Positions 1-5,001 of a stretch of 5,001 nucleotides of DNA are shown piece after piece. This DNA is from an uncultured Archangium sp. GTDB lineage: Bacteria; Myxococcota; Myxococcia; Myxococcales; Myxococcaceae. Under the pieces are notes generated by a model. The model saw only the letters and a program-made list of their open reading frames with translations, was not told the origin of the DNA and searched no databases. Position 1 is the first letter of the stretch; every line of letters begins with the position of its first letter. The stretch is taken from assembly GCA_946479335.1 (NCBI GenBank), contig CAMLFP010000404.1, forward strand, positions 1 to 5,001, in the 5' to 3' direction. A program made the translations under genes and the position numbers.

Positions 1-117
1 AAGCGGCGCGGCACGTACCAAACGGCCCCCAAAAGACAACGGGAAAGCGGATCACTCCGGAGCTTGTATCAGCCCTGCTTCTGGCGTTGCTTCGCCCCCT
101 CAGACCGAGGGGGTCCC
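1..117. other. Leader region with no supported gene
   Basis: No gene can be supported here. It is less GC-rich in its first 60 bases than the rest of the window. All three forward frames happen to be free of stop codons, but none has the start, ribosome binding site or family features of a gene. I looked for a sigma-70 type promoter and for a sigma-54 GG-N10-GC pair and found no convincing match. A promoter for the operon may lie here unseen or further upstream. The last 23 bases before the first gene hold a hairpin, described separately. Confidence 0.5.
95..113 (+). promoter_or_regulatory. Hairpin holding the ribosome binding site of the first pilin gene
   Basis: Bases 95-101 (CCCCCTC) and 107-113 (GAGGGGG) are perfect reverse complements separated by a five-base loop (AGACC). 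This gives a 7-bp stem with six G-C pairs, ending four bases before the ATG at 118. The only Shine-Dalgarno-like sequence for that ATG is GAGG at 107-110, about seven bases upstream and inside the 3' arm. When folded, the stem would hide the ribosome binding site, so translational control of the first gene is plausible. No T-run follows, so it does not look like a terminator. The pairing is seen directly; the regulatory role is inferred. Confidence 0.5.
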
Positions 118-516
118 ATGCGGCGCGGGTTTACGTTGATGGAGATGGCGGCGGTGTTGACGGTGATGGGGCTCATCGTCGCGGTGTCGGTGCCGGCCTA
201 CGACCAGCTCGTGAAGCGCGCGCACACCGAAGAGGCGCGCGGGTTCCTCGAGGCCATCGTCGACGCGGAGCTGCGGCACTTCCGCGACACCGGCCACTAC
301 CTCGTCTGTGAGGGCGCCCCGCCGGGCGAGGCCGGGTGTTGGCAGACGCTGGGGCTCCATGCAGAGGGCCCGCTGCGCTACCGGTACGCGGTGCGCGTGA
401 ATGACGCGGGCTTCGTGGCCAGCGCGCGCGGAGACCTCGACCAGGACGGCGTCGAGAGCCTGTTCGAGCTCGATGGTCGCACGCGCGTGTGGACCGTCAC
501 CGGAGCGCTGGAGTGA
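118..516 (+). CDS. Type IV pilin-like / major pseudopilin (GspG or PilA class)
   Basis: This encodes a 132-residue filament subunit of the type IV pilin superfamily. A four-residue leader (MRRG) is followed by FTLMEM, the prepilin peptidase site, with cleavage expected after Gly4. Glu9 becomes the conserved Glu5 of the mature protein. Residues 5-26 form the hydrophobic helix that anchors the subunit in the inner membrane and packs the filament core. Cys64 and Cys74 could form a disulfide. Near the C-terminus, GDLDQDG (Asp106, Asp108, Asp110) resembles a calcium-binding loop, reminiscent of the calcium site in GspG. The length is close to the roughly 140 residues usual for GspG. ATG 118 is chosen because it gives the standard short leader, shared with two later genes. 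The stop overlaps the start of the next gene. Whether it is the major or a minor subunit cannot be settled; its first place in the operon and its size favour major. Confidence 0.87.
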   Translation: MRRGFTLMEMAAVLTVMGLIVAVSVPAYDQLVKRAHTEEARGFLEAIVDAELRHFRDTGHYLVCEGAPPGEAGCWQTLGLHAEGPLRYRYAVRVNDAGFVASARGDLDQDGVESLFELDGRTRVWTVTGALE

Positions 517-1307
517 GCGAGGCAGAGCTGTTGGTGGTGCGCCAGCTGGAGGCGCTGCGCACCGCGGGCAAGTCACAGCTCGAGGGCGTGCAGCTGGTGG
601 CCGACGCGCTGCCTGACGGGGCGCTCAAGGCGCGCTGTGTGGAGGCCGTGCGGCAGCTGGCGTCGGGCGCGGTGCAACCCGCGGCGTCGGCGTTCGACCG
701 GCTGCTGCGCTCGGCGAACGCGACCCCGAAGTCGCTCTCGTGTCTCGCCCAGTCGCTCGAGGCCCAGCTCGAGGCCTCGGAGGTGACGAGGTCAGCGGTG
801 CTCTTCCTGCGCTTCGTGGTGCTCGGCCCGTTCCTCGGGCTGGCCCTGCGCGACCTGTCGCACGTGGAGTCGATGTTCCGCGAGACGATGAGCACGCTGC
901 CGGTGCTGACGGAGGCGGTGCTCTTCGTCAGTGACGTCGGCCACTACGTAGGCCCGCCGCTCGCGCTGGTGCTCGTCGTCGCCCTCGGGCGCTTCAAGCC
1001 GAAGTGGGTGCCCGGTGCGCGCCAGCTGGAGGTCTCCGCGCGCGCGTTCGAGTCGGCGGCGCTCGGGGCGCCCGCGTCGTTGGACCCGTCGGCGCAGGCG
1101 CTGTTCGAGCAGCTGAGCCGGTTCAGCCCCCGGGAGCAGGCGCTGGAGCGCGTCGGTGAGGAGTACCGCGCTGAAGCGCGCCGCGCGGCGGTCGTCTCGC
1201 GCGTGCTCGCGCCGATGGTCGGGCTGGTGGTGAACCTGCTCATCGTCGGCACGGTGTTGATCGCGCTGTACCTGCCCATCTTCAGCATCGCGGGGGCCAT
1301 CAAGTGA
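513..1307 (+). CDS. gspF: Reduced GspF/PilC-type platform protein, copy 1
   Basis: This is a 264-residue inner-membrane protein of the GspF/PilC family, the platform that couples the secretion ATPase to pilin assembly. The best sign is the C-terminus (about 231-262), a hydrophobic helix ending ALYLPIFSIAGAI, very close to the family's LYLPIF ending. The stretch STLPVLTEAVLFVSDV (127-142) also resembles the conserved segment before the second membrane helix. Membrane segments are about 94-112, 143-160 and 231-258. The N-terminal cytoplasmic part (1-93) and the middle one (165-228) are both shorter than the T2SSF domains of a normal family member of about 400 residues. The start is GTG 513, because it gives a GTGA overlap with the upstream stop and has CGGAG at 501-505. 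A start at GTG 489 is possible but less likely. Of the three copies this one keeps the clearest family signature. Confidence 0.8.
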   Translation: MSEAELLVVRQLEALRTAGKSQLEGVQLVADALPDGALKARCVEAVRQLASGAVQPAASAFDRLLRSANATPKSLSCLAQSLEAQLEASEVTRSAVLFLRFVVLGPFLGLALRDLSHVESMFRETMSTLPVLTEAVLFVSDVGHYVGPPLALVLVVALGRFKPKWVPGARQLEVSARAFESAALGAPASLDPSAQALFEQLSRFSPREQALERVGEEYRAEARRAAVVSRVLAPMVGLVVNLLIVGTVLIALYLPIFSIAGAIK

Positions 1308-2056
1308 CGCCGCTCCGTCGCGCGCAGGTGGTGTGCATCGAGTCGCTGGCGGCCGGCGTGCCCGCGAATGTTCCGGAGTTCAGCGAGGTCTCACGGCAGC
1401 TGCGCCTCGGCGCGCTCGACAAGGCCCTGGCCGCGCTGAGCCTCCCGGGCGACTTCGCGGCCGTGGTCGCGCGCTGGCCGCTCGCCGCGTCGGCCGCCTG
1501 GCGTCGCGTCGACGCGTTGCCTGCGCAGCTGCCGCTGGCGATGTCACTCACGCAGACCGCCGCGTACGGCGCGTTCATCTTCGGCTTCGAGCGAGTCGTC
1601 TGGTCGCTGCTGGAGCTCAAGGTCTTCAAGGCGATGCCGTTCGCCGGCGTATGGCTCGACGTCGGCGGGCTGCTGGTCGAGCTCGCCGCGGTGCTCTTCA
1701 TCGCGCTCGGCATGCTCGGCGTCGGCCAGTTGTGGGGCTGGCGGTGGGTCTCGCCGTGGCGAAGGCACCTCGACCGGGCGCGCGCTTTCGCCCTGCTGGC
1801 GGCGCTGCGCGAGACGAACGCTCCCGACGATGTGCGCGCCGCGTGCGCTGCGCTGTTGCCGGTCGCGTCGCCCGCGCCGCGCGCCGCCTCGTTGGACCAG
1901 CTCGTCGCCGAACACGCCGCCCGCGCCGCGAGCTCGATGGAGCGCGCCTCCGCGCTGCTGCGCACGGCGATGTACGTGATGCTGCTGGTCGGGGCGCTGG
2001 GCATCTCGCTGGCGCTCTATGGCTCGCTCCCATTCTTGTCGCAGGTGACGCCGTGA
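1304..2056 (+). CDS. Reduced, divergent GspF-like membrane protein, copy 2
   Basis: This is a 250-residue protein with the same layout as its neighbours on both sides. A short cytoplasmic N-terminal part (1-74) precedes a hydrophobic segment at about 76-100, a second at about 117-146 and a third at about 220-243. A cytoplasmic stretch rich in Ala and Arg (150-218) lies between the second and third. The ending SLALYGSLPFLSQ (235-247) recalls the LYLPIF ending of GspF. Motif-level similarity elsewhere is weak, so the family call rests on architecture, size and position between two better GspF-like proteins. The GTG start overlaps the preceding stop as GTGA, with only a poor G-rich ribosome binding site (1292-1296), which suggests translational coupling. 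A structural partner of the platform with a lost or changed ATPase contact is possible. It could also be an unrelated three-helix membrane protein. Confidence 0.62.
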   Translation: MTPLRRAQVVCIESLAAGVPANVPEFSEVSRQLRLGALDKALAALSLPGDFAAVVARWPLAASAAWRRVDALPAQLPLAMSLTQTAAYGAFIFGFERVVWSLLELKVFKAMPFAGVWLDVGGLLVELAAVLFIALGMLGVGQLWGWRWVSPWRRHLDRARAFALLAALRETNAPDDVRAACAALLPVASPAPRAASLDQLVAEHAARAASSMERASALLRTAMYVMLLVGALGISLALYGSLPFLSQVTP

Positions 2057-2796
2057 GCCCCGACCCGCGCGCCGTCACGCTCGTGCGCCTCGCGTCGCCG
2101 GCTGATGCCCCGGCCGTGCTGGAGAAGGCCGACGCCTCCTCGCGCTACGTCGCCGCGTGGGAGCGACAGGTGCGCGCGGTCGCCGCCTGGCCGCTGATGC
2201 TCTCGGTGGCGATCTCGCTCGCGGCGTCGGTCCTGGTGGGCGTCGCGGCCCCGGCGCTGCAGGCCACCGTGCTGGCCCGCGAGCCGGTCAGCCTCGCGCC
2301 GCTGTGGGCCTCGCTGGTGCTTGCCTTCGTCGGCTTCGCGCTCATCTCCGGCGCGTCGTTGGGGTGGATTCCGCTCTCGGCGCTGGGCGCCTTCCGCGAG
2401 GTGCGTGACGCCTGTTTCACGTTGCTGCTCGCCGATGCCGTGGAGGGCGGGGTGCCGTTGCCGGTCGCGCTGCGGGTCTGCGGCGAAGTGTGTGGCGGCG
2501 ACTCCAGGCCGGCGGGCGCTGCGCTGGCGCGCGCGTTGGAGAGCGGCGTGGCGATGCCCCCCGCGGTGCGCGTGCCCGGAGAACTGGAGGCCCGCATGCT
2601 CTTCGTCGCGGCGCGTACCGGCACGTTGACCGTGGCGGCGCAGACGTTGCGGTCACTCGGGCGCGCGCGACTGGAACGCACCGCCCCTCGCTTGATGGCC
2701 CGCGCGCGGTTGCTGGCGCTCGGTCTCGCCGCGGTCTGCCTGCTGACGTGTGCGGTCACATTCTACCAGATGTACCTGCACGCCCTCGTCGGTTGA
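2053..2796 (+). CDS. Reduced GspF-like platform protein, copy 3
   Basis: This is a 247-residue membrane protein that looks like a GspF/PilC protein without its first cytoplasmic domain. Only about 44 residues precede the first membrane segment (46-68), which begins with a WPLML stretch like the YP-x-x-L seen in the family and ends near APAL. A second segment spans about 84-107. The cytoplasmic part (112-213) is of near-normal T2SSF size. It reads like that domain, with LLLADAVEGGVPLPVAL (124-140), then LARALESGVAMPPAV (158-172) and FVAARTGTLTVAAQTL (184-199), which lines up with the family's GE-x-SG-x-L region although Gly-Glu is replaced by Ala-Arg. A last hydrophobic helix at 216-240 ends the protein without an LYLPIF signature. 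GTG 2053 overlaps the previous stop as GTGA and has AGGTGA at 2043-2048. A longer in-frame start at 1333 is rejected, because that part lies inside copy 2. Confidence 0.72.
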   Translation: MSPDPRAVTLVRLASPADAPAVLEKADASSRYVAAWERQVRAVAAWPLMLSVAISLAASVLVGVAAPALQATVLAREPVSLAPLWASLVLAFVGFALISGASLGWIPLSALGAFREVRDACFTLLLADAVEGGVPLPVALRVCGEVCGGDSRPAGAALARALESGVAMPPAVRVPGELEARMLFVAARTGTLTVAAQTLRSLGRARLERTAPRLMARARLLALGLAAVCLLTCAVTFYQMYLHALVG

Positions 2797-2797
2797 T

Positions 2798-2801
2798 GGA
2801 G
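2798..2801 (+). promoter_or_regulatory. Ribosome binding site deciding the ATPase start
   Basis: GGAG lies five bases before ATG 2807, in the 10-base gap after the preceding stop (2794-2796). This is the only gene of the cluster that does not overlap its upstream neighbour, and its own Shine-Dalgarno sequence selects ATG 2807 over the in-frame start at 2750 and the ATG at 2819. Confidence 0.6.
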
Positions 2802-2806
2802 CAACG

Positions 2807-3910
2807 ATGACGAACACGATGGATGGTCTGGTGCTGAAGTCGGGGTGGTTCGGCCGCGAGTTCATCCCCTTCGATGAGATGGCGGCGCTCGAGCAGGCCG
2901 CGGTTCGCTTGAAGTCGGGTGCGCGTCACGCGGTCTCGGAGGCGCAGCGCGGGCTGGTGTCGCGGGCCCTCTCGCCGCCGCAGGTGGCCGGGGACCTGGA
3001 GGCAGACGGGGCCGCGCTGCGCACGTACTTGAGTGCTGCGTTCTCTCCGGAGCGCGCGGTGCGCGCGCTGCTCGAGGCGGCGACGAAGGCCAGCGCGTCT
3101 GACGTGCACCTTGAATCATCGGAGCACGGCGTGGTGGTGCAGGTGCGGCTGCAGGGCGAGCTTCGCGCATGGTTCGAGGTGCCCGGCACCGCCAGCGCGC
3201 GCTTGTTCGCGGCGCTCAAACATCTCTCGGGGTGCCTGCCGTATCGCAGTGACGTCTTTCAAGAAGGCCGGCTGCCGCGCGAAGGGGTCGCTGCCGATGT
3301 GCGCACCTCGTTCGTGCCCACGGCGATGGGCGAGCGCGCGGCGCTGCGGTTGTTCGGCGCGCTGCGCACGCTCGACGCGCTCGGTCTCGATGAGGCCTCG
3401 CTGGCGTCGCTGAAGGCGCTGCTGCAACGGCAGAGCGGGCTGGTGCTGGTGGCGGGCAGCACCGGCGCGGGGAAGACGACGACGTTGTACGCGGCGCTCG
3501 CGCACCTCGCGGCGTCGCGCGCCGGCGCGCACCTGAGCCTCGAAGACCCGGTCGAGCAGCGGCTCCGCGTCGCCGGCATTCCCGTCTCGCAGGTCGAGCT
3601 GTGCCCAGAGCGCGGCGTCACCGGTGAGTCGGCGCTGGTGGCGGCGCTGCGGCAAGACATCGACGTGCTGGCCGTGGGCGAAGTGCGGACCTCCGCGGAG
3701 GCCGCGCTGGCGTTGAAGGCCGCGCACACCGGGCGGCTGGTGCTCGCCGGTCTGCACGCGAGCTCGACGCACGAGGCGGTGCAGCGGCTGCTCGACCTCG
3801 GCGTCGACGCGACGGTGCTCGAGAAGACGCTGGTCGGCGTGTTGCACCAACGGCTGGTGAGGCACGGCACTGGGCGCGTCGCGCGCGCCACCGTCGAGGT
3901 GCGGCCATGA
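2807..3910 (+). CDS. gspE: Short GspE/PilB-type secretion ATPase
   Basis: This encodes a 367-residue cytoplasmic ATPase of the GspE/PilB/PilT family, which hydrolyses ATP to drive pilin assembly through the GspF platform. Family features run in order. ASDVHLE (97-103) matches the aSDiHiE motif. The Walker A is GSTGAGKTT (217-225), with Lys223. The Asp box is SLEDPVE (244-250). The Walker B region is LRQDIDVLAVGEV (281-293), with Glu292 retained. The His box runs from TGR (308-310) to GLH, with His317. The protein ends soon after HQRLVRH (347-353), where GspE and PilB usually carry a CxxC zinc-binding segment, so the tetracysteine motif is absent. The N-terminal domain of typical proteins of 500-570 residues is also missing. 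Deviations from consensus are Ile in place of Pro in the D-P-D motif, GEVRT instead of GEIRD, and Arg310 for the first His of the His box. The retraction motif of PilT (AIRNLIRE) was not found. Confidence 0.9.
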   Translation: MTNTMDGLVLKSGWFGREFIPFDEMAALEQAAVRLKSGARHAVSEAQRGLVSRALSPPQVAGDLEADGAALRTYLSAAFSPERAVRALLEAATKASASDVHLESSEHGVVVQVRLQGELRAWFEVPGTASARLFAALKHLSGCLPYRSDVFQEGRLPREGVAADVRTSFVPTAMGERAALRLFGALRTLDALGLDEASLASLKALLQRQSGLVLVAGSTGAGKTTTLYAALAHLAASRAGAHLSLEDPVEQRLRVAGIPVSQVELCPERGVTGESALVAALRQDIDVLAVGEVRTSAEAALALKAAHTGRLVLAGLHASSTHEAVQRLLDLGVDATVLEKTLVGVLHQRLVRHGTGRVARATVEVRP

Positions 3911-4245
3911 GGCGCGGCTTCACGCTGGTGGAGCTGATGATCTCCGTCGCCATCCTGGGGATCATCGTGGTGGGCGCGGGCTCCCTCTCGGCGCTCACCG
4001 AGGCACAGGGAGCGCGCGAGCTGCAGCGCGAGCGCGCGCAGACGCTGCTGGAATACGTGGCGTCACGCGCGGCGACGCGCCAACCGCTCGACCCGCGGTT
4101 GTACGACCAGCTCGCGGAGTCGCTCCCCGGCGCGGAGGTGACGACGCGCGTGTCGGGAGACAGCGTGTGGCTCGAAGTGCACTGGCACTCCGAAGGGCGC
4201 CCCGAGCAGCTCGCGCTCACGGTCTTGCGGGGAGGTCGGCGATGA
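3907..4245 (+). CDS. Minor pseudopilin, GspI/PilV-like
   Basis: This is a 112-residue type IV pilin-like protein. MRRG followed by FTLVEL is a textbook prepilin peptidase site, with Glu9 becoming Glu5 of the mature protein. Residues 5-30 are the N-terminal hydrophobic helix. A charged helix follows (36-50, with AQTLLEYVASRA at 44-55), then a small C-terminal domain of mainly beta character. There the stretch VWLEVHWHSEG (87-97) followed by LALTVL recalls the ending of GspI and PilV proteins (about 120 residues). ATG 3907 overlaps the ATPase stop as ATGA, with GAGGTG at 3896-3901. Position directly before a GspJ-like and a GspK-like gene supports GspI, whose complex with J and K forms the pseudopilus tip in classical systems. 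The exact subtype is an inference; pilin superfamily membership is not in doubt. Confidence 0.83.
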   Translation: MRRGFTLVELMISVAILGIIVVGAGSLSALTEAQGARELQRERAQTLLEYVASRAATRQPLDPRLYDQLAESLPGAEVTTRVSGDSVWLEVHWHSEGRPEQLALTVLRGGRR

Positions 4246-4610
4246 GGCGTGGCTTCACGGCAGTGGAGCTCGCGGTGGTGTTGAGCATCTCGGCGGTGCT
4301 CACGCCGCTCGTGTACCAGACGCACCGGCGCTTCGAGCAGTCTGGGGAACTCGCGCGCTTCCACCTCGACAGCGCGCTGATGTTGCGTGACCTCCGCGAG
4401 GAGGCGCGCGCTGATGCTCGGTGTGATGCGCGCTACGAGCTGCGCGAGTCAGCGTTGTGGCGGAGCGGCTGCGGCGTCGAGCGCGTGGTGGCCACGCGAG
4501 TGCGCACCTTCGAGCAGCGCCACGAGGCGTTGGTGGTCACGCGTTTCTACGTGTTCTCTCCCGACGAAAAACGCTTCGACACGCTCGTGGTTCCCAGGGA
4601 GGCGCGATGA
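4242..4610 (+). CDS. Minor pseudopilin, GspJ/GspH-like
   Basis: This is a 122-residue pilin-superfamily protein. The leader MRRG is followed by FTAVELAVVLSISAVL, so cleavage after Gly4 gives a mature Glu5 (Glu9 here) and a hydrophobic helix to about residue 25. The segment LDSALMLRDLREEARAD (42-58) resembles the helix after the membrane part in GspJ, PilW and GspH proteins. The rest is a small domain with beta-like stretches at 80-105. Cys61 and Cys77 could form a disulfide once exported. It is shorter than usual GspJ (about 190 residues), so GspH or FimT-like is an alternative. The start ATG 4242 overlaps the previous stop as ATGA and has GGAGGT at 4231-4236, one of the best ribosome binding sites in the window, which rules out the in-frame start at 4167. 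Confidence 0.8.
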   Translation: MRRGFTAVELAVVLSISAVLTPLVYQTHRRFEQSGELARFHLDSALMLRDLREEARADARCDARYELRESALWRSGCGVERVVATRVRTFEQRHEALVVTRFYVFSPDEKRFDTLVVPREAR

Positions 4611-4918
4611 GCCGCCGCGGGCACGTGCTGTATCTGGTGATGATGGTGCTGGCCGCGTCAGTCGCGCTCGGCGTGGCGTTCGCGTCTCGCCACACGCTGG
4701 TGCTGAATGGCCATCGCGACGACGCCGTGCGCACGCAGGCGCTCTGGTTGGTGCGCAGCGGTTGCGCGCTCACGCAGATTCCGCGCGTGGTGAAGACTCC
4801 CGCGGGGGACGCAGTGCTCTCGCGCGAAGGCCCGCGGCTGCAGGTGCGCCTCGCCGGGAGCTTCGCGACCGCCGACTGCTCGACGCGAGAAGAACGCTTC
4901 TTACCTGCGCCGCGCTAA
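4607..4918 (+). CDS. Very short GspK/PilX-like minor pseudopilin
   Basis: This is a 103-residue protein. MSRRG is followed by a hydrophobic helix (about 8-26) with no Glu at mature position 5. The segment TQALWLVRSGCALTQ (43-57) matches the pattern in GspK and PilX, where an Ala-Arg-Ser-Gly stretch follows the membrane helix. Absence of Glu5 is a known trait of GspK, and its place after the I- and J-like genes agrees with that. GspK proteins are usually about 300 residues with a large alpha-helical domain, so this one lacks nearly the whole tip domain. The sequence ends with a clear TAA and no sign of a frameshift. Cys53 and Cys91 could form a disulfide. ATG 4607 overlaps the preceding stop as ATGA, with GGGAGG at 4597-4602. 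Processing after Gly5, with His next instead of Phe, is uncertain. Confidence 0.65.
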   Translation: MSRRGHVLYLVMMVLAASVALGVAFASRHTLVLNGHRDDAVRTQALWLVRSGCALTQIPRVVKTPAGDAVLSREGPRLQVRLAGSFATADCSTREERFLPAPR

Positions 4919-4947
4919 CGCTTTGCCGACCAGCGCGGTCTTCTTGT
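4909..4947 (+). terminator. Candidate hairpin terminator or attenuator after the pilin cluster
   Basis: CCGCGCT (4910-4916) and AGCGCGG (4932-4938) are exact reverse complements; a G-T wobble (4909/4939) could add an eighth pair. The loop is 15 bases. A T-rich stretch, TCTTCTTGT (4939-4947), follows at once. The stem covers the stop codon of the GspK-like gene. The long loop and the C and G interruptions in the T tract make it a weak intrinsic terminator at best; partial termination between this gene and the next is possible. Confidence 0.3.
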
Positions 4948-4958
4948 ACGAGGTGATC

Positions 4959-5001
4959 ATGAAAAAGCTGCTGCCGAAGATCCTGCTGGGAGTCGTGGTG
5001 G
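4959..5001 (+). CDS. Start of an unidentified gene with hydrophobic N-terminus (partial)
   Basis: Only the first 14 codons are present, reading MKKLLPKILLGVVV. Two lysines followed by a Leu/Val-rich stretch are typical of a signal peptide or an N-terminal membrane anchor, so the product is probably exported or anchored in the inner membrane. GAGGTG at 4950-4955 precedes ATG 4959 with suitable spacing. It lies 40 bases after the GspK-like stop, the first real gap since the leader, so it may belong to the operon or start a new unit. AsmA-like proteins and GspN-type proteins have similar beginnings, but nothing here allows a choice between these and many other exported proteins. Confidence 0.6.
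   Translation, partial: MKKLLPKILLGVVV

Follow-up and report, generated by a model that had tools for sequence, protein, structure and literature searches.

A rare but conserved type IV filament gene cassette with three shortened GspF/PilC-related platform proteins

The platform proteins of two type IV filament machines have been described as trimers. Cysteine cross-links showed PulF to be one; its channel narrows at Tyr168 and Glu370, and its complex with the ATPase is modelled at 6:3 (PMC10790770). ComGB was modelled as one (PMC10191384). Systems with more than one platform gene are also on record. The Tad machine has been modelled with three CpaG–CpaH pairs, and a hetero-oligomeric platform was proposed (PMC12019362); TadB and TadC carry one T2SSF domain each, a state attributed to gene fission (PMC6668835); and EpdJ and EpdK are both essential in the archaeal Epd pilus (PMC4371748). 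Like the cassette described here, TadB/TadC (CpaG/CpaH) and EpdJ/EpdK multiply the platform gene within one system, but they have two such genes, whereas the cassette has three. Among the matches listed in the open-access literature (without subscription papers or preprints), two-platform systems were found and no three-platform system was described, in keeping with the original prediction, made from the DNA alone, which knew of no system with this arrangement. Nor do the passages considered from a survey of type IVa pili in myxobacteria, published in 2018 (PMC6060248), mention one. We regard the cassette as a new variant of type IV filament machine.

The window, that is, the whole stretch of 5,001 nucleotides analysed here, comes from an uncultured Archangium sp. 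and carries a compact operon of eight same-strand genes in the order pilin, F1, F2, F3, ATPase, pilin, pilin and GspK-like gene, as follows.

pil1, 118..516, + strand: prepilin with a GFTLME cleavage motif and a GspG/PilA-like N-terminus
F1, 513..1307, + strand: 264-aa mini GspF/PilC; Cyto1 kept, Cyto2 shortened, PilC-type C-terminus
F2, 1304..2056, + strand: 250-aa mini GspF/PilC, diverged furthest of the three; recognisable around TM1, with a shortened Cyto2
F3, 2053..2796, + strand: 247-aa mini GspF/PilC; Cyto2 complete, Cyto1 nearly gone in the window lineage
E, 2807..3910, + strand: 367-aa GspE/PilB-type assembly ATPase with a short N-terminal part
pil2, 3907..4245, + strand: minor prepilin, by N_methyl (E-value 3.1e-8, over cut-off) and conserved position
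pil3, 4242..4610, + strand: minor prepilin, by TIGR02532 (E-value 3e-4, over cut-off) and conserved position
K, 4607..4918, + strand: small membrane protein, faintly like the GspK N-terminus, without GFxxxE; position conserved

The three tandem genes predicted between positions 513 and 2796, of 264, 250 and 247 aa, were correct in coordinates and length. Each of F1, F2 and F3 starts within a 4-bp GTGA overlap with the preceding gene, and 4-bp overlaps occur at six of the seven window junctions and at 46 of the 49 junctions across seven complete cassettes. Judged by sequence, the core of the type IV filament superfamily is present: pilin, assembly ATPase and platform are encoded in the cassette, and the prepilin peptidase family PF01478 was found in 9/9 carrier genomes. 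Genes for a secretin or for GspLM/PilMNOP were absent from the eight window proteins and from ten selected flanking proteins at five related loci, and these flanking proteins differ from locus to locus.

The nearest likeness to the three platform proteins is the GspF/PilC of T2SS and type IVa pili, with which they share profile similarity in all three copies, the helix order Cyto1-TM1-TM2-Cyto2-TM3 in the F1 and F2 models, a PilC C-terminus in F1 and a GspE/PilB-type ATPase. Unlike GspF/PilC, the cassette has three genes instead of one, its platform proteins measure 244–299 aa overall against about 400, lack the N-terminal domain and have either Cyto1 or Cyto2 reduced, and Glu-Pro in TM3 is absent from all 10 F1 rows and all 8 F2 rows of the ortholog alignments. 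The Com pilus of monoderms (ComGA, ComGB, ComGC–GG) is alike in being a minimal set, made up of an ATPase, a platform protein and pilins and having neither a secretin nor alignment proteins (PMC10191384). It differs in having one platform gene; moreover, secretin-family genes lie elsewhere in 8/9 cassette genomes, outside the cassette, and E scored 170 bits against the ComGA model, for which the cut-off is 300.

The ATPase E matched T2SSE with an E-value of 1.6e-55 and has its P-loop at residue 217. Its best NCBIfam models are GspE (TIGR02533, 203 bits, below the equivalog cut-off) and PilB, and it was not assigned to the TadA/CpaF type. The first ~80 residues (window 2807–3073) are conserved and show a FIPFDE-like pattern; this N-terminal part, which presumably occupies the place of N1 in other assembly ATPases, gave no Pfam family match in three orthologs, and its reading as a PH-like domain was dropped for want of Pfam support. 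The window E is without CxxC (3800–3910), at least one of which lies near the C-terminus in all seven other orthologs examined, and a metal-binding cluster seems to have been lost in the window. A search for plasmid spread of E gave no match at 1e-50.

All of pil1, pil2 and pil3 carry prepilin motifs. The probable main pilin is pil1, which scored over the TIGR02532 cut-off and matched TIGR01710 (GspG) with an E-value of 1.9e-7, below the cut-off of that model; its orthologs, 42–50% identical, stand first in the cassette at six loci. A GDLDxDG loop near the C-terminus is common to pil1 and several orthologs and may bind calcium in the manner of GspG. The K protein is 103 aa long against the 307 positions of the GspK model, which it matched far below cut-off (E-value 0.071), and its conserved position is weakest in L004 (E-value 0.19). 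A QALWLVRS stretch in K (window 4607–4918), with close likes in orthologs, presumably resembles the N-termini of GspK and PilX.

For the distribution of the cassette, two genome samples that do not overlap by handle were searched, one of 195 genomes from a single phylum and one of 377 from another phylum, the latter drawn from a larger group; scoring covered the 5 to 20 leading preliminary candidates of each genome. An ortholog of E was found in 9 of the 572 genomes (3/195 and 6/377). Its identity to the window E is 56–64% in these nine loci, against at most 42% in the other matches at an E-value of 1e-40 (among 99 relatives), a sharp gap. Full-length F2 was found in the same nine genomes and in no others of the 572. 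The loci L001, L002, L004, L065, L066 and L067 have all three F genes, in the order F1, F2, F3, placed after pil1 and before E; in G003, G293 and G356, one contig end carries pil1, F1 and F2 (plus part of F3 in two of them), another contig starts with F3 or its remainder followed by E, and these ends presumably adjoin. The conserved three-gene order that the original prediction proposed to look for was recovered in the window and in all nine E-carrying genomes, three of the cassettes being split at contig ends. The cassette is rare but conserved. The carriers with names are Archangium sp., Archangiaceae, a delta proteobacterium and a proteobacterium, all of them metagenome-assembled genomes. 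Protein database searches yielded 5, 3 and 3 homologs, with about 8,000 candidates scored in each. At one locus only (L065, 4034–7046), a histidine kinase and a sigma-54-dependent response regulator are encoded just upstream of pil1; PilS/PilR likewise accompany other pilus systems.

To place the three copies, Pfam searches and profile comparisons were employed. Against T2SSF (PF00482, cut-off 25.2 bits), the window F1 scored 18.6 bits (E-value 0.002) and F3 21.7 bits (E-value 2e-4, profile positions 1–123 of 125), both below the cut-off, and F2 had no Pfam match and nothing useful from Pfam or NCBIfam; the F3 ortholog of L004 did pass (28.3 bits, residues 5–111). At an E-value of 0.1, T2SSF was matched by 7/10 F1 rows, 0/8 F2 rows and 9/9 F3 rows, the F2 of L004 having an E-value of 0.17. 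Because Pfam alone leaves doubt, ortholog profiles were built from alignments of 10 F1, 8 F2 and 9 F3 rows and compared by hhalign with a canonical reference, namely eight full-length platform proteins of G001–G004, all of which match the NCBIfam PilC and GspF models. The scores were 73.8 for F1, 48.6 for F2 and 69.3 for F3, against maxima of 22.7, 21.7 and 14.6, respectively, in 20 column shuffles per profile. Reversed profiles, a profile of presumed TadB/C proteins and four membrane proteins unrelated to these, taken singly, served as further controls and gave 9.3–24.8. The alignment of F1 covered columns 10–276 of 277 (prob 96, E-value 1.5e-9) and that of F3 nearly the whole length (prob 96, E-value 6.4e-9), and F2 aligned over 60 columns around TM1 (prob 85, E-value 6.5e-6). 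This specific profile similarity, well above the controls, indicates that all three copies are GspF/PilC relatives. The search of each copy that had been suggested earlier came out negative by Pfam family cut-off and positive, for all three, by profile comparison.

The genomes for which T2SSF genes were listed (G001–G004) also have full-length two-domain platform proteins as well as single-domain frames of ~300 aa, which we presume from sequence to be TadB/C. Against nine such proteins of the same hosts, picked solely by size and a single T2SSF domain, the F1, F2 and F3 profiles scored 23.9, 18.5 and 19.2, which is the control level. A Tad origin of the cassette was rejected, since no F profile rose above that level.

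Compared with solved structures, the F1 and F3 profiles had PilC 3jc8, which we take to come from Myxococcus, as their best match (E-values 4.8e-6 and 1.2e-8), and F3 also matched EpsF 2vmb (2.3e-4); the best match of the F2 profile was also 3jc8, at an E-value of only 0.05. AlphaFold (AF2) models of F1 and F2 had pLDDT values of 84 and 82. For the F1 model, the top five solved structures by VIA-align were all GspF/PilC Cyto1. Foldseek with the F1 model returned no match at an E-value of 0.001 and listed 3jc8 PilC at row 49. In the F2 model, five short helices precede the first long helix in a GspF-like helix order. Foldseek with the F2 model found nothing at 0.001 and VIA-align returned long-helix proteins and no GspF, results that are neutral as to fold. 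Both models show the helix order of GspF and hold both of its halves, with one bundle short in each. Hydropathy gave three membrane segments in many rows, two in the window F1 and F2 and one in the F2 of L066.

The copies have been worn down in different ways. F1 ends YLPIFSIAGAIK, confirming the LYLPIF ending noted originally; its last 12 residues are identical to those of L044 of G001, a canonical PilC that passes the NCBIfam myxobacterial PilC model. F2 is indeed the most divergent copy and without a Pfam match, as expected of the one called most eroded, but in its AlphaFold model the erosion lies mainly in the second cytoplasmic half. F3 does keep the best second cytoplasmic domain. The loss of its first domain, which had been taken as a feature of this copy, is not general: the window F3 has ~47 residues ahead of the first membrane segment, and its orthologs in L002, L004 and L067 are longer (294–299 aa). 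The original idea that the features of one GspF are spread over three proteins was not borne out in detail, as F1 and F3 align with nearly the whole core and the F1 and F2 models hold both halves. The same observations suggest multiplication with unequal erosion, not a split, and each F looks like a shortened whole GspF rather than one third of one.

Tyr-Pro in TM1 and Glu-Pro in TM3 are not both present in every subunit of the cassette. Tyr/Trp-Pro (TM1) is kept in 9/9 F3 rows, for which the register is weak. In an ungapped C-terminal register, the residue opposite PulF Glu370 is Pro, Ser or Gly in the 6 of 10 F1 rows with clear register. For F2, whose register is weak, the test points by low margins to Arg in 5 of the 8 rows; in the F2 alignment, an invariant Arg column (8/8) of TM3 stands at the place of this Glu. 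At the same place, F3 has Glu in L003 and L066, and the window F3 reads as Ala in the ungapped test versus Arg in the hhalign register, an assignment unreliable for most F3 rows. The non-acidic F1 and Arg F2 residues are suggestive only.

We think it probable that F1, F2 and F3 are diverged, shortened paralogs that replace the usual GspF/PilC and form a hetero-oligomer, in the simplest case with a single copy of each per E hexamer. Published evidence points to a homotrimeric platform beneath a hexameric ATPase, and for this reason an F1:F2:F3 complex (perhaps 1:1:1) was judged the likeliest arrangement. The computed findings are that all three copies are profile homologs of GspF/PilC, that their order is fixed and their genes overlap tightly, that they occur together with a single type of ATPase and that each copy has eroded differently; joint membership of one complex, and a 1:1:1 ratio in it, are inferred. 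Against the hetero-oligomer, full-length PilC from these cells could contribute, and the F1, F2 and F3 profiles are only weakly alike. In such a machine, pil2, pil3 and K would start the filament, E would drive extraction of pil1 through an asymmetric F1/F2/F3 platform with six unequal ATPase-facing domains, and the prepilin peptidase, and possibly a secretin, would come from elsewhere in the genome.

Possibly, labour is divided and F2 serves as an accessory subunit. One or two of the Fs would then be the real platform, and F2 would have been reused as an inner-membrane accessory in place of the missing GspL/GspM or PilMNO, none of which was recognised in the window or the ten flanking proteins. 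The divergence of F2 and its lack of T2SSF in all eight rows agree with this reading, but F2 retains a GspF-like TM1 region and, in the model, a GspF-like helix order. The F2 profile also matches platform-sized frames in many genomes: beyond the full-length orthologs, weak partial matches occurred in 66 (of 195) and 42 (of 377) further genomes, in frames of 400–462 aa save two (278 and 308 aa) and within F2 positions 66–188 in the first set, and in frames of 367–1076 aa, mostly 400–475, in the second. Two of the matched frames (G003 C214 and G002 C268) carry two T2SSF domains. On balance, we consider the accessory role unlikely. Still less probable are three separate homo-oligomeric platforms for different tasks (e.g. 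extension, retraction or different pilins), for which the weak likeness among the profiles could speak; there is one ATPase in one cassette, with overlapping genes and unequal domain loss. The window F3 is almost without Cyto1, and Cyto2 is short in the models of F1 and F2, so that the published trimer model, with its six full Cyto domains, could not be matched by any single copy.

Decay, with duplicated platform genes drifting without function, is very improbable: domains have been lost and the F orthologs of the six other complete cassettes are 17–30% identical to those of the window, but all three frames are open in seven complete cassettes, order and overlaps are kept, and E remains 56–64% identical with its P-loop. 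Scarcely credible is a split of one GspF gene, as proposed for TadB/TadC. All three proteins do fall short of GspF in length, and the better-preserved Cyto1 is encoded by another gene than the better-preserved Cyto2, but a split is contradicted by the near-full-length alignment of two copies (F1 and F3), by both halves in the F1 and F2 models, by Cyto1 in the F3 of L004 and by the control-level TadB/C scores.

A stricter form of the hetero-oligomer, which we propose tentatively and would sooner doubt than accept, is an obligate 1:1:1 heterotrimer with fixed subunit order on a hexameric ATPase, only some of its six ATPase-facing domains being intact and its constriction asymmetric, the PulF Glu ring giving way in F1 to residues that are not acidic and in F2 to an invariant Arg. 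If true, threefold asymmetry would be built into this type IV filament motor, and no example of such a motor is among the literature matches listed. The cassette bears on how pilins are pulled out of the membrane when a hexameric ATPase turns its trimeric platform. Mutants of a homotrimer alter all three positions at once; the cassette seems to give each platform position its own gene, so that position, ATPase contact and channel side could be changed separately.

Platform genes are also multiplied near one GspE-type ATPase in Planctomycetota, although as two copies, mostly full length. Downstream of the ATPase, two GspF/PilC-type frames, mostly ~400 aa, were seen at 11 of 18 distant ATPase loci (L005–L022), namely L005, L006, L008–L013, L015, L020 and L021, all named Planctomycetota, Phycisphaerae or Phycisphaerales, and T2SSF was confirmed for six proteins from five of these two-platform loci.
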